DNA of 46,733 bases, taken from assembly GCA_019694595.1 (NCBI GenBank), contig JAIBBQ010000027.1, forward strand, positions 1 to 46,733. The letters run 5' to 3'. The notes under the pieces were generated by a model. The model was not told where the DNA came from and did not search any database. It saw only the letters and a program-made list of their open reading frames with translations. The translations under genes were made by a program, and so were the position numbers. This document shows, in pieces, positions 1 through 46,733 of this stretch. The stretch is from Myxococcaceae bacterium (lineage in GTDB: Bacteria > Myxococcota > Myxococcia > Myxococcales > Myxococcaceae). The number at the start of each line of letters is the position of its first letter. Position 1 is the first letter of the stretch.

Positions 1-426
1 GCCGTCGCCGCGCTCGGGGCACGGCAGCTCCTCGACGCTCCGGCCGCGCCCGGGCCGCAGCTCGCCACCGACCTCGCCGACGCCGGCGGCGCCGTGGTCG
101 AGGTGCCGAGCGCGCACGACGGCGGCACTCCGGCGACCAGCGGGGCGGAGCCTGTCGATGCCGGAGCCACCGCGCCGCTGAGCGTGGCCGCAGAGCCGAA
201 GCGGCCCAGCGCGCCCCGGGGCCGGGGGTGGCTCACCGTCGACGTGCAGCCGGCCTTCGGCGTGGTGACCATCGACGGCCGCGCGTCAGGCGTGACGCCG
301 CTCTACCGGGTGCCCCTGGCCGCCGGCGTGCACCGCGTGGAGGTCACCCGCGACGACGGGCTGCGGCGCTCGCGCCAGGTCACCGTGAAAGCGGACCAGG
401 AATCGGTGGCCCGCTTCCGCTGGTAG
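1..426 (+). CDS. C-terminal fragment with PEGA domain, probably the tail of a Ser/Thr protein kinase (5' end outside window)
   Basis: The frame is open from base 1 and ends at TAG 424-426, giving about 141 residues of a longer protein. The first part is a Pro/Ala-rich linker. The last 65 residues form a PEGA domain: a beta-rich stretch with VTIDGRASGVTPL, then LAAGVHRVEVTR and a final VARFRW strand. PEGA domains commonly close the extracytoplasmic part of myxobacterial Ser/Thr kinases and some lipoproteins, anchored by a membrane segment upstream. The PEGA fold is seen directly; the kinase assignment is inference because the catalytic part is not in the window. It could equally be the tail of another PEGA-bearing envelope protein. 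Confidence 0.6.
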   Translation, partial: AVAALGARQLLDAPAAPGPQLATDLADAGGAVVEVPSAHDGGTPATSGAEPVDAGATAPLSVAAEPKRPSAPRGRGWLTVDVQPAFGVVTIDGRASGVTPLYRVPLAAGVHRVEVTRDDGLRRSRQVTVKADQESVARFRW

Positions 427-430
427 CGCC

Positions 431-449
431 TGACAACCGCCGGTTGACA
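431..449. repeat. 19-bp imperfect palindrome upstream of the glycoside hydrolase gene
   Basis: TGACAACCGCCGGTTGACA has perfect CAACCG/CGGTTG arms around one central C, with further T-A and G-C matches at the ends. It lies 4 bp after the PEGA-protein stop and about 118 bp before the next start. The central gap is too short for a good RNA hairpin, so a dimeric repressor or activator site is the more natural reading. No regulator is identified. Confidence 0.3.
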
Positions 450-567
450 CGCGGCCAGCCACGGCCGGCGGCCTCGCAGCGCAAGCCATTGATGTCACAG
501 GGTTTTGACCCGGCATCCGCGCTGCAATCCAACCCCTCGGTTCGAACACCAACCGAGGAGGAACCAC

Positions 568-2073
568 ATGAAGACCAGGTCGCTGTCGAGTGCGCTCACC
601 GCGTTGCTCGCGCTGACGGTGCAGGCGTGCGGAGAGCTCGGGGTCGCCGCTCCGACGGCCGAAGGTGACGAGGTGCCGAGCAACTTCCTCGAGTCGGGGC
701 TGACCGGCGGCAGCTTCCGCATCCAGGCGGAGGACTACGATCGCACCGGCTCCGGCGCGGGCTTCTTCGACACCACGCCCGGGAACACCGGCCTCGCGTA
801 CCGCACCGACGACGTCGACGTGCAGGCCTGCGGCGACGTGGGCGGCGGCTTCAACGTCGGGTGGATCCGCGACACCGAGTGGACCGCGTACACCTTCACC
901 GCGCCGGCGGCGGGCGACTACACCTTCACCGCGCGCCTGGCCTCGGCGCTCTCCACCACCAAGCAGCTGCAGGCGTCCGTCGACGGCCGCGCGCTCCCCG
1001 TGGTCTCGACCTCCGTCGCGGCGGGGTGGCAGGTCTATTCCAACGTGGCGCTGGGCACGCTGACGCTCGACAAGGGCAGCCACACCTTGAAGGTCCTGGC
1101 GGTGGTCGGCGGCTACAACCTGAACCACTTCGACGTCAGCTACACGCCGGTGTGCACGGTGACCTCCAAGCTGGTGAACACCTGCCGCCCGTGGCTCGGG
1201 GCCTGGGCCGAAGGCTCGCTCGACGCCGCCGCGGACACCGCCTCGCAGATCGCCAAGCACGAGCAGCGCATCGGCCGCCAGGTGGACATCGTGCACACCT
1301 ACCACCCGCCCGGCAGCAAGCCGCTCAGCAGCTACGAGCGCGAGGTCATCGCGCGCGCCAACACCATTCTCCTCACCAACTGGAAGCCGGCGGCCAAGTG
1401 GGCGGACGCCGACGGTCGCAGCGCCTCGGTGAACGCCTTCATCGACTCCACCGCCGACGCGCTCAAGTCGGTGGCGCCCAAGAAGGTGATGCTCGCCATC
1501 TCCCACGAGCCCGAGGACGACGTCTCGGGCGGGGTGACCTGCACCAAGGTCAGCGGCAGCGCCGGCACCCCCGCCGACTACCGCGCGATGTGGAAGAACG
1601 TGCGCGCCCGCTTCGACGCCAAGGGCGTGACCAACGTCGTCTACGTGTGGAACACCATGGGCTACAAGGGCTGGTTCTGCATGATGAAGGACCTGTACCC
1701 GGGCGACGCGCTGGTCGACTGGATCATGTGGGACCCGTACATCCGCGGCGCCAACGACTCGTTCAACCAGAGCATCGGCTCGTTCTACTCGTGGCTCGAG
1801 GCGAACTCCGACGCCACCCACAACTTCAAGAGCAAGCCGTACGGCCTCGCCGAGTGGGGCACCTGGGACTCGACCCAGCCCGACGCCTACCGCGCCTTCG
1901 ACGACGCCAAGAAGGCGGTGGAAGCGAACACCTTCCCCAACCTCAAGGCCCTGGTCATCTTCGACGCGCGCAGCGGCAGCCGCATCGCCTACTCGCTCGC
2001 CGGCGACTTCGACGCCACCGAGGTCCAGCACTACCGGGCCTACGCGCAGAGCGCCGCCTTCAAGGACCCCTGA
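568..2073 (+). CDS. Secreted lipoprotein glycoside hydrolase: CBM6-type module plus GH26-type catalytic domain
   Basis: This is a 501-residue lipoprotein. The ATG at 568 sits behind a strong GAGGAGGAA ribosome site, and the signal peptide ends in a LTVQAC lipobox. A carbohydrate-binding module follows (about residues 35-175): FRIQAEDYD opening, WIRDTEWTAYTF middle and GYNLNHFDVSY close, typical of CBM6/35. The catalytic part (about 190-500) resembles GH26 beta-mannanases and relatives. The likely acid/base is Glu314 in ISHEPED, and the likely nucleophile is Glu429 in GLAEWGTW, at the expected ends of beta-strands. YPGDALVDWI between them also fits. The inferred role is hydrolysis of a beta-linked polysaccharide at the cell surface; the substrate (mannan or another glucan) cannot be read from sequence. 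The residues after the lipid Cys resemble those of the lipoprotein at 16119. Confidence 0.8.
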   Translation: MKTRSLSSALTALLALTVQACGELGVAAPTAEGDEVPSNFLESGLTGGSFRIQAEDYDRTGSGAGFFDTTPGNTGLAYRTDDVDVQACGDVGGGFNVGWIRDTEWTAYTFTAPAAGDYTFTARLASALSTTKQLQASVDGRALPVVSTSVAAGWQVYSNVALGTLTLDKGSHTLKVLAVVGGYNLNHFDVSYTPVCTVTSKLVNTCRPWLGAWAEGSLDAAADTASQIAKHEQRIGRQVDIVHTYHPPGSKPLSSYEREVIARANTILLTNWKPAAKWADADGRSASVNAFIDSTADALKSVAPKKVMLAISHEPEDDVSGGVTCTKVSGSAGTPADYRAMWKNVRARFDAKGVTNVVYVWNTMGYKGWFCMMKDLYPGDALVDWIMWDPYIRGANDSFNQSIGSFYSWLEANSDATHNFKSKPYGLAEWGTWDSTQPDAYRAFDDAKKAVEANTFPNLKALVIFDARSGSRIAYSLAGDFDATEVQHYRAYAQSAAFKDP

Positions 2074-2104
2074 CGGCGCAGTTCCCGCGGTGCGATGAAC
2101 CCGG

Positions 2105-2138
2105 CGCCCCTTCGTCGAGTCCGCTCGGCGAGGGGGCG
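2105..2138 (+). terminator. Strong GC hairpin downstream of the glycoside hydrolase (terminator-like)
   Basis: The left arm CGCCCCTTCGTCGAG (2105-2119) pairs with CTCGGCGAGGGGGCG (2124-2138) over 15 bp, including two G-U wobbles, around a TCCG tetraloop. It begins 31 nt after the hydrolase stop. No U-run follows, so it may act as a weak or Rho-assisted terminator or as an RNA 3'-end stabiliser. Its presence argues against the longer upstream start possible for the next gene. Confidence 0.5.
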
Positions 2139-2188
2139 TCGTCGCGCGGGGCGCCATCTCTCGCGCCCACCCGCCGCGGCCGGCGCGC

Positions 2189-2194
2189 TACAAG
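2189..2194 (+). promoter_or_regulatory. Candidate -10 element (TACAAG), leaderless start at 2200
   Basis: TACAAG lies 5 nt before the ATG at 2200 in GC-rich surroundings with no ribosome site between. It is a weaker member of a recurrent arrangement in this window; no clear -35 is visible. Confidence 0.25.
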
Positions 2195-2199
2195 GCCGC

Positions 2200-4002
2200 A
2201 TGCTCGCCACGCTCGCGCTCACCCTCGTCGCCGCGGCCCCCAGGCCGGTCGTCGCCTCGCTCCCGCCGCACGGCAGCACGCCGGAGCTGACGCGGCTGGG
2301 GCTCCTCATCGAGGCCCGCGCCGGCGAGCTGCTCGAGGCCTCGCACCGCTACAGCGCGCTCCACCTGAAGCAGGTGCTCACCACGGCGGAGCGCGAGGGG
2401 CTCGACCGCGAGACGCTCGCGCAGGACGAGGTGGCGGACCGGATGCGGGTCATCCTGGGCGCCGACCGGGTCATCGCGCTGCGGCTGGCTCCGGGAAACG
2501 GCGGCGTGCAGCTCGAAGGCGCGGTGCGCTCCGCCGGGGCGCCGGTGCCGCTGTCGGTGGCGCTCCCGGCGTCGTGGTCCAAGGCGGTGAGGCTCGGCAG
2601 CGAGGCCGTCGCCACCGCGGTGCTGGCGCAGGACGAGGCCACCCTGCCCGCCGCCCAGGACGCGCAGCCGGACTCGAGCTCCGACGCGGCGCTCAAGTCG
2701 CTCGGCCGCTGCTGGGACGTCGCGCTCACCCAGTCGCTCAGCGCCGAGGCGCCGGTGACCATCGCGCCCAAGGACCTCGCCGCGGCGACCGGCGCCTGCA
2801 AGGACGCGGTGAAGGCCGACGGCACGCTGCGCTTCGCCGCCGCGGTGCACGCACTGCTGCTCGCCATCGGCCGCAGCGACGCCGAGGCCGAGAAGGCGCT
2901 CGCCAAGGCCGGCACCGGTGACGGCGCGGTGGTGCCCCGCCTCCTCGCCCGCGCCTACCTCGCGTCCCGCAACCAGCCGACCGAGGCGCGCGTGAAGCTG
3001 CTGCAGACCGCGGTCGACGAGCACCCGTCCGCGCTCATGCTGCGCGCGTACCTCGCCGACACCCTGGCCTCGGCGAACGAGCACGCCAAGGCGGTGGAGG
3101 TGTGGAAGGGCTACCTCGCGCTCGCCCCCGCCTCGCCCTTCGCCCAGAGCCGCCTGAGCCGTTCGCTGTCGCGGCTCGGCCAGTCGAGCGCGGCCATCGA
3201 GGCGGCGCGCGCGGCGCTGGCGCTGGCGCCCGAGAGCACCGAGGCCCTGCTCCAGCTCGGCAGCCGGCAGATCGACGCCAAGCAGTACGCGGACGCGGTG
3301 AAGACGCTGGTCCCGCTCGCCGAGCGCCCGGGCGCACCGGCGGAAGGCATCCTCCGGCTGGGCTGGGCGTACTGGCTGCAGGACGACGTGGAGTCGGCGG
3401 AGCCGCTCTTCAAGCTCGCCGCCGAGCGCGCCTCGGGCCCGATGGCGTGGCGCACCAAGGGCCGCGCGCTCTACGACCTGGCGCTGGTCGAGCTCAAGGC
3501 CGGCCACGCCGACGAAGCGCGCGCCATGTACAAGCGGTCGCTCGAGACCGGGTACACCGTGAAGCCGGTCGACCCCGCCCTCGCCGGCAGCGACCCGAAG
3601 GCCGCGGCGGCGCAAAAGGTCTCGCCGGCCGGCGCGGTGACCGCGAAGGTGGTGGTGGAAGACAAGGGCGCGAACCTCACCCCGGAGCTGCTCGCCGCGG
3701 CGCTCACGCTGGCCAGGAACGGCGCCACCAAGGCCGGCGCCACGCTGGCCCCCGACGGCGAGACCAAGGCGGCGGCGCTGCAGGCCCTGCAGGCGCAGAA
3801 GCGGCGCGGCTTCGAGGTGGACGTGACGCTCACCCCCACCAAGGACGGCGGGCTCAAGGCCGACGCCCTGGTGCTCACCTACCCGGAGCGCGCCTTCCGC
3901 GGCGCCTGGGGCCTGGGGGGCTCGGGCGCGGGGCCCAAGGAGCTCCTCGAGGCCATCATCCCGGCGTTGATGAGCGACGTGGCGACCGACCTCGACTGGT
4001 AG
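2200..4002 (+). CDS. Exported tetratricopeptide-repeat protein
   Basis: This 600-residue protein starts at ATG 2200, chosen because a hydrophobic signal-like segment (MLATLALTLVAAAPR) begins there and the terminator-like hairpin lies in the longer open frame upstream. Residues about 25-130 are a mixed alpha/beta domain (LGADRVIALRLAP) like those that precede TPR arrays in other exported myxobacterial proteins. Residues about 195-450 form TPR-type helical pairs, for example SAIEAARAALALAPESTEAL and EARAMYKRSLETG. The C-terminal 150 residues form a separate domain containing VVVEDKGANLTPELL, which I cannot name. It probably acts as a periplasmic scaffold; no partner is evident. The next gene lies 77 nt downstream on the same strand. 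Confidence 0.65.
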   Translation: MLATLALTLVAAAPRPVVASLPPHGSTPELTRLGLLIEARAGELLEASHRYSALHLKQVLTTAEREGLDRETLAQDEVADRMRVILGADRVIALRLAPGNGGVQLEGAVRSAGAPVPLSVALPASWSKAVRLGSEAVATAVLAQDEATLPAAQDAQPDSSSDAALKSLGRCWDVALTQSLSAEAPVTIAPKDLAAATGACKDAVKADGTLRFAAAVHALLLAIGRSDAEAEKALAKAGTGDGAVVPRLLARAYLASRNQPTEARVKLLQTAVDEHPSALMLRAYLADTLASANEHAKAVEVWKGYLALAPASPFAQSRLSRSLSRLGQSSAAIEAARAALALAPESTEALLQLGSRQIDAKQYADAVKTLVPLAERPGAPAEGILRLGWAYWLQDDVESAEPLFKLAAERASGPMAWRTKGRALYDLALVELKAGHADEARAMYKRSLETGYTVKPVDPALAGSDPKAAAAQKVSPAGAVTAKVVVEDKGANLTPELLAAALTLARNGATKAGATLAPDGETKAAALQALQAQKRRGFEVDVTLTPTKDGGLKADALVLTYPERAFRGAWGLGGSGAGPKELLEAIIPALMSDVATDLDW

Positions 4003-4079
4003 TTCGATTTTCGGGGAGGCGCGGTGACGGATCCGCGCGGGAGTTCCCAATTCGAAGGACACAGCACCCTGGAGTTTCC

Positions 4080-4655
4080 ATGCACGCCCGCATCGCCTTG
4101 ACGTCCCTCGCCTTCCTCGCCGCCTGCGGCCCCGGAAACTCGCTGTCCGGCACCGTGGCCGGCACCGGCTTCACCATCAAGGAAGCCATCATCGGCCCGG
4201 TGAAGTCGTCGTCGAAGGGGAGCGGCCTCACCACCACCGCGGCCGGGCTCATCCTCTCGGACACCGCAGGCTGGTGCGACGCGCTCAAGGCCAACCGGAT
4301 GAAGAAGAACACCCGCTCGATGGTGATTCTCCTCACCAACCGCCCGGACCAGAGCACCCAGCTCGCGCCGGCCGCGGGCGACTTCACCGTGACTCAGCAG
4401 TCGAGCGCGCTCGGCAACCTGGCGAGCGCCCAGGTGCTCGACCTCGACGGCACCTGCACCAGGAGCAGCGACCCCGACGCCCGGCTCGCGACCAGCGGCC
4501 TCGTCAAGCTGACGCAGCTGAAGCTCGAGGCGAACGGCACGGCCTCGGGCGAGCTCGACCTCACCTTCGGCCCCCAGAAGGACAAGGTGACCGGCACCTT
4601 CAACGCCACCTACTGCGAGTTCCCGCCGACCGCGGGCAGCCCCAGCTGCGAGTGA
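4080..4655 (+). CDS. Small lipoprotein of unknown function
   Basis: This is a 191-residue protein starting at ATG 4080, where a short signal peptide with an LAACG lipobox begins; a GGAG sits about 8 nt upstream. The mature part has a beta-rich look, with alternating hydrophobic residues such as FTIKEAIIGPVKSSS and ASGELDLTFGPQKDKVTGTF, and two Cys near the C-terminus (TYCEFPP, SPSCE). I do not recognise a family. The ending TFNATYCEF fits a small beta-barrel or beta-sandwich domain. It lies among other lipoproteins, so it is probably anchored in the outer membrane or facing the periplasm. Confidence 0.65.
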   Translation: MHARIALTSLAFLAACGPGNSLSGTVAGTGFTIKEAIIGPVKSSSKGSGLTTTAAGLILSDTAGWCDALKANRMKKNTRSMVILLTNRPDQSTQLAPAAGDFTVTQQSSALGNLASAQVLDLDGTCTRSSDPDARLATSGLVKLTQLKLEANGTASGELDLTFGPQKDKVTGTFNATYCEFPPTAGSPSCE

Positions 4656-4677
4656 CCGGGATGCCCTTGCGGATCCC

Positions 4678-4703
4678 TGGGCCCTTTGGGTAGCGAGGGC
4701 CCA
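4678..4703. repeat. 8-bp inverted repeat straddling the start of the next gene
   Basis: TGGGCCCT (4678-4685) and AGGGCCCA (4696-4703) are perfect inverted copies 10 bp apart. The right arm overlaps the A of the ATG at 4703, and the spacer holds most of a candidate -10 hexamer (TAGCGA). It could be the terminator of the gene ending at 4655 or an operator covering the promoter of the gene at 4703. Both roles are inference. Confidence 0.4.
4691..4696 (+). promoter_or_regulatory. Candidate -10 element (TAGCGA), leaderless start at 4703
   Basis: TAGCGA ends 6 nt before the ATG at 4703 and no Shine-Dalgarno sequence lies between. It fits the TA-rich hexamer arrangement seen before several other genes here. 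Confidence 0.3.
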
Positions 4704-5800
4704 TGCTCCGCACGACCTTTCCTGTCCTCGCATTGACCTTCTTCCTCCAGGCCTGCTCCGGCGGCTCCGGAGGCGCCTCCGGCGGCGGCTCCGGCTCCTC
4801 TGGCGGCGGTACCAGCAGCTCCGGCGGCGGCTCGAGCGCCGGCGGAGGCACCGGGGCGATGCCCGTGGTCATCACCGGCGTCAGCGGCGCCACCGACCTC
4901 TGGGTGACACCCGGCCGCGCGTATTTCATCGGAGAAGTGACCGCAGGGCAGCCCGCAATTTTCGCCGCGACCACCACCGCGACCGCGGCCACGGTCGTCT
5001 GCAAGGGCCCCGCGGGCGCCACCATGGCGGGCCTGGTGCCCTACGGCACCGCCCTCTTCGCCTTCGTGGAGCCCGCCTCGGGACCCAAGAAGATCGTCAA
5101 GGCGAACACCAGCGACACCAACGCGACCTGCACCGAGGTCGGCACCGTGACGCCCAGGAGCTTTTCCTTCGGCGGCAACCTCTTCCCGGCACAGGTGGCT
5201 GGCTCGCTGGTGTACCCGGGAGAGTCGGGCGCCATCATGGCCTTCAACCTCACCGCCAACACCGAGAGCACCCTCCTGGAGACGACCGGCGGCGTCTCGT
5301 ACTTCCCGCTCGTGCAGTCCGCGGGGGGGGCGCAGGGCGTGGTCGCCCGCGCCACCAACGGCCAGACCGCGGAGCTCAAGCTGTTCACCCTGACCGGGGT
5401 GGGCGCCACCGTCGATTCCTTCAACAAGCCCGAGTTCACCACCGTGGGCACCAAGGTGGTGTGGGCGGTCGACGGCACGGGCGGCGTCACCTTCAAGAGC
5501 CTCGACACCGCGACGGCCGGCGCCGCCGCCCAGACGGGGGCGACGGCCAACCTCGGCCCGGCCGGGCGCACCACGTTCTCGTTCTGCCGGTCGAACGACG
5601 GCGCCACGGCCGCCTTCGTGGTGTCCAGCGCCGCGGGTGACCAGGCGGGCTACTACCGGCTGCCGGCCGGGACCGCGCAGCCGACGCGGCTGACCACCCA
5701 GAGCTACGACGCCCCCCTCCACTGCGGCACCGACGGCCAGACGCTGTGGTTCATCGAAGGCCAGGTCGGCGGCACCCGGCGCGTGCTGCGCGTGCAGTGA
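4703..5800 (+). CDS. Lipoprotein with Ser/Gly linker and beta-propeller-like body
   Basis: This is a 365-residue protein with signal peptide MLRTTFPVLALTFFLQAC, whose Cys18 is the lipidation site. A linker of about 30 residues made almost only of Ser and Gly follows, as is common in myxobacterial surface lipoproteins. The remaining 310 residues contain repeated short beta-strand units of the kind seen in TolB/YncE-type propellers (DLWVTPGRAYFIGEV, SLVYPGESGAIMAFNL, TLWFIEGQVGGTRRVLRV). No catalytic residues are evident. It is probably a surface-exposed binding or structural protein. The propeller reading is tentative and rests on strand periodicity. Confidence 0.55.
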   Translation: MLRTTFPVLALTFFLQACSGGSGGASGGGSGSSGGGTSSSGGGSSAGGGTGAMPVVITGVSGATDLWVTPGRAYFIGEVTAGQPAIFAATTTATAATVVCKGPAGATMAGLVPYGTALFAFVEPASGPKKIVKANTSDTNATCTEVGTVTPRSFSFGGNLFPAQVAGSLVYPGESGAIMAFNLTANTESTLLETTGGVSYFPLVQSAGGAQGVVARATNGQTAELKLFTLTGVGATVDSFNKPEFTTVGTKVVWAVDGTGGVTFKSLDTATAGAAAQTGATANLGPAGRTTFSFCRSNDGATAAFVVSSAAGDQAGYYRLPAGTAQPTRLTTQSYDAPLHCGTDGQTLWFIEGQVGGTRRVLRVQ

Positions 5801-5815
5801 GCTGAGGCTGGTACG

Positions 5816-5835
5816 GCCCGTGCTTCACCACGGGC
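5816..5835 (+). promoter_or_regulatory. Hairpin abutting the start codon of the secretion ATPase
   Basis: GCCCGTG (5816-5822) and CACGGGC (5829-5835) form a perfect 7-bp stem with a CTTCAC loop that ends at the base before the ATG at 5836. No Shine-Dalgarno sequence is visible. If the mRNA begins upstream, the hairpin would occupy the ribosome landing site; otherwise it may be the terminator of the lipoprotein gene ending at 5800. Confidence 0.4.
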
Positions 5836-7542
5836 ATGACTTCCCCCGCAGACCGGGAGCCCGGCGAACGCCTCGGAGACCGCTTGGTGCGGGTGGGGCT
5901 CGCCACCCGAGCCGACGTGGAGCTCGCTGCAAAAGCTGCGTCGAGCGCCAAGCTGCGCATCGGCGAGGCCCTGGTGAAGGCCGGCGTGGTGTCGGAGCGC
6001 GACCTGCACCAGCACCTCGCGGAGCAGGCGGGCCTTCCGTTCGCCGACCTCCAGGTGGTGCTCGCCGAGGCCGACGGCGGCCTGTTCCAGAAGGTCCCCG
6101 CGCGCTTCCTCGAGCGCCACCACATGCTCCCGGTGCGCCTCGACGGCGACGTGCTGGTGGTGGTGACGACGGAGCCCAAGCTCGAGGCGTCCGAGCTGGG
6201 CTGGGCGCTGGGGGCGCGCAGCGTGCGGCGCCTGCTGGTCACGCCCACCGATCTCGCGCGCATGCGCTCGGCGCTGACGCTGGGCCAGGTGGGCGCGGCG
6301 CGGCGCACCGCCCAGGTCCAGGGGCGCGACGTGCTCCGCGCCGAAGCCGAGCCCGACGCCACCCTGGTGGCGCTGCTCAACGCGATGCTGGTCGAGGCCG
6401 TCACCGAGCGCGCGAGCGACGTTCACCTCGAGCGCTACGGCTCGCGCGTGCGGGTGCGCATGCGCATCGACGGCGACCTCGTCGACATGACGCACTACCA
6501 GCTGACGCCGGAGCAGCACCTCGGCCTGGTGAACGTGGTGAAGCTGCGCGGCGGGCTCGACATCTCCGAGCGCCGGCTGCCCCAGGGCGGGCGGTCGTCG
6601 GTGCGCGCGGGCGAGGCGACCTTCGACCTGCGCATCCAGACCCAGCCGACGCTGCACGGTGAGCACGTGGTCATTCGCCTGCTCGCCCAGCAGCAGCGAG
6701 TCATCGAGATCGAGAGCCTCGGCTTCCCGCCTCCGCTGTCCAGGGCCTACCGGCGGCTGCTCGACTCCCCGGGCGGGCTGGTGTTGGTGGTCGGGCCGAC
6801 CGGCTCGGGCAAGAGCACGACCCTGTACGCGGGCCTGCAGGTGCTGGCGAAGGACGCCACCCGCAAGGTGCTCACCATCGAGGACCCCATCGAGTACGCC
6901 ATCGACGACGTGCAGCAGACGCAGGTGCGGCCGGAGCTCGACTTCAACTTCGCCGACGCGATGCGCGTCTTCGTGCGCCAGGACCCCGACGTCATCCTCA
7001 TCGGCGAGGTGCGCGACGCCGAGACCGCGCTGGAAGCGATGCGCGCCTCGCAGACCGGCCACCTCGTGCTCTCGACGCTGCACTGCAACGACGCGGTGGA
7101 CGCGGTGCAGCGCCTGGTCGACCTCGGCGTGCACCCCAACTCCATCGCCAGCGAGCTGGTCGGCGTCTTCGCCCAGCGCCTCGCGCGGCGCATCTGCGAG
7201 CAGTGCCGCGTGCCCGCGACGCCCGACCCGGCGCTCCTCGCCGAGGTCTTCCCCCACGGGGTGCCAAAGGACTTCCGCTGCTTCCGCGGCGCCGGCTGCC
7301 CGCACTGCAAGGGCCGCGGCAGCTACGAGCGCATCGCGGTGGTGGAATTCCTGCCGGCCAGCGCGCCCCTGCGCATCGCCATCGCCCGGCGCCTGCCGCT
7401 CGACGAGCTGCGGGCCGAGGCGCGCCGCGTGGGCGTGCTGCCCATGCGGGCCCACGCGCTGACCTTCGTGCAGGAAGGCATCATCACCTTCGAAGAGCTG
7501 CGCACCCTGCTGTCCTTCGAGCAGCTGAGCGACCAGGCGTAG
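5836..7542 (+). CDS. GspE/PilB-family secretion ATPase (orphan)
   Basis: This is a 568-residue hexameric ATPase of the type II secretion/type IV pilus assembly class. The N-terminal GspE/PilB domain (about residues 8-150; RIGEALVKAGVVSERDLHQH) normally binds an inner-membrane partner. The catalytic core has Walker A GPTGSGKSTT (about 320-330), an Asp box around IEDPIEYAIDDVQQTQVR, Walker B DPDVILIGEVRDAET and a His box near TLHCNDAVDA. Two CxxC pairs late in the protein (CEQC, CPHC) form the zinc-binding tetracysteine motif of GspE and PilB. The length is normal. No secretin, pseudopilin or GspF-like gene is beside it, so it either serves an apparatus encoded elsewhere or is one of the many orphan paralogues in myxobacteria. 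It cannot be assigned to pili or secretion on sequence alone. Confidence 0.88.
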   Translation: MTSPADREPGERLGDRLVRVGLATRADVELAAKAASSAKLRIGEALVKAGVVSERDLHQHLAEQAGLPFADLQVVLAEADGGLFQKVPARFLERHHMLPVRLDGDVLVVVTTEPKLEASELGWALGARSVRRLLVTPTDLARMRSALTLGQVGAARRTAQVQGRDVLRAEAEPDATLVALLNAMLVEAVTERASDVHLERYGSRVRVRMRIDGDLVDMTHYQLTPEQHLGLVNVVKLRGGLDISERRLPQGGRSSVRAGEATFDLRIQTQPTLHGEHVVIRLLAQQQRVIEIESLGFPPPLSRAYRRLLDSPGGLVLVVGPTGSGKSTTLYAGLQVLAKDATRKVLTIEDPIEYAIDDVQQTQVRPELDFNFADAMRVFVRQDPDVILIGEVRDAETALEAMRASQTGHLVLSTLHCNDAVDAVQRLVDLGVHPNSIASELVGVFAQRLARRICEQCRVPATPDPALLAEVFPHGVPKDFRCFRGAGCPHCKGRGSYERIAVVEFLPASAPLRIAIARRLPLDELRAEARRVGVLPMRAHALTFVQEGIITFEELRTLLSFEQLSDQA

Positions 7543-7648
7543 CGGCGCGCAGTTCCTGCGGCCCCGGCCGGCACCGCGCAGCCGTTGCGACCTGGGCGCG
7601 GGCAGCGGGAGCCAGCCGCGCGGCAGGCTTCTTGAAGTGGCCCCGCGC

Positions 7649-8533
7649 ATGTCTCCGCGCGTCCTCGCTGCCACGCTCGCCCTCTCCGCCTCGCTGGCAC
7701 ACGCCTCGTCCATCGCGGTGTGGACGCACGGCACCGGCCCGGCGCTGCCCGCCAAGGCGCTCCTCGACCTCGAGACCCTGCCTTCGGAGGTGAAGGAGCT
7801 CGCCGACCCGCAGTACGACGGCGAGCGGCGCTGGTACCGCGGCGTCGCGCTGCAGGCGGTGCTGGAGCGGACCCCGCCCGGCCCGGGCGTGGACCTCGCG
7901 CTGCTCCACTTCCAGAACGGCATGGTGATTCCGGTCCCGTTCCAGGACCCCGCGGTGCTGAAGAAGCTCGGCGTCTTCGTGGCACTGGCCACCTCCTACG
8001 GCGCGCCGGACTCCGGCTTCGTCGACACCTTCGAGCCGGCCGCCAAGCCCGGCGCCCAGAAGACGGACCGCCGGCCGCTGCGCTTCGACGGCAACAAGCT
8101 GGTGGTGAGCTCCGCGTGGCACCCGATGGTCACCGCGAAGGCCAGCGCGACCTTCAACCCCTGGCGCTTCGCCGACAGCCTGGTAGCCATCGAGTACGTC
8201 GACGAGGCCGCCTGGTACGGCCAGTTCGAGGTCTCTCAAGCCACCCGCGCGGGGGCCGCGTCGTTCCGCGGGCGCTGCCAGTTCTGCCACGGCGCTCGCA
8301 AGGTGGGCGCCGGCTACGGCTGGGACTTCGTGGAGCCCTACCCGCTCTACAAGCACCGCCAGAGCGGCTCGCTGCTGCTCCACACCAAGTACCGCGAGCT
8401 CGACGCCGCCGAGCGCGGGCTGATGATGCCGGCCTTCGCGGAGATCACCGCGCCCGAGGTCGAGGGCCTCTGGCAGTGGCTGGAAGCCATCGGCACCCAG
8501 GGCCTCAAGCCGTACCGGGTGAAGCCGCGCTGA
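7649..8533 (+). CDS. Exported c-type cytochrome with molybdopterin-oxidoreductase-like N-terminal domain
   Basis: This is a 294-residue protein; an in-frame GTG at 7637 would add four residues. A signal peptide ends near AHASS. The N-terminal two thirds (KALLDLETLP, RRWYRGVALQAVLE, VALATSYGAP) resembles the scaffold of the sulfite-oxidase/oxidoreductase-molybdopterin fold, but I see no conserved Cys that would ligate molybdenum. The C-terminal third carries one haem-attachment site, RCQFCHGARKVG, and a late Met (LMMPAFAEITAPEVEGLWQWL) that could be the sixth ligand, as in class I cytochromes. The probable role is electron transfer in the periplasm. The fused layout is unusual. The haem site is certain; the N-terminal fold is inference. 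Confidence 0.65.
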   Translation: MSPRVLAATLALSASLAHASSIAVWTHGTGPALPAKALLDLETLPSEVKELADPQYDGERRWYRGVALQAVLERTPPGPGVDLALLHFQNGMVIPVPFQDPAVLKKLGVFVALATSYGAPDSGFVDTFEPAAKPGAQKTDRRPLRFDGNKLVVSSAWHPMVTAKASATFNPWRFADSLVAIEYVDEAAWYGQFEVSQATRAGAASFRGRCQFCHGARKVGAGYGWDFVEPYPLYKHRQSGSLLLHTKYRELDAAERGLMMPAFAEITAPEVEGLWQWLEAIGTQGLKPYRVKPR

Positions 8534-8584
8534 GCAAAAGACTTCGCAGCCTTCCCCACTCCCTTCATCGACCGAGGTGACGCC

Positions 8585-11326
8585 ATGACGAAGTCCAAGA
8601 CCACGCGCTGGGTGTACGGGCTCGACGAGCTCTCGAAGGTGGAGCGCCGCGTCCGCACCTGGGACGCCGTCCGCGGGCTCCTCGGCGGCAAGGGCGCCAA
8701 CCTCGCGGAGATGACGCGGCTCGGGCTCCCGGTGCCGCCGGGCTTCATCATCACCGCCGAGGCGTGCGTCGAGTACCTCCACCGCGGCCGTGCGCCCCGG
8801 ACGCTCGATGCCGAAGTGAAGACCGCGCTCGCCACGCTGGAAGCGCGCACCGGCAAGCGCCTGGGCGACCCGGCGTCGCCGCTGCTCCTGTCCTGCCGCT
8901 CGGGCGCCAAGTTCTCCATGCCCGGCATGATGGACACCGTCCTCAACATCGGGCTCACCCCCGAGGTCACCCGCGCCCTGGCCGCGTCCACCGGCGACGC
9001 CCGCTTCGCCTGGGACTCCGCCCGCCGCCTGGTGCAGATGTTCGCCGGCGTGGTGCTGGGCGTGCCGGAAGAGCCCTTCGAGGAGGTGCTCGCCCAGGCG
9101 CGCAAGGAGCGCCAGGTGAAGAACGACGCCGACCTCCCCGCGCAGGACCTGGAAGCCATCACCGCGCGGTTCCGGGCGCTGGTGCTCGAGCACGCCAAGC
9201 GGCCGTTCCCCGACGACCCGCACGAGCAGCTGCAGCTCGCCATCGAGGCCGTCTTCCGCTCGTGGAAGGGCAAGCGCGCGCAGGACTACCGCAAGGCCGC
9301 CGGCATCAGCGACGACCTCGGCACCGCGGTGAACATCATCACCATGGTCTTCGGCAACCTGGGCGACGGTTCCGCGACCGGCGTCGCCACCACCCGCAAC
9401 GTCTCCGACGGCGGCCCTTCGCTCGAAGGCGACTACCTGCTGAACGCCCAGGGCGAAGACGTGGTGGCCGGCACGCGCGAGACGCGGCCCATCGAGGCGC
9501 TGGCGAACGACATGCCCGCCGTCGCGGCGCAGCTGAAGAAGTACGCCACCACGCTCGAGCGCCACTTCCGCGACGTGCAGGACGTGGAGTTCACCGTCGA
9601 GCGCGGCACGCTGTGGATGCTGCAGACCCGCGACGCCAAGCGCACCGCGCGCGCGGCGGTCCGCATCGCGGTGAGCCTGGCCAAGGAGAAGCGCATCAGC
9701 CGCGAGGAAGCCGTGCAGCGGGTGAAGCCCGAGCACGTCGACTTCTACCTCCACCCCCAGTTCGACCCCCAGGCGGTGAAGCAGGCGAAGGCCCAGGGGC
9801 GGCTGGTGGCCACCGGGCTCAACGTGTCACCCGGGGCCGCGACCGGCGTGCTGGCCTTCGACGCCGACACCGCGGAGCGTCTCGCGAAGCAGAACAAGGC
9901 GGTGGTGATGATCCGCGCCGAGACCAAGCCCGACGACGTGCACGGGCTGCTCGCCGCCAAGGGCGTCATCACCAGTCGCGGCGGCCGCACCAGCCACGCG
10001 GCGCTGGTGGCCCGGCAGTTCGGCAAGCCGGCGGTGGTGGGCGCGATGGCGCTGGAAGTCGACGCCGTGAAGCGCATCGCCACCATCGCCCGCAGCGAGC
10101 GGGTGCTGAAGGAAGGCGACGAGGTCTCGCTCGACGGCACCACCGGGGAGATCTACCTGGGCCAGCTCCCCACCCGGCAGCCGGAGCTCGACGACCCGTA
10201 CCTGCTCGAGCTGCTGCGCTGGGCCGACGGTTTCAAGCGCCTCGCGGTCATGGCCAACGCCGACTACCCGCGCGACGCCGAGCGCGCGCGACAGCTGGGC
10301 GCCCAGGGCATCGGGCTGTGCCGCACCGAGCACATGTTCTTCGAGACCGAGCGGCTCCCGCTGGTGCAGCAGCTCATCCTCGCCAGCGACCCCGCGGTGC
10401 GCAGCGGTCTGCTCGAGAAGCTGCTGCCGCTGCAGCGCGAGGACTTCGCCGGGCTCTTCCGCACCATGGCGGGGCTGCCGGTCACCATCCGGCTCATCGA
10501 CCCGCCGCTGCACGAGTTCCTGCCCACGCAGGAGACGCTGGTGCGCCAGGTGGCCGAGCTCGAGACCCGCGCCCGGCTGGGCGACGGCGACGCCGGAGCG
10601 CTCGAGAAGGAGCTCGCCGAGAAGCAGCGGCTGCTCACCGCGGTCGAAGGCCTGCACGAGCAGAACCCGATGCTGGGCCTGCGCGGCGTGCGGCTCGGCA
10701 TTCACCTGCCGGAGCTGGTCGCGATGCAGGTACGGGCCATCTTCGAGGCCGCGTGCGCGGTGCAGAAGGAAGGGCTGCGCGTGCTGCCCAAGGTGATGAT
10801 TCCCCTCATCGCCCACCGCAACGAGCTCCAGGTCGAGCAGACCATGCTCGAGGCGGTCGCCAAGCAGGTGATGGCCGAGCAGAAGCAGAAGGTGAAGTAC
10901 CTCTTCGGCACGATGATCGAGATTCCCCGGGCGGCGCTCACCGCCGATCAGATCGCCGAGTACGCGCAGTTCTTCAGCTTCGGCACCAACGACCTGACCC
11001 AGACGACGTTCGGCATCTCGCGGGACGACGCGGAGACCGGCTTCCTCGCCGAGTACCTGAAGAAGGGAATCCTCAGCGAGAACCCCTTCGCCACCCTCGA
11101 CGAGCACGGCGTGGGGGCGCTCATGCACACCGCGGTGACGCTCGGGCGCAAGACGCGGCCCGGGCTCAACGTCGGCATCTGCGGCGAGCACGGCGGAGAC
11201 CCCAAGAGCATCGCGCTCTGCCACCGCCTCGGGCTCGACTCGGTGTCCTGCAGCCCGTTCCGGATTCCCATCGCGCGCCTGGCCGCCGCCCACGCCGCCC
11301 TGGCGGCGCGCCCGAAGCGCCGCTGA
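8585..11326 (+). CDS. ppdK: Pyruvate, phosphate dikinase
   Basis: This 913-residue enzyme interconverts pyruvate + ATP + Pi and phosphoenolpyruvate + AMP + PPi, a cytosolic step for gluconeogenesis or PPi-linked glycolysis. The N-terminal ATP-grasp domain is seen in LLGGKGANLAEMTRLGLPVP and SGAKFSMPGMMDTVLN. The swivelling phospho-His domain contains GGRTSHAALVARQFGKP with His471. The C-terminal TIM barrel has GLCRTEHMFF and the catalytic Cys866 in GICGEHGGDPKS. Arg replaces the usual Met in the GGMTSHA motif; the His itself is kept. The start follows an AGGTGA ribosome site. It is slightly longer than the usual 870-900 residues. It lies 51 nt after the cytochrome gene and converges on the kinase gene with only 4 nt between stop codons. 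Confidence 0.95.
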   Translation: MTKSKTTRWVYGLDELSKVERRVRTWDAVRGLLGGKGANLAEMTRLGLPVPPGFIITAEACVEYLHRGRAPRTLDAEVKTALATLEARTGKRLGDPASPLLLSCRSGAKFSMPGMMDTVLNIGLTPEVTRALAASTGDARFAWDSARRLVQMFAGVVLGVPEEPFEEVLAQARKERQVKNDADLPAQDLEAITARFRALVLEHAKRPFPDDPHEQLQLAIEAVFRSWKGKRAQDYRKAAGISDDLGTAVNIITMVFGNLGDGSATGVATTRNVSDGGPSLEGDYLLNAQGEDVVAGTRETRPIEALANDMPAVAAQLKKYATTLERHFRDVQDVEFTVERGTLWMLQTRDAKRTARAAVRIAVSLAKEKRISREEAVQRVKPEHVDFYLHPQFDPQAVKQAKAQGRLVATGLNVSPGAATGVLAFDADTAERLAKQNKAVVMIRAETKPDDVHGLLAAKGVITSRGGRTSHAALVARQFGKPAVVGAMALEVDAVKRIATIARSERVLKEGDEVSLDGTTGEIYLGQLPTRQPELDDPYLLELLRWADGFKRLAVMANADYPRDAERARQLGAQGIGLCRTEHMFFETERLPLVQQLILASDPAVRSGLLEKLLPLQREDFAGLFRTMAGLPVTIRLIDPPLHEFLPTQETLVRQVAELETRARLGDGDAGALEKELAEKQRLLTAVEGLHEQNPMLGLRGVRLGIHLPELVAMQVRAIFEAACAVQKEGLRVLPKVMIPLIAHRNELQVEQTMLEAVAKQVMAEQKQKVKYLFGTMIEIPRAALTADQIAEYAQFFSFGTNDLTQTTFGISRDDAETGFLAEYLKKGILSENPFATLDEHGVGALMHTAVTLGRKTRPGLNVGICGEHGGDPKSIALCHRLGLDSVSCSPFRIPIARLAAAHAALAARPKRR

Positions 11327-11330
11327 GCGC

Positions 11331-12482
11331 CTACGCGGTCCGGTGGTGCGTGGGCAGCAGCAAGCGGAAGGTGGCGCCGCCGCCTTCCCGGTCGTCGACC
11401 TCCACGCTGCCACCGTGGGCCTGCGCCACCAGGCGGACCAGGTGCAGCCCGAGGCCGTGTCCGCGCCGCGCGTTCTTCTTGAGCAGCGCCACGGAGCCGA
11501 ACTTCTCGAAGAGGTTGTCCTTGAGGTCGTCGGGCACGCCGTCGCCGCGGTCGGCCACCGAGACCACCACGCGCCCGCCGGCCGAGAGCACCTCGACGTC
11601 GATGGTGCCCTGGGTGTGCCGCACGGCGTTCGCCAGGAGGTTCTCCAGCGCGCGCCGGACGAGCGTGGGGTCGACCTCGGCGGCGATCGCGCTCGAGATC
11701 TCGAAGCGAATGTCGACGCCCTTCTCGTGCGCAGCGAGGCGCACCATCTCCACCGCGCCGAGCGTGAGCCCGAGGAGGTCGGTCTCCTCGCAGCGCAGCG
11801 GGAGCCGGTTGGCTTCCAGCAAGCGGATCTGCAGCAGGTCGCTGGTGGCGTCCATCACCTGGTTGGCCGAGCGCAGCCCGAGGTTCACCAGCTCGCGCTG
11901 TTCTGGTTCCAGGACACAGTCGAGTTCGATGGACTGCAGCGCCAGCCGCACCGCGACGAGCGGGTTGCGCAGGTCGTGCACCACCAGCGCGGTGAGGTCG
12001 TCACGCAGCTCGACCAGCTCGCGCAGCGCCCGCACCTGCGCCCGGATGACCCGCTGCTGCCGCACCACCAGCGCGAAGTGGTTCACCCGCAGCGACAGCT
12101 CCCGCAGGTCGAAGGGCTTCACCAGGTAGTCGTCGGCGCCGGCCTCGAGCCCCTTCCAGCGGTTCTCCGAGTCGTCGAGCGCCGTCAGCATCACGATGGC
12201 CAGCGAGCCAGGCGCCGATTGGCGGCGCAGGGTCCGGCAGACCTCGAGCCCCGACTGTCCGGGCATCATGATGTCGAGCAGCACCACGTCGAAGGCCGAG
12301 CGCCGCGCCAGCTCCAGCGCCTGGATCGCCGAGCCCGCGGTGGTGACGTCGCACGTCTTCCGCAGTGCCCGGCTCACCAGCTCCTGGAGGTCGACCTCGT
12401 CGTCCACCACCAGCACGCGCGGGCGCTCGGAGTGCTCCGGCTCGTCGTCGGGCGGGCGAAGCACTTCGGCGGCAAGGGTCAT
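11331..12482 (-). CDS. Response-regulator/histidine-kinase fusion (REC-HisKA-HATPase), cytosolic
   Basis: This is a 383-residue soluble two-component protein. An N-terminal receiver (about residues 22-140) has the acid pocket VVDDE, phospho-acceptor Asp70 in LLDIMMPG and the late Lys in YLVKPF. A coiled linker leads to a HisKA domain with His169 in VVHDLRNPLVAVR. The HATPase domain is complete: N box LENLLANAVRH, D box DRGDGVPDD and a final GHGLGLHLVR. There is no membrane segment. REC-HK proteins of this order usually take a phosphate from another kinase and set the activity of their own kinase core, as in single-protein phosphorelays. The start follows GAGGA at about 7 nt. No partner is beside it. 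Confidence 0.9.
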   Translation of the reverse strand: MTLAAEVLRPPDDEPEHSERPRVLVVDDEVDLQELVSRALRKTCDVTTAGSAIQALELARRSAFDVVLLDIMMPGQSGLEVCRTLRRQSAPGSLAIVMLTALDDSENRWKGLEAGADDYLVKPFDLRELSLRVNHFALVVRQQRVIRAQVRALRELVELRDDLTALVVHDLRNPLVAVRLALQSIELDCVLEPEQRELVNLGLRSANQVMDATSDLLQIRLLEANRLPLRCEETDLLGLTLGAVEMVRLAAHEKGVDIRFEISSAIAAEVDPTLVRRALENLLANAVRHTQGTIDVEVLSAGGRVVVSVADRGDGVPDDLKDNLFEKFGSVALLKKNARRGHGLGLHLVRLVAQAHGGSVEVDDREGGGATFRLLLPTHHRTA

Positions 12483-12730
12483 GGGGCGTCCTCGAGGTGG
12501 CCTGCTCGGAGCACGGATATGCAGGACATGCGCCCCGCGAAGAGGTGCGGCGATGTACCGGCGTGGACGACCTCCACCCTCATGGTGACGGTGGCGGCTG
12601 CTCGGTGTTTCGCGGGTCTGCGCGATCGCCCGGTGGCCAGCGCGCGGCCGGCTCGGGCAGAGGTCGCGTCACGCGTGAAATCGGCCGGTGTGCTGCGACC
12701 CGCCCAGGGGCCCGAAGACCTGGCGCAGGC

Positions 12731-13132
12731 TCAGGCGACCTCGCCCGGCGTCATGGGGCCGGAGCTCGACAGGAGCCCGAGGATGCGCACCACGTCGTCG
12801 CGCCGACCGAGCGCCGTGTAGTGCTTGAGCAGCTGCTGCAGGTGCGGCGTGGCGTCGGGCATGAGGCCCAGGGCCACCAGGTTCACCGCGACGAGCTCGC
12901 GGGCGGCGGTGTGCTTCGGGTGCAGCTTGAGCGCCTGCTTGGCGCTCGCCACCGCCTTGAGCTGGAAGCCGTGGCCGAGGTGGCACTCCGCGATGCGCAG
13001 ACAGGTCCACGCCGCGGCCTCGCGGTCGCCATCGCGCTCCTGCAGCTGGGCGAGCTTCGCGAGGAGCGCGAGGTCCTCGGGCGCGGCGCGCAGCGCCTCC
13101 AGCACGTCGTCGTAGGGCTTGCGGACGGTCAC
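12731..13132 (-). CDS. Small TPR protein
   Basis: This is a 133-residue cytosolic protein of three to four tetratricopeptide-type helix pairs, for example LALLAKLAQLQERDGDREAA, AVASAKQALKLHPKHTAA and DATPHLQQLLKHYTALGRRD. I chose the GTG at 13132 as start because it follows the stop of the upstream gene by 8 nt and begins the TPR pattern (VTVRKPYDDVLEALRA). The open frame continues far upstream but overlaps the neighbouring gene in another frame. It is probably translationally coupled to the 348-residue protein upstream and may be its partner. The function is unknown. Confidence 0.6.
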   Translation of the reverse strand: MTVRKPYDDVLEALRAAPEDLALLAKLAQLQERDGDREAAAWTCLRIAECHLGHGFQLKAVASAKQALKLHPKHTAARELVAVNLVALGLMPDATPHLQQLLKHYTALGRRDDVVRILGLLSSSGPMTPGEVA

Positions 13133-13140
13133 GGCGCGCG

Positions 13141-14187
13141 TCAGTTCGCCGACTCCACCCGCACTCCGCCGGCCTTCTCGAACGTCACGAAGACGGCGTT
13201 GTCCCCCCACACCGATGGGGAGCGGAACTGGAAGAGGTCGGTCGCGGGATTGAGCCCCACCGCCGACTCGTTGGGGTCGGTGATGCGCTCGAACGCGGCG
13301 CCCGTGAGGCCCCCGGTGCGCAGGTGGAACTCCAGCACCGCCGGTGCGCCGCCGTTCTCCGCCAGCCTGCGGCCCTCGGTGCGGGTCAACGCCACGGCCA
13401 GCGAGCGGGCAGTCGCTTCGTCCCGCGACGTCAGCCGCGCGGCGCTCGAGCGGCCCGCGGTGAGGTCCACGCTGCGCAGCGTGGTCGGCAGTCCGGCCGC
13501 CACCAGCTGCGTCGAGCGGTTGGTGCGCGCGTCGAGCTGCTCGAGCGCACCCAGCACGGGAGTGCCGACCACCGCCTGCAGCGCGGCGGAGAGCGCCGGC
13601 GCCATCAGCGGCGTCTCCTCGAGGGTGGTGCCGTCGACCACCTCGGGCGGCTGCCCGCGGGCCGGCGGCTTGATGGTCACCTCGAAGCGCGCCTGCCCTC
13701 CGTCGTCGCGGCGCGCGGCGACCTGGGCCGTGGTGGTGGTGCCCCGCGTCCTGACGTCGGTCACCACCGCGCGCTCGAGCGCCGCCGGTGCGAGACGCCC
13801 CAGCGCGGCCGCCACCGTCGGATCCACCGCCGGGCCCTGTCGCACCGCGAGGTACGCCGCCTCCAGCCGCTGCCCCAGGTCCGGGCGGCGCTCCAGCATG
13901 CGGTCCACCTCGGCGCGCGAGAGCAGCTCGGGGCCGCGGGTGTTCACCGGCGCCAGCTGCTCCGTCGCGCGCCGCATCGCCTCGTCGACCACCGCGTTCA
14001 CCGAAGGGTGTGCCCCCGGGCGGCCGTCGCGCAGCCCGGCGATGGCCCCGCGCAGGTCGGCGCTGCGCACCTTGCTCTCGTCGCTGCGCGAGATGCGCTG
14101 GTCGCCTCCAGAAAGCGTGACCGCTTCCTTGCGGTACGACTCGCGGATCAGCGGCAGCACCTCGGCGAGCTTCACGGTTCGAGCCAT
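13141..14187 (-). CDS. Cytosolic protein of unknown function, coupled to a TPR protein
   Basis: This 348-residue protein starts at ATG 14187, supported by GGGAGG about 7 nt upstream; a longer frame to 14280 lacks a ribosome site. There is no signal peptide or membrane segment. The N-terminal 100 residues are helical and charged (LSGGDQRISRSDESKVRSAD looks like an EF-hand-type or structural loop, though not a full calcium site). The centre (RGTTTTAQVAARRDDGGQARF) and C-terminus (GAAFERITDPNESAVGLNP) are beta-rich. I do not recognise the family. Together with the 133-residue TPR protein it forms a two-gene operon, divergent from the gene at 14403 across 215 bp. Confidence 0.55.
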   Translation of the reverse strand: MARTVKLAEVLPLIRESYRKEAVTLSGGDQRISRSDESKVRSADLRGAIAGLRDGRPGAHPSVNAVVDEAMRRATEQLAPVNTRGPELLSRAEVDRMLERRPDLGQRLEAAYLAVRQGPAVDPTVAAALGRLAPAALERAVVTDVRTRGTTTTAQVAARRDDGGQARFEVTIKPPARGQPPEVVDGTTLEETPLMAPALSAALQAVVGTPVLGALEQLDARTNRSTQLVAAGLPTTLRSVDLTAGRSSAARLTSRDEATARSLAVALTRTEGRRLAENGGAPAVLEFHLRTGGLTGAAFERITDPNESAVGLNPATDLFQFRSPSVWGDNAVFVTFEKAGGVRVESAN

Positions 14188-14402
14188 GGCGAAACCTCCC
14201 CTCACCCATCGAATCGTCGCCCCCGGGCCAAGGCAAGCGGAACCTCCCGGCACCCGACCCGGGGTGGGCGTGACCCGCACAGGGGCTCACCTCGCCACGC
14301 CCGGCGCCCGTCTTTTTCCTGCACGCCAACGAGCGCCCCGGTGTTCTTGATGAGCATCGCAAGTCTTCGCGGCGCAGCGCAGGCCGACGACAGGGGAGCC
14401 AC

Positions 14403-14867
14403 ATGAGCAACGGAATCAAGGGCACCAGCCGAGTGCCCAGCCCGGGGAGCCTCCAGGTGGCGCCCATGCCGGAGCGCATGGAATTCCGCTTCGCCACCGT
14501 CGACACGGAGTCGTTCCGGGGCGCCGACCTCAAAGAGGCGACGCTCGGCCTCAAGAGCCCGGGAGGGTACTTCGTCGTTCAGCTCGGCGCGGCCGGCCAG
14601 GTCCAGATGAGCCGTGGGCTCGCCGGGAACGCCCGGATTCCCAACTTCCGCGACCTGACGAGCGAGGAGTCCGCGGACCTGAAGCGCGTGCTCACCGCCG
14701 AACGGGACCGGCAGACGATGCCGTACGACCGCAAGGCCTATGACCGCTTCAAGGACGCGTTCGAGTCCAACGAAATGACCATGTCGCGCGCCGAGTACAA
14801 GAAGATGCGCGTCAACGCCGAGAAGCGCTGGGACACCGGCATCCAGTCCATCCTCGACAAGCTGTAG
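14403..14867 (+). CDS. Small cytosolic protein of unknown function
   Basis: This is a 154-residue protein with ATG 14403 behind a clear AGGGGAG ribosome site. The first 25 residues are Ser/Pro-rich and look disordered. Residues about 28-70 could be a small beta unit (FRFATVDTESFRG, GGYFVVQLGAAGQVQMS), and the rest is strongly helical and charged (YDRFKDAFESNEMTMSRAEY). There is no signal peptide or membrane segment. The disordered start followed by a compact domain resembles the nearby unknown cytosolic proteins at 31649 and 33630, but I see no clear homology to them. The function is not assigned. Confidence 0.6.
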   Translation: MSNGIKGTSRVPSPGSLQVAPMPERMEFRFATVDTESFRGADLKEATLGLKSPGGYFVVQLGAAGQVQMSRGLAGNARIPNFRDLTSEESADLKRVLTAERDRQTMPYDRKAYDRFKDAFESNEMTMSRAEYKKMRVNAEKRWDTGIQSILDKL

Positions 14868-14880
14868 CCGTCGAACACCG

Positions 14881-15810
14881 TCAGCGGTGCTTGGCCGCCC
14901 AGCGCGGGTACGGCCGCCCCACCGCGCGGTCCGGGTCCACCAGGTTGCTCGCGAGCCCGTTGCGGCCGGCGAAGTAGTCGTGCACCTGCTGCCGCGCGAG
15001 CGGCGCGAGGTCCCGATCGCCGATGGCGATGGCGTGAATGTGCGGCGAGAAGCCGTCGGCCGGTCCGCGGGTCCATGCCGCGAAGCCCGCCAGCCGCAGC
15101 GCCTTCACCATCTTGAGCTGGGTCGCGTGCGAGCGGCCGGCGACGCTCACGTCCATCGCGCCGCCGCCGTCGTGGGTCCCCGCGCTGGCGGCGACCCCCG
15201 GGTGGTAGCTGCCCTGCACCAGCCCGAAGTCGCCGTGCACGCCGAGCTTGTGGGCGTACAGCTCCGCGCGCTGCAGCATCACCTTGGTGCGCTCGTTCAA
15301 CGTCACGCCGCGAAAGTGCACGTGGTGGTAGTCCGCCGGCGGCCGCGCGACGTGCGGGTGGCGCTCGCGCGGCACCCGGTTCGCCGCCCGGTGCAGCAGG
15401 CGCTCGGTCTTCAGGTCAGCCACGCCGTCGGCGCGCAGGTGGTGCTGCCGCTCGAACCGCTTCACCGCCTCGGCCACCGAGCGCTGGAAGCGATCGCCCG
15501 CAGGCGTCTTCACCAGCCCCAGCCCGAAGAGGTCGCGCTTCAAGTTCGCGACCCGCTTCCCGCTGTCTCCCCGGTGGAGCCCGCGGTGGGTCGGCGTCTC
15601 CAGCGAGTCCTGCTTGAGCGCGCGCTGCTCCTTCACCCCTGCCGTGCCGTCGGCTGGAATCCCGCGCTGCCTCTCGTACGCCTTCAGCGCACGCTCCGCC
15701 CGCTGGTCGAGCCGGCCGTCGACCGCGCCGTCGAAGAGCCCGAGCCGCCGCAGCTGCAGCTCCATCCGCTCGACGTCGAGACCGCGACTTCCGAGGTGCA
15801 GCCGGGCCAT
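14881..15810 (-). CDS. Peptidoglycan-binding protein with M15-like metallopeptidase domain
   Basis: This is a 309-residue protein starting at ATG 15810, with GGAGG 6 nt upstream. Two peptidoglycan-binding-1 repeats come first (about residues 3-65 and 78-140; LQLRRLGLFDGAVDG and DRFQRSVAEAVKRFERQH). The C-terminal domain (about 165-300) has SAGTHDGGGAMDVSV followed by FSPHIHAIAIGD and VHDYFAGRNGL, the pattern of an M15-like zinc D-Ala peptidase in which the His and Asp of GTHDGGGAMD and a His of PHIH would bind zinc. No ordinary signal peptide is visible, which is odd for a cell-wall enzyme: it may leave by another route or act after lysis. It is convergent with the gene ending at 14867, 13 nt away. 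Confidence 0.7.
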   Translation of the reverse strand: MARLHLGSRGLDVERMELQLRRLGLFDGAVDGRLDQRAERALKAYERQRGIPADGTAGVKEQRALKQDSLETPTHRGLHRGDSGKRVANLKRDLFGLGLVKTPAGDRFQRSVAEAVKRFERQHHLRADGVADLKTERLLHRAANRVPRERHPHVARPPADYHHVHFRGVTLNERTKVMLQRAELYAHKLGVHGDFGLVQGSYHPGVAASAGTHDGGGAMDVSVAGRSHATQLKMVKALRLAGFAAWTRGPADGFSPHIHAIAIGDRDLAPLARQQVHDYFAGRNGLASNLVDPDRAVGRPYPRWAAKHR

Positions 15811-16118
15811 GGGAGCCTCCGAGGCGAAGGGGTCCCAGGGTTGTCTGCGGTCGCGTGCCAGAGCTGCGCGCTGTCCCTGGCGCATCGGCTGACACTGACC
15901 TCCTCGGGAGGACAGACCTGGGCACGGCGTTCAATGCCGCCGCTGGAAGTAGCTGAAACGATGGGACCCAGCGCGGTGCCCCTTCGGTGATGGCCGCGAC
16001 GAGGTTGCGTCCGATTCTTGCGAACCTCTCTCTCATTCCTCGTGCAGTGAGCCGATCCGCCGCCACCGCGCGACCCGGGGGCATCGGTCAATCTCGACCG
16101 CCTCGAAGGAGAAGGTCC
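15811..16118. other. 308-bp divergent intergenic region
   Basis: This lies between the M15-like peptidase (minus) and a lipoprotein gene (plus). The edges carry the ribosome sites of both genes. Inside I see only a small inverted repeat, TCCTC/GAGGA at 15901-15912, and no convincing ORF, RNA gene or consensus promoter. It presumably holds both promoters. Confidence 0.4.
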
Positions 16119-16637
16119 ATGCAGCGTTGGAAGATTCTGAGCGGAGTCGTGGTGGGGTGTCTGTCGCTCGCGGGCTGTGGGCCCGAGCTCGGCGCGCCGG
16201 TCGAAGAAGGTGACGACGTTCCGATCGGCGACCCTCAGCAGCTCGCCGAGCAGGAGCTCGCCGCCGACTCCATCGGCTCCTCGGCCATCTCGAAGGTCCT
16301 CAGCGGGAAGACGGGGCCCTGTGTCAGCGGGAGCAAGAAGCTCCTGCGCTCGGTCAACTGGAACCCGGTGAACCACATCTACTCGCAGTACCCCAAGGGC
16401 TCCCAGGTCACGACCGGCGAGTACATCGTCATCAACCGGGTCATCCAGGTCGCGTACTCCAAGGTCTCCATCTACGAGGAATGCATCAACTCGAAGTACT
16501 ACGAGGTGACCTACCCGACGGCGTGGATGCACCGGCACAAGGACATGCAGCAGAACTGCTACGGCGGGGGCTGCGTTCCGATGTGGACCTCCTACTCGAC
16601 GTGGAAAGACGGGGCGGTCTGTAACCACAAGCTCTGA
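16119..16637 (+). CDS. Small Cys-containing lipoprotein, unknown function
   Basis: This 172-residue protein starts at ATG 16119, behind a GAAGGAGAAGG ribosome site; the in-frame codons upstream encode an Arg-rich stretch unlike a signal peptide. The signal peptide ends in LSLAGCG. The residues after the lipid Cys (CGPELGAPVEEGDDVP) closely resemble those of the glycoside hydrolase at 568 (CGELGVAAPTAEGDEVP). The mature domain (about residues 65-172) has Cys residues that may pair (GPCVSGS, YEECINS, QQNCYGGGCVPM, AVCNHKL) and many aromatics. It is probably an outer-membrane-anchored protein of unknown role. Confidence 0.6.
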   Translation: MQRWKILSGVVVGCLSLAGCGPELGAPVEEGDDVPIGDPQQLAEQELAADSIGSSAISKVLSGKTGPCVSGSKKLLRSVNWNPVNHIYSQYPKGSQVTTGEYIVINRVIQVAYSKVSIYEECINSKYYEVTYPTAWMHRHKDMQQNCYGGGCVPMWTSYSTWKDGAVCNHKL

Positions 16638-16673
16638 CGCTGGTCGCTGCACGAAGGGTGGGGCCGTTCGCGC

Positions 16674-16679
16674 TAGCCT
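16674..16679 (+). promoter_or_regulatory. Candidate -10 element (TAGCCT), leadered
   Basis: CGCTAGCCT has the same core as the element before 30305, but here it lies 44 nt before the ATG at 16724, so the mRNA would carry a leader of about 37 nt. Confidence 0.3.
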
Positions 16680-16723
16680 GTGGGCTTGCTCGTGCTGCCC
16701 TGCCCTTCACCCTCGGAGCCTCG

Positions 16724-17116
16724 ATGAACAGCCGTCACCTCGCCGCGTTGTTGTTCGCCATCACCGCGTCTGGCTGCGCCGCCGTGCAGGTGAAGGACCT
16801 CGACCAGTCCAAGGCTGGCCTCGCCAAGCCTGCGGGCTGCACCATCGAGCCGTTCATCAAGAAATGGCCGGAGCAGAAGTACGAGGTGTTCGGCACCTTG
16901 GAGTTCAAGCGCAAGGTGAAGGCGACCTACCAGGGCGCCAGCGAGCAGGACAGCCGCACCGTGGTGCTCAAGGAGCTCAGCGACCGCGCGTGCGAACTGG
17001 GCGCCGACGCGCTGCACATCGACGACCCCGACTACGACGACATCGGTCAGAGCCGGAGCATCTTCGCGGGTGAACGGGTGATCACCGCGGAACTGATTGT
17101 CTACCGGAAGGAGTGA
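16724..17116 (+). CDS. Small lipoprotein, DUF4156/YjeI-like
   Basis: This is a 130-residue lipoprotein with ATG 16724, signal peptide MNSRHLAALLFAITASGC and the lipid Cys at position 18. The mature part (EVFGTLEFKRKVKAT, SDRACELGADALHIDD, ITAELIVYRKE) has the beta-alpha-beta look of small envelope lipoproteins in which an AxELGADAL motif precedes an outer strand. It resembles the DUF4156/YbjQ-type fold. No enzymatic residues are seen. It lies 37 nt upstream of the response regulator gene but appears separately promoted from it. Confidence 0.55.
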   Translation: MNSRHLAALLFAITASGCAAVQVKDLDQSKAGLAKPAGCTIEPFIKKWPEQKYEVFGTLEFKRKVKATYQGASEQDSRTVVLKELSDRACELGADALHIDDPDYDDIGQSRSIFAGERVITAELIVYRKE

Positions 17117-17138
17117 GCCTTCCCCCGGGCGCCTCGGG

Positions 17139-17144
17139 TAAGAA
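17139..17144 (+). promoter_or_regulatory. Candidate -10 element (TAAGAA), leaderless start at 17154
   Basis: TAAGAA ends 9 nt before the ATG of the response regulator and no Shine-Dalgarno sequence lies between. The spacing matches that between the rnpB -10 hexamer and the rnpB 5' end. Confidence 0.35.
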
Positions 17145-17153
17145 CGCTGGCGC

Positions 17154-17810
17154 ATGGCGGACACCGCTCCCAGCCCGGTCAGGGTCGCGCTCGTCGAGGA
17201 TCACCCCGCGACGCGCGAGGCCCTGGTGCGCCTGCTGGAAGCATTCCCCCAGCGCGCCCGGCTGGTCTGCGCGGTCCCCGATGCCGAGAGCTTCCTGCGC
17301 AGCGGCAAGCTGAAGGACGTGCAGGTCGTCCTCGCGGACCTGATGCTGCCCGGCAAGAGCGGCAGCGAGCTCATCGCCGAGCTGTCCACCAGCGCGCCCG
17401 AGCTGCGCTGCCTGGCGCTGACCGCCTTCGACTCCGAGCAGCAGGTGCTCGAAGCCATCCGCGCCGGCGCGTACGGCTACCTGCTCAAGGACGAGCCCCC
17501 GGAGCGCCTGGTGAGCGCGGTCGAGGAAGCGGCCGCGGGCGCACACCCCGTGTCCAGCCGGGTGGCCGGCTTCCTCTTCACCCACACCCGCCGCGCTCCT
17601 GCTCCGGTCACCTTGAGCGACCGCGAGGAGGAGCTCGCCCGTGCGCTGGCCGACGGCCTCAGCTACCAGGAATGCGCCGCCCGCATGGGCATCGCGATCG
17701 GCACCGTGCAGGACTACGTGAAGCGCCTGTACCGGAAGCTCGACGTCAGCTCGAAGAAGGAAGTCCGGGCCTGGGTGTCGATCTACGGGCTGCGCCCGGG
17801 GTCCACCTAG
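17154..17810 (+). CDS. NarL/LuxR-family response regulator
   Basis: This 218-residue DNA-binding regulator has an N-terminal receiver with the acid pair in LVEDH, phospho-acceptor Asp62 in VLADLMLPG, and Lys in GYLLKDE. A C-terminal LuxR-type helix-turn-helix (about residues 148-210) carries LSDREEELARALADGLSYQE and TVQDYVKRLYRKLDVSSKKE. This class is normally phosphorylated by HisKA_3-type kinases, which is the type of both neighbouring genes, so it is the natural output of the kinase pair at 17807-20394. Its last four bases overlap the end of the convergent kinase gene. Confidence 0.93.
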   Translation: MADTAPSPVRVALVEDHPATREALVRLLEAFPQRARLVCAVPDAESFLRSGKLKDVQVVLADLMLPGKSGSELIAELSTSAPELRCLALTAFDSEQQVLEAIRAGAYGYLLKDEPPERLVSAVEEAAAGAHPVSSRVAGFLFTHTRRAPAPVTLSDREEELARALADGLSYQECAARMGIAIGTVQDYVKRLYRKLDVSSKKEVRAWVSIYGLRPGST

Positions 17811-19081
17811 GCCGACGGAGCGCCAGCGCCCTGCGCCTCGCTCGGGACCTGCGACCGGGGCAGCGTCAACACCAGCCGCACCGCCTCGCCCGACGCCTGA
17901 GCCTCGACCGAACCAAAGCTCGCGGCCGCGCGCGCCCGGGCTTCCGCGGCACCACCCGTCCCTTCCACCGCGACGACCTGCGCCGGCGACGCCTCCACGG
18001 TGACCGACAGCGCCTCGCCGAGCGAGACCCGCAGCCGCAGCCGCCGCACGCCCGGAAGTCCCGCCAGCGACTGCACCAGCGGCTGCAGCGCACGCACCGC
18101 GGCGAAGGCGACCGGCGCCGCCAGCGTCTCGCCCGGCCCTTGCTCCAGCTGCACGCGCTCGCAGTCCACCGTCGCGCCGCAGAGCCGGCGGCAGGTGGCG
18201 TCGAGCAGCTTGGCGAGCTCGCCGAGCGTGCCCCGCTCGCCCGACAGCATCAGCACCACGGTGCGCAGCTCCTCGAGTGCCAGCTGGGCGCTGGCCGCGA
18301 GCGTCGCCGCCTGGGGCACGCGCTCGGCGTGACCGCGCAGCTGCAGGAACAGCGCGGTGATCTCCGCCCCCACGCCGTCATGGAGCTCACGGGCCATGCG
18401 CTCGCGCACCTGGGCCACCTCGCTCGCGAGCAGCGTCTGCTCGAGCAGGTCGCGCTCCACGCGGCTCCGGGTGGCGCTCCAGGTCGGCCCTGCGGTCATC
18501 GTCTGCGCGACGAAGTTCCCCACGAGCGCGAGCACCACCACGATGGCGTCACCGGTGCGGCCGGTGGCCAGACAGCCCGCGAGCGCGAGGCCATGGGCCA
18601 CCAGGTTCAGGACGAGGGTGCGGTACCACCAGCGGCGCGAGCGCGGCCGCCACATGAAGCCGAGCCCGATGTCGATGAAGAGGAAGGGGAGCGCCGCGGC
18701 CCCCGACAACACCATGCAGCCGAGGAGCGCCAGCACCCGGAGCAGCCGGTCGAGCTCGGCGGTGAGCGAGGTGACGGCGTGGCGGGGCCCGAGCCACGCG
18801 TGCGCCCCCGCGGCCAGGAGGAAGCCGCAGCTCGCCGAGAGCACCAGCACCGCGAACGCCCCCGGAGACAGGTCGCCGAAGACCGGATCCGGAGCGCGCC
18901 AGGCGGCGAGTGCCAGACCACACGCCGCGATCCCGACCACGCCCAGGGCGACCGGCCACGAGCGGAGCCTGGCCTCGCTGCGATCCGCGTCGAGCTCGAG
19001 CGCCTGGATCGTCGCCACCTCCAGGGTCGCTGCGTCGACGAAGTCGGTCGTCGCCTGGGCGGTGCGAACGCTGGCGCTCAT
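17807..19081 (-). CDS. Membrane HisKA_3 histidine kinase with intact His box but degenerate ATP-binding domain
   Basis: This 424-residue protein starts at ATG 19081, with no clear ribosome site. Five or six membrane segments occupy about residues 42-198 with no large periplasmic domain. The HisKA_3 dimerisation domain is canonical, with His234 in RMARELHDGVGAEITAL. The region where HATPase should be (about 310-415) keeps the strand pattern (RRLRLRVSLGEALSVTVE, VRLVLTLP), but the N box reads FAAVRALQPLVQSLA with no Asn, and the DxGxG loop is replaced by VEASPAQ. No Gly-rich ATP lid is present. It should therefore be unable to bind ATP and transfer phosphate by itself, yet could receive phosphate. 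It is divergent from a kinase with the opposite defect (19150) and convergent with the response regulator (17154). Confidence 0.85.
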   Translation of the reverse strand: MSASVRTAQATTDFVDAATLEVATIQALELDADRSEARLRSWPVALGVVGIAACGLALAAWRAPDPVFGDLSPGAFAVLVLSASCGFLLAAGAHAWLGPRHAVTSLTAELDRLLRVLALLGCMVLSGAAALPFLFIDIGLGFMWRPRSRRWWYRTLVLNLVAHGLALAGCLATGRTGDAIVVVLALVGNFVAQTMTAGPTWSATRSRVERDLLEQTLLASEVAQVRERMARELHDGVGAEITALFLQLRGHAERVPQAATLAASAQLALEELRTVVLMLSGERGTLGELAKLLDATCRRLCGATVDCERVQLEQGPGETLAAPVAFAAVRALQPLVQSLAGLPGVRRLRLRVSLGEALSVTVEASPAQVVAVEGTGGAAEARARAAASFGSVEAQASGEAVRLVLTLPRSQVPSEAQGAGAPSA

Positions 19082-19149
19082 GGCGCGCTCATTGCCACGG
19101 GAGGCCCTTTCGCGGAAGGGTCGCGCGCGGTAGCACTCGCCCCCCCACC
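19082..19149. promoter_or_regulatory. 68-bp divergent promoter region of the kinase pair
   Basis: This is the only space between the two divergent kinase genes, so both promoters must lie here or inside the opposing gene. TAGCAC at 19131-19136 is a possible -10 for the rightward gene, 13 nt before its ATG. No operator is recognised. The shared region makes co-regulation likely. Confidence 0.35.
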
Positions 19150-20394
19150 ATGGATGACCTGGCCGCCGAGCAAGCACAGCTCATCACCGAGGTCACCGCG
19201 CGGGCCGACGCGCAGCGGCGCTCGTGGGCCTTCTCGCTGCAGATGATCGCCTCGAACGTGCTCTTCGCGCTCACCACCCTGGCGCCGAAGGCAGAGCGGG
19301 TCTTCGGGACGCTCGAGCCCTGGCTCGCGCTGGTCATCATCACGCCGGCCATGGTCATGGTCGTGGCCAACCTCTGGCTCTACCGCCGGCTCGGCTCGGG
19401 CTCGCGCCTGTTCCGCGCGAGCGACACGCTCGAGTCCACCTTCATGTACTGCATCGCGCTCAGCTTCATCGAGCTGTCGGGGCTGCGGTGGTCGCTGCTG
19501 TGGTCGCTGTGTGTCTACACCGCCATCTTCTGGGCGCTCACCAACCCCTTCAGCACCCCGCGCTTCGTGGGGCTCATCCTGGGGACGCACGCGGTGCACG
19601 TGGTGGTGATGATCGTGCGCGGCCACGGCGCCGACATCGGCGCGCCGATCTCCACCGGCCTCGCAGCGCTGCTCACGTTCGTCATGGTCGCGCGCAGCCG
19701 GAGGGCCTCGATCCTCGCGGAAGCGGAAGGCAACCTCCTGCGGCGCTCGCTCACGGCCCGCGCCGTGGAGACCGAGCGCGCGCGCCTGGGCACCACCATC
19801 CTCGCGGGCGTCGGTCAACGACTGGAGGCACTCGCCGGCCAGGCCAGGGCGCTCGAAGCCACGCAGGCCACCAGCGGTCTCGCCGTTCAGGCCCAGGCGG
19901 CACTGCGCGAGCTCGCGGCCATCGTGAGCGCAGCGCGCCCCGACGCCCTGCCGCGGTCGGTCGACGGCCTGGTCGCGCTGCTGCAGCGCAAGCTCACGCC
20001 GCTGTGCGTCGGGCGCGCGCTGACGGTGGGTGCGGCTGCGGGACCCGCGCACGACGTTCCGCCCGGGGCCGCGCTCGCGGTGCTGCGCATCGGCCAGGAG
20101 CTGGTGCGGAACGCGGTGGTCCACGGGGGCGCCGGGCGCATCGACGTCGAGCTGCGCCGCGACGCGGCCGGCCTCGCGCTCGCGGTGCGCGACGACGGCA
20201 AGGGGCTCCACGACCAGGCGCTCGCGGCGGCCACCGGCGGGCTGCGCAACGCCCGCCGCTGGGCCGAGGAGCACGGGGGCACGCTCACCCGCGAGGCGGG
20301 AGACACCACGGCCCTGGTCGTTCACCTGCCGCTCGACGAACCGATGCCCGCGGTAGCGGGAGAGAAGGTCGCCACCGCGGCCAGCGCCAGCTGA
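19150..20394 (+). CDS. Membrane HisKA_3-type kinase with intact ATP-binding domain but no phospho-acceptor His
   Basis: This is a 414-residue protein. Five or six membrane segments lie at about residues 22-185 (LALVIITPAMVMVVANLWLY, FVGLILGTHAVHVVVMIV). The dimerisation motif is ERARLGTTILAGVGQRLEAL: aligned with ERxRIARELHDGVGQ, Leu218 sits at the phospho-His position and Ala219 at the following Asp. The HATPase domain looks complete, with N box GQELVRNAVVHGGAG, D box VRDDGKGLHD and GGLRNARRWAEEHGGTL. It can plausibly bind ATP but has no His to phosphorylate in itself. A His-box partner lies divergently 68 bp away. Alternatively it could be a pure regulator of that partner. Confidence 0.88.
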   Translation: MDDLAAEQAQLITEVTARADAQRRSWAFSLQMIASNVLFALTTLAPKAERVFGTLEPWLALVIITPAMVMVVANLWLYRRLGSGSRLFRASDTLESTFMYCIALSFIELSGLRWSLLWSLCVYTAIFWALTNPFSTPRFVGLILGTHAVHVVVMIVRGHGADIGAPISTGLAALLTFVMVARSRRASILAEAEGNLLRRSLTARAVETERARLGTTILAGVGQRLEALAGQARALEATQATSGLAVQAQAALRELAAIVSAARPDALPRSVDGLVALLQRKLTPLCVGRALTVGAAAGPAHDVPPGAALAVLRIGQELVRNAVVHGGAGRIDVELRRDAAGLALAVRDDGKGLHDQALAAATGGLRNARRWAEEHGGTLTREAGDTTALVVHLPLDEPMPAVAGEKVATAASAS

Positions 20395-20407
20395 CGGGCC
20401 CTCAGCT
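20389..20407. terminator. Symmetric hairpin formed by the two convergent stop codons
   Basis: AGCTGA (20389-20394) and TCAGCT (20402-20407) pair around CGGGCCC. Each arm contains the TGA stop of one of the two convergent genes. The stem is only 6 bp and no U-run follows, so use as a bidirectional terminator is a suggestion. Confidence 0.25.
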
Positions 20408-20920
20408 CCCCGCGTCCGGAAGCTGCGCGTACGGGGCGGCGTCGAGGGCGCTGCAGGTCCCGCCGTCGTCCGGGAAGGTGAAGCGGTTGAACTCGAGCGC
20501 TTGCGGGCTGCCGGTGTCGATGGGCGCCGCCTCGTTGATGCGCCGCTCCACCAGCACCCCGGCATCGTCCGCAGCGAGGTAGCCGACCTCGTACCAGTAG
20601 AGCGCCGACTGCATCGGCATGCAGGCGGTCACCTGCCAGGGGCCGCCGTCGGCCCGGGCCATCTCGAACCGCCTGGTGGTGGCGACCAGCGCCGCCGAGT
20701 CCTCGAAGGGCGAACGCGCCGCGAGCGCGAACACCACCGGGCAGCAGCCCGCGTCGGCGATGGTGCCCGACGGGACCTGGGGGGCGCTCGGGTAGCGCTC
20801 GCCCGCCTTCACCGGGTCGGGGGCGGTGGGCGCGGGCAGGTCGCGCGTCAAGAGCTCCGGCGCGACGGGCTTTCCGCCGCAGGCCGCGGCGAGCACCGCG
20901 AAGAGGACGATGCGCTTCAT
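20402..20920 (-). CDS. Small lipoprotein, last gene of the envelope operon
   Basis: This is a 172-residue protein with signal peptide MKRIVLFAVLAAACGG and lipobox AAAC (Cys14). The mature region has Cys residues in ADAGCCPVVF, QVTACMPMQSALYWYEVGY and GGTCSALD, and acidic Asp-Ala-Gly stretches. No family is recognised. Its start overlaps the stop of the preceding gene by four bases (ATGA), so it is translationally coupled to the vitellogenin-N-like protein and probably acts with it at the envelope. Confidence 0.6.
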   Translation of the reverse strand: MKRIVLFAVLAAACGGKPVAPELLTRDLPAPTAPDPVKAGERYPSAPQVPSGTIADAGCCPVVFALAARSPFEDSAALVATTRRFEMARADGGPWQVTACMPMQSALYWYEVGYLAADDAGVLVERRINEAAPIDTGSPQALEFNRFTFPDDGGTCSALDAAPYAQLPDAGS

Positions 20921-22812
20921 CGGAGCACCTCCGCGACCTCGTCCTCGGTGAGATGCGCCGAGAACTCGTTGATGAGCGAGGTGTCGTGAGCCCGCTCGAA
21001 CTTCGCCTGGGCGACGAGCGCGGCCCGCACGTCAGGCGCCTGCGCCACCGTGCTCTTCGACACCAGGCGGATGATGTTGCGCCGCGCGAGGCCGGACTGA
21101 AGCAGCGGCAGATCGCGCAGCGCCTGGTCCACCAGCGCCCGGCTCGCGCCCTGGCGCAGCGCCGCGTGCTGCTCCCAGATGACCTTGTAGAGCTTGTTCT
21201 TCACGAAGGGGTTCTGCTCGCGCCGCAGCCACGCCAGCTCGGCCGCCTCGGACGCCTCCACCGGCATGCGTCCGAAGGCATTCGCCGCGTCCTTGCGGGT
21301 CTGCACGTCGGGCGCCTGGGAGAAGACGAGCGCCTGATCGAGCAGCGCGGGGTCGCCGGCGTTCCCCACCCCGGCCAGCGCGGCCCGCTGCACGGCCGTG
21401 GTCTCGCTGCCCTGGTGCAACAGCCGTCGCAGCGCCTCGGTGGCGACCTCCGAGACGGCGGGGTCGTCTTGCAGCCCGGCCATGGTGGAGAAGGCGAGCA
21501 CCGATTCCCGCGCCAGGAAGTCGCCCGCCTGGGTGCGCCGGGCGAGGTGGTGGTCGACGTCGGCGACGAATTCCTGCGCCAGGCCACGCCCCACGTCTTG
21601 CCGGGTCACCAGCGCGAACATCGCCCGCACCTGGTTCATCGCTTCACCGGCGTCGTCCCGCTTGAGGTCGAGCAGCTGCTGCAGTGCCTCCGGGGTGCGC
21701 GCCTTGCTCAGCGCCAGGAAGAAGGGCCCGGTGGCGTCGTCCGGCAGCTCGCCGTCGAGGTACGCACGCACCGCCGGGCGAATCGACTCGGGGTGCACCT
21801 CGAAGTATGCCGACAGCTCCGGCCACGTCGACTGGATGCCGACCTTCCGGTTCACCCGGTCGACGAAGGAATCCAGCGCCTCCTTCGGCGTCTGGTTCGC
21901 CACCTTCTGCTGTCGCTCGGCGTCGAAGCGCGTGAAGGGGCGCTGGACCAGGCTGTCCTGGTGCAGCGGCAGCAGGTCTTCCCACCGGTACGCCGAGAGG
22001 TCGCGGTCCGCCGTGGTGAACGGCCGCCCCAGGCTCGGCAGCTTCTCGAGGTCCAGGGTTCCCACCACCGAGCCGCCTTCCAGCGCCTGCGTCTCGCGCG
22101 ACGAGAGGAGGTCGAACCACGGGCCGCGGCCGACCCGCACCACCAGGGCGCCCTCGGTCCGGCCCGCGGCCGTCTGCCCCCAGCGAGAGACGTAGCGCTC
22201 GAGCGTCCGCCGCAGCTCGGCCGGACCTGCGAAGGCCAGGCGACCTTCGGCCACGCCGGTGCCGTTGCTCATGCGAAAGGCGTCCGACGACTCGAGGCGG
22301 AACTGCGCTTCCCACAGGAGCGCCTGCTGGCTGCGGCCCGCCGCGCGGCCCTGCGACTGGTGGCGGGCGAAGCGCGTCAACTGGCACCCGGAGTCGACGG
22401 CCACCAGGAAGGGCGCCTTCAGCCCCTCGGGGTCGAACGCCGAGCCGCCCTTCGCCTTGAGCTGGGTGAGCCGGCCCACCAGCACCGCGTCGGCGCTGCT
22501 CGCCTGCAGCACCTCGAGTTCCAGCGCGCCGACCAGCGCGAGGTCGAGCGGCAGCTCGCCGGCACCGGGCACCGACTGGGTCCCGTGAGAGGTCACCGTG
22601 AGCCCGTAGGTGAGCCGGTCACCCCGGCCGAACCGGCAGGTGGTCCGCTCCGGCACCACCGCCGGCGTCACCTGGCCCGACGCGCCGGGCGACGAGGCCC
22701 CGGCGGCGGGAGACACGGGAACCGCGCCCTGCGGCCACCACACCCAGGCGGCCGCCGCCACCGCGGTGACGGCCCCCAGGCTCAGCGTCGCGAATCGAAC
22801 GGTGGGCTTCAT
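20917..22812 (-). CDS. Exported beta-barrel plus alpha-solenoid protein resembling vitellogenin N-terminal (lipid-transfer) modules
   Basis: This is a 631-residue protein; the ATG at 22812 shares its A with the upstream TGA (TGATG). A hydrophobic segment at the N-terminus (ATLSLGAVTAVAAAAWVWWP) is a signal anchor or signal peptide. Residues about 55-260 are beta-rich (CRFGRGDRLTYGLTV, LALVGALELEVLQASSADAV). From about 300 onward the protein is a helical repeat solenoid with HEAT-like turns, such as RAALAGVGNAGDPALLDQAL and VQTRKDAANAFGRMPVEA. This order, a beta-barrel followed by HEAT-like helices with a GNAG turn, is the plan of the vitellogenin/large-lipid-transfer N-terminal region, which animals use to load lipid. 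The solenoid is clear; the lipid-transfer link is inference. It is third in a four-gene operon. Confidence 0.6.
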   Translation of the reverse strand: MKPTVRFATLSLGAVTAVAAAAWVWWPQGAVPVSPAAGASSPGASGQVTPAVVPERTTCRFGRGDRLTYGLTVTSHGTQSVPGAGELPLDLALVGALELEVLQASSADAVLVGRLTQLKAKGGSAFDPEGLKAPFLVAVDSGCQLTRFARHQSQGRAAGRSQQALLWEAQFRLESSDAFRMSNGTGVAEGRLAFAGPAELRRTLERYVSRWGQTAAGRTEGALVVRVGRGPWFDLLSSRETQALEGGSVVGTLDLEKLPSLGRPFTTADRDLSAYRWEDLLPLHQDSLVQRPFTRFDAERQQKVANQTPKEALDSFVDRVNRKVGIQSTWPELSAYFEVHPESIRPAVRAYLDGELPDDATGPFFLALSKARTPEALQQLLDLKRDDAGEAMNQVRAMFALVTRQDVGRGLAQEFVADVDHHLARRTQAGDFLARESVLAFSTMAGLQDDPAVSEVATEALRRLLHQGSETTAVQRAALAGVGNAGDPALLDQALVFSQAPDVQTRKDAANAFGRMPVEASEAAELAWLRREQNPFVKNKLYKVIWEQHAALRQGASRALVDQALRDLPLLQSGLARRNIIRLVSKSTVAQAPDVRAALVAQAKFERAHDTSLINEFSAHLTEDEVAEVLR

Positions 22813-25800
22813 CACTGGAGCTCCTTCCGGAAGTAGCGCTCCCAGCTCTTGAGCGACCCTTCACCGACCTTGAAGCCCTCGTACTCGAGCAGCGTGTAGC
22901 TGAAGGTGAAGAACGGGGTGACGATCTTGGCTTCGATGGAGCCGGTCATCATCGAGATGCTCCAGCCCACGTCGAGCTTCATCAGCGCGTTGCTCGCGCT
23001 GTGGCCGAGGCCGTCGCTCACCGTCGTGTGGCTGAAGCTGATGCCGGGCTTGAGCTTGGCCTCGATGACGTTGATGGCGCCTTCCAGACAGACGCCTTCG
23101 TCGTCGTCGGGCGTGCAGTAGGCGATGGTGAAGCCGCCCGAGAAGCCCGCCTCGAGGGTGATGGACGCCTTGTGCGACTGCCCCTTGGCCACCGCTTCCC
23201 GCGTGCACACCGACGGGTAGGAATCGGTCAGCTTCCGGGTCGCGAAGAACGAGTCCTTCAGGGTGACGGCGCGGGCATCCACCGGCGCATTGGAATCCGG
23301 CGTCTCGCCAGTGAAGCTCCCATCGGCGAGTTCGCGCGGCGTCGCCACCGCGAAGGGCGAGAACGAGTTCGAGCTCATCAGGTTCTCGGCGTCGGACAGC
23401 CAGCGCATCAGCATGGTGTGCCCGGTCTTGCAGACCGACGCGTTCCAGACCTGGGCGCAGTCCTGGTCGGAGCGGTACTCGTTGCCGACCTGCGCGCCCA
23501 CCCACTGCTCGGTGCCGGCAGCCAGCGCTGCGCGCATCTTGCCCACCATCGCGGTGCTGCGCGGCTCGGCCAGCTCGCCGCCCAGGAAGTTGCAGCGGTC
23601 GCGCGCGTCCTTGAACGGCATCGCCGGGAGCGCGATCTCCTTGGTGGGGCAGTTGGTCTGCGGCGAGCCGTCGGCGTTGCTGGCCGCGCACGACGCCTCG
23701 ACGCTCAGGTTCGCCTCGTGCTCCAGCACCAGCCCGATGCCCACGCCGGTGCCGACGCCGAAGATGAGGAAGCCCTGCGCGGGGCCGTAGCGAACCGGCA
23801 CTTTGTACTCGACGCCCATGGAGATGCCGTTGATGCCGGCGGCGATGCGCTTGCCCTTCACCCGGAAGCCCGGCGTCTTCTTCCCCAGCTTCTCGAGGAT
23901 CGGCTCCCAGTTGGGGCTGATGGTGATGGTGGTCTTCGCCGACTTCGGAGGCGAGTCGAACGACTCGTTGAGCACGTCGAAGCCGAAGAGCTTGAACTCG
24001 GTGGCGAACTTGCCGGTCATGTCGTCTTCGTCGTCCTCGCTGTCGGTGGTGAAGATGGGCGCGGCGATCGGCTCCGCGCTGCCGCCCATCGCCTGGCTGG
24101 AGTGGGTCTCGCAGGTGGACCCGGTGCACGTGCGTTCCTCGTCGCCGTCGAAGGTGCCCGACAGGCGGGACTCGCCGCTGGTGGTGGGCGCGGCGTCGGT
24201 GACGTCACCGTCGCTCACCTCCGGCTCCTCGAGCGGGGTGACCACGTTCTCGCCGCGGATCGAGAACAGGTTGGAGTCGACGCAGTTGTTCCACGCGGTG
24301 TCGGTGACCGACCACTTGTACCAACCGCCAGGGACCTTCTGCCAATCGAGCAGGTCCTTGGGTCCGGTGGTCCACTTGGTGGAGATCCCCGAAGGGCAGA
24401 CGCGCAGGTAGAAGGTCTTCGCCACGCCGGGAGCGACGCCGGCCTGGGCCAGCATCGCGCGCACCGTGCGGTCGATGCCGATGAAGAGGGGAATCGAGGT
24501 GCCGGACTCACCCACCGGCGCCTTGGTGAAGAGCCGCGCGTTGAGGAAGGGAACGCCGATCTCCATGCCGGTCACGTAGCGCCCGAACTGGTTCTTGACC
24601 GTCGGATCGGGCACCAGGACCAGCGCGGTGTCGCTCCCGGCGGCATAGCGGTTGAGGTCGACGAAGAACTCGCCCTTGAGCGCCTGCGGGGCTTCTCCTT
24701 CGAACTTCATCACCGCTTCATCCATGCCGAGGAGGTTCGAGGCCTTCTGCGCCTCGATCCCCTGGATGACGATGCTCACGTCGGCGGCGATCTGCCCGCG
24801 CGCACGGCCGGCCATGTTCACCTTGTATTCCAGGCGACGAACGTGAGCCTCGGTGGCGGCGATCAGCGTCTGGCCGTCGCGGAAGCTCATGGTGAACGGG
24901 CGGCCCTTGGCGGGCTCGGCGCTCAGCTGCATCGCGTTCTGCGAGTAGTACGAGCGCGAATCGAAGGCGCGGGCGCGGTAGTTGTAGAAGAAGTCGAGCG
25001 GCTTCACGCTGCAGGAGACCGCCTCGGTGCTCTTGGGCGCCACCACCAGCGCGCGATCGTCGAGGTCGTAGGAAGCCTTGAGCTCGGTCGTGAGCGCGGT
25101 GGTGGGCAGGTCGGCGTCCTTCACCGTGGTGAGGTCGACCCCGTCGCCCAGCAGCGAGGCCTTGACCGCCGCCTTGAACGGCTCGCCGTCGCTGCAGTGG
25201 GTGGGGAGCCGGAAGCGCTCCTTGAACGCCACCTCGGTGCCGCCGTCGGCCGGCTGGTACTTGGCGAGGTCGAACTTACCGACCACGCAGCGCAGCACGT
25301 CAGTGGTGGCGATGAGCGAGCCCGGCGTGGTGATGGTGCTCTGCATCCACAGCGTCACCGTCTGCCGGGGCGCCGAGGTGCCGCTCGAGCGGACGGTGCC
25401 TTCGAACTCGTACACCTGCTCGTGGGCCAGATTGAGCCGGGGCTGCCCGGCGTCGGTGGCGTCCCACATCGGCTTCCACCTCGCGATGTCCGCGAAGGCC
25501 TGGGTGAGCTTCGGGTTGTCCGGGTACTCCCGGGGGTGGACCTGGATCAGCTGCGGCTGCACGCTGGTGAGGCTGAGCACCGGGAGCGCTTCCACCGGCT
25601 TGAGCAGATCGGGAGCACACTGCAGCAGCGTGTCGCGGCGCGTGTGCCCGTAGCAGTTCTCCGGCACGCACGCGAAGCGGGGCGAAGGCTTCGGCAGCGG
25701 GCAGCTCACGTGGAGCGCGTCCGTCGTGCGGATGCCCACCACCGAGTCATCGTCGGAGCAGGTGTACTTCACCGACATCCCTTCGAGCCCGCAGCCGGTC

Positions 25801-26177
25801 TGACTGATGAGCTCGCGCTTCTGCTTGAAATCGTCGGCGCCCACCGCGCAGTCGGTCAGCAGGTCGCAGCGCTTCGAGAAGTAATTGACCGCCTGCACCG
25901 CCGACCCGCCATCAGGGTGAAACTCGTCGCGACAGGTCACGTCGACGATGGCGATCTGGTTGACCCGGCGCCCCGCGTCGAAGCTGGCGCCTGCCTGGGC
26001 CAGCGCCTCGCTGGTGAGCTCGGAGTGAAACCGGCCGAAATCGTACGGAACCTGCCCCGCCGGGCACTTGAGGGTGTCGAGGGTCTGGTGACTCGAGCTC
26101 GCGCCCGAGCCGCCGCCGCTGCACGCCGCCAGCAGCCCCACCGTCACCGCCGACGTCAGACGCTTCATGTTCGTCAT
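22812..26177 (-). CDS. Large surface lipoprotein with C-type-lectin-like segment
   Basis: This is a 1121-residue protein; ATG 26177 overlaps the upstream stop by four bases (ATGA), and an internal ATG at 26168 would give the signal peptide MKRLTSAVTVGLLAAC directly. The lipid Cys is followed by Gly/Ser. Numerous Cys occur in the first 200 residues (VDVTCRDEF, RCDLLTDCAVGADD, CVPENCYGHT), which suggests disulfides. Long beta-rich stretches follow. An acidic linker near DSEDDEDDMTG leads to a region at about 850-930 like a C-type lectin fold (ARDRCNFLGGELAEP, EQWVGAQVGN). The end (SFSHTTVSDGLGHSAS, WERYFRKELQ) is beta-rich. The role is probably surface binding in a complex with its operon neighbours. 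Ligand unknown. Confidence 0.6.
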   Translation of the reverse strand: MTNMKRLTSAVTVGLLAACSGGGSGASSSHQTLDTLKCPAGQVPYDFGRFHSELTSEALAQAGASFDAGRRVNQIAIVDVTCRDEFHPDGGSAVQAVNYFSKRCDLLTDCAVGADDFKQKRELISQTGCGLEGMSVKYTCSDDDSVVGIRTTDALHVSCPLPKPSPRFACVPENCYGHTRRDTLLQCAPDLLKPVEALPVLSLTSVQPQLIQVHPREYPDNPKLTQAFADIARWKPMWDATDAGQPRLNLAHEQVYEFEGTVRSSGTSAPRQTVTLWMQSTITTPGSLIATTDVLRCVVGKFDLAKYQPADGGTEVAFKERFRLPTHCSDGEPFKAAVKASLLGDGVDLTTVKDADLPTTALTTELKASYDLDDRALVVAPKSTEAVSCSVKPLDFFYNYRARAFDSRSYYSQNAMQLSAEPAKGRPFTMSFRDGQTLIAATEAHVRRLEYKVNMAGRARGQIAADVSIVIQGIEAQKASNLLGMDEAVMKFEGEAPQALKGEFFVDLNRYAAGSDTALVLVPDPTVKNQFGRYVTGMEIGVPFLNARLFTKAPVGESGTSIPLFIGIDRTVRAMLAQAGVAPGVAKTFYLRVCPSGISTKWTTGPKDLLDWQKVPGGWYKWSVTDTAWNNCVDSNLFSIRGENVVTPLEEPEVSDGDVTDAAPTTSGESRLSGTFDGDEERTCTGSTCETHSSQAMGGSAEPIAAPIFTTDSEDDEDDMTGKFATEFKLFGFDVLNESFDSPPKSAKTTITISPNWEPILEKLGKKTPGFRVKGKRIAAGINGISMGVEYKVPVRYGPAQGFLIFGVGTGVGIGLVLEHEANLSVEASCAASNADGSPQTNCPTKEIALPAMPFKDARDRCNFLGGELAEPRSTAMVGKMRAALAAGTEQWVGAQVGNEYRSDQDCAQVWNASVCKTGHTMLMRWLSDAENLMSSNSFSPFAVATPRELADGSFTGETPDSNAPVDARAVTLKDSFFATRKLTDSYPSVCTREAVAKGQSHKASITLEAGFSGGFTIAYCTPDDDEGVCLEGAINVIEAKLKPGISFSHTTVSDGLGHSASNALMKLDVGWSISMMTGSIEAKIVTPFFTFSYTLLEYEGFKVGEGSLKSWERYFRKELQ

Positions 26178-29100
26178 GGCACGCACCGGAGGACCACGCA
26201 GCCGTTCTGGGAAGTTCCTGCACTGCTGCTGCCCGCGCCGCCGCAGCTCTGGCTGTTGTCCCAGGCACCGCTGCCGGGAGCGCTGGTGTTGGTGGCGACG
26301 TCGTGGACGAAGCCGCTCGGCAGCGGGCCGACGCTGCCCCCTTCCCCGCCGAGCCCGTTGGTCCCTGCCACGCCGCCGTCGAAGCCGGCGCCGCCGCCGC
26401 CCGCCGTCGACGACGCGCCCGCGCTCTGCCCTCCGGCGCTGGTCCACCCACCCGAGCTGCTGCTCCCCGCCGCGCTCCCCAGGCCCATCGCCCCGCCGCC
26501 ACCGCCGCCCGGAATCGTCAGGCTGGTGATGAGCGTGCCGTTGCCCTGGGCGTGCTTGATGCTGGTGAGCCCACCGCCCACGCCACCGCTGTTCTGGTTG
26601 AAGAGGCCGTCGCCCTGGCCGCCCTTCGCGATGACGCCGAGGAGCGAGCCGATGCCGGTGGTGTTCGTCGACTGGTACTGCACCGCGCCCGCGGCGCCGA
26701 CCCACACGGTGAAGACCTCGGTGGGCGTGGTGGTGAGCGTGCCGTGCAGGAAGCCGCCGGTGCCCCCTTCCATCGTCAGCGGAGGTCCGCCGCCCCCGGG
26801 CACCACGCCCGGGCCGCCCGCCGCGCCCCACGCCTGCACGAAGACCTGGTTGCAGCCCGTGGGCACCGTGAAGGCCCCGCTGGGCGCCACGCCGTCGGTG
26901 GTGGGGACCTTGAACACGGCCTTGCCTGCGCCGCAGGTCCCGGTGCCGCCCGTGCAGTTGCCCGAGCTGGCTCCGCAGTAGCAGTCGGCCGCCGCGACGC
27001 AGTCGGTGTCGCGCGTGCAGCCGGTCGGCCCCGCGTCGGACACGCCCGAGTCGGCCACGCCCGAATCCAGCTGGCCGCCGTCGACCATCGTCGAGCCGCC
27101 GTCGGTGACGTCGAGGCAGGTGCAGGCGAGCTGGGCGGTGACGTCGGCCGCGGTCAACGGCCCGGTGGCGGGGCTCGCGAGCGTGCACGAGAAGCGGTAC
27201 CGGTGCGGCTTGAGCCCGAGCTGGGCGCCCACCGCCGGGTTGACGTTGTACTGGTAGGTGGAGTCGCCCTCGACCGACGCGCCCAGGGACAGCGCCCAGG
27301 CCGCGCCGCCGTCGTAGAAGCCGCCGTCGCTCGCGCGGGACACCGTCTGCCAGAGCGCGGGCAGCGTGGAGCGACGGACGTCGGTCGACGGGCTCCCCGA
27401 AGAAAGCTCGATGCCCGCGCTGGTGGCGAACACCGACAGCGTGGGGCCTTGCGGGAAGCGCTCCCAGGCGCGAATGGAGTCGGTGGGCTTGGTCACCTCG
27501 AGTTCCACCGGACAGCCAGTGCCGTTGGTGGTGTAGCCGATGTTCGACTTCACCCGCGTGCAGCGCAGGGTGTTGCCGCCGGGGGTACCGGCGTCGCCCA
27601 GCGACCAGTTCCACCGGCCCTGGCCATCGGCGGTGTCGAAGGTGCAGATGGCGTGGCTGTCGGAGATGACGCGGGCCGAGAAGGACTCCACCGCCTGGAA
27701 GCTGCGCGTGAAGGCGGCGCCTCCCGAGACGCCGTAGAGGTCGACGAAGGTCTCCGGCTTCCCGTCGCGCGCGGAATAGATGCGCAGGAACGAGTCCGCC
27801 CCCAGGCCGACGATGGTCAGCGGCAGGCTCTGGAGCGTGCGGCAGGTCTGCGCCAGGCAGTCGTTCCCCGGGCGGCAGCCGGAGACGTCGGCGCACGAGA
27901 AGCCCGCCGCGCAAGGGCACCCGCCGCCGCAGTCGACGCTGGTCTCCGTGCGGTTGAGCCGGCCGTCGCTGCAGGTCTGCTCGACGCACTTCGTCTGGAA
28001 ACACTCGCCGGCGGCGGAGCCCATCGGCGGGGTGCAGTCGGCGTTCTTGGCGCACACCTTGGCGACGTCGCAGCGGCCGTCTCCCGAGCGATCGCCCGCG
28101 GGCTGCATGGCGCAGAAGTCGCCGCAGTCCACGTCGGCCTCGAGCGGGTCCTTCTTGCCGTTGAGGCAGGTGGAGACCTTGGTCTGGGTGTCGACGGTCG
28201 AGGTGCCGGTGGTGGTGTCCACGGTGATGGTGGCGTCGCTGGTGCCGGTGGTGGTGCCCTTGGTGGTGGTGCTCGACTGGGTGCCGTCCGCCTGGGTGGT
28301 GGTGGTGGTCACGGTGACGCCGGTGCCGCTCGAGGTGGTGTCCGCGGTCACCTTGACGTTCTTGGGGTCGCTGGCGTCGACGGTGACGCCCGCGGCGGGC
28401 TTGTCCACGGTGACGGTGACCGTGGTCTCGCTCCCGTCGGCGTTCTTGGTGGTGGTGGTGATGGTGGTGCCCGCGTCGCCGGTGGCGCTGTAGGTGACCG
28501 TCTTCTTGTCCGGGTCCACGGTGACGCCGCCGCTGCCGCCGGAGCCTTCGACCTTGGCCACCACGGTGGGGCTGGTGGCGAAGATGGTGCCCGCGTCGGC
28601 GCCCACGGTGACGGTCTTGGCGCCCGAGCCGGAGCTGAGCATCACGTTGGTGATGCCGTTGGGCGGCTTGCAGAAGCAGTCGGCGGCGCCGGGCATCACC
28701 AGGCCGCCGTTCTCGACCAGCTGACCGTCCTTCACGCCCACCGAGGTGCCGTCGCCTTCCACCAGCACCACGCCCTGGGTGGTGGAGGCGGTGAAGCCGT
28801 CGGAGAACGGCGGCACCAGCACGCCCAGGCGGGCGGTGACCGGAGAGAACTGGAGCGGGTTGTCCGCGTTGCCCACGTAGGTGCGGGGCGCGTCGGGGTT
28901 GGGCGAGCCTTCGTACGACCAGGTGTTGGCCTTGAGGTCGAGCTCGAGGCGGCGCTCCTCGCCGGGGAAGTTGGGGTCGTAGAGGCGCAGGAAGTACTGG
29001 TTGGCGCCGTCGCCCTTGAAGTACCCGAAGGGCACCACGGCGTGCCCGGCGTGGAAGCCGCTCTCGTCGCGCATCGACAGGAGCAATCGCCAGCCTTCGT

Positions 29101-29632
29101 CCTTCTTCTTGAAGGCGTCGGCGAGGAAGGCGATGGCGTCCTTGGGCGCGAGCCGCTTGTCGCTGGCGTGCGTGGACAGGATCTTCTGGGTGATGGCCCA
29201 GTAGGCGAGCTCGGCGCGCAGGCGGCGGTCGTCGAAGCTGAGCGCCGCCGCGTTGGAGCCGCCGAAGGTCGCGGGGTCCACCTTGCCCAGCGACATCAGG
29301 AGCGCCAGCACCGCCATGCCTTCGCTGTGCCCGTGGTGCAGCGTGGCGTTGGCCTCGGCGATCCACGCCTTGGCGGCGTCGTTGGGGACACAGTCCGCTC
29401 CGGCGCCCTTCGCGCAGACCTTGGCGTCGCCGAACATGCGCGCGGCGAGCGCGGGCGTGAAGTCCCCGCCGCCCTGCGCGTCGTCGAAGTTGGTGAAGGT
29501 GAAGGCCTGGGTGGTGAAGTCGAAGCCGCCGTTCATCGCGTCCGGAGGACCGGAGGCGCAGCCAGCGCAGAGCAACGAGGCGAGCAGACCGACGCCCGCA
29601 CCGCGGACCCAGCGCGAAGACGTCTGAACCAT
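26174..29632 (-). CDS. Large modular surface lipoprotein: papain-like (inactive?) domain, Thr-rich linker, Cys-rich repeats, Gly-rich tail
   Basis: This is a 1152-residue protein and the first gene of the four-gene operon. Signal peptide with lipobox CAGC (Cys25). Residues about 40-260 resemble bacterial papain-like domains: GHSEGMAVLALL corresponds to the usual GxCxGM segment but has Ser103 where Cys is expected, followed by GHAVVPFGY (His197) and RLYDPNFPGEE. A Thr/Val linker comes next (about 370-490; TTITTTTKNADGSE). The Cys-rich region at about 490-610 is Myxococcus-type (SVDCGGGCPCAAGFSC). The last 220 residues are Gly-rich (IPGGGGGGAMGLGSA). It is probably displayed on the outer surface. 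I judge the papain-like domain non-catalytic because of the Ser. Confidence 0.6.
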   Translation of the reverse strand: MVQTSSRWVRGAGVGLLASLLCAGCASGPPDAMNGGFDFTTQAFTFTNFDDAQGGGDFTPALAARMFGDAKVCAKGAGADCVPNDAAKAWIAEANATLHHGHSEGMAVLALLMSLGKVDPATFGGSNAAALSFDDRRLRAELAYWAITQKILSTHASDKRLAPKDAIAFLADAFKKKDEGWRLLLSMRDESGFHAGHAVVPFGYFKGDGANQYFLRLYDPNFPGEERRLELDLKANTWSYEGSPNPDAPRTYVGNADNPLQFSPVTARLGVLVPPFSDGFTASTTQGVVLVEGDGTSVGVKDGQLVENGGLVMPGAADCFCKPPNGITNVMLSSGSGAKTVTVGADAGTIFATSPTVVAKVEGSGGSGGVTVDPDKKTVTYSATGDAGTTITTTTKNADGSETTVTVTVDKPAAGVTVDASDPKNVKVTADTTSSGTGVTVTTTTTQADGTQSSTTTKGTTTGTSDATITVDTTTGTSTVDTQTKVSTCLNGKKDPLEADVDCGDFCAMQPAGDRSGDGRCDVAKVCAKNADCTPPMGSAAGECFQTKCVEQTCSDGRLNRTETSVDCGGGCPCAAGFSCADVSGCRPGNDCLAQTCRTLQSLPLTIVGLGADSFLRIYSARDGKPETFVDLYGVSGGAAFTRSFQAVESFSARVISDSHAICTFDTADGQGRWNWSLGDAGTPGGNTLRCTRVKSNIGYTTNGTGCPVELEVTKPTDSIRAWERFPQGPTLSVFATSAGIELSSGSPSTDVRRSTLPALWQTVSRASDGGFYDGGAAWALSLGASVEGDSTYQYNVNPAVGAQLGLKPHRYRFSCTLASPATGPLTAADVTAQLACTCLDVTDGGSTMVDGGQLDSGVADSGVSDAGPTGCTRDTDCVAAADCYCGASSGNCTGGTGTCGAGKAVFKVPTTDGVAPSGAFTVPTGCNQVFVQAWGAAGGPGVVPGGGGPPLTMEGGTGGFLHGTLTTTPTEVFTVWVGAAGAVQYQSTNTTGIGSLLGVIAKGGQGDGLFNQNSGGVGGGLTSIKHAQGNGTLITSLTIPGGGGGGAMGLGSAAGSSSSGGWTSAGGQSAGASSTAGGGGAGFDGGVAGTNGLGGEGGSVGPLPSGFVHDVATNTSAPGSGAWDNSQSCGGAGSSSAGTSQNGCVVLRCVP

Positions 29633-29831
29633 CGAATGCCCCCTCTGGAGCGCGCCGGGTGCGCCGGACGATGCTCGACTGGAAAGTCAGGGGTGGAGCG
29701 TATCCACCTGCGGACGCGTGAAAATCCCCATGAAGGCCCCATGCCGCGCAGGTCCCACGCCTGCGAGCTGTCCGGCGGGCCGAGCATCTTCGACGATGCC
29801 GGGGAGCGGGCAGAACCGTCGCCACCGACAG

Positions 29832-29839
29832 AAAAAAAA
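29832..29839 (-). terminator. Run of eight U after rnpB
   Basis: On the minus strand, eight T follow the closing strand of RNase P helix P1 directly, and a short CGGA/TCCG stem can form just before them. This is the only clear U-run terminator in the window. Confidence 0.65.
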
Positions 29840-30240
<401 letters not shown>

Positions 30241-30248
30241 CGCCTGCA

Positions 30249-30254
30249 GCCCTA
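30249..30254 (-). promoter_or_regulatory. Candidate -10 element of rnpB (TAGGGC)
   Basis: On the minus strand TAGGGC ends 8 nt before the mature 5' end defined by helix P1, the expected distance from a -10 hexamer to a start site. This makes it an internal reference for reading the similar hexamers before protein genes here. No clear -35 is seen. Confidence 0.5.
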
Positions 30255-30289
30255 GCACACGACCGCCCTGGCCGACGACCCGACCGCGC

Positions 30290-30295
30290 TAGCCT
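30290..30295 (+). promoter_or_regulatory. Candidate -10 element (TAGCCT), leaderless start at 30305
   Basis: GCGCTAGCCT ends 9 nt before the ATG with no ribosome site between. It is divergent from the rnpB promoter in the same 64-bp region. Confidence 0.4.
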
Positions 30296-30304
30296 CTGTG
30301 GCCC

Positions 30305-31375
30305 ATGCTCCCGGCGCTCGCGCTCCTGCTCCTGGCTGGCCTCCCCGCCACCCTCGCCGAGGCCGGAGGCACCTGCCGCCTCGAGCGCACCGTTCGCGTG
30401 GGCCGCGGCTACTCGAGCTCCTGCACCGGCGGAGGCGCGCTCGCCATGGGACCCGCGGGCGGCCTCTTCTCCGCCGAGAGCCGCGAAGGTCAGGTGTGGT
30501 GGCCACTCACCGCCGCGGGCGATCGCGCCGGGACCGCGCCTTCACCCGGCGAGGGCACCTGGTCCTTGAGGGGCACCGTCGGCAGCTGCGTGGTGGCGAC
30601 CACCGACGGGCGCTGCGGCGGCGAGACGCGCGGGACCTGCCTCACCCTGCGCGCCTGGTCGCCCAAGAACCGCGCGTGGACCGAAGCCGTCACCGTGCCC
30701 GTCGCGGGCGATCGTCGCGCCATCCTCCTCGGCACCGACGACCAGGAACAGCTGTACTTCCAGAACGCCCCCGGCGCGATCGACGCCACCTGGCTCCACC
30801 TCGGCTGCGACCACGAGCAGCTCACCGTTCGCGAGACGCGCTTCTCCGCGCCCCGCGACGAGCGCGCTGAATTCCCCACGCCCGACGCCTGGTCGCTCCC
30901 CGGTCAGCCAGCCCTCGTCTTCCGCCCTGACCACGGCAAGCCGTTCTTCCGCCTGGAGCCCGACGCCGGCCTCTGGCCCCTCGACGTCTCCTCCAGCATC
31001 CGCCTCCATGCCGCGCGCTCCGACGGCGGGTCGCTCGAGCTCCTCGTCGAGGACGCCAAGGGCTACCAGGCGCTGTCCCCCGGGGCCGACGCCGGCCGGC
31101 CGCTCTCTGCGCGAGAGCTCGCGCGCTGGCCGCAGCAGATCTACGCCGGGTTCGGCACCACGGGCGGCCTCCACCTCGACCGCTCCGGCGCGGGCGTCGA
31201 CGACTCCGAGCGCCGCGGCGTCTACGCCACCCGCGCCATCACCGCGGCGCCGTCGAACGCCGAGTTCGCCAGCGGGCGCTTCCACGCCGCCTACACCGTC
31301 CGCGGCAAGGAGAACGCCGAGCAGGGCTGCGACGTCGACTACTTCATCGCCCAGGTCCGCTGCGGCGGGCGCTGA
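30305..31375 (+). CDS. Exported protein of unknown function
   Basis: This is a 356-residue protein with a signal peptide (MLPALALLLLAGLPATLAEA) and no lipobox. The mature part is beta-rich, with Cys residues that probably form disulfides (TCRLERTV, YSSSCTGGG, GSCVVATTDGRCGG, CDVDYFIAQVRCGG), and contains an FxxDxG-like acidic element (LSPGADAGRPLSAREL). No catalytic motif or known family is recognised. It is likely periplasmic or secreted. It appears to be transcribed alone from the promoter region shared with rnpB. Confidence 0.6.
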   Translation: MLPALALLLLAGLPATLAEAGGTCRLERTVRVGRGYSSSCTGGGALAMGPAGGLFSAESREGQVWWPLTAAGDRAGTAPSPGEGTWSLRGTVGSCVVATTDGRCGGETRGTCLTLRAWSPKNRAWTEAVTVPVAGDRRAILLGTDDQEQLYFQNAPGAIDATWLHLGCDHEQLTVRETRFSAPRDERAEFPTPDAWSLPGQPALVFRPDHGKPFFRLEPDAGLWPLDVSSSIRLHAARSDGGSLELLVEDAKGYQALSPGADAGRPLSARELARWPQQIYAGFGTTGGLHLDRSGAGVDDSERRGVYATRAITAAPSNAEFASGRFHAAYTVRGKENAEQGCDVDYFIAQVRCGGR

Positions 31376-31581
31376 GCCGCCCCCAGGGGCACCCGAGCCG
31401 GGCCAGTCGAGCCACTGACCCGGCACGACGCTTCGTTTCCCCAGGCCGAGCCTTCGCCGTGGCGCCGGCGCGACTTCCGTCGGCGCGAGTGTCAACCCGG
31501 GCGCGACAGTCGAAAACCCGGAGGTGACGTCCCCCCGCATGCGCTCCTGGAAAGACCCGTTCTTTCCCGCCGTTCTGGCGC

Positions 31582-31597
31582 GGCACGGCGCCTGCTC
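31582..31597 (+). promoter_or_regulatory. Candidate sigma-54 promoter
   Basis: CGGCACGGCGCCTGCT matches the sigma-54 consensus TGGCACG-N4-TTGCW at 10 of 12 defined positions, with the invariant GG and GC spaced by exactly 10 bases. A start site about 12 nt beyond would give a leader of about 40 nt with GAGG before the ATG at 31649. Confidence 0.4.
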
Positions 31598-31648
31598 CAG
31601 TGGAAGTGAACCTGCGCCGATGTGAGGCGCCCACCCCCGAGGCACCCC

Positions 31649-32956
31649 ATGGCTTCCACCAACGCCCCGTCGCTCTTCGGTCGCGCCGCCATCAGCGTCG
31701 CGCGCGCCATCGCCCAGCCGGCCGAGCCGCCGAAGCACGACCTGGTGCGCCTCGACCACCTGGAAGCGCTCGGGTCCGCCCTGGTGCCGAGCCCCAAGGG
31801 CAAGGACGTGCCCGCGTCCCAGCTCGCGATGCAGCTCGCACAGATGCAGCACGCCGAGCCCGGCATCGTCCCCCGCTCGAGCGACGGCCGCGCGATGTTC
31901 AACCCGTCCGCGTTCGGCGCCGACTTCGCGCAGAAGTTCCAGGCGCGCATGAGCGAGCTCGGCGTCACCACCCGCGGCATGTCGCTCGAGGCCGCCGAGG
32001 CCGACGCGGTGAGCCGCCCGGCCATGGTCTCGGTGCGCGACGTTCCGAAGAACACGCCGCTCGACGGACTCGTCGAAGGCAACGCCCACCGCCACCCCGA
32101 GACCATGTACTCGCCGGTGAAGGGCGAGGACTACGTGAACCTCGCCCAGCTCGCGCAGCGCCCCCTGGGCTTCGAGCTCCACGCGTCCGACCTGCGCGAC
32201 CTGCCGTCGGTCCGCATCGACCCCACCCCGAGCCAGGCCGTCGAGCACGCCCGCGGCGTCCTCGGGCCCCAGGGCCTCAAGACCTACGGCGACCTGAGCC
32301 CGCTGCAGAAGCAGCTCCTCGGCGGCGACGGCCCGCAGCGCTGGGCCACCGAGCTCAACGCCCGCCAGAAGGAATGCTTCCTCGTGCTCACCCACCTCTG
32401 GGAGCACCCCGAGACCGTCAACACCTTCAACGCGGTCAAGGACCCGGACTTCAAGCCGTACACCGAGGAGCAGCTCGCGGGCCTGCGCCTGACGCCCAAG
32501 GACCTCGAAGGCATCACCCTCGCCGAGGTGAACACCGACAAGAAGCACTTCGAGCTGCGCATGCAGGCCTCGCCCGAGGCCATCACCCGCCTCACCGAGG
32601 CCACCAAGGAAGGCAACAGCCGCGGCATGGTGCACGCCATTCCGTGGGTGGCCTTCCACCCGGCGACGCAGGCCGCCGGCGGCCGCATGCCGTTCCCCCA
32701 GTGGACCTCGCAGATCATGCTGTCCGACCCGAAGGCGGGCATCTTCGACGCCGACCTCGACAAGCACCTGCCCGAACGGCTCGAGGGCGAAGGCAAGGGC
32801 AAGGCCTTCCTGCGCCACTGGTTCAAGCACTGGGGCGAGATCATCGGCGGCAAGAACAACGGCACCGACTACATGCGGCCCGACAAGGTCGCCCGCAGCC
32901 TCGACGACAAGGTGCCCGGCACCTACGACGCCATCTTCTTCCCGCCGGCGCGCTGA
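31649..32956 (+). CDS. Cytosolic protein of unknown function behind a sigma-54-like promoter
   Basis: This is a 435-residue protein; ATG 31649 is about 8 nt after GAGG. There is no signal peptide. The first 45 residues are Ala-rich and perhaps flexible. The body contains FQARMSELGVTTRGMSLEAA, LNARQKECFLVLTHLWEHPE, IPWVAFHPATQAAGG and GKAFLRHWFKHWGEIIGGKN. The HP/HH-rich aromatic stretches suggest a globular, perhaps catalytic domain, but no triad is identifiable. It is followed 173 nt later by another sigma-54-like promoter and a two-gene pair of the same style, so these genes may belong to one regulated set. Function not assigned. Confidence 0.55.
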   Translation: MASTNAPSLFGRAAISVARAIAQPAEPPKHDLVRLDHLEALGSALVPSPKGKDVPASQLAMQLAQMQHAEPGIVPRSSDGRAMFNPSAFGADFAQKFQARMSELGVTTRGMSLEAAEADAVSRPAMVSVRDVPKNTPLDGLVEGNAHRHPETMYSPVKGEDYVNLAQLAQRPLGFELHASDLRDLPSVRIDPTPSQAVEHARGVLGPQGLKTYGDLSPLQKQLLGGDGPQRWATELNARQKECFLVLTHLWEHPETVNTFNAVKDPDFKPYTEEQLAGLRLTPKDLEGITLAEVNTDKKHFELRMQASPEAITRLTEATKEGNSRGMVHAIPWVAFHPATQAAGGRMPFPQWTSQIMLSDPKAGIFDADLDKHLPERLEGEGKGKAFLRHWFKHWGEIIGGKNNGTDYMRPDKVARSLDDKVPGTYDAIFFPPAR

Positions 32957-33077
32957 AACGCGCGCTGCACCGCTCGGGCACGCAGCGCGTCACCACCCGC
33001 GGGACGCTGTCACCTGACGCGTGACGACGCAGGCGAGGCGCTCCAGGAAAATCAGCGACTCCCGCGACGGCGGGGCC

Positions 33078-33093
33078 TGGCGCGACGCTTGAA
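33078..33093 (+). promoter_or_regulatory. Candidate sigma-54 promoter (one mismatch in the -12 GC)
   Basis: TGGCGCGACGCTTGAA matches the sigma-54 consensus at 10 of 12 defined positions and has correct spacing, but the second base of the invariant -12 GC is A. The ATG at 33130 lies 36 nt beyond it, a normal leader length. Confidence 0.3.
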
Positions 33094-33129
33094 AAGAGTC
33101 ACCCCGTCTCCCCTCGGCGAGGTGTTCCC

Positions 33130-33633
33130 ATGGCTGGCCAGATCGAACGGCGCGCGGCGGTGATGGTGGCAGCCCCCCTGTCGCGCCGCGCACAGCCGAG
33201 CGACGCCAAGCGCGTGCTCGACGCCATCCCCGAGCGCGCGTCGCTCGAGCTGCGCTACCCCGGCGCGCAGGAGTTCAGTCGCACCACGCGCAACGTGACC
33301 TTCGACGCGCTGTGGAAGGCCGAGAGCGGGCAGCTCGCCTTCGGCTTCTCCGACGCCCGCTTGAACGCCCAGGCCGCCACCGCCACCGTGCGCTGCTTCG
33401 ACGACGCGAGCGGCAGGCTGCTCGTCACCGCCACCCCGTCGCAGGTGCAGGGCAACACGCTGCGCGCTCCCGAGCTCGCCAGCGCCTTCGGCGCGCTGCC
33501 CACCGGCACCGCCATCCGCACCGTCATCACCTTCCAGAACCCCGAGACCGGCACCACCCACACCCTGAAGGCCCAGGGCTCCTTCGTCCTCGGAGAGACC
33601 CCGGGCTGGATGAAACGAGGAGCACGCCCATGA
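33130..33633 (+). CDS. Small cytosolic protein coupled to the glutaminase-like protein
   Basis: This is a 167-residue protein with ATG 33130 and GAGG 8 nt upstream. There is no signal peptide. Its core is a run of predicted beta-strands (ASLELRYPGAQEF, ESGQLAFGFSDARL, TATVRCFDDASGRLLVTATP, TAIRTVITFQNPETG) like a beta-sandwich. The stop overlaps the next gene's ATG by four bases (ATGA), so the two are translationally coupled. It may be a binding partner or chaperone of the following protein; no family is recognised. Confidence 0.55.
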   Translation: MAGQIERRAAVMVAAPLSRRAQPSDAKRVLDAIPERASLELRYPGAQEFSRTTRNVTFDALWKAESGQLAFGFSDARLNAQAATATVRCFDDASGRLLVTATPSQVQGNTLRAPELASAFGALPTGTAIRTVITFQNPETGTTHTLKAQGSFVLGETPGWMKRGARP

Positions 33634-34511
33634 GCACCGCCGCCCACGTCGCTGCTGCCGCCGTCGCTACCGTCCCCAGGAAGACGCCCGCGAGCCCGCT
33701 CGAGAAGGCGGTCATCTCCGGGGCCACCTTCAAGGGGCTCAAGTCGGTGGGGACCGAGAAGGACGCCGCCGCGCTCCTCAAGCACATCTCCACCCTCACC
33801 TTCCCCAACCCCCTCAAGGACGGGAAGCGCGAGGAGATCGCCTGGGCCACCCTCACCGCGTCCACCGGCAGCGGGCAGTGCATCAACCGCTCGCGGCTCA
33901 TCGCCACCGCGCTCGGCCTGGGCGCGAAGGGGCTCAAGGAATTTCCCGCCGACCTGAGCAAGGCCGACCTCATCAAGCTCGCCACCAAGCCCGAGGCCCA
34001 GGGCGTGCCGATCAAGATCTCCGGCCGCATGCGCATCACCAGCGCCTACAGCGACAGCGCGCGCAAGCTCGAGCTGCCGCAGAACTTCCTCGCCGACTGG
34101 ACCTATCACCAGGCGACGCTCATCAAGGTCGGCGGGGAACCTCGCGTGGTCGACCTCGCGGTCAGCGACAAGCCGCTCACCATCGACGCCTGGACCCGCT
34201 GCTTCTTCCCCGAAGGCGTCACCCCGAAGCCCGTCTCGCCCGACGCGTTCCACAAGAGCGTCGACCTCGGCCAGTCGAACCCGCCGCCCCAGCTCACCGT
34301 GCTGCCCGCGATGTTCGAGAAGGACGACGCCAAGAAGACCATCGGCACGCCGCCGCGGCTCACCGGCCAGTCGGACTACTCCCGCGCGCTGTGGGGCATG
34401 GGCGAGTCCAACCGCGAGCTGACCAACGCGCTCACCAAGAAGGGCCTCGACGCCAGGCGCTACGTCGACGAGTTCGGCGACTTCCGCGCCAAGGTGATCA
34501 CCGCCGCGTGA
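33630..34511 (+). CDS. Protein-glutaminase-like (Cys/His/Asp) cytosolic protein
   Basis: This 293-residue protein starts at ATG 33630 in a four-base overlap with the upstream gene. It contains GSGQCINRSRLIATALG (Cys84 at a helix start), NFLADWTYHQATLIKV (His160 on a strand) and PRVVDLAVSDKPLTIDAW (Asp175). This order, with a WxYH strand and a VxD element followed by a W-containing helix, is that of protein-glutaminase and related papain-like deamidase domains, in which the Cys, His and Asp form a triad. The Cys-His spacing is longer than in the Chryseobacterium enzyme. It has no signal peptide, so it acts inside the cell or is exported by a specialised route. The assignment rests on motif order alone. 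Confidence 0.45.
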   Translation: MSTAAHVAAAAVATVPRKTPASPLEKAVISGATFKGLKSVGTEKDAAALLKHISTLTFPNPLKDGKREEIAWATLTASTGSGQCINRSRLIATALGLGAKGLKEFPADLSKADLIKLATKPEAQGVPIKISGRMRITSAYSDSARKLELPQNFLADWTYHQATLIKVGGEPRVVDLAVSDKPLTIDAWTRCFFPEGVTPKPVSPDAFHKSVDLGQSNPPPQLTVLPAMFEKDDAKKTIGTPPRLTGQSDYSRALWGMGESNRELTNALTKKGLDARRYVDEFGDFRAKVITAA

Positions 34512-34565
34512 CGGAACCTCGCGCCTGCCCCCAATCGCCGTCGAACCCCTTCGGGAGGCCGTTCG

Positions 34566-35306
34566 ATGCAGCGCGGAAGCTGGGCGGTGGCGGTGGTGAT
34601 GGCTCTCGGGCTCGCCTGCGCGGGCTCCGGCGGCTCGAGCGGCGGCGGCGGCGGGAGCTCCGGCGGCTCCGGGGGCTCCGGCGGCGGCTCTGCCCAGGCG
34701 TCCGGCGGTGGCACCTCGAGCAGCTCCGGCGGCGGCGCCGGCCAGTCCTGCTCGGTGGCCGACAGCTGCCCGTCGTACAGCTGCAGCTGCAGCAACGGCA
34801 CCCACTGGGACAGCGCGCGGTACTGCAAGAACAACGTCTGCCAGGACGCGCCCACCACCTGCGCCAACGCCTGCTCGGGCAGCGGCGGCGGCGCGGGCGG
34901 AGGGACCGGCGGCGGCACCGGAGGTGGCGGCAGCGGAGGCACCGGCGGCGGCTCCACCCAGAACACCCAGTGCGTCGCGGGCTCGTCTTACGACTGCCAG
35001 TACACCGCCAAGGGCACCTGGACCGGCACCCAGTGCTGCGTCGGCGCCGGCGCCGCCTGCGGGCCGGGCTCCTCCTACGACTGCCAGTACACCGCGAAGG
35101 GCCAGTGGACCGGCTCGGTGTGCTGCGTGAGCGGCGGCGTGCAGTGCGTCGCGGGCTCGTCCTACGACTGCCAGTACACCGCCAAGGGCAACTGGACCGG
35201 CTCCAAGTGCTGCGTGCCCCAGGCGCTCTTCTGCACCTCGGGCACCTCCTACGACTGCCAGTACACCGTGAAGGGGAAGTGGACCGGCAGCGTCTGCTGC
35301 TCCTGA
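34566..35306 (+). CDS. Lipoprotein with Gly/Ser linkers and four Cys-rich 29-residue repeats
   Basis: This is a 246-residue lipoprotein. The signal peptide ends in GLACAG (Cys18 is the likely lipid site). A Gly/Ser linker of about 40 residues follows, then a short Cys-rich unit (SCSVADSCPSYSCSCSNG), a second Gly/Thr linker, and four tandem copies of CVAGSSYDCQYTAKGTWTG-type repeats, each with Cys at positions 1, 9, 22 and 23. It ends right after the last CC pair. The likely form is a disulfide-stabilised rod on the cell surface; binding role unknown. It starts 54 nt after the glutaminase-like gene. Confidence 0.65.
   Translation: MQRGSWAVAVVMALGLACAGSGGSSGGGGGSSGGSGGSGGGSAQASGGGTSSSSGGGAGQSCSVADSCPSYSCSCSNGTHWDSARYCKNNVCQDAPTTCANACSGSGGGAGGGTGGGTGGGGSGGTGGGSTQNTQCVAGSSYDCQYTAKGTWTGTQCCVGAGAACGPGSSYDCQYTAKGQWTGSVCCVSGGVQCVAGSSYDCQYTAKGNWTGSKCCVPQALFCTSGTSYDCQYTVKGKWTGSVCCS
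34971..35303 (+). repeat. Four tandem 87-bp coding repeats
   Basis: The copies start at 34971, 35058, 35145 and 35232, exactly 87 bp (29 codons) apart; the last is truncated to 24 codons by the stop. All four share SYDCQYTxKGxWTG, and the nucleotide identity is high across that core, which suggests recent or homogenised duplication. Confidence 0.8.
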
Positions 35307-35337
35307 CCGGCCCGCACGGCTACGCTCCCGGGCACCC

Positions 35338-35715
35338 GTGCCCGCCTCGCCCCAGGAGCTCGAGACCATCGCCCGCGACCTCAAGGCCCAGGGGTGGAAC
35401 TCCTCGGTCGTCGCACGGAAGATGATCGAGCTCCACGGCATGGACGAGCCCCGGGCGCTCGAGCTCGTCGGCGGCCTCTACGGCAAGCGGGTGAGCGCCC
35501 GCACCGGCGACACCACCTCAGCGCTCCTCACCGCCGGCCTCCTCGTCGCCGCCGGGGTGGGCGTGGCGCTCGTCACCTGGCAGCTCGACGACGACGGCGA
35601 GCTGGGCGACCTGCTCTGGGGCGGACTGGTGCTCGTCGGCGCCGGGCTCAGCCGCGGCATCATCGCCCTGGTGAACGCCGGCGCGAAGGACGACCTCCGC
35701 ACCCGGCGCGATTGA
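35338..35715 (+). CDS. Small membrane protein
   Basis: This is a 125-residue protein with a GTG start at 35338. The N-terminal 55 residues look like a small helical domain (LETIARDLKAQGWNSSVVAR, ALELVGGLYGKR). Two hydrophobic segments follow (SALLTAGLLVAAGVGVALVTW and LLWGGLVLVGAGLSRGIIAL), with a charged DDDGE loop between them, and a short basic tail. It is probably a two-pass inner-membrane protein. No family is recognised. A possible TACGCT -10 element lies 11 nt before the start. Confidence 0.5.
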   Translation: MPASPQELETIARDLKAQGWNSSVVARKMIELHGMDEPRALELVGGLYGKRVSARTGDTTSALLTAGLLVAAGVGVALVTWQLDDDGELGDLLWGGLVLVGAGLSRGIIALVNAGAKDDLRTRRD

Positions 35716-35726
35716 GCCCCCCGCGC

Positions 35727-35732
35727 TAGACT
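35727..35732 (+). promoter_or_regulatory. Candidate -10 element (TAGACT), leaderless start at 35742
   Basis: GCGCTAGACT ends 9 nt before the ATG of the GAF kinase, with the same GCGCTAG core and spacing as the element before 30305. Confidence 0.4.
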
Positions 35733-35741
35733 CAGGGGTCG

Positions 35742-37040
35742 ATGGACGAGGCCGAGCTCCAGACCAACCGGCTGCGCGCGCTCGCCGAATCGTCCCAGAT
35801 GTTCGCGGAAGCGAGCGTCGACCTCCCGCGCCTGCTCGCGCTGGTGGCGCGCCGCTTCTCGGAGCTGGTCGGCGACGCGGTCAACATTCGCCTCATCGAA
35901 GGCGACGCGCTGGTGCCCGCGGCGACGTTCCACCCCGACCCGACGACCAACACCTACCTGCGCGAGTTCCACGACGCCACGCCGCTCCAAGTGGGCGAAG
36001 GCATCTCGGGCCAGGTGCTGGAGACGGGCGAGCCGTACTTCCGGCCCCAGCTCGACCTCGCGCAGCTCAAGCAGCACCTCGCGCCCCGGTTCCATTCCAT
36101 CTTCGACCGCCTCGGCATCACGGGGATGATCGTCGCCCGCCTGCGCGCCCGGGGCACCAACCTGGGGTACCTCTCGCTCTTCCGCATCAGCGAGGACCGG
36201 CCCGCCTACACCGTCGACGACCTGCGCCTGGTGCAGGACCTCGCCGACCGCGCCGCCCTGGCCATCGACAACGGGCGCCTCGTCGACGACCTCGAGCGGC
36301 GGGTCGGCGAGCGCACCGTCGCGCTCCAGGCCGCCAACCGCGAGCTCGAGGCCTTCGCCTACTCGGTCTCGCACGACCTGCGCGCCCCGCTGCGCGCCAT
36401 CGTCGGCTACTCCTCGATGCTGGAAGAGGACCACGCCGCCCAGCTCGACGACGAAGGCCGCCGCGTCCTGTCCGTCGTCCGCACCAGCGCGCAGCAGATG
36501 GGCACCCTGATCGAGCACCTCCTGCGCCTGTCGCGCCTGGGCGCCGGGGCCATCGAGCCCGTGGAGCCGCTCGACATGGGCGCGCTGGTCACCGGCGTGC
36601 TCGCCCACGTGCGCGCCAACCACCCGGAGGTGACGCTCGAGGCGCACGTCGAGGCGCTCCCGCCCGCGGTGGGGAACGCCGACCTGCTGCGGCAGGTGTG
36701 GGTCAACCTGCTCGACAACGCGGTGAAGTACTCGCGCCTGAAGAAGGTGGCGCAGGTCGAGGTGCGCGGCGAACGCATGGGCGGCGAGCTGCGCTACACC
36801 GTCACCGACCACGGCGCGGGCTTCGACCCGGCGTACGCCAGCAAGCTCTTCGGCGTCTTCCAGCGGCTCCACCACCAGCACGAGTTCGAAGGCCACGGCG
36901 TGGGGCTCGCGCTGGTCCAGCGCATCGTCGGCCGGCACGGCGGGCACGTCTGGGCCGAAGGCCAGGTCGGGCGAGGCGCCACCTTCGGGTTCGCGCTCCC
37001 CGAGCGGGGCCACGGCCACCCCGTGCCGGCCCCGCGCTAG
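35742..37040 (+). CDS. GAF-domain sensor histidine kinase, cytosolic
   Basis: This 432-residue soluble kinase has an N-terminal GAF domain (about residues 25-175; VGEGISGQVLETGEPYF, MIVARLRARGTNLGYLSLF) that would sense a small ligand. A coiled linker (ERRVGERTVALQAANRELE) leads to a phytochrome-type HisKA domain with His211 in YSVSHDLRAPLRAIVGYSS. The HATPase is complete: NLLDNAVKYSR, DHGAGFDPAYASKLFGVFQR and GHGVGLALVQRIVGRHGG. There is no receiver domain and no response regulator next to it. Its last four bases overlap the convergent MTHFR-like gene. The signal is unknown. Confidence 0.9.
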   Translation: MDEAELQTNRLRALAESSQMFAEASVDLPRLLALVARRFSELVGDAVNIRLIEGDALVPAATFHPDPTTNTYLREFHDATPLQVGEGISGQVLETGEPYFRPQLDLAQLKQHLAPRFHSIFDRLGITGMIVARLRARGTNLGYLSLFRISEDRPAYTVDDLRLVQDLADRAALAIDNGRLVDDLERRVGERTVALQAANRELEAFAYSVSHDLRAPLRAIVGYSSMLEEDHAAQLDDEGRRVLSVVRTSAQQMGTLIEHLLRLSRLGAGAIEPVEPLDMGALVTGVLAHVRANHPEVTLEAHVEALPPAVGNADLLRQVWVNLLDNAVKYSRLKKVAQVEVRGERMGGELRYTVTDHGAGFDPAYASKLFGVFQRLHHQHEFEGHGVGLALVQRIVGRHGGHVWAEGQVGRGATFGFALPERGHGHPVPAPR

Positions 37041-37942
37041 GAACGTCCGAGCGTGCGCTGCACGCGCCGGGTGAGCTCGACCGAGGCGTCGATCTCCGCC
37101 TTGCCCAGCGAGACGCTCTCCACGTTGGCGCCCAGCGGAATGCCCTTGTCGCGGGCGAAGCCGTGGAGCTCCTCGAAGACCCGGGCCGACACCTCCACCG
37201 ACGTCTCGAGGATGTCCGCGCTGTGCGAGAGCTCGTTCTCGAGCCAGCGGGGCACCGAGACGCCCAGCCAGCGCATGAACTCCAGCGTCTTGAGCGAGCC
37301 GCAGGGGCTCAGCGTCACCAGCACCGGCGGCACCGGGCGCCCCAGCGCCAGGCAGCGGTAGTGGAGATCGCTCAGCAGGTTCTTGGTGCTGGTCACCGCG
37401 TACACGGTCTGGCTGACGAAGAACGAACAGCCCTGCGCGCACTTGGACAGCACGCGGTCGACCTCGCTGCCACGCTCACCGTGCCGCTCGGCGATGACCA
37501 CGCCGCCCAGCGGAAGCCCGCCCACCTCGGCGCTGCGCAGCGCGTACGCCTCGCTCAGCCGGGTCGCAGGCACGCTGTCCTTCGACGGCGCGCCCACCAG
37601 CACCACCGCGTGCCCCCGCTCGTGAATCGCCTGCAGCGACGCGCGCAGCGCCGGCAGGCCCCGGCGGCCCACCGACTGGTAGACGACCCTGGGCACGGTG
37701 ACGCCGCGCAGGTGGTCCGCCGCGTAGTCCGCCGGGTCCACCGTCTCGAGGAAGGGGAACGGCCGCGCCACCGGGGTGCGCGACGACTCGTCCTGCAGGT
37801 CGTAGACGACCAGCGCATCGACGCCGAGCGCGTTCACCCGGGCCGTCTGCAGCGCGGCGATCTCCCGCTGCCGCTCGGGGGCGGTGGTCGCCTTGGGCGG
37901 GGTGAGCCCGTAGGTGAGCTTCAGCTGCGGGAACGGCGCCAT
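37037..37942 (-). CDS. Methylenetetrahydrofolate reductase-like protein
   Basis: This 301-residue cytosolic protein shows the MTHFR (MetF) TIM-barrel pattern: KLTYGLTPPK at the first strand, an ALGVDALVVYDLQDESSR segment, TVDPADYAADHLRG, RVVYQSVGRRGL, HAVVLVGAPSKDS, LPLGGVVIAERHGERGSEVD, and then the KCAQGCSFFVSQTVY strand typical of the C-terminal part. MetF reduces 5,10-methylene-THF to 5-methyl-THF with FAD. The sequence differs from classical MetF in its first strands, so it may be a divergent paralogue acting on another one-carbon or flavin substrate. It is last in the operon from 39338. TATACA 6 nt before the start suggests an additional leaderless promoter. Confidence 0.65.
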   Translation of the reverse strand: MAPFPQLKLTYGLTPPKATTAPERQREIAALQTARVNALGVDALVVYDLQDESSRTPVARPFPFLETVDPADYAADHLRGVTVPRVVYQSVGRRGLPALRASLQAIHERGHAVVLVGAPSKDSVPATRLSEAYALRSAEVGGLPLGGVVIAERHGERGSEVDRVLSKCAQGCSFFVSQTVYAVTSTKNLLSDLHYRCLALGRPVPPVLVTLSPCGSLKTLEFMRWLGVSVPRWLENELSHSADILETSVEVSARVFEELHGFARDKGIPLGANVESVSLGKAEIDASVELTRRVQRTLGRS

Positions 37943-37948
37943 CCCTCG

Positions 37949-37954
37949 TGTATA
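37949..37954 (-). promoter_or_regulatory. Candidate -10 element (TATACA), leaderless start at 37942
   Basis: TATACA on the minus strand ends 6 nt before the ATG of the MTHFR-like gene. The only purine tract (CGAGGG) abuts the ATG and is too close to serve as a ribosome site. Confidence 0.4.
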
Positions 37955-37981
37955 GCCGCCCCGCGGGCAGCGAGACGACGC

Positions 37982-38569
37982 CTAGAGCCGCTCGTCGATG
38001 GCGCGGTTGCTCATCTCGTCGGCCGCGCGGTTCATCTCCCGCGGCACGTGCACCAGCTTCACCCGCGAGAAGTCGTTCAGGAGCCGCACCGCCTCGTCGT
38101 AGAGCGGCTTCAGCGTGGTGCTCTTCACCTGGTAGCGCCCGCCGAGCTGACGAATCATCAGCTCGCTGTCGGCGAAGACCTCGACCTCGCTCACGCCCAG
38201 CGCGCGCGCGCGCCGCAGCCCGAGGAGCAGGCCCATGTACTCGGCGTAGTTGTTGGTCTTGACGCCCAGGTACTTGCCGACGCGGTCGAGCACCTGGCCC
38301 GACGGCTCCACCAGCACCGCGCCCGCGCCCGAGTGGCCCGGGTTCCCCCGCGCCGCCCCGTCCGAATAGACGCGCACCTTGGCGGGCACCGGCGGCGGCA
38401 GCGGCGGGCTCGACGGCTCGCGCAGCGCATCGGCCGCGCGCTCCAGCGCCTTCGACAGCCGCTCGCGGTTGAGCCCGGGAAACGCCCTGAGCGCGAGCGC
38501 GAACGGCTCCTCGCGGGCGAGGAAGCGCAGGAGCTCGACGTCGGAAGGGCTCTTCGGGCGGCTCACCAT
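37982..38569 (-). CDS. Ribonuclease HI-family protein with N-terminal extension
   Basis: This is a 195-residue protein from ATG 38569; a GTG just upstream would add one residue. The first 65 residues are a helical extension (EEPFALALRAFPGLNRERLS) ending in a Pro-rich hinge. The catalytic domain then has VYSDGAARGNPG (first Asp), NNYAEYMGLLLGL (Glu), VFADSELMIRQL (Asp) and NRAADEMSNRA (last Asp), the full RNase HI acidic set. RNase HI cuts the RNA strand of RNA-DNA hybrids and needs Mg2+. The basic protrusion found in E. coli RNase HI is missing, as in many bacterial RNase HI-like proteins. It lies second in a three-gene minus-strand operon. Confidence 0.88.
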   Translation of the reverse strand: MVSRPKSPSDVELLRFLAREEPFALALRAFPGLNRERLSKALERAADALREPSSPPLPPPVPAKVRVYSDGAARGNPGHSGAGAVLVEPSGQVLDRVGKYLGVKTNNYAEYMGLLLGLRRARALGVSEVEVFADSELMIRQLGGRYQVKSTTLKPLYDEAVRLLNDFSRVKLVHVPREMNRAADEMSNRAIDERL

Positions 38570-38612
38570 CACGCGCGGGCGCCCGCTCGAGGACCGGAAC
38601 GTCCGGTCCCCG

Positions 38613-39338
38613 TCAGGCGGCCTTGGGCTCCAGCGCCTCGGCCGCGTGAATGATGCGGTTGCAGCGCGGGCACTCGCCGATGCCCATGGAGGCGATCAGC
38701 TGGTTGTACATGTTCGGCGGCACGTTCATGCGGCAGCCCTGGCAGGTGCCCGGGTGCACCACCGAGACCAGCGCCGGCATGCGCTTCTTGCGGACCTGGT
38801 CGTAGCGCTTGAGCAGCGTGGCATCGACGGTCTTGGCCGCCTCCGCCCGCTTGCCTTCGAGCCCGCTCATCGCGCCTTCGGCCTCGGCGAGCTTGGCCTT
38901 GATCTCGTCCATCTTGCCCTGCAGCTCGGTGGCCTTCGCGGAGAAGACGCCTTCCTTCTGCTTGGCGACCTCGCGCTGCGCGGCGACCTGCTTGGCGAGC
39001 TCGACCGACTCCTCGCCCATGGTCAGGTTCGACTTCTTGGCGATGTCGATTTCTCGCGCCAGGGCGGAGTACTCGCGGGTGGAGCGCTGCTCGGTGAGCC
39101 GCGCCTCCCACTTCTTCACCTTGTCCTTCTCCTCGACGATGGTCTGCTCCAGCGTCGAGCGCTGGCGATCCATGTCGGTGAGCTTCGAACGCTCGGCCTC
39201 GAGTACCGACCGCGCCGCCGCGAGCTCCTTCTCCAGCTCTCCGAGCTGCTTGGGGTAGGTCTCGGCAGCCTTGCGCGCAGCGGCGATCTCCAGATCGACC
39301 TTCTGCAGTTGCAGCAGCGCCAACAATTTCTCCCGCAA
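38613..39338 (-). CDS. C4 zinc-ribbon coiled-coil protein (DUF164/CdsZ type)
   Basis: This is a 241-residue protein. I place the start at TTG 39338, because GGAGGA lies 6 nt upstream on the coding strand; the seven codons before it would put that site inside the gene. Residues about 5-180 form a long coiled coil (LEKELAAARSVLEAERSKL, EEKDKVKKWEARLTEQRSTR). The C-terminal zinc ribbon has CQGCRMNVPPNMYNQL and ECPRCNRIIH, the C4 pattern shared by DUF164 proteins, including the chlamydial type III secretion chaperone CdsZ. In most bacteria its role is not settled; it is often placed beside RNase H-like and folate-related genes, as here. Confidence 0.85.
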   Translation of the reverse strand: MREKLLALLQLQKVDLEIAAARKAAETYPKQLGELEKELAAARSVLEAERSKLTDMDRQRSTLEQTIVEEKDKVKKWEARLTEQRSTREYSALAREIDIAKKSNLTMGEESVELAKQVAAQREVAKQKEGVFSAKATELQGKMDEIKAKLAEAEGAMSGLEGKRAEAAKTVDATLLKRYDQVRKKRMPALVSVVHPGTCQGCRMNVPPNMYNQLIASMGIGECPRCNRIIHAAEALEPKAA

Positions 39339-39368
39339 GCCCGATCCTCCGTGAGACAAATCACGTCG

Positions 39369-40133
39369 ATGCGTGATCGCGTTTGCTCTTACCTAAAAGG
39401 TCTCACCCGATCCATCGCCGTTTTCGCCGTCGCCGGATTCGGGTGCAAGGAACGCCAGGAACCCGCCGCGGCGCCGCCGCCCGCAGCCGTCGCCCGGCTC
39501 GCCGCCGAAGGGCCCAAGGGCGCGGTGCACGGCGTGGTGCGCTTCAGCGGCCCCTTCACCAGGAAGCCCCCGCAGCAGGTGAGCGCCGACCTGGTCGCCG
39601 CCTGCGGCGCCGAGGTCGAAGACCGCAGCGTGTTGCTCCACGACGGCGCGCTGGAGAACGCGCTGGTCACCGTCGACGGCGCGCCGCTGGCCACCACCCC
39701 GCCCGGCAAGGCCCAGGTCGATCAGCACGGCTGCGCCTACCTGCCCCCGGTGGTGCTCGCCCGCGCCGGAGGGCAGCTCGCCATCGTCAACAGCGACCAG
39801 GCGCTCCACAACGTGCGCGGCAAGTCGGGCGCGGCCAACGTCTTCAACGTGGCGATGCCCTTGCCCCAGACCATCACCCGCCCCCTGCCCCAGGCCCCCG
39901 GGGTGGTGGAGCTCAAGTGCGATGTGCACCCGTGGATGCACGGGTGGGTGGCGGTGGTCGACCACGAGCTCGCCGCGCTCACCTCGGCCGCGGGCGAATT
40001 CAGGCTCGACGGTGTGCCGGCGGGTGCGCGCACGCTCACCGTGTGGCACCCGGTGCTGGGCACCACCCACGTGAGCGCGACGGTGGCCGAAGGTCAGGTG
40101 GCCGAGGTCGCCGTCGACCTGGCCGCCCACTGA
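39369..40133 (+). CDS. Blue-copper-like (cupredoxin) lipoprotein
   Basis: This 254-residue protein begins at ATG 39369, and a signal peptide ends at VAGFGC (Cys26). An Ala/Pro linker follows. Residues about 60-200 have the cupredoxin pattern: HNVRGKSG with His147 and KCDVHPWMHGW with Cys184, His187 and Met190, the usual His/Cys/His/Met set of a type 1 copper site. The last 45 residues are a small beta domain of carboxypeptidase-regulatory type (GEFRLDGVPAGARTLTVWH). The likely role is periplasmic electron transfer or copper binding. Only 30 bp separate it from the divergent zinc-ribbon gene. Confidence 0.75.
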   Translation: MRDRVCSYLKGLTRSIAVFAVAGFGCKERQEPAAAPPPAAVARLAAEGPKGAVHGVVRFSGPFTRKPPQQVSADLVAACGAEVEDRSVLLHDGALENALVTVDGAPLATTPPGKAQVDQHGCAYLPPVVLARAGGQLAIVNSDQALHNVRGKSGAANVFNVAMPLPQTITRPLPQAPGVVELKCDVHPWMHGWVAVVDHELAALTSAAGEFRLDGVPAGARTLTVWHPVLGTTHVSATVAEGQVAEVAVDLAAH

Positions 40134-40134
40134 C

Positions 40135-40410
40135 TCACGGCTCTTCGTCGTCGGCCTCTTCGACTTCCTCGAAGTCGTCGGCCTCTTCCTCGTCGTCGCC
40201 CGCCGCCGGGGCGATGGGCTCCTCGACCGACTCCACCACCTTGGGAACCGACGCCAGGCGGCCGCGCGTCTTTTCCGCAGGCCGGTTGGCCGGGCTCTCG
40301 CGCTGATCGGTCCCGCACTTGGGGCAGACCGGATCAGGCTTCTTCATGTCGTAAAACTTTGCGCTGCACTTGAAGCAGACGAACTTGTTCCCGAGGTCCC
40401 TGGCCGGCAT
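40135..40410 (-). CDS. FYDLN-acid zinc-ribbon protein
   Basis: This is a 91-residue protein. The N-terminus has GNKFVCFKCSAKFYDMKKP and PVCPKCGTDQ, a CxxC...CxxC zinc ribbon with the FYDxxK signature of the FYDLN-acid family. The C-terminal half is almost wholly acidic (EEEADDFEEVEEADDEEP), as the family name implies. The function of the family is not established. The stop converges on that of the blue-copper gene with one base between, within TGACTCA. Confidence 0.85.
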   Translation of the reverse strand: MPARDLGNKFVCFKCSAKFYDMKKPDPVCPKCGTDQRESPANRPAEKTRGRLASVPKVVESVEEPIAPAAGDDEEEADDFEEVEEADDEEP

Positions 40411-40537
40411 TGAAGAGTCCCCACCGTGAGAGAGGGTTGGAAAGGCGCGGCTTCCTATGTGGGGGTTGGTTCCAAGTCAACGAATGCCGAGGTAACCTCC
40501 TTTCTGCAGCCTCCTTTGCCCGAAGGCCCTCGACCCC

Positions 40538-42187
40538 GTGAACGTCACCTGTGACAAGTGTCAGAAGCGCTACGCCATCGCCGACGAGAAGGTGCGGGGG
40601 AAGTCGGTCAAGATCCGCTGCAAGCAGTGCCAGAACCTGATCTCCGTGCAGGGCCCGTCGGCCCAGGCCGTGGACACCTCGGGCGCCCCGGCCGGCCCTT
40701 CCCCCTGGGAAGAGGAGAGCACCCGGGCCATGCCGTCGCTCGACATGTCGGCCGCCTGGTACGCCATGGTCAAGGGCACGCAGATCGGCCCGCTCGACCT
40801 GGTGGCGCTGGAGCAGAAGGTGAAGGCGGGTGAGCTGACCCTGCGCACCTACCTCTGGAAGCAGGGCATGGCCGACTGGAAGCGCGCCAGCGACGTGCCC
40901 GAGGTGAGCCCGGTCTTCGCGGGCGTCGCGGTGGCCCCCGGCGCGGCGCCCCGGCCCCCGTCGAAGGCCTCGGCGGCGGTGCAGCGCGACGTCGCGGTGG
41001 CCAACGAGATGCCGTCGCCGGAGATCACCAACCGCCAGGCGCCCGCGCAGGGCGGCAACGGCAACGGCAACGGCCACGGCCACGCCGAGGTCTCGGCGGA
41101 GCCCACCGACGCCGCCGGGGCGCAGTTCGACGACCAGGCGACCCAGGCCGTCATCCAGTCGCCGCTCAACGCCGCCAGCGGCGGGCTGGGCGACCTCTTC
41201 AACGACGCCCCGGCCACCGACCCTCAGCCCGACGCCGCCGCCAGCACCGGGGACACCGACGCCAGCGGGCCCGACGCCACCGCGAACGACGGCGCCTCGG
41301 CGGCGCCGGCCGACCCCTTCGCGGCCCTGGGCGAAGCCGACCCGAGCCTGGCGCCCCCTCCCGGCGAGGCGACCAAGTTCTTCATCGCCCAGGCGGGCGT
41401 CAACAAGCGCAACCCGCCCTGGAAGATCGCGCTCTTCGTGCTCGGCGGCCTCGGGCTGCCGGTGGGCATCCTCTTCCTGCTGTCCACCCTGCACATCGTG
41501 CCGCTCAACGTCACCCGCACCGACGAGAACGGCCAGGAAGTGCAGCAGTCGTTCTTCTCGGCCGAAGGCATCAGCGGCCTCAAGGACATCTTGAGCGGAG
41601 AAGAGAAGCGCCGGCAGGCCGCCGCCGCGGAGCGCAAGAAGCGCCAGCAGGAAGAGCAGGCCAAGCGCCCGATGATCGCCGGCAACACCGGCGGCGCCAA
41701 CACCGGCACCGGCAGCGCGGGCACCGCGACCAACCCGAGCAACGCCGACCTCTTCGGCGGCGGCACCAAGACGCCTGGCCTCGACGACTTCTACAAGGAG
41801 AACGCTGGCAAGGGCGGCGACAAGATCCCCAAGGATCGCCGGGCCAACGAAGGCGGCTCCAAGCCCGAGGTCGTGGTCTCCGCCAAGTGGTCGGAGGCCG
41901 CGCAGCGCACCGTGAACGACAAGATCAAGTCGTTCCAGGCGTGCATCGAGGAAGAGCTGCGCAAGAACCCCAACCTCAAGGTGGGCAAGGTCATCGTCAC
42001 CGCGAACGTCGTCGGCTCGGGCGCGGTGTCCAGCGCCAGCATCTCGCCGGAGAAGTACAACACCAGCTCCTGGGGCGAGTGCATGAAGAAGGCGGCCAAG
42101 CGGGTCACCTTCCCCAGCCTGGACAGCCCCGACGACACCACGGCGGTCGAGATCCCGATCACCGTCGGGGTTGCATTGGACAACTGA
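40538..42187 (+). CDS. GltJ/AgmX-like protein: zinc ribbon, GYF domain, membrane segment, TonB-like C-terminus
   Basis: This is a 549-residue protein from GTG 40538. The N-terminal zinc ribbon has Cys5/Cys8 and Cys28/Cys31 around YAIADEKVRGKSVKIR. A GYF-type domain lies at about residues 73-121 (WYAMVKGTQIGPLDL, YLWKQGMADWKRA). After a disordered Ala/Pro stretch, one membrane segment lies near 296-316 (KIALFVLGGLGLPVGILFLL). A Lys/Gln-rich periplasmic linker leads to a C-terminal AgmX/PglI-type TonB-like domain (about 448-549). In Myxococcus, GltJ uses this layout to carry the cytoplasmic gliding switch through the envelope. This copy is shorter and lacks other gliding genes nearby, so it is a GltJ-like paralogue rather than GltJ itself. 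Confidence 0.8.
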   Translation: MNVTCDKCQKRYAIADEKVRGKSVKIRCKQCQNLISVQGPSAQAVDTSGAPAGPSPWEEESTRAMPSLDMSAAWYAMVKGTQIGPLDLVALEQKVKAGELTLRTYLWKQGMADWKRASDVPEVSPVFAGVAVAPGAAPRPPSKASAAVQRDVAVANEMPSPEITNRQAPAQGGNGNGNGHGHAEVSAEPTDAAGAQFDDQATQAVIQSPLNAASGGLGDLFNDAPATDPQPDAAASTGDTDASGPDATANDGASAAPADPFAALGEADPSLAPPPGEATKFFIAQAGVNKRNPPWKIALFVLGGLGLPVGILFLLSTLHIVPLNVTRTDENGQEVQQSFFSAEGISGLKDILSGEEKRRQAAAAERKKRQQEEQAKRPMIAGNTGGANTGTGSAGTATNPSNADLFGGGTKTPGLDDFYKENAGKGGDKIPKDRRANEGGSKPEVVVSAKWSEAAQRTVNDKIKSFQACIEEELRKNPNLKVGKVIVTANVVGSGAVSSASISPEKYNTSSWGECMKKAAKRVTFPSLDSPDDTTAVEIPITVGVALDN

Positions 42188-42192
42188 AGCGC

Positions 42193-42198
42193 TAAGTC
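42193..42198 (+). promoter_or_regulatory. Candidate -10 element (TAAGTC), leaderless start at 42207
   Basis: GCGCTAAGTC ends 8 nt before the ATG of the first vertex protein, with the GCGCTA core seen before other genes and no ribosome site between. Confidence 0.35.
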
Positions 42199-42206
42199 CA
42201 CCCGTC

Positions 42207-42470
42207 ATGTACCTGGGCGAGGTGATCGGCACCGTCGTCGCCACCAAGAAGGTGGCGGGCCTCGAAGGCGCGCGCCTGCTCGTGGTGCAGCCGCTCGACC
42301 ACCACAAGAAGCCGTCGGGCCCTCCGGAGGTCGCGGTGGACCGCGTGTCCGCGAGCCCCAAGTCGCTCGTCTACCTGGTGGGCAGCCGCGAAGCGGCGCT
42401 GGCCTGCGACCCGTGGTTCGTGCCGGTGGACAGCGCCATCGTCGGCCTGATCGACGAGGTCGACGCGTGA
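42207..42470 (+). CDS. Bacterial microcompartment vertex protein (EutN/CcmL family), copy 1
   Basis: This is an 87-residue BMC-P protein. It shows the family pattern MYLGEVIGTVVATKKV, LEGARLLVVQPLD, then EVAVDRV and VPVDSAIVGLIDEVD at the end. Such proteins form pentamers that cap the twelve vertices of a protein-shelled organelle. The GAG-type loop after VAVD is replaced by SASPKS, and an insertion-like DHHKKPSGPP lies before it. The stop overlaps the start of a second copy by four bases (GTGA). No hexameric shell gene is beside it. Confidence 0.88.
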   Translation: MYLGEVIGTVVATKKVAGLEGARLLVVQPLDHHKKPSGPPEVAVDRVSASPKSLVYLVGSREAALACDPWFVPVDSAIVGLIDEVDA

Positions 42471-42745
42471 ACCTCTGCAAGGTGCTGGGCACGGTGGTGG
42501 CGAGCGAGAAGCACCCCGCCTTCCACGCCCGCAAGCTGCTCGTGGTGCAGCCGCTCGACGAGAAGCAGGCGCCGATGGGCAAGAGCTTCCTCGCGGTCGA
42601 CCACACCTCGGGCGCCGGCAAGGGCGACGTGGTGCTGGTGCTGCGCGAAGGCACCGGCGTGCGGCAGATTCTCCAGGACAAGACGCTGCCCATTCGCTCG
42701 CTGGTGGTGGGCGTGGTGGACAAGGTCCAGCTGGGTCCGGCCTAG
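42467..42745 (+). CDS. Bacterial microcompartment vertex protein (EutN/CcmL family), copy 2
   Basis: This is a 92-residue BMC-P protein from GTG 42467, in a GTGA overlap with copy 1. NLCKVLGTVVASEK, ARKLLVVQPLDEKQ, FLAVDHTSGAGKGDVVLVL (with the GAG loop kept) and RSLVVGVVDKVQL match the family. It is closer to the consensus than copy 1. The tight spacing, with the aldolase starting 6 nt after the stop, shows a single operon. Two copies may give mixed or alternative vertices. Confidence 0.88.
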   Translation: MNLCKVLGTVVASEKHPAFHARKLLVVQPLDEKQAPMGKSFLAVDHTSGAGKGDVVLVLREGTGVRQILQDKTLPIRSLVVGVVDKVQLGPA

Positions 42746-42751
42746 CGTTCG

Positions 42752-43420
42752 ATGCCTTCCGCGCCCCTGCCCAAGGTCCGCGCCGAGCTGGTGCAGGTGA
42801 GCCGGCGGCTCCACCAGAACGGCTGGGTGGCGAACCACGACGGCAACGTGAGCGTGCGCCTCACCGGCGACCGCTTCCTCATCACCCCCACCGCGGTGTC
42901 CAAGGGCAGCGTCGACGACGGCATGCTCCTGGTGGTGGACGCCGCGGGCAAGGTGCTCGAAGGGCGGCGCAAGCCGTTCGGCGAGCTCGACCTGCACCTC
43001 GCCATCTACCGCGGGCGGCCCGAGGTCGACGCCGTGGTGCACGCGCACCCGCCGTACGCCACCGCGCTCGGGCTCACGGGCCAGCAGCTCTCGCCCATCG
43101 CGCTGCCCGAGATGGTGGTGTCGCTGGGCAACACGGTGCCCACCCTGCCCCGCGCGATGCCCAAGGACGCGGCGCAGAACGCGGCGCTGGAGAAGGCCGC
43201 AGGCCTGTACGACGCGGCGCTGCTCCAGGGGAACGGCGTCTTCTCGTGGGGCCCGTCGCTCGAGCTCGCGCTGCTGCGCCACGAGCTGGTCGAGCACTGC
43301 GCCAAGATTCTCCACCTGGCGAAGGCGTTCGGCCCGGTGCCGCCGCTCGGCACCGCCGAGGAACAGAAGCTGCTCGAGGCGCGGGCCAAGGCCGGCCTCG
43401 GCCCCAAGCCCCGGAAGTGA
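42752..43420 (+). CDS. Class II aldolase/adducin-family protein (fuculose-phosphate-aldolase-like)
   Basis: This is a 222-residue cytosolic enzyme. HDGNVSVRL is the substrate loop, with SKGSVDDGMLLV after it; FGELDLHLAIY carries the catalytic Glu78; AVVHAHPPYATAL gives zinc ligands His97 and His99. The third ligand, His in the HHG motif of fuculose-1-phosphate aldolase, is Asn161 here (LLQGNGVFSWG). Family members split sugar phosphates such as fuculose- or rhamnulose-1-phosphate to lactaldehyde and DHAP. Association with vertex proteins recalls sugar-degrading microcompartments of planctomycetes and some myxobacteria, where a class II aldolase supplies lactaldehyde to the organelle. The missing His makes zinc binding or activity uncertain. 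Confidence 0.8.
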   Translation: MPSAPLPKVRAELVQVSRRLHQNGWVANHDGNVSVRLTGDRFLITPTAVSKGSVDDGMLLVVDAAGKVLEGRRKPFGELDLHLAIYRGRPEVDAVVHAHPPYATALGLTGQQLSPIALPEMVVSLGNTVPTLPRAMPKDAAQNAALEKAAGLYDAALLQGNGVFSWGPSLELALLRHELVEHCAKILHLAKAFGPVPPLGTAEEQKLLEARAKAGLGPKPRK

Positions 43421-43424
43421 CGCG

Positions 43425-44471
43425 TCAGAGCCGCGCGAGCACCGCGTCGGTGACCTGGCTGGTGCTCTTGCTGCCCCCCAGGTCCCTGGTGGTCTCGCCC
43501 GCCGCCACGCAGTGCTCGACCGCCTTCTCCAGCGCCAGCGCGGCCACGTCGTAGCCGAGCTCCTTGAGCATCAGCGCGGTGGTGAGGAACATCGCCATCG
43601 GGTTCACCAGGCCCTTGCCCGCGATGTCGGGCGCCGAGCCGTGCACCGGCTCGAAGAGCGGCGTCGACTCGGGGTTGAGGCTCGCGCTGGGCGCGATGCC
43701 CAGGCCGCCGGTGAGGCCCGCGCCCAGGTCGGTCAGGATGTCGCCGAAGAGGTTGGTGGTGACGATGACGTCGAAGTCTTCCGGCTTGAGCACCAGCTGC
43801 ATGGCGAGCGCGTCGATGTAGAGGTGCGTCGCTTCCAGCATCGGGTACTCGGCCGCCACTTCCTTGAAGGTGCGCAGCCACAGCTCGTGCGCGCCGATGG
43901 CGTTCGACTTGTCGCCCAGCGTCACCCGCTTGCGGCCGTTGGCCTTGGCCCACGCGAAGCCCGCGCGGATGAGGCGCTCGACGCCCTTGCGGGTGTTGAT
44001 CTCCTCGCAGATGGCGAGCTCGTCGGCGGTGCCCTTCTTGAAGACGCCGCCGAGGCCGTTGTACTGGCCTTCGGTGTTCTCGCGGAACACCACGAAGTCG
44101 ATCTCCTTCTTGCCCTTGCCCTTGAGCGGCGAGAGCCGGTCGTCGAGCAGCCGGCACGGCCGGAAGTTGACGTAGAGGTCGAGCCCGAAGCGCAGGCCGA
44201 GCAGGATTTCCCGCGCGTGCACCTGCCCCGGCACCCGCGGGTCGCCCACCGCGCCGAAGAGAATGGCGTCGAAGTCCTTGCGGAAGACCTCGAGCTGCCC
44301 GGGCGGCATCGCCACCCCGGTCTTGAGGTAGCGCTCGGCGCCGAAGTCGAACGACTCGCGCTCCAGCGCGACCCCGAACTTGGCCTGCACGCGGTCGAGC
44401 ACCCGCTCGGCTTCCTTCATCACCTCGATGCCGGCGCCGTCTCCGGGAATGAGGGCAATCTTCTGCGCCAT
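43425..44471 (-). CDS. Isocitrate/isopropylmalate dehydrogenase-family (beta-decarboxylating) enzyme
   Basis: This is a 348-residue NAD(P)-dependent enzyme. It has IALIPGDGAGIEV at the start, VNFRPCR, DFVVFRENTEGQYNG, KSNAIGAHELWL, IDALAMQL, TTNLFGDILTDLGAGLTG (metal Asp) and PVHGSAPDIAGKGLVNP, the family's nucleotide-binding loop. LeuB proteins usually have RELTGGIYFG rather than RENTEGQY, so the substrate may be isopropylmalate, tartrate/malate-type or homoisocitrate. I leave the gene symbol open. GAGG lies about 7 nt before the start. It is the second gene after the TrkA-N protein on this strand, 37 nt apart, and converges on the aldolase with 4 nt between. Confidence 0.85.
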   Translation of the reverse strand: MAQKIALIPGDGAGIEVMKEAERVLDRVQAKFGVALERESFDFGAERYLKTGVAMPPGQLEVFRKDFDAILFGAVGDPRVPGQVHAREILLGLRFGLDLYVNFRPCRLLDDRLSPLKGKGKKEIDFVVFRENTEGQYNGLGGVFKKGTADELAICEEINTRKGVERLIRAGFAWAKANGRKRVTLGDKSNAIGAHELWLRTFKEVAAEYPMLEATHLYIDALAMQLVLKPEDFDVIVTTNLFGDILTDLGAGLTGGLGIAPSASLNPESTPLFEPVHGSAPDIAGKGLVNPMAMFLTTALMLKELGYDVAALALEKAVEHCVAAGETTRDLGGSKSTSQVTDAVLARL

Positions 44472-44508
44472 GGTGTGACCTCGGTCGAGCGACGGGGAAG
44501 GAGTCGGG

Positions 44509-45567
44509 TCAGCCGCGCGCCGCCAGCGGCGGGTGGGCCTCGCCGGTGAACTCGCGCAGCGCGAGGTAGGCCTGGTACGCGCACTGCAGCGTCAGGGTGT
44601 CGCCCTTCGCCAGCGCGGTGGGCCCGGGCGGGTGGAGCTGCTCGGCGTTGCCCAGCGCGACCCGGCTCAGGGTGAGCGCGCCGAAGCGGTCGCGCAGCTC
44701 GCTCACCTTCATGCCGGTGAGCTTCTCGCCCACCAGGAAGCGGCTCACCACCATGAGGTGGGTGTCCACCGGGAAGGAATGCACGATGCGCGGGTCGAGC
44801 GCGCTCAGGGCCAGCGTGTGCGCCGCCAGCGCGGAGGTGGAATGCGCCTCGGCGTGGAAGTTCTCGCGCACCCGCTCCACGAGGTCCTCGTCGAACAGCC
44901 GCATCACCACCCGCACGTGGGGCGCCAGGCGGCGGGCGTCGAGCGCCACGTTGAGGTTGGTGAGGTCGTCGTCGGTGGCGCACACCACCGCCTCGGCGTG
45001 GGCCACGTTGAGCCGCTCCAGCGAGCGCGGCGCGCGGATGTCGTCGATGAGCAGCGGCACCTGGAGGTCGCGGATCGCCGCCACGAACGGGGCGTCTTGC
45101 CGCTTCTCCACCACCACCACCTCGCGCTTCAGCTTGAGGAGCTGGCAGGTCACCCGGTACCCGATGCGGCCGGCGCCGCAGACGATGACGTGACCGCGCA
45201 TGCTGTCGGCGACCAACTCGATCCACTCCTTGTCCGCCCGGTGCTTGGCGAAGAAGAGGTAGGCGAAGCGAACGATGCCGTCCACCACCAAACCGATGCC
45301 CACCGGAGGGATGAGCAGGTTGAGCACGATGATGCGCCAGTCGTCGACCAGCTCCAGCGTCGGCTGACCGAAGAGCAGGAAGTAGACGTGCTGCAGCGCC
45401 CGCCCGTACGTGGGCGCCGAGCCGTCGGCGTACCGGTACGCGAGCACGTAGAGCAGCGGGGTGCCGCCGAAGAGCAGCAGCGCCACCACCAGATTCATGC
45501 GGAAGCGCTGCAGCACCACCCGGAAGTACCGGGCCCGCCTCGCCAGGGTGGGTGTGGGTGCGCGCAT
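44509..45567 (-). CDS. TrkA-N domain membrane protein lacking a potassium selectivity filter
   Basis: This is a 352-residue protein from ATG 45567; upstream in-frame starts would overlap the divergent kinase. Two membrane segments lie at about residues 25-48 (LVVALLLFGGTPLLYVLAY) and 78-105 (LNLLIPPVGIGLVVDGIVRF). The loop between them, where channels of this type carry TxGYGD, reads VYFLLFGQPTLELVDDW. A RCK/TrkA-N Rossmann domain follows (HVIVCGAGRIGYRV, VVVVEKRQD, AVVCATDDDLTNLNVALDAR), and then a TrkA-C-like region. The layout is that of bacterial Kch/MthK-like channels, but it probably does not conduct potassium in the usual way. Confidence 0.75.
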   Translation of the reverse strand: MRAPTPTLARRARYFRVVLQRFRMNLVVALLLFGGTPLLYVLAYRYADGSAPTYGRALQHVYFLLFGQPTLELVDDWRIIVLNLLIPPVGIGLVVDGIVRFAYLFFAKHRADKEWIELVADSMRGHVIVCGAGRIGYRVTCQLLKLKREVVVVEKRQDAPFVAAIRDLQVPLLIDDIRAPRSLERLNVAHAEAVVCATDDDLTNLNVALDARRLAPHVRVVMRLFDEDLVERVRENFHAEAHSTSALAAHTLALSALDPRIVHSFPVDTHLMVVSRFLVGEKLTGMKVSELRDRFGALTLSRVALGNAEQLHPPGPTALAKGDTLTLQCAYQAYLALREFTGEAHPPLAARG

Positions 45568-45617
45568 GGCGGCTTTGGTGGTTACCACGGAAGACGAGAC
45601 GCCAAGAGGGCCGATGC

Positions 45618-45623
45618 TAGGCT
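45618..45623 (+). promoter_or_regulatory. Candidate -10 element (TAGGCT) of the terminal Ser/Thr kinase
   Basis: GATGCTAGGCT ends 5 nt before the ATG at 45629 and 8 nt before that at 45632, which favours the second ATG if the transcript is leaderless. It is divergent from the TrkA-N gene in a 61-bp gap. Confidence 0.4.
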
Positions 45624-45628
45624 TCTCC

Positions 45629-46733
45629 ATGATGGCGATGGAGACGCAACCCCTGCCTGGCCCGATCCCCGTACCACAGGGCCCCGACCCCCTCATCGGG
45701 CAACGCGTAGGCGACTACGTCATCGAAGCCCCACTGGCGATCGGGGGAATGGGCGTCGTCTACCGGGCGATTCACCCGCTCATCGGCCGCAACGTGGCGG
45801 TCAAGGTGCTGCGGCCCGACCTGGTGAACGACCCGGAGCAGAGCGGACGCTTCCTCAAGGAAGCGCAGGCGCTCTCGACCATCAAGCACCAGGGCATCAT
45901 CGACATCATCACCTTCGGGACGCTGCCCGACGGGCGCCAGTTCATGGTGACCGAGTTCCTCGAAGGCGAGCCGCTCGACAAGGTGCTGCAGCGCGACGGC
46001 CGCCTGAACGAGCGGCAGGCGCTGGGCTTCGTCGACGACATCCTCGCCGCGCTCTCGGCGGCGCACCGCATGGGCGTGGTGCACCGCGACCTGAAGCCGT
46101 CGAACGTCTTCGTGTCCGTGCAGTCCAACGGCGAGCGCCACGTGAAGCTGCTCGACTTCGGGCTGGCGAAGCAGCAGCCGGTGGAGTTCGCGGGGAAGGA
46201 CGCCTCGCTCGACGGCGCGCGCGCCTCGCTGATGATCGGCACGCCGGAGTACCTCGCGCCCGAGCAGGCGTGCGGGCTGCAGGCGACGCCCCAGACCGAC
46301 CTCTACTGCCTGGGCGTGATGCTCTTCGAGATGCTCGCCGGGCGGCTGCCCTTCCTCGGCAGCACGGTGGTGGAGCTGATGCGCCAGCACGTGATGGAGA
46401 AGCCGCCCCGCCTGGGCGCGCTGGTGCCGGTCTCGCCCCAGGTCGACGGGCTCCTGGAGTCGCTGCTGCAGAAGAAGCCCGAGCTGCGCCCCGCCTCGGC
46501 CGACGCCACCCGTGAGCTGGTGCGGCGGGCCATGCCCGAGGCGACGGCCGCGGCACGCGTCACCGCAGTCGAGTTTCCGGTGGTGAGCGCTCCCGCCGCG
46601 CGCGAACCGGAGAGCCTGCCGCTCGCGCCGGTGGTGCGCTCGCGCTCGCGCTGGCCGTACGTGGTGCCGGTGCTGGCCGCGGCCGGCGTCGGCCTGGTGT
46701 TCGCGCTCGGCCCGGGCGCCGCCCCGCCCCGCG
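45629..46733 (+). CDS. Ser/Thr protein kinase, 3' end outside window
   Basis: At least 368 residues are present. The catalytic domain (about residues 26-290) is a complete PknB-like kinase: GGMGVVYRA Gly loop, Lys59 in VAVKVL, HRDLKPSNVF with Asp154, DFGLAK with Asp176, and GTPEYLAPEQACG. A Pro/Ala/Val linker leads to one membrane segment (RWPYVVPVLAAAGVGLVFAL), so the sensor part lies outside the cytoplasm beyond the window. It starts at ATG 45629, 45632 or 45638 (MMAMET); no ribosome site decides. Substrates unknown. Confidence 0.93.
   Translation, partial: MMAMETQPLPGPIPVPQGPDPLIGQRVGDYVIEAPLAIGGMGVVYRAIHPLIGRNVAVKVLRPDLVNDPEQSGRFLKEAQALSTIKHQGIIDIITFGTLPDGRQFMVTEFLEGEPLDKVLQRDGRLNERQALGFVDDILAALSAAHRMGVVHRDLKPSNVFVSVQSNGERHVKLLDFGLAKQQPVEFAGKDASLDGARASLMIGTPEYLAPEQACGLQATPQTDLYCLGVMLFEMLAGRLPFLGSTVVELMRQHVMEKPPRLGALVPVSPQVDGLLESLLQKKPELRPASADATRELVRRAMPEATAAARVTAVEFPVVSAPAAREPESLPLAPVVRSRSRWPYVVPVLAAAGVGLVFALGPGAAPPR

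Follow-up and report, generated by a model that had tools for sequence, protein, structure and literature searches.

The gene pair reported here, which we call A and B, has close described counterparts in DesK-DesR and further membrane kinases of the HisKA_3 type: they share with it a HisKA_3 His helix, an HATPase_c domain and an adjoining NarL-type regulator, and DesK, like A and B, has membrane helices and lacks a separate sensor domain. The pair differs from the DesK-DesR type in that its His and its ATP site are on two proteins, neither of which is complete. Such a distribution is found in CheA3/CheA4 of Rhodobacter sphaeroides, where the His is on one protein and the ATP site on the other. 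According to PMC3591291, CheA4 is without P1 and CheA3 without P3 and P4, neither labels itself alone, and phosphatase activity resides on the His protein CheA3, whereas in our pair it is B, with the ATP site, that has the phosphatase-type Gln. Moreover, CheA3/CheA4 are soluble members of the CheA family that miss whole domains, whereas A and B are full-length membrane HisKA_3 paralogues with eroded motifs. The comparison with CheA3/CheA4 made in a preliminary description of this DNA therefore holds for the separation of His and ATP site and is otherwise loose.

In Mycobacterium tuberculosis, His and ATP functions lie on separate proteins in Rv0600c/Rv0601c, which correspond to the N and C parts of an otherwise ordinary kinase, unlike the two full-length paralogues A and B. 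The products of both genes work together with a single regulator, TcrA, according to PMC9274095. The Hik36-Hik43/Rre6 system of Synechocystis is termed a split histidine kinase, with pairwise interactions seen by two-hybrid (PMC7656254); unlike A/B, it is a CheA homologue divided by domains, with genes far apart. Incomplete kinases are a recognised class, and the excerpt of PMC3018481 at hand treats the "incomplete HKs" of P2CS together with other kinases; that of PMC4603909 contains nothing direct on such pairs. Among the top matches of literature searches in open-licence papers, none described a membrane HisKA_3 pair of this sort. Since split kinases are already known (CheA3/CheA4), the A/B pair is a variant of that kind and not a new kind.

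Complementary motifs in two divergent genes

The window analyzed is a stretch of 46,733 nucleotides from a Myxococcaceae bacterium (contig JAIBBQ010000027.1). Subunit A (P0001, 424 aa) is encoded on the minus strand (17807..19081, ATG at 19081) and contains membrane helices, a HisKA_3 helix and a degenerate HATPase-fold domain. Subunit B (P0002, 414 aa), encoded on the plus strand (19150..20394, ATG at 19150), contains membrane helices, a DHp-like helix and an intact HATPase_c domain. The 68 bp between the divergent start codons (19082..19149) presumably contain the putative promoters of both genes. The plus-strand gene P0003 (17154..17810, 218 aa) is convergent with A, so that their stop codons overlap (17807-17810), and encodes a NarL-type response regulator with a receiver and a GerE helix-turn-helix domain (Pfam, E<=1); the locus thus contains a two-component system with such a regulator. 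Asp16, Asp62, Thr90 and Lys112, which we take to be the functional receiver residues of P0003, are invariant in the three regulators compared (window, G066 and G001; see below).

The phospho-acceptor of A is His234-Asp235, in the motif RELHDGVG. Ser occupies the place of the N-box Asn and Ala that of the first Asp of DxGxG, so that A has neither N box nor DxGxG, and at His+5, the place of the phosphatase Gln, it has Ala239 (motif HDxxxA). B has Leu218-Ala219 at the His-Asp place and Gln223 at His+5 (motif LAxxxQ); its ATP-site motifs QELVRNAVVHG, DDGKG and TGGLRN are intact, with residues Asn321, Asp348-Asp349-Gly350 and Gly363-Gly364. In Pfam (E<=1), A matched HisKA_3 (31.2 bits, cut-off 24) and no HATPase family, and B matched HATPase_c (41.2 bits, cut-off 26.4) and not HisKA_3. 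Neither protein is therefore a complete HisKA_3 kinase, as His and N box/DxGxG never occur in the same protein, and the bifunctional phosphatase motif HDxxxQ is not present in one helix in A or in B. Domains typical of CheA (Hpt/P1, CheW-like P5) gave no Pfam match in either protein at E<=1, which places the pair outside the CheA family. Residues and single-domain profiles alike agree with the preliminary description, which had placed both genes at these coordinates and strands next to a NarL-type regulator, and had assigned the His box to A, without N-box Asn or DxGxG, and intact N, D and G boxes to B, with Leu and Ala at the His site. It may be added that A keeps both the His and the next Asp, neither of which a mere scaffold would need.

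AlphaFold2 models contain five membrane helices in A (one of 42 residues) and six in B, followed by a long signalling helix. These numbers are as proposed before (five to six each, with almost no sensor domain), and no separate sensor domain was found in A or B; the count for B is less sure, since simple hydropathy gave five separate peaks in A and three in B. The folds were predicted using 47/63 distant cores, and the retained fold of A partly reflects complete kinases because these stood in its prediction alignment. Foldseek matches of A and B had a probability of 1.00 with low whole-protein TM-scores and high rmsd. For the A model, DesK-DesR entries ranked first and second in the PDB, again with low whole-protein TM-scores. 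With phmmer no PDB chain was obtained for A at E<=0.01, and three were obtained for B at E<=0.001 (VraS, a GAF-domain protein and DevS).

Recurrence in a second genus

The same divergent A/B pair with the same NarL regulator is present in an Archangium-type MAG of a second genus (G066), where order (RR-A-B), orientation and tight packing are like those in the window. Identities between the two loci are 41% for A, 44% for B and 66% (66-67%) for the regulator. G066 A keeps the His, has Leu for the N-box Asn, lacks DxGxG and has Ala at His+5; G066 B has Thr at the His place, Ser at His+1 and Gln at His+5 (motif TSxxxQ) with an intact ATP site. Their Pfam profiles are HisKA_3-only and HATPase_c-only, respectively. 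In both genera, the locus thus encodes the His on one protein and the ATP site on another. A third genome (G001) has the ATPase half of B, its contig beginning inside that gene, and a regulator 59-60% identical to that of the window; here B is followed by the regulator on one strand, an order unlike that of the other two loci, and A was not found in this assembly.

A and B were searched in 60 relatives and then in 96 genomes of the family, the A profile in 145 genomes of the order and 195 of the phylum, and the regulator in 147 genomes of the class and 195 of the phylum, as well as by pattern in genome contigs, where the 80 best of 248 relatives were retained. Since only part of the first-look candidates (9 to 30) were scored per genome, these searches may have overlooked weak orthologues. 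No A/B orthologues other than G066 and the G001 fragment were found (A to the phylum, B in the family); neither of the G066 orthologues has both motifs in one protein, and no unbroken locus has one gene without the other (A in 195 phylum genomes, B in 96 family genomes). The G067 contig end, an RR-kinase on one strand with the His present and cut before the N box, was taken as single-kinase type and not as an orthologue of A, and the second kinase of G035 (C68) and the G159 and G170 matches were rejected since each has His and Asn. The syntenic check suggested earlier thus turned out in favor of the pair, A, B and regulator occurring together with both defects conserved in the one other unbroken locus (n=2 complete loci); two complete loci and one fragment are little for co-inheritance of A and B to rest on.

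In 115 aligned kinase cores spanning both boxes (6 of 121 rows were partial and were dropped), which came from loci collected for their resemblance to A, B or the regulator and include some genes in more than one row, the His was present in 113, the exceptions being B of the window and B of G066. The Asn was also present in 113, and here the exceptions were the two A proteins. In three rows from Bacteroidota, Asn or Ser replaces the first Asp of DxGxG, while both the His and the Asn are kept. The survey and the recurrence in a second genus rule out chance or misalignment of motifs; a sequencing error in one assembly is unlikely, since a MAG of another genus has the same pattern with Thr and not Leu at the His place. 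That the defects are real, as previously claimed, is therefore confirmed. After the orthologues, the sequences nearest to A and B are complete HisKA_3 kinases from eight genomes of two genera (g5 and g8) of the same family. They resemble A and B in size and membrane layout and have a NarL-type regulator directly upstream; unlike A and B, they carry His, N and G boxes in a single gene, with both domains in all seven scanned with Pfam.

A and B are clearly homologous, with a weak match by BLAST (24%, E 7.5e-5 and 2.9e-4). Because of this homology, duplication followed by complementary loss is likely, an order of events that we infer. In a tree that excluded cores below 150 aa, repeats and, among the named loci L090-L169, all those with numbers other than multiples of three, support was 100/96 for the A pair and 100/100 for the B pair; the mutual place of A and B is an open node (89/73) with long branches. 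Between window and G066, A is 60% identical in linker plus His helix (29/48), 31% in the catalytic domain (37/118) and 40% in the membrane part; the values for B are 38% (18/48), 49% (63/128) and 41%. With domain borders set by hand and sites taken as independent, this reciprocal constraint is significant (interaction z = 3.39, p = 0.0007). The His helix was the better conserved part in each of five complete-kinase pairs tabulated, which share rows. Against complete-kinase controls, the shift in A was not significant (one control, p = 0.11), and that in B was significant against one of three (p = 0.06, 0.10 and 0.010).

A proposed kinase function divided between A and B

We propose, with a probability of roughly 0.7, that A and B would form a heterodimer of a DesK-like membrane kinase in which the ATPase domain of B phosphorylates His234 of A and so feeds the regulator. 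As paralogues of a DesK-like HisKA_3 kinase without separate sensor domain, they would divide one kinase function: we infer that they pair, that B binds ATP and phosphorylates His234 in trans across the dimer, and that the phosphoryl group moves on from A to Asp62 of the neighbouring regulator, which would then control transcription. Since the complementary pair recurs by the same regulator in a second genus, A and B probably act only together as one sensor; by analogy with DesK, the architecture prompts the guess that sensing may proceed via the membrane helices. In the crystal of the DesK phosphotransferase state (PMC5231405), the dimer is built asymmetrically: one catalytic domain is in contact with helix alpha1 of the opposite protomer, and a single regulator is bound per dimer. 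One His and one ATPase domain could therefore be enough for a dimer. Counting against phosphorylation in trans, the cis/trans rule within HisKA_3 kinases may fail for NarX/NarQ (PMC8199190).

A and B could instead be independent pseudokinases linked to other complete kinases (compare DivL-CckA), A being a phosphate acceptor or sink and B a negative regulator. Pseudo-histidine kinases reportedly act on other kinases (PMC4211667, PMC9430884), and the genome has two further HisKA_3 matches besides the locus; we nevertheless regard this as unlikely, because a partnership better accounts for two adjacent genes of common origin whose losses complement each other and which occur together beside one regulator in two genera. 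Still less probable is that the two genes are decaying remnants of kinases without joint function. The strongly diverged catalytic domain of A, only 31% identical between orthologues, is what decay would produce, but open frames of about 400 codons persist in two genera at 41-44% identity, and the regulator, the ATP motifs of B and the His box of A are intact.

It is also improbable, though slightly less so than decay, that the main role of B is to dephosphorylate the regulator or switch it off, with A a donor charged by acetyl phosphate or another kinase and ATP merely setting the conformation of B. Both B proteins have Gln and both A proteins Ala at His+5, where DesK has Gln193, the phosphatase residue of HisKA_3 kinases, and the DesK variant His188Val is locked in its phosphatase state (PMC5231405). 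However, Gln is common at His+5 (30 of 117 rows, both B proteins included), so that its presence in 2 of 2 B proteins means little, and B has Ala or Ser for the His+1 Asp that salt-bridges the regulator in the DesK phosphatase complex. We consider unlikely a further reading of the heterodimer, that of a hard-wired asymmetric kinase in which the acceptor (His, Asp) is on A and the ATPase and phosphatase Gln are on B; loose B would be an off-switch and A:B an on-switch.

The need for two active sites in a histidine kinase dimer has usually been probed with engineered mutant pairs. A natural pair, complementary in two genera, could answer directly whether the dimer needs both, and A/B is a candidate example of a gene duplication after which the two copies lost complementary sets of catalytic residues. 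If the hard-wired arrangement were true, evolution would have made a DesK-like asymmetry permanent and sorted two opposite activities onto A and B, and the A:B ratio, controlled through a single divergent promoter region, might give a switch-like response. A/B also provides a membrane-bound, transcriptional test case outside chemotaxis for the theory that split kinases can respond in a switch-like way (PMC3591291).

Complementary motif losses in two divergent genes

The window, one entire contig of 46,733 bases from a draft genome of 7.28 Mb, carries two divergent genes, A (17807-19081, minus strand) and B (19150-20394, plus strand), whose start codons are 68 bp apart. A gene for a NarL-type regulator (17154-17810, plus strand; receiver and HTH families in Pfam) converges on A. 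The preliminary description held that A keeps the phosphorylatable His and B the ATP-site motifs, each having lost what the other retains, and this observation is confirmed. Its numbering of His234 in A and of Leu218-Ala219 in B was exact, and the Pfam profiles gave HisKA_3 alone for A, besides an insignificant TctB match, and HATPase-type families alone for B. As to the 5-6 membrane helices claimed for each protein, AlphaFold2 placed five in A and six in B; hydropathy peaks agreed for A (five) and fell short for B (three).

Both AlphaFold2 models (52-row alignments; pLDDT 87.4 for A and 88.0 for B) combine membrane helices with two further helices, one of them a long signalling/DHp helix, and a HATPase-like domain. 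The PDB structures best matching the A model were DesK-DesR complexes, and those matching the B model include bacteriophytochrome, ZraS, CpxA and DesK. The eroded HATPase-like domain of A probably still folds, as judged from a model whose alignment included complete kinases. Elsewhere in the window, a protein encoded at 14884-15885 (minus strand) has two PG_binding_1 (peptidoglycan-binding) stretches, outside which no clear Pfam match was found.

Occurrence of the trio among relatives

A and B were searched in 96 family genomes, the window's own among them. For both, the sole long match over the common background was in G066, an Archangium-type genome of a second genus (A, 41%, E 8e-56; B, 44%, E 1e-87). 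B then matched a 52% fragment in a third genome, G001, and the next-ranking matches to A and B alike (~30%) were complete kinases from genera g5 and g8. Syntenic orthologues, a check named in the preliminary description, are present in G066, where A, B and the regulator (66% identical) occur together in the same order and orientation and the complementary losses are kept. Its A protein, A', retains RELHDGVG, carries Leu at the N-box Asn position and lacks DxGxG, and its B protein, B', has Thr replacing His (SSLTSGVAQ) together with the ATP-site motifs QELVRNAITHG, DDGSG and a GG loop. Pfam found HisKA_3 (24.9 bits, barely above the cut-off of 24) but no HATPase family in A' and, conversely, HATPase_c but no HisKA_3 in B'; the G001 fragment also gave HATPase_c, and all seven complete relatives scanned carry both families. 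As different residues replace the His in B and B', the sequences suggest that their common feature is loss of the His rather than a particular substitute. Cores from the fetched loci were aligned (121 rows, chosen for resemblance to A, B or the regulator, hence non-random, and with some genes counted repeatedly), and 115 of them span both boxes; the His was present in 113/115, the exceptions being B and B', and the N-box Asn likewise in 113/115, the exceptions being A and A'. Convergence of the regulator and A with overlapping stop codons is common to both complete loci (4 bases at window 17807-17810, 8 bases at G066 L079 5583-5590).

The trio is patchy even within genus g17, since G066 is one of its six genomes. 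The same regulator occurs in Archangium sp. C5_metabat.bin.21 (JAUYRZ010000008.1), taken to be G066:C49, and in Myxococcaceae bacterium bin.172 (JALHOS010000340.1), taken to be G001:C340; counting the window's, 3/147 class genomes contain it at E<=1e-45. Among 195 phylum genomes, a three-row regulator profile scored the same three above 390 bits (next best, 158) and a two-row A profile scored both A proteins above 700 bits (next best, 85), high self-scores that arise by construction because the profiles were derived from these proteins.

The G001 contig starts within B, at about residue 249, so that the His place is unreadable; A was not found in this assembly, and the regulator lies downstream of B on the same strand, an arrangement differing from that in the window and G066. 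A stretch matching roughly the final 33 positions of the B profile recurs at G001 L080 493-591, beyond the truncated B (region 3-591), reflecting a local duplication or an assembly artefact. Large proteins with lipoprotein-like N termini are encoded near the kinase/regulator genes at window 20917-29632 (minus strand) and G001 L080 1438-8276 (plus strand). One is 41% identical between these loci across 946 aligned columns and another 30% across 506; no match was found in the 14 kb surrounding the G066 trio. They are possible target genes.

Constraint and origin

Between the window and G066 the membrane parts are equally conserved (40% in A, 41% in B). The linker and His helix are 60% identical in A and 38% in B, and the catalytic domain 31% and 49%, respectively (protein x domain interaction z = 3.39, p = 0.0007, sites treated as independent). 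Each protein thus seems, from these reciprocal identities, to be relaxed in the domain where its partner is strict. Against complete-kinase controls, the shift gave p = 0.11 for A (one control) and p = 0.06, 0.10 and 0.010 for B (three controls); the helix was better conserved than the catalytic domain in 5/5 tabulated complete-kinase pairs.

A and B align with one another along almost their full length (24%, E 7.5e-5 and 2.9e-4). In a tree of 69 kinase cores, A groups with A' (100/96) and B with B' (100/100), on long branches. An open node (89/73) unites both clades with 11 complete g5/g8 kinases, without ordering the two relative to each other. The simplest account would be that a complete kinase was duplicated and underwent reciprocal loss prior to the split of the two genera.

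A putative A:B heteromer

Passages of PMC5231405 describe a DesK phosphotransferase crystal in which each dimer holds a single regulator and one catalytic domain touches the alpha1 helix of the opposite protomer. Given this asymmetry, an A:B heterodimer, with the His on A and the ATP site on B, would have what one working half requires. Besides A, the genome has just two more HisKA_3 matches at E<=0.001 (G000:C325 and G000:C4), so that few other such kinases are available to act on A. For HisKA_3 kinases the choice between cis and trans phosphorylation cannot be predicted by rule; according to a passage of PMC8199190, the predictor may fail for NarX/NarQ. A and A' keep the His+1 Asp and lack the His+5 Gln, which in DesK (Gln193) positions the catalytic water in dephosphorylation, as passages of PMC5231405 and PMC6798134 have it. 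This Gln is present in B and B', both without His and Asp, and in 0/8 aligned complete g5/g8 kinases; as 30/117 rows of a wider set also have it, we take it as a mere lead. We consider a heteromer of A and B the best-supported reading, with a probability of roughly 0.7.

Split kinases such as CheA3/CheA4 are established, and passages of PMC3591291 count 11 split CheAs to 470 complete ones, and 1,556 of 42,417 HisKA proteins in SMART without a HATPase domain. The passages of a myxobacterial two-component gene survey (PMC4603909) that bear on the matter do not mention such a pair. Unlike the known split kinases, A and B are membrane-bound, full-length HisKA_3 paralogues whose catalytic motifs are eroded complementarily and which are kept as a pair in two genera.

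What the first reader, a model, noticed from the sequence alone, without database searches (positions are those of the whole stretch)
42207..43420. Two microcompartment vertex proteins and an aldolase with no hexameric shell gene in view
Copies 1 and 2 of EutN/CcmL overlap by GTGA, and the aldolase follows 6 nt later, so they form one operon. Normal microcompartment loci also carry several BMC-H/BMC-T genes and an aldehyde dehydrogenase; none is seen within the 46.7 kb. Either the shell is encoded elsewhere (a satellite locus), or the pentamers have been re-used without a shell around an aldolase.
Basis: partly seen in the sequence, partly recalled or inferred. Interest (0 to 1): 0.62.

Follow-up and report, generated by a model that had tools for sequence, protein, structure and literature searches.

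The report
Outlying gene block of myxobacterial microcompartment
Two corner (vertex) proteins and an aldolase-like enzyme sit apart from the rest of a bacterial protein organelle, whose shell genes lie elsewhere in the same genome; this split arrangement was already described for the Haliangium ochraceum type of microcompartment, so the finding is largely ordinary, with two side observations about its enzymes that look new.

Summary
In detail: window 42207-43420 holds two BMC-P (EutN/CcmL) genes overlapping by GTGA, then a class II aldolase-family gene. The "missing" shell is on another contig (C62) of the same genome: double BMC-T, BMC-H, a third BMC-P, an EutE/PduP-type aldehyde dehydrogenase and a second BMC-T; three of these have Haliangium ochraceum (HO) shell proteins as closest natural solved relatives. 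In 195 Myxococcota genomes, all 73 with BMC-P also have BMC-domain genes, 63 have exactly three BMC-P, and the three form separate ancient clades. So the pair is neither a duplicate nor shell-less pentamers: it is the satellite locus of a type I HO microcompartment, as stated by Sutter et al. 2021 (PMC8217296). Additions made here: (i) an N-terminally tagged deoxyribose-phosphate aldolase (DeoC) lies within 10 kb of the satellite aldolase in 24 of 61 genomes, always on the same strand, supporting a deoxyribose-phosphate metabolosome; (ii) the class II enzyme has Asn for the third metal-binding His in all copies examined from the window's family, other active-site residues being invariant; (iii) DeoC of BMC-less myxobacteria keeps remnants of the tag. 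New member of a known kind; low-to-moderate interest.

The parts
42207..42470 (+). BMC-P vertex protein 1 (EutN/CcmL fold, 87 aa)
   Evidence: PF03319 85.3 bits; PDB BMC-P matches 4i7a, 2hd3, HO 5v74; own clade of the BMC-P tree with satellite orthologues
42467..42745 (+). BMC-P vertex protein 2 (EutN/CcmL fold, 92 aa, GTG start, overlaps protein 1 by GTGA)
   Evidence: PF03319 84.2 bits; PDB BMC-P matches; separate clade of the tree
42752..43420 (+). class II aldolase/epimerase-family enzyme (222 aa); Glu78, His97, His99 kept, third metal ligand is Asn161
   Evidence: PF00596 149 bits; AlphaFold model pLDDT 93.9, best solved match E. coli FucA Z 28.9 over 206 residues; residue counts
40538..42187 (+). 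upstream zinc-ribbon/GYF-domain protein, 19 nt before the first BMC-P; conserved neighbour, not thought to be part of the organelle
   Evidence: Pfam PF13717, PF14237; homologues upstream of the satellite in many related loci

Best explanation
The three genes are the satellite locus of a type I Haliangium ochraceum (HO) bacterial microcompartment. Shown: the rest of the shell (double BMC-T, BMC-H, third BMC-P, single BMC-T) and an EutE/PduP-family acylating aldehyde dehydrogenase lie on contig C62 of the same genome; the two vertex genes here are the other two members of an ancient BMC-P triplet. Inferred: the two pentamers are built into the vertices of that shell. Inferred: cargo is delivered by N-terminal encapsulation helices on the AldDH and on a deoxyribose-phosphate aldolase (DeoC, contig C132); [quoted passage not shown] The satellite class II aldolase-family enzyme would act on a related sugar phosphate feeding the same aldehyde step, but its reaction is not known and its metal site is altered. 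My confidence is 0.95 for 'satellite of an HO-type shell', about 0.55 for the deoxyribose-phosphate chemistry and about 0.3 for the class II enzyme being a working aldolase.
For: Whole-genome searches: PF00936 only on C62, PF03319 on C62 (one) and in the window (two). C62 gene order is BMC-T, BMC-H, BMC-P, small ORF, AldDH, BMC-T; closest natural PDB matches are HO-5816 (E 3e-76), HO-5815 (E 3e-44) and the HO vertex protein of 5v74 (E 5e-34). Survey: 73/195 genomes with BMC-P, 63 with exactly three, all 73 with BMC domains. Tree: three BMC-P clades, each holding members from the single-locus lineage f11. [quoted passage not shown] DeoC: TIGR00126 equivalog, 255 bits against cut-off 117, with an N-terminal helix-like extension; within 10 kb and on the same strand as the satellite aldolase in 24 of 61 genomes, 16 within 1 kb. 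In f11 one locus (L093) holds PduL, AldDH, a PduS-like protein, TIM, RpiB, DeoC and the class II aldolase with shell genes.
Against: In this genome DeoC is on a third contig (C132), so its link to the organelle rests on relatives and on the tag. The tag is judged by sequence only; its hydrophobic moment is not exceptional against shuffles. 13 BMC-negative genomes also align in that N-terminal region. No PduL is found in the genome, so CoA recycling is unexplained. The class II enzyme lacks the C-terminal helix that some relatives have and lacks one metal ligand.
Confidence: 0.93

Rival explanations
1. The pentamers have been re-used without a shell, for instance as a scaffold around the aldolase.
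For: No BMC-H/BMC-T gene on the contig; pentamers can form alone (general knowledge of BMC-P crystal structures).
Against: Shell genes are present on C62, and none of 195 Myxococcota genomes has BMC-P without BMC-domain genes.
Confidence: 0.02
2. The pair is a recent duplicate of the main-locus vertex gene.
For: Same protein family; the main locus has its own BMC-P.
Against: Window BMC-P 1 and the main-locus BMC-P are only about 38% identical; the tree has three old clades shared across many families.
Confidence: 0.01
3. The class II enzyme is a pseudo-enzyme or structural partner of the two pentamers rather than a catalyst.
For: Third metal ligand His replaced by Asn in 52 of 81 copies; no encapsulation helix in this family; gene nearly always next to the pentamer genes.
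Against: Glu78, His97, His99, Asn32, Lys51, Glu120, Arg176, Glu178 and Glu181 are invariant in 80 to 81 sequences, which fits catalysis.
Confidence: 0.25
4. The organelle degrades 5-deoxyribose as in the DHAP shunt: the class II enzyme is a 5-deoxyribulose-1-phosphate aldolase giving DHAP and acetaldehyde, which the AldDH uses.
For: The Bacillus thuringiensis aldolase 6btd/6btg is among the closest solved relatives; the DHAP shunt yields acetaldehyde (PMC10986504).
Against: No kinase or isomerase of that pathway was seen beside the satellite; FucA and other members match as well; the metal site differs.
Confidence: 0.15

Closest known systems
HO-type bacterial microcompartment, type I with satellite locus (Sutter et al. 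2021, PMC8217296)
   Same: Main locus with BMC-T, BMC-H, BMC-P and AldDH; satellite of two BMC-P plus an aldolase; BMC-P triplet; DeoC with an EP-like extension elsewhere in the genome.
   Different: No BMC-domain gene outside the main locus was found in this genome. The altered metal ligand of the satellite aldolase and the frequent DeoC-satellite linkage are not mentioned in the passages read.
SPU (sugar phosphate utilisation) microcompartments
   Same: DeoC plus an AldDH; in lineage f11 a single locus carries DeoC, RpiB, TIM, PduL and the same vertex and aldolase orthologues.
   Different: In the window's genome the genes are split over several contigs; RpiB is on C56 and PduL is not found.
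L-fuculose-1-phosphate aldolase family (E. coli FucA)
   Same: Fold (Z 28.9, 206 residues, rmsd 1.8, 28% identity); equivalents of Glu73, His92 and His94 kept.
   Different: Equivalent of FucA His155 is Asn161; no NCBIfam equivalog cut-off is reached.

Membership tests
HO-type BMC, type I satellite locus | two BMC-P genes with an aldolase, apart from the main locus | tested here: met
   definition from PMC8217296
HO-type BMC, type I satellite locus | main locus in the same genome with BMC-H, BMC-T, BMC-P and AldDH | tested here: met
   C62:
HO-type BMC, type I satellite locus | BMC-P triplet of three distinct clades | tested here: met
   (own tree; the published clade assignment was not compared)
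HO-type BMC, type I satellite locus | AldDH phylogenetically in the HO group | not tested
   only family membership (PRK15398)
SPU-type BMC | DeoC (PF01791) and RpiB (PF02502) encoded with the shell genes | tested here: not met
   both present in the genome but on other contigs
L-fuculose-1-phosphate aldolase (class II) | three histidine metal ligands | tested here: not met
   His97 and His99 kept, third is Asn161
L-fuculose-1-phosphate aldolase (class II) | aldol cleavage of fuculose-1-phosphate | not testable with these tools
   needs an enzyme assay
PF00596 class II aldolase/adducin superfamily | score above the curated cut-off, and the fold | tested here: met
   149 bits against 22.2; fold

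The most novel reading that the evidence does not exclude
The HO microcompartment of myxobacteria is a deoxyribose-phosphate metabolosome that shares ancestry with a single SPU-like locus, and its satellite 'aldolase' is a new catalytic variant of the class II family with a two-His/one-Asn metal site serving a second sugar-phosphate substrate of the same organelle.
Probability: 0.3. Interest if true: 0.5.

Novelty: new member of a known kind. Interest (0 to 1): 0.28.

Why it matters
HO shells are a main structural and engineering model of microcompartments, yet PMC8217296 calls their function enigmatic. The repeated side-by-side placement of DeoC with the satellite in distant Myxococcota lineages is a concrete pointer to the native substrate, and the conserved His-to-Asn change gives one enzyme to assay. 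The bare finding, vertex genes away from the shell genes, is already explained.

Tried and rejected
Shell-less reuse of pentamers and simple duplication were tested and rejected. PduL was sought in the genome and not found. A C-terminal encapsulation helix was sought on the window aldolase and is absent. NCBIfam gave no equivalog name for the aldolase. Paper searches for Hoch_4425 and for the FucA His155 ligand found nothing in the library, so the identity of the FucA metal ligands rests on general knowledge plus the alignments. The original HO shell papers (Lassila 2014, Sutter 2017) were not read here. My recollection that H. ochraceum itself carries Hoch_4425/4426 as the pair is a memory, not a test.

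Full report
What is in the window. Codon-position GC (third position 0.95-0.97) fits genuine genes. The window is one entire contig (C47) of a 7.28-Mb, 394-contig genome rated 99% complete and 0.3% contaminated.

Where the shell is. A search of the same genome finds BMC-domain genes only on C62 and a third BMC-P there. Read in detail (L008 = C62:9000-28900), C62 carries BMC-T (L008:9530-10168), BMC-H (10206-10511), BMC-P (10533-10820), a short ORF, AldDH (11011-12423) and BMC-T (12432-12980), all on one strand. PDB comparison gives Haliangium ochraceum shell proteins at the top for the first three: HO-5816 E 3e-76, HO BMC-H 5djb E 3e-44 behind only its engineered tandem, HO vertex protein of 5v74 E 5e-34. 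The second BMC-T is nearer PduT-type trimers, with 5dih also matched. AldDH is of the EutE/PduP family over its full length, N-terminal helix included. From contig coordinates the two loci must be at least about 22 kb apart even if the contigs were neighbours.

Conservation. Among 195 Myxococcota genomes, 73 have BMC-P and 63 of these have exactly three copies. All 73 also have BMC-domain genes; three more genomes have a single weak BMC-domain hit and no BMC-P. In 52 genomes whose satellite was fetched, 48 show BMC-P, BMC-P, aldolase in that order on one strand (counted from the printed table). In 80 loci of named public genomes, titled as myxobacteria, deltaproteobacteria, proteobacteria or just bacterium, 70 show two BMC-P within 900 nt upstream of the aldolase. 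A maximum-likelihood tree of 144 BMC-P resolves three groups: window protein 1 with satellite relatives, window protein 2 with satellite relatives, and the main-locus protein; each group also has members from family f11, in which the genes sit in a single locus. The columns are few (93) and inner forks are often weak, but the three groups are clear.

Prior knowledge. [quoted passage not shown] PMC4207490 defines satellite loci. The finding is therefore an instance of a described arrangement.

What this work adds on function. The genome's DeoC (C132:13997-14887) is a clear deoxyribose-phosphate aldolase (TIGR00126, 255 bits) with about 75 extra N-terminal residues: a helix-like stretch and a linker with a C-x3-C-x2-C-x5-C pattern. 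A phylum search and the aldolase places show DeoC on the same contig within 10 kb of the satellite aldolase, same strand, in 24 of 61 genomes, and within 1 kb in 16, ten of them outside f11; random placement would give well under 1% (inference). Coverage of the N-terminal extension goes with BMC presence (odds ratio 14, Fisher p 2e-12 over the listed rows; odds ratio 98 within the window's family), though related genomes are not independent and only listed rows were used. In f11 one locus (L093) combines PduL, AldDH, a PduS-like protein, BMC-T, BMC-P, TIM, RpiB, DeoC and the class II aldolase. Whether f11 is what the catalogue calls HO type II or an SPU subtype was not settled here.

The class II enzyme. 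The AlphaFold2 model is confident (pLDDT 93.9) and matches FucA-type aldolases. Alignment to E. coli FucA places Glu78, His97 and His99 on Glu73, His92 and His94, but Asn161 on His155 (ligand numbering from general knowledge of FucA). Asn is found in 52 of 81 aligned copies, including every copy from the window's family among those examined, and His in 29; the f11 copies read NHG or the like. All other putative active-site residues checked are essentially invariant. The C-terminal amphipathic tail found in f11 and several other lineages is missing in the window's family. I read this as a working enzyme with a modified metal site, but a structural role cannot be excluded.

Remnants. BMC-negative genomes of the window's family have a DeoC without the Cys-rich linker, and several still have a helix-like N-terminus (L205-L214). 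This fits loss of the organelle with decay of the tag, but was not tested further.

Verdict. Observation confirmed; satellite-locus reading correct; shell-less reading rejected; arrangement already known. Shown: gene content, synteny, orthology, the substitution. Inferred: co-assembly, cargo loading, chemistry.

Noticed in passing
42752-43420 (residue 161 of the protein) and loci L101-L180: Third metal-binding His of the class II aldolase is Asn (motif GNG for NHG) in 52 of 81 copies and in all copies examined from the window's family, with the rest of the site invariant.
   Followed up: partly
L100:1252-2145 (G000:C132); L181-L200: DeoC of BMC-bearing myxobacteria has an N-terminal helix-like stretch and a Cys-rich linker (C-x3-C-x2-C-x5-C here), which might bind metal or an Fe-S cluster.
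   Followed up: partly
L205-L214: DeoC of myxobacteria without BMC genes keeps a helix-like N-terminus but not the Cys-rich linker, as if the organelle had been lost and its targeting tag is decaying.
   Followed up: partly
L093 (G006:C3:165000-176500): Single locus in family f11 joins PduL, AldDH, PduS-like protein, TIM with an EP-like N-terminus, RpiB, DeoC, class II aldolase and three BMC-P: a link between HO and SPU types.
   Followed up: partly
40538-42187: Zinc-ribbon/GYF-domain protein directly upstream of the satellite is a conserved neighbour in at least 20 related loci.
   Followed up: partly
genomes G096, G098, G011: Single weak BMC-domain hits without any BMC-P, possibly remnants of a lost microcompartment.
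   Followed up: no
L008:10820-11014: Short ORF (about 65 aa) between the main-locus BMC-P and AldDH; conservation not checked.
   Followed up: no
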